A stretch of DNA of 6,617 nt from Deltaproteobacteria bacterium RIFOXYA12_FULL_61_11 (GCA_001799195.1 MGSU01000240.1:1-6617); one strand, 5' to 3'. Positions 1-6,617 are shown, counted from the stretch's first letter. Made by a program: numbers and translations. The notes: a model not told the origin generated them from the letters alone.

Positions 1-982
1 AGGAGTAAGCCAAGTCGTTGCTGGTCCACTTCTTTCCGGCCGTGTCGGCTCCCTCGCCGTCTCCGAGGAGCAGCCCGCGCAGGGTTCCTGTGGGAGTGTC
101 GACGGTGACGTACTGGGCGATGGAACTGTTGTTGGTGTTGTCGGTCTCGCCGTTGAAATAGATGACGCGGAAACGCACTCCTGGGGTACCGGTCGGGAGG
201 TCGGCGTTGAGCTCGACCTTGTGGATGGCTTTGGCGAAGAAGAGTTTGTGCAGGTCATCGCGTCCGCGCAAGAATTCAGGTTGTTTGATGAAAGCGTAGT
301 AGAGCGCCATCGCGGCGTTCGGATCCTTGTCCGAGAGCTCCTGCATCTTGGCCAACATGGCCTCGTAGCGTTGGAAGAAGGCGAGGGCGGTCTGGTCGAG
401 GGCCCCGCGTTCGGCCAGGGCCGCGCGCATGAAGTACACCCAGCGGTAGGTGTCATTGTAGGGGTAGTGGAAATAGGCCAGGGGACCCACGTCGAGGAGC
501 GAGTAGAAGACCTCGAAAATACCGTAGTGATCGAAGTGGGGATGCGTGAGGAGGAAATTGACCCGTGTATCTTTACGGAAGCCCTGGGCGACTAAGGTCT
601 CCATGGTGCGTTTCGCGCTGCCGCCGGGGCCGAGGTCCACGAACAGCGGAACCGCCGTGGGGAAATGCCACAGACTGACCGCACCGGTGTCCTCACCCGG
701 GTCGAGGACGTCGAAGACCGCCAGGGCCTTGGTCTCGGAGAACAGCTTGGCCCGGTATTCCTCGTAGGTCGGGGTCGAGGCGAGGAGCTTCTTCAAGGCG
801 GCCTGTTCCTCGGGGGTGTAGCCCGAGAAGGCCTGTCCCATGAAGGCGGCCTTCCCGAGGTGGCCATCGTCGAAGGACAGGCGATACGGGGCGATCAGTG
901 CCGAGAAGGTCGGATCGTCCTCGGCCATGGCGCAGAGCGCCGTAAAGATGGACAGGAATAGGATAGCGGTGAACCTGACCAT
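1..982 (-). CDS. Secreted metallo-beta-lactamase-fold hydrolase (C-terminus cut by window edge)
   Basis: The 327 visible residues begin at the ATG at 982 and the frame is still open at the left edge. Residues 1-20 form a signal peptide with a hydrophobic stretch and an AMA-ED cleavage site, so the protein is probably exported. The metal-binding signature HPHFDH lies at 147-152 (H147, H149, D151, H152), the HxHxDH motif of the metallo-beta-lactamase fold. Further on, NNSS at 284-287 followed by LLLGD (D308) resembles the 'NxxS...hhhhGD' strand pair of ComEC-like members, with D308 as the expected bridging metal ligand. About 100 residues between these motifs are largely helical-looking and not recognised. 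The last expected metal-binding His would lie beyond the edge. The gene sits 58 nt after the C1 peptidase on the same strand and is probably co-transcribed. The fold is a firm call; the substrate is unknown. Confidence 0.8.
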   Translation of the reverse strand, partial: MVRFTAILFLSIFTALCAMAEDDPTFSALIAPYRLSFDDGHLGKAAFMGQAFSGYTPEEQAALKKLLASTPTYEEYRAKLFSETKALAVFDVLDPGEDTGAVSLWHFPTAVPLFVDLGPGGSAKRTMETLVAQGFRKDTRVNFLLTHPHFDHYGIFEVFYSLLDVGPLAYFHYPYNDTYRWVYFMRAALAERGALDQTALAFFQRYEAMLAKMQELSDKDPNAAMALYYAFIKQPEFLRGRDDLHKLFFAKAIHKVELNADLPTGTPGVRFRVIYFNGETDNTNNSSIAQYVTVDTPTGTLRGLLLGDGEGADTAGKKWTSNDLAYS

Positions 983-1000
983 ACTAACCCCCCCCCTCTG
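983..1000 (-). promoter_or_regulatory. Ribosome-binding region with a G9 homopolymer
   Basis: On the minus strand the bases before the metallo-hydrolase ATG read CAGAGGGGGGGGGTTAGT, with nine G in a row (C at 988-996 on the plus strand). The AGAGGGG part can serve as the Shine-Dalgarno sequence. The tract sits between this site and the start codon, so a change in G number would alter the spacing. Function is inferred from position only. Confidence 0.5.
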
Positions 1001-1018
1001 AAAATGACGAGAAACGAG

Positions 1019-1037
1019 CTTCCGCGCAGGGCGGAAG
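1019..1037 (-). repeat. Perfect intercistronic hairpin between peptidase and metallo-hydrolase genes
   Basis: CTTCCGC (1019-1025) and GCGGAAG (1031-1037) form a perfect 7-bp stem with a 5-nt loop, starting 4 nt beyond the peptidase stop codon. On the transcribed minus strand it is followed by CTCGTTTCTCGTC, not a run of T, so it is a weak candidate for an intrinsic terminator. It could equally cause partial attenuation or stabilise the upstream message. Confidence 0.5.
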
Positions 1038-1040
1038 AGG

Positions 1041-1922
1041 TCATTTGGTGCCGGCCTCGAGCACGAAGAAGCCGGAAGTCGCATACATCTGGAGATACTT
1101 GCGCGAGAAGGTGCCGTACCCCTGGTTGCCGAAGGCCTTGCCCCAACTGTTGCGGAAGATGATGCGGTCTTCTTCGTCGTAGCCGACCAAGAGGATGGAA
1201 TGGGCGCTGACCGGCACGAAGGAACGCCAGGTCAACTTGCCTGGATCGACAAGACCTTTGGGTCCGCGCCACATCTCTTGCCACTTCATCGGTAGCAGTA
1301 CGGTGAGGAGTACGGTGTTGCCCTCGGCCAGTACGGCCTTGAGCAGGGATACGTTGCGGACCATGACCATGCCGACGTGGTTCGACTGCTCGATACACCA
1401 CTGGGGGCGCATCTCGAGACCGGCGGGCGGGGGACCTTGCGGGATGTTACCCTTGACGGGTTGCGGGTTGTAAGGCCAATCGGCCTCGGCAACGACGCAG
1501 AGCGGGTTGAGGGCTTCGACGTAGAGGTGGATGACCTCGGGCATGATGCCGTCGACCTTGGGGAAGTAGAACTTCTTGATCTGATAGTAGAGATGTTGTT
1601 CCGAGAGCTCTACTTTACCGCCGAATACACCCTCGAGGGCAGCGATGGTGGCGAAAGCGGTGCATGTTCCGCGGCCTCCTTGCTGTTTGATGGGGGTCAA
1701 AATATTGGTGTTGAGTACGGATTTCGGTAGGCCGCGTTCGAGGTCGAGATCGTACTGCTCTTTGACCTCGCGATTGACCAGTTTCTCTCGCGGCACACCG
1801 GTTTCATCTTCCACGAGTTCGAGCGGGATCAAGGAAGGTTCGAAGTCGGCGGGTACCCCGTCCTGGGCCAGGCCTGGAACGGCAACCGCCAGAAATACCA
1901 ACACCAACCAGCTCTGCACCAT
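1041..1922 (-). CDS. Secreted papain-like (C1 family) cysteine peptidase
   Basis: This 293-aa protein has a signal peptide (residues 1-19, cleavage near GLA-QD) and then a pro-region-like segment to about residue 65. The catalytic domain follows. Q81 is the expected oxyanion Gln and C87, in QGGRGTCTAFA, the nucleophile with the normal six-residue spacing. H241 (SAHSILLVGYD) is the catalytic His and N258 (RNSWG) the catalytic Asn. The 'QGxRGTCxAFA' form replaces the GSCWAF of papain and is typical of bacterial members. The triad looks complete, so activity outside the cytoplasm is likely; the substrate is unknown. The ATG at 1922 is supported by AGGAGG at 1929-1934 (six-base spacing) and by the signal peptide that starts there. 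It is the first gene of a probable two-gene unit with the metallo-hydrolase. Confidence 0.9.
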   Translation of the reverse strand: MVQSWLVLVFLAVAVPGLAQDGVPADFEPSLIPLELVEDETGVPREKLVNREVKEQYDLDLERGLPKSVLNTNILTPIKQQGGRGTCTAFATIAALEGVFGGKVELSEQHLYYQIKKFYFPKVDGIMPEVIHLYVEALNPLCVVAEADWPYNPQPVKGNIPQGPPPAGLEMRPQWCIEQSNHVGMVMVRNVSLLKAVLAEGNTVLLTVLLPMKWQEMWRGPKGLVDPGKLTWRSFVPVSAHSILLVGYDEEDRIIFRNSWGKAFGNQGYGTFSRKYLQMYATSGFFVLEAGTK

Positions 1923-1987
1923 GATGTCCCTCCTCGCAGCCCATATATACCCCTATGGCCTGTAGCGCAGATCGCATGGAAAGTAAA

Positions 1988-2158
1988 GTGTCACGCGAGG
2001 GATATACCTTCAGTCTTGGGTGGTTCGAGGGGTCCTGTCACCTCTCACCCCCACCATGCTCATCCTTGCGCGTGGCGGGGGCCCCCCGTCGGTGCCACCC
2101 CAACGTAGTGACGAACAACAGGCTATCCATCCCAAGACTGAAGGGTGTCACGCGAGGG
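1988..2158. repeat. Composite element: 14-bp direct repeats flanking 14-bp inverted repeats
   Basis: GTGTCACGCGAGGG occurs at 1988-2001 and again in the same orientation at 2145-2158. Just inside these copies, CCTTCAGTCTTGGG (2007-2020) and its exact reverse complement (2131-2144) form terminal inverted repeats around a 110-bp core. The left side has five extra bases (ATATA, 2002-2006); the right side has none. The arrangement looks like target duplications around a small non-autonomous element, or like a paired regulator-binding region. It fills most of the gene-free stretch 1923-2189 between the cyclase stop and the peptidase start. No protein-coding signal was found there. Confidence 0.6.
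2072..2098. repeat. GC-rich inverted repeat within the composite element
   Basis: GTGGC (2072-2076) pairs with GCCAC (2094-2098), and inside lie G5 (2077-2081) and C6 (2082-2087), a strongly self-complementary core. It could fold in either strand. There is no T-run on either side, so it is not a convincing terminator for the cyclase gene that ends at 2190. Confidence 0.35.
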
Positions 2159-2189
2159 TGCAGACCATCGAGGGGCAGACGGGTTTGCT

Positions 2190-3101
2190 TCAGACCACGG
2201 TCAGACGGTTCCTGCCGTAGCGTTTGGAGCTGTAGAGGGCCTGATCGGCTCGCTGGAAGAGGGTCTCGAGCGTGTCGGTGTCGTGCAGCACCGCCATGCC
2301 AAGGCTGATGGTCACCGGGATAACTTGATCTTTGTGGGCGAAACGGTGTTCCGACACCTCTTTGCGCAGACGTTCGGCGACACTCACGGCGACTTCCTTG
2401 GTGATATCGGCGAGCAGCAGCAGGAGTTCTTCACCTCCGTACCGGATGGCCAGGTCGATCTCGCGAATGCCGCTCAGGATCACCCCTGCCGTTTCGGCCA
2501 GGACTAGGTCGCCGGCCTGGTGGCCGTAGGTGTCGTTGACCTTCTTGAAGTGGTCGAGATCGATCACGACCATGACCAGTTGCCGGTCGCGGCGGCGATA
2601 GTAGTCGATGATGCTGGGCAGTTGCTCGAGGAAATAGCTCTTCGACAAGAGGCCGGTCAGGGCGTCGCGCTGGGCAGACAGGGCCTTGGCCCGGAGGTCG
2701 CTGGCGAAGGCGATGTCTGCCTCGTCCATGAGATCGAAACGCAACAGGATGTCGCCGATGTAGATCTTGTCGCCGGGGCGAAGGGTGGCCTCGTCGATGC
2801 GTTGTCCGTTGACCCTGGTCCCGTTGGTGCTGCCGTTGTCGCGGAGCTGTACCCGGCCTTCGCAGAAGGTTACCTCGGCGTGCAGCCGTGAGACGCTGTC
2901 GTGGTTGATCCTGAAGGAGGCTTTCCGATCGCGGCCGATGCTCAGGCTCGGTTTCGCCGGATCGAGGGCTTGGATGAGGCCGACGTTCCAACCGCGCAGG
3001 ATCTGGAAGGCGGGGCTCCGCCGATTCTGGCGGGAAAGGGCCTCGTGTTCGCGCAGGTTGATCTTGCGGGTCTTGGTAACGCCGGTGATGTCCCGGGCCA
3101 T
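2190..3101 (-). CDS. FHA-GGDEF diguanylate cyclase (distal paralogue)
   Basis: This 303-aa cytoplasmic protein is predicted to make c-di-GMP from two GTP. Residues 1-45 are a basic tail beginning MARDITGVTKTRK. An FHA domain (phospho-Thr binding) follows at about 46-120, with G56-R57, S71-R72-x-H74 and GSTNGT (90-95). After a short linker the GGDEF domain starts at RDALTGLL (145-152). It has IDLDHFKKVND, the catalytic signature GGEEL (222-226) and a product-inhibition I-site RxxD (R213 to D216). No membrane segment is seen. I chose the ATG at 3101 over the in-frame TTG at 3110 because the resulting N-terminus aligns with the upstream paralogue and both proteins become exactly 303 aa. GGAG lies 11 nt upstream of this ATG, a rather long spacing. 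The 123-nt gap to the preceding cyclase may contain an extra promoter. Confidence 0.92.
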   Translation of the reverse strand: MARDITGVTKTRKINLREHEALSRQNRRSPAFQILRGWNVGLIQALDPAKPSLSIGRDRKASFRINHDSVSRLHAEVTFCEGRVQLRDNGSTNGTRVNGQRIDEATLRPGDKIYIGDILLRFDLMDEADIAFASDLRAKALSAQRDALTGLLSKSYFLEQLPSIIDYYRRRDRQLVMVVIDLDHFKKVNDTYGHQAGDLVLAETAGVILSGIREIDLAIRYGGEELLLLLADITKEVAVSVAERLRKEVSEHRFAHKDQVIPVTISLGMAVLHDTDTLETLFQRADQALYSSKRYGRNRLTVV

Positions 3102-3159
3102 GCTCGGCAATGCTCCGTTACTGACTACCGGGGCGATGTCTCTGCATCCCCCGGGGAAC

Positions 3160-3189
3160 TATATAATAGATGAAGCTCGCCGCCGTCAC
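3160..3189 (-). promoter_or_regulatory. Possible promoter for the distal cyclase gene
   Basis: In the 123-nt spacer (3102-3224) the minus strand carries GTGACG (3184-3189) and, 18 nt on, TATATA (3160-3165), inside the only AT-rich patch of the area. This is a weak sigma-70-like match. The spacer also holds a 6-bp inverted repeat, GCCGTC (3182-3187) with GACGGC (3213-3218), just after the upstream cyclase stop; no T-run follows it on the transcribed strand. Read-through from the kinase promoter remains possible. Confidence 0.3.
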
Positions 3190-3224
3190 GTCTTTTTTCC
3201 CTCGGTCCCAACGACGGCAAGGTT

Positions 3225-4136
3225 TCAACCGAGGCAGACGCGGTTCCTTCCCTCGGCTTTCGCGCGGTAGAGGGCCTGGTCGGCTCGACCGAAGAGCTGT
3301 TCTGCGTTCTCGCTCTCGCGGAGCATAGCCAGACCGAAGCTCGCGGTCACGGACAAGCGTTCGGCGCCGAAGGCGACCGGACTTCGCTCGAGTTCCCGGC
3401 GTAGGCGCTCAGCGGCGTCGAGGGCGGCTTGTTCGTGCAGGTCGTGGAGGATGATGATGAGCTCTTCTCCCCCGTACCTGATGGAGAGATCGTTCTCTCG
3501 GATATTGCCGAGGATGGTGGTACCAACCGCGTGGAGGACCGCGTCTCCGGCCTGGTGCCCATGAGAGTCGTTGATTTCTTTGAAGTGATCCAGGTCTATC
3601 ACCAGTAAGCCCAGGCCGATGTTCTTTTTCTGTGAGAAGCGGATCAGTTTGGGGATCTCCTCGAGCCAATAGGCCTTGGCGAGGAGACCGGTCAGCGCGT
3701 CGCGCGTGGCCGCCGCAGCTCGTTGGCGCAGCTCCACCTGGAAGTCGAGGTCCTCCTGGTCCATCAAGTCGAAGCGGAGGAGGAGGTCACCAACGTAAAA
3801 CTTGTCTCCCGGATAGAGGATCTTGCGCTTGATCTTGCGTCCTGCGACGATGGTGCCATTGGTGCTTCCCTCGTCCTTGAGCAGGAACCCACCCTTGCTG
3901 TCCTGGGTGACCGAGGCGTGAATGCGCGAGACGCTCTCGTGGCTCAAGCGGAAGGTCGCTTCGCGTCCGCGACCCAAGTAGACGATCTCGCCTTCGCTCT
4001 TCATGACGTAAAAGTGACCGACCTCGACCCCACGGAGGACTTGCAGGAAGCCGAACCGCTGATGCGGATCGCCGCTCGGTCTGATCGGACGGCGGGAAGG
4101 CTTGGTCCTGGTGATATCGGTGATGATTCTACTCAT
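3225..4136 (-). CDS. FHA-GGDEF diguanylate cyclase (kinase-proximal paralogue)
   Basis: This 303-aa protein has the same architecture as the downstream cyclase. A Thr-containing basic tail (MSRIITDITRTK, 1-12) is followed by an FHA domain at about 30-120, with G55-R56, S70-R71-x-H73 and GSTNGT (90-95). The GGDEF domain runs from RDALTGLL (145) and has IDLDHFKEIND, GGEEL (222-226) and an RxxD I-site (R213 to D216), so it should be catalytically active and feedback-inhibited. The frame is open upstream to about 4397, but that part lies inside the kinase gene and looks like an out-of-frame reading of it. The ATG at 4136 starts 4 nt after the kinase stop and gives an N-terminus matching the paralogue. 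A strong Shine-Dalgarno is lacking (only GAGAG), which suggests translational coupling to the kinase. The FHA domain probably reads a phospho-Thr made by that kinase (inference). Confidence 0.93.
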   Translation of the reverse strand: MSRIITDITRTKPSRRPIRPSGDPHQRFGFLQVLRGVEVGHFYVMKSEGEIVYLGRGREATFRLSHESVSRIHASVTQDSKGGFLLKDEGSTNGTIVAGRKIKRKILYPGDKFYVGDLLLRFDLMDQEDLDFQVELRQRAAAATRDALTGLLAKAYWLEEIPKLIRFSQKKNIGLGLLVIDLDHFKEINDSHGHQAGDAVLHAVGTTILGNIRENDLSIRYGGEELIIILHDLHEQAALDAAERLRRELERSPVAFGAERLSVTASFGLAMLRESENAEQLFGRADQALYRAKAEGRNRVCLG

Positions 4137-4140
4137 GCTC

Positions 4141-5178
4141 TCAAGGCACTTTGATGAAGAAGGCCGAGAGGACCAGACCCACGACGGCGAACAGGAATCC
4201 CAAGCCGACGAGGTCGGCGGGTCGTAAGCCGAGGGGTTCTTTGGGCACGGTTTTCTTCTTGGTGGGTTTCTCCTTGCCGACCCGAGCATACAGCAGCGCC
4301 AGGAGGCGACGGGGTATCGAGGATGGTGGCAGTAGCGTTTCGAGGGCTTCGCGCATCTCTCCCGCGTTGCTGAAGCGTTCAGCAGGTTCTGCGGCAAGAG
4401 CTTTCTTCAAGATATCGTTGAGTTCCTCGTTCGCGCTCGCCACCCGACGAGGGGCCGTGGTGGTGATTTTGGCGATGGTGGTGACCAGATCGTCCTTGCT
4501 TCCTACTCCGAAAGGGTTTCGCCTGGTCAGCAGTTCGTGCAAGAAGACGCCGCAGGCATAGATATCCGCGGAGGGAGAAGGGGGGCCTGCGTGCCCGCCG
4601 AACAGTTCCGGGGCCATGTACACAGGAGTACCTATCACCGCATCGGCGCGAGTCAGGTCTCCGCCGGCGGTCGGCCTGGCGACGCCGAAATCGCTGAGTT
4701 TCACCCTTCCTTCCGGGGTGAGCAGCACGTTCGAGGGCTTGATGTCGCGGTGGACCAATTTTTGGCGGTGCAGGTAGGCGAGGGCATCGAGCACCTCGCA
4801 GGTCAGCGCGACCGCTTCGTCCGGTGCGAGCGGTCCGAGCTTGCGCAGGAGCGCCTTGCAGTCAAGTCCCTCGACATACTCCAGGACGAGGTTCCAGGTC
4901 AGGTTGTCCTCGAAGAGGCGGTAGTGGCGTACGAGCCCCGGGTGGTTCAGCCCTGCCGCGAGTTCGAACTCCCGTCGGAAGCGGCGGATGAACTCCTTCT
5001 GACGGCCTAGTTCGGGAAACAACTCTTTGATAGCAAAAACATTACCTTCAGCATCTTCGACCTTGTAGACCGTCGCCATACCGCCTTTGCCCAACGGCCG
5101 TCCGAGGACCCGGTACTCCCCGATGGTGTCGTCCCTGGGTTGGTCGGCGAGGACCACGGTGGCGTTGTTCTTGGTCAT
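4141..5178 (-). CDS. Tail-anchored Ser/Thr protein kinase (PknB/Hanks type)
   Basis: This 345-aa protein has a complete kinase domain at about residues 22-285. It shows the glycine-rich loop GKGGMATVYK (30-39), the ATP-anchoring K51 in AIKE, the likely alpha-C Glu E70, the catalytic loop HRDIKPSN (143-150, D145), DFG (163-165) and TPVYMAPE (184-191). T176 and T184 in the activation loop are natural autophosphorylation candidates. A Lys-rich linker (301-313) leads to one hydrophobic segment (about 321-342) that ends three residues before the C-terminus. The kinase should therefore hang in the cytoplasm from the inner membrane with no outer sensor domain, unlike typical PknB proteins. The ATG at 5178 lacks a clear Shine-Dalgarno, but a good promoter lies just upstream. 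It is the first gene of the signalling cluster, and the adjacent FHA-GGDEF proteins are its most likely partners. Confidence 0.95.
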   Translation of the reverse strand: MTKNNATVVLADQPRDDTIGEYRVLGRPLGKGGMATVYKVEDAEGNVFAIKELFPELGRQKEFIRRFRREFELAAGLNHPGLVRHYRLFEDNLTWNLVLEYVEGLDCKALLRKLGPLAPDEAVALTCEVLDALAYLHRQKLVHRDIKPSNVLLTPEGRVKLSDFGVARPTAGGDLTRADAVIGTPVYMAPELFGGHAGPPSPSADIYACGVFLHELLTRRNPFGVGSKDDLVTTIAKITTTAPRRVASANEELNDILKKALAAEPAERFSNAGEMREALETLLPPSSIPRRLLALLYARVGKEKPTKKKTVPKEPLGLRPADLVGLGFLFAVVGLVLSAFFIKVP

Positions 5179-5214
5179 TCACGCCCGAGATGTCAGATTT
5201 CGATCACGATGGGC

Positions 5215-5243
5215 ATTATCAGGTATGACCGGCGCGAATGCAA
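5215..5243 (-). promoter_or_regulatory. Predicted sigma-70-type promoter of the kinase-cyclase operon
   Basis: On the minus strand TTGCAT (5238-5243) is followed after exactly 17 nt by GATAAT (5215-5220). These match the consensus -35 and -10 boxes in 4 and 5 of 6 positions. Transcription would start near 5208, leaving a leader of about 30 nt before the kinase ATG. It is the best promoter-like sequence in the window. Confidence 0.55.
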
Positions 5244-5335
5244 GATTGCCATCGAACCCGTTTCCAGGGTGGGTGGCCTTGGCTCGCTCAGGGTGGTAAG
5301 GGCCCTCACTGTCGAGGTTCGAGCGATTGGGAGGC

Positions 5336-5365
5336 TTGCGCGACCGGGCGAGGTCGTGGTAGGGT
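5336..5365 (+). promoter_or_regulatory. Possible promoter of the tmRNA gene
   Basis: TTGCGC (5336-5341) and TAGGGT (5360-5365) are spaced by 18 nt, a GC-shifted form of sigma-70 boxes. Transcription would begin near 5372, about 30 nt before the mature tmRNA 5' end, which RNase P normally creates. With the kinase promoter on the other strand, 5179-5402 is a divergent control region. Confidence 0.4.
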
Positions 5366-5402
5366 ACTGCAAGGTCGGGGAAAGACCAACCTCGACAACC
5401 CC

Positions 5403-5750
5403 GGGGGCGATATGGTTTCGACGGGGTGGTAGAAGGTCGAACTGCATGGGGAGCATCCTCTTTCATCTCCTAAAACTGAAGGGGAACCCTATAAGTGCCG
5501 AAGACAACTTCGCACTGGCTGCGTAAGTAGCCCGTCTCTCCTGCTGACACCCGCTAGGTGGGCAGAGGCGCCGATTAGTGGGTTAGCGAGTTCGTGGCGC
5601 TCCCGCGCGACCTCGCGAAACAAACAGCGGAGCTGGCCAACGGCAATTCCGTCCGCAGAAGTGCCGAAGGCGAGAACAAAGAGCGGACTAACCATGTAGA
5701 TGTTCGGTTGGAAGCCATTTCGGACGCGGGTTCGACTCCCGCCGCCTCCA
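5403..5750 (+). ncRNA. ssrA: tmRNA (transfer-messenger RNA)
   Basis: tmRNA rescues stalled ribosomes with SmpB and adds a degradation tag. The 5' end GGGGGCGATATGGTTTCGAC is the standard one-piece tmRNA start. At the 3' end the T arm GCGGG-TTCGACT-CCCGC (5726-5742) leads to the acceptor strand CGCCTCC (5743-5749), which pairs with GGGGGCG (5403-5409) over 7 bp. This includes the G3-U pair that alanyl-tRNA synthetase recognises. The discriminator is A5750. The next genomic bases are TCA, so CCA is not encoded and must be added by the CCA-adding enzyme. GAAC and CATG at 5439-5448 can pair with CATG and GTTC at 5693-5705 as a helix closing the mRNA-like part. The 348-nt length is normal. No T-rich terminator is evident downstream. 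Confidence 0.96.
5497..5526 (+). other. tmRNA tag reading frame (AEDNFALAA, stop)
   Basis: The resume codon GCC (5497-5499) follows ATAAGT. The frame reads nine codons, AEDNFALAA, and stops at TAA (5524-5526). With the alanine carried by tmRNA itself, the added tag would be AAEDNFALAA. The ALAA ending is the classic degron recognised by ClpXP and related proteases; the start matches the usual position after the first pseudoknot. Confidence 0.93.
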
Positions 5751-5820
5751 TCATGGTGTGATTTTCTGAAGGCCAGGGAAGGCCGAAAACTCCTGAAAAC
5801 ACAAAATAGAAAAGACGAGA

Positions 5821-5838
5821 AACCTGGTTGATCAGGTT
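5821..5838 (+). repeat. Inverted repeat AACCTG-N6-CAGGTT
   Basis: A perfect 6-bp stem with a 6-nt loop lies 70 nt after the tmRNA 3' end and 80 nt before the first possible start of the hicB frame. No T-run follows, so a terminator role for ssrA is doubtful. It may be an operator for a DNA-binding protein such as the downstream HicB. A smaller repeat (GGCC-N6-GGCC, about 5770-5785) lies between it and ssrA. Nothing else was found in 5751-5866. Confidence 0.35.
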
Positions 5839-5866
5839 CGACGGGTACTGTGTTGAGCCGTTGGGT

Positions 5867-5894
5867 TTGTATTTGTCTGTAAATCAATATACAA
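5867..5894 (+). promoter_or_regulatory. Candidate operator upstream of hicB
   Basis: TTGTAT (5867-5872) and ATACAA (5889-5894) are exact reverse complements with a 16-nt centre, ending 6 nt before the ATG at 5901. The area is AT-rich compared with its surroundings. It overlaps a weak promoter possibility (TTGGGT at 5861, TCAATA at 5884, 17-nt spacing). HicB proteins with a C-terminal helix-turn-helix commonly autorepress through such inverted repeats; binding here is inferred. Confidence 0.4.
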
Positions 5895-5900
5895 CTTTCC

Positions 5901-5969
5901 ATGAAGAAGCACGACCTGGTGAGGCGGTTGCAAGCGCTTGGCTCAAGGGAACCCTGGGGAGAAGAAGCC
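5901..5969 (+). pseudogene. Possible hicA toxin remnant, in frame with hicB
   Basis: From the ATG at 5901 the frame encodes 23 residues, MKKHDLVRRLQALG then SREPWGEEA, and continues without a stop into hicB. The first 14 residues resemble the start of HicA toxins (MKxxDLhxxLxxxG), which normally precede hicB in such operons. The remainder of HicA, including its essential His in the GxxH region, is absent, consistent with an internal deletion that left the start joined to the hicB leader. There is no Shine-Dalgarno before 5901. The match is short, so a chance resemblance or a plain N-terminal extension of HicB remains possible. Confidence 0.35.
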
Positions 5970-6389
5970 ATGAAGATCGAAGGGCGGTTGCACGAAGAGA
6001 AGGGCTGGTACTCGACCGAGGTGCCCATGCTCCTGGTCTACACCCAGGGGAAAACCCCGGCCGAGGCCTTCGCCATGACCAAGGATGCAATCGAAACCCT
6101 GGTGGACCGGGCGGGCTTCGAGGTGACCGTGACCCCCTGCGATGCAACGACCTTCGCGGTAGAGGCGAACGACCCGGCAACCCTGCTCGCGTTCGTCCTG
6201 CGGCAGCAACGAGGTCTCTGCAAGTTGACCGTGCGGCAGGTGGCGGCCCGGCTCGGCTCGAAGAACCCGAGCAGTTATGCCCAGTATGAACGGGGGACCA
6301 TCCGGCCGAGCTTCGAGACCTTCACCCGACTCCTCGGAGCCATCGACCCCCACCTTGCTCCCATGCTCAAGGTGGTCCGCACCGAATGA
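5970..6389 (+). CDS. hicB: HicB-family antitoxin with C-terminal helix-turn-helix
   Basis: This 139-aa protein has two parts. Residues 1-48 resemble the HicB partial RNase H-like domain: MKIEGRLHEEKGWYSTEVP, then QGKTPAEAFAMTKDAIETLVD. Residues about 75-124 form an Xre-like helix-turn-helix (LTVRQVAARLG, then SSYAQYERG and SFETFTRLLGAI). Such proteins neutralise the HicA mRNA interferase and repress their own operon. I prefer the ATG at 5970 because GGGGAG (5956-5961) precedes it with 8-nt spacing and the family begins there; the alternative ATG at 5901 would add 23 residues and has no Shine-Dalgarno. No complete hicA lies upstream, and none starts in the 228 bases downstream, so it appears to be an orphan antitoxin or a transcription regulator. 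The family call is from memory of its sequence pattern. Confidence 0.75.
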   Translation: MKIEGRLHEEKGWYSTEVPMLLVYTQGKTPAEAFAMTKDAIETLVDRAGFEVTVTPCDATTFAVEANDPATLLAFVLRQQRGLCKLTVRQVAARLGSKNPSSYAQYERGTIRPSFETFTRLLGAIDPHLAPMLKVVRTE

Positions 6390-6461
6390 CCTCTGCATAC
6401 CGCTGAATGCGATCTTGACAGTACCGAACGCGAGGATCGTCCGCTGCAGCAGAATGTCAGA

Positions 6462-6490
6462 ACAAGTACTTGTAAGCACAAGCGGTTGTG
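6462..6490. repeat. Two adjacent palindromes (candidate tandem operator)
   Basis: ACAAGTACTTGT (6462-6473) is a perfect 12-bp palindrome. Three nt later CACAA-GCGG-TTGTG (6477-6490) is a second inverted repeat that shares the ACAAG/TTGT half-site style. They lie 73 nt after the hicB stop in DNA without a supported gene. Regulator binding is a guess from symmetry. Confidence 0.4.
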
Positions 6491-6548
6491 AGCCAAAGCA
6501 GTGACGTTATACACGGTTTCACAGCATAGCGTTTCTTAGACTGAAGTT

Positions 6549-6598
6549 CCTAGTCCATTTCGAGCGGAAACCCTTGGGGCGCCTAGAGATGGACGAGG
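6549..6598. repeat. Imperfect 13-bp inverted repeat near the right edge
   Basis: CCTAGTCCATTTC (6549-6561) pairs with GAGATGGACGAGG (6586-6598) with one mismatch and one G-T pair around a 24-nt loop. A TTTT follows at 6612-6615, too far from the stem for a standard terminator. The rest of 6390-6617 holds no gene that can be supported. Confidence 0.35.
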
Positions 6599-6617
6599 AT
6601 ACATCTGCAGTTTTCTG

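What the first reader, a model, noticed from the sequence alone, without database searches (positions are those of the whole stretch)
2190..5178. Kinase plus twin FHA-GGDEF cyclases: a compact phospho-Thr to c-di-GMP relay
A Ser/Thr kinase is followed 4 nt later by an FHA-GGDEF cyclase and then by a second FHA-GGDEF paralogue. All motifs for kinase activity, phospho-Thr binding and c-di-GMP synthesis are intact. FHA-GGDEF enzymes are known (for example DgcB of Bdellovibrio), but a dedicated kinase in one operon with two such cyclases of equal length suggests a self-contained pathway. The duplicate may give two outputs or a heterodimeric cyclase.
Basis: partly seen in the sequence, partly recalled or inferred. 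Interest (0 to 1): 0.75.

Follow-up and report, generated by a model that had tools for sequence, protein, structure and literature searches.

The report
Kinase gene beside two FHA-GGDEF cyclases
A bacterium from a little-known phylum has a membrane-anchored protein kinase gene directly in front of two sister genes for enzymes that make the signal molecule c-di-GMP and carry a phosphate-reading domain; a similar kinase-plus-enzyme pairing turned out to be conserved across a separate class of bacteria, so it may point to the missing kinase for this enzyme type.

Summary
A complete Hanks-type Ser/Thr kinase (4141-5178, minus) is followed 4 nt later by an FHA-GGDEF diguanylate cyclase (C1, 3225-4136) and, after 123 nt, by a second (C2, 2190-3101). 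Both are 303 aa, 47% identical, and sisters on a long stem. Catalytic and phospho-Thr-binding motifs are present. Refinements: the kinase is tail-anchored without a recognisable sensor; both cyclases carry GGEEL instead of the usual GGEEF; the self-phosphopeptide tail that gates Bdellovibrio DgcB is degenerate in C2 and not recognisable in C1; C2's place in the transcript is unproven.

The exact triplet was found nowhere else: not in the one related genome held, and none of 80 FHA-GGDEF neighbourhoods in the phylum of genome G029 has an adjacent same-strand kinase. In another class (46 genomes), however, the orthologous FHA-GGDEF gene lies within 300 nt of an upstream Ser/Thr kinase gene in 35 of 44 places. 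That kinase lineage differs from the window's, so the pairing probably arose independently.

This supports a dedicated kinase-to-FHA-GGDEF relay. 'Two outputs' and 'heterodimer' remain speculation. Verdict: new variant of a known kind (DgcB-like cyclases with an adjacent kinase). No phosphorylation was shown.

The parts
4141..5178 (-). Hanks-type Ser/Thr protein kinase, 345 aa; kinase domain about residues 22-285, all catalytic motifs present, one C-terminal transmembrane helix, no extracytoplasmic domain
   Evidence: Pfam PF00069 E 1.9e-52; motifs; best solved relatives are M. tuberculosis PknB kinase domains, E 3.3e-41; hydropathy 2.6 at 324-342
4153..4212 (-). Predicted tail anchor of the kinase (residues about 323-342), preceded by a lysine-rich stretch
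   Evidence: Kyte-Doolittle maximum 2.59; the only confidently modelled helix (320-342) in an otherwise failed single-sequence model
3225..4136 (-). C1, FHA-GGDEF diguanylate cyclase, 303 aa, starts 4 nt after the kinase stop
   Evidence: Pfam FHA 4e-14, GGDEF 1.5e-41; FHA, I-site and A-site motifs; AF2 model with 1-25 disordered, FHA, helix 127-148, GGDEF; best PDB fold match DgcB 6hbz
2190..3101 (-). C2, second FHA-GGDEF diguanylate cyclase, 303 aa
   Evidence: Pfam FHA 1.9e-18, GGDEF 1.5e-42; best PDB sequence match 6hbz E 1.7e-44; sister of C1, support 100/100
3084..3086 (-). Thr6 codon of C2, candidate phospho-acceptor in the N-terminal tail (RDITGVTKT)
   Evidence: Best match to the family tail profile, score 4.8, shuffle p 0.05; family lower quartile 5.5
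4119..4121 (-). Thr6 codon of C1, aligned position; motif not significant (RIITDITRT)
   Evidence: Profile score -2.6, shuffle p 0.57
3459..3473 (-). GGEEL active-site motif of C1 (residues 222-226)
2424..2438 (-). GGEEL active-site motif of C2 (residues 222-226)
3102..3224 (-). Gap between C1 and C2; contains an A+T-rich stretch (TATTATATAG) that could be a promoter of its own for C2; unproven
   Evidence: sequence; no consensus promoter found by the scan

Best explanation
A membrane-tethered Ser/Thr kinase and two diverged sister copies of a DgcB-like FHA-GGDEF diguanylate cyclase form a phospho-threonine-to-c-di-GMP relay. Shown: the three genes, their order, and their intact domains and motifs. 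Inferred from the DgcB precedent: the active kinase phosphorylates a threonine in the disordered N-terminal tail of C2 (best candidate Thr6) and a less clear one in C1; the phospho-tail is bound by an FHA domain, which rearranges the dimer through the linker helix and brings two GGEEL active sites together to make c-di-GMP; the RxxD I-site then shuts the enzyme off. The input to the kinase, and whether C1 and C2 differ in output or pair with each other, are unknown.
For: Domains and motifs. The kinase-C1 gap is only 4 nt. Closest solved relative by sequence and by fold is DgcB 6hbz. In DgcB a phosphorylated N-terminal Thr14 binds the FHA domain and is proposed to activate the GGDEF domain; [quoted passage not shown] The tail motif [DE]xTx[VILM] is present in 110 of 160 FHA-GGDEF relatives. 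Across one class, 35 of 44 orthologous FHA-GGDEF genes lie within 300 nt downstream of a same-strand Ser/Thr kinase gene. A further kinase/FHA-GGDEF pair is at L289. The first 12 residues of C1 and C2 share 7 identities, the next 18 only 2 (Fisher p 0.0125, a comparison chosen after seeing the alignment). GGEEL need not mean inactivity: B. subtilis DgcP, listed among that organism's diguanylate cyclases, has it (PMC5422440).
Against: The canonical tail motif is only marginal in C2 and absent in C1. The triplet was not found in any other genome examined, and no adjacent same-strand kinase was seen in 80 neighbourhoods in the phylum of G029. The kinase of the conserved pairs belongs to a different lineage, so that conservation is analogous and not direct. 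Nothing experimental is available.
Confidence: 0.55

Rival explanations
1. FHA docking in trans: the FHA domains of C1 and C2 do not read their own tails but bind a phospho-threonine on the kinase (activation loop or N-terminal tail) or on a third protein, so the cyclases are recruited to the membrane kinase and work as a complex.
For: The tail motif is weak in C2 and lost in C1 while the FHA pThr-binding residues are kept. The kinase has an N-terminal NATVVLAD stretch with hydrophobic residues at +1 to +3 (profile score 1.6, p 0.19) and a PknB-like activation loop with a threonine. FHA docking on phosphorylated PknB is established for GarA (general knowledge).
Against: The kinase N-terminal match is not significant. 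The N-terminal island of identity between C1 and C2 (7 of 12 residues) argues that the tails still matter.
Confidence: 0.2
2. Neighbours without a dedicated link: the kinase is a general one, and the two cyclases answer to other kinases of the cell or to none.
For: The triplet is not conserved in the other genome of the phylum and no same-strand adjacent kinase was seen in 80 neighbourhoods in the phylum of G029. About ten other kinase matches are present in the same genome. FHA-GGDEF genes usually stand alone.
Against: 4-nt spacing on the same strand; with about 11 kinase matches in 4.64 Mb, chance adjacency to one of four FHA-GGDEF genes is roughly a 1% event (own estimate). Pairing is conserved class-wide elsewhere.
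Confidence: 0.17
3. Only the kinase and C1 form the functional unit; C2 is a duplicate with its own promoter and a different regulator. (This overlaps in part with the other readings; confidences are not meant to add to one.)
For: 123-nt gap with an A+T-rich stretch between C1 and C2; tails differ, and only C2 keeps the acidic residue at -2.
Against: C1 and C2 are sisters of identical length with shared tail positions T6, T9, T11 and K12.
Confidence: 0.2

Closest known systems
DgcB (Bd0742) of Bdellovibrio bacteriovorus, PDB 6hbz
   Same: Tail-FHA-GGDEF architecture, similar length, pThr-binding residues, I-site, best sequence and fold match
   Different: The kinase of DgcB was unidentified in the 2019 paper; single gene; clear LEKTSIV tail, against degenerate tails here; GGEEL here where nearly all relatives have GGEEF (PMC6733907)
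[quoted passage not shown]
   Same: A dedicated kinase physically tied to an FHA-GGDEF enzyme
   Different: One fused 974-aa polypeptide as cited in PMC6733907; here separate genes, a membrane anchor and two cyclases. Not examined directly here.
Conserved kinase/FHA-GGDEF gene pair in the class of genome G326
   Same: Ser/Thr kinase gene immediately upstream of one FHA-GGDEF gene, canonical tail of the [DE]xT[IV][IV] kind, 35 of 44 places
   Different: Kinases of another lineage (HRDISPQN; clade 100/100 that leaves out the window kinase), usually with a predicted TM segment and a longer C-terminal region; one cyclase, not two
SiaABCD of Pseudomonas aeruginosa
   Same: Threonine phosphorylation controlling a diguanylate cyclase (PMC7647112)
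   Different: The switch is the separate protein SiaC with kinase SiaB and phosphatase SiaA (partner switch), not an FHA domain on the cyclase; no such genes in the window
PknB/StkP-type bacterial kinases with FHA substrates GarA/OdhI
   Same: Kinase domain is PknB-like; FHA self-peptide logic
   Different: No PASTA domains here (PASTA kinase model 226 bits against cut-off 450); the output is a cyclase and not a metabolic inhibitor

Membership tests
DgcB-like FHA-GGDEF diguanylate cyclases | N-terminal FHA followed by C-terminal GGDEF | tested here: met
   Pfam both domains in C1 and C2; fold search top hit 6hbz
DgcB-like FHA-GGDEF diguanylate cyclases | FHA residues for phospho-Thr (GR, SxxH, STN) | tested here: met
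   GR, SRIH/SRLH, STNGT present; DgcB contacts R61, R76, S95, T96, N97 (PMC6733907)
DgcB-like FHA-GGDEF diguanylate cyclases | N-terminal self-phosphopeptide tail ([DE]xTx[VI]) | tested here: inconclusive
   C2 marginal (score 4.8, p 0.05); C1 not recognisable (score -2.6, p 0.57)
DgcB-like FHA-GGDEF diguanylate cyclases | Catalytic A-site and RxxD I-site | tested here: met
   GGEEL with REND/REID five residues upstream; GGEEL is a minority variant also found in B. subtilis DgcP
DgcB-like FHA-GGDEF diguanylate cyclases | c-di-GMP synthesis gated by phosphorylation | not testable with these tools
   needs an enzyme assay
Hanks-type (PknB-like) Ser/Thr kinase | Catalytic motifs P-loop, Lys, HRD, DFG, APE | tested here: met
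   PF00069 E 1.9e-52
PknB/StkP PASTA kinase (NF033483 equivalog) | PASTA repeats / equivalog cut-off | tested here: not met
   226.3 bits against cut-off 450, match limited to the kinase domain
SiaABCD pathway | SiaA phosphatase, SiaB kinase and SiaC partner genes next to the cyclase | tested here: not met
   window genes are a Hanks kinase, two FHA-GGDEF genes, papain-like, HTH and tmRNA genes and one cut gene without Pfam match
Hypr GGDEF (cGAMP synthases) | Non-Asp specificity residue in GHxxG[D] | tested here: not met
   Asp in both cyclases (GHQAGD) and in 92 of 92 sequences with the motif; meaning of the residue from general knowledge
Conserved kinase/FHA-GGDEF operon of the class of G326 | Kinase of the HRDISPQN clade upstream of the cyclase | tested here: not met
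   window kinase is outside that clade (support 100/100); same gene order only

The most novel reading that the evidence does not exclude
C1 and C2 have given up the canonical self-peptide and instead dock through their FHA domains on the autophosphorylated, membrane-anchored kinase, forming a kinase-cyclase complex (possibly a C1/C2 heterodimer) that makes c-di-GMP locally at the membrane.
Probability: 0.15. Interest if true: 0.75.

Novelty: new variant of a known kind. Interest (0 to 1): 0.52.

Why it matters
DgcB is the model for phosphopeptide-gated c-di-GMP synthesis and is needed for Bdellovibrio predation, but the 2019 paper could not name its kinase. Kinase genes placed directly against FHA-GGDEF genes, here and across a whole other class, supply natural candidate kinase-substrate pairs in which the phosphorylation step can be tested in vitro. 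They suggest that Ser/Thr kinase to c-di-GMP relays have been assembled more than once.

Tried and rejected
The genome-contig scan with the C1/C2 alignment used FHA-only patterns and gave 13 loci with FHA matches but no useful FHA-GGDEF neighbourhood. Two long open frames suspected to be kinase fusions (L179 834 aa, L195 1248 aa) hold only FHA and GGDEF domains by Pfam. The single-sequence kinase model failed (pLDDT 39) and was not used beyond the C-terminal helix. A paper search combining GGDEF, FHA domain, threonine kinase, c-di-GMP and phosphothreonine gave nothing; another with STPK gave nothing. The claim that C1 keeps the DgcB-type tail motif was tested with a profile and rejected. Common origin with the pairs of the G326 class was tested by a kinase tree and not supported; the cyclases do not group with that class either. 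The apparent grouping of the window kinase with that of L289 is weak (90/78) and joins long branches, so it is not used. The class of G326 could not be named with these tools.

Full report
What is there. On the minus strand of a 6617-base contig of a draft genome (4.64 Mb, 342 contigs, only one other genome of its phylum held) lie a Ser/Thr kinase gene (5178-4141) and two FHA-GGDEF genes, C1 (4136-3225) and C2 (3101-2190). Pfam assigns Pkinase to the first and FHA plus GGDEF to the others with strong scores. The kinase has the P-loop, catalytic Lys, HRDIKPSN, DFG and APE motifs; each cyclase has the FHA GR, SRxH and NGT motifs, an RxxD I-site and a GGEEL active site. The kinase stop and the C1 start are 4 nt apart; C1 and C2 are 123 nt apart.

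The kinase ends in one strongly hydrophobic helix (about residues 323-342) after a lysine-rich stretch, with only a few residues beyond it: it is probably tail-anchored in the membrane and has no recognisable sensor domain. Its closest solved relatives are PknB kinase domains, but it is not a PASTA kinase. Both cyclases have GGEEL, while 88 of 95 FHA-GGDEF proteins compared have GGEEF. This does not by itself mean loss of activity: DgcP of B. subtilis has GGEEL (PMC5422440). C1 and C2 are each other's closest relatives (100/100) on a long stem of about 1.0-1.3 changes per site, so the pair has evolved far from the FHA-GGDEF proteins compared.

Comparison with DgcB. The best PDB match by sequence (6hbz, E 1.7e-44 for C2) and by fold (6hbz ranks 1 and 2 for the modest C1 model, pLDDT 63) is full-length Bdellovibrio DgcB. 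There the phosphorylated Thr14 of the disordered N-terminal tail binds the FHA domain, which is proposed to activate the GGDEF domain, and the kinase was unknown; [quoted passage not shown] I collected 160 different tails of relatives; 110 contain [DE]xTx[VILM], and the aligned motifs give a profile (acidic at -2, T, I/V at +2; the profile was built from tails chosen by that pattern). By this profile C2 has a marginal match at Thr6 (RDITGVTKT, shuffle p 0.05) and C1 none (p 0.57). The other two FHA-GGDEF proteins of the same genome (L085) keep clear EKTI tails. Yet the first 12 residues of C1 and C2 share 7 identities against 2 in the next 18 (p 0.0125, chosen after the fact), so a short N-terminal motif seems to be maintained. 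The tail mechanism is therefore plausible for C2, open for C1.

Is the arrangement conserved? I tested this in three samples. The same-class genome G001 has two FHA-GGDEF genes and no kinase beside them. (2) A broad sample of 386 genomes, mostly of different families: 2 of 40 neighbourhoods have an adjacent same-strand kinase, L267 and L289 (domains confirmed). (3) The class of G326, to which L267 belongs: 43 of 46 genomes have an orthologous FHA-GGDEF gene, and in 35 of 44 places a Ser/Thr kinase gene lies within 300 nt upstream on the same strand (25 of 30, 10 of 14; three of the remaining nine have under 310 nt of upstream sequence, so 35 of 41 with readable upstream sequence). Such conservation over some forty genera is not chance.

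Relation to the window. The kinases of the G326 class form a clade (100/100) that leaves out the window kinase, and the cyclases do not group either. The window therefore looks like an independent assembly of the same kind of pair, with a duplicated cyclase. One kinase elsewhere in the window's own genome (C80, L035) does fall in the G326-class clade.

Most likely mechanism. The membrane kinase, activated by an unknown input, phosphorylates the cyclase tails (best candidate Thr6 of C2); FHA binding of the phospho-tail rearranges the dimer through helix 127-148 and switches on c-di-GMP synthesis; the I-site limits it. Gene order, domains and motifs are shown; every step of signal flow is inference. 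The main rival is FHA docking on the phosphorylated kinase or a third protein, which would explain the weak tail of C1. Plain coincidence is less likely given the 4-nt spacing and the class-wide pairs. Reset would need a phosphatase; three PP2C-type matches exist elsewhere in the genome, none in the window.

Verdict. It is a new variant of a known kind: DgcB-like cyclases with an adjacent kinase. The wider and more useful result is the conserved kinase/FHA-GGDEF gene pair in the class of G326, of which the searches of the paper library found no description (the library lacks most subscription journals).

Noticed in passing
window 2007-2144: A 138-bp element with perfect 14-bp terminal inverted repeats (CCTTCAGTCTTGGG / CCCAAGACTGAAGG), 40 further places matched in the same genome at 83-97% identity (possibly more); strong fold on the minus strand (-84.5 kcal/mol, z -3.9 for 1988-2160), no Rfam match. 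MITE-like; lies just downstream of C2.
   Followed up: partly
G000:C329:1169-2956 (L085): A second, independently duplicated tandem FHA-GGDEF pair in the same genome, with canonical EKTI tails and no kinase nearby.
   Followed up: partly
L267, L290-L319, L321-L338: Conserved Ser/Thr kinase / FHA-GGDEF gene pair across an unnamed class (43 of 46 genomes with the cyclase, 35 of 44 places with the kinase directly upstream).
   Followed up: yes
G000:C80:9752-10591 (L035): A kinase of the same lineage as those of the G326-class pairs, on the same contig as an FHA-domain match about 4 kb away (C80:5870-6013).
   Followed up: no
window 5403-5753, plus strand: tmRNA gene (tag AEDNFALAA), divergent from the kinase gene; they share a 224-bp intergenic region.
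   Followed up: no
window 5901-6389, plus strand: 162-aa protein with C-terminal HTH_3 domain and an N-terminal part that looks HicB-like by eye (antitoxin-like), downstream of the tmRNA gene.
   Followed up: no
window 1041-1922, minus strand: Papain-family (C1) cysteine protease with a likely signal peptide (by eye), a weak-to-moderate match to Peptidase_C1 (E 7e-12).
   Followed up: no
window 2-982, minus strand: Secreted-looking protein cut by the contig end, no Pfam match; contains HFDHYG, a possible metallo-beta-lactamase-type metal motif (by eye).
   Followed up: no
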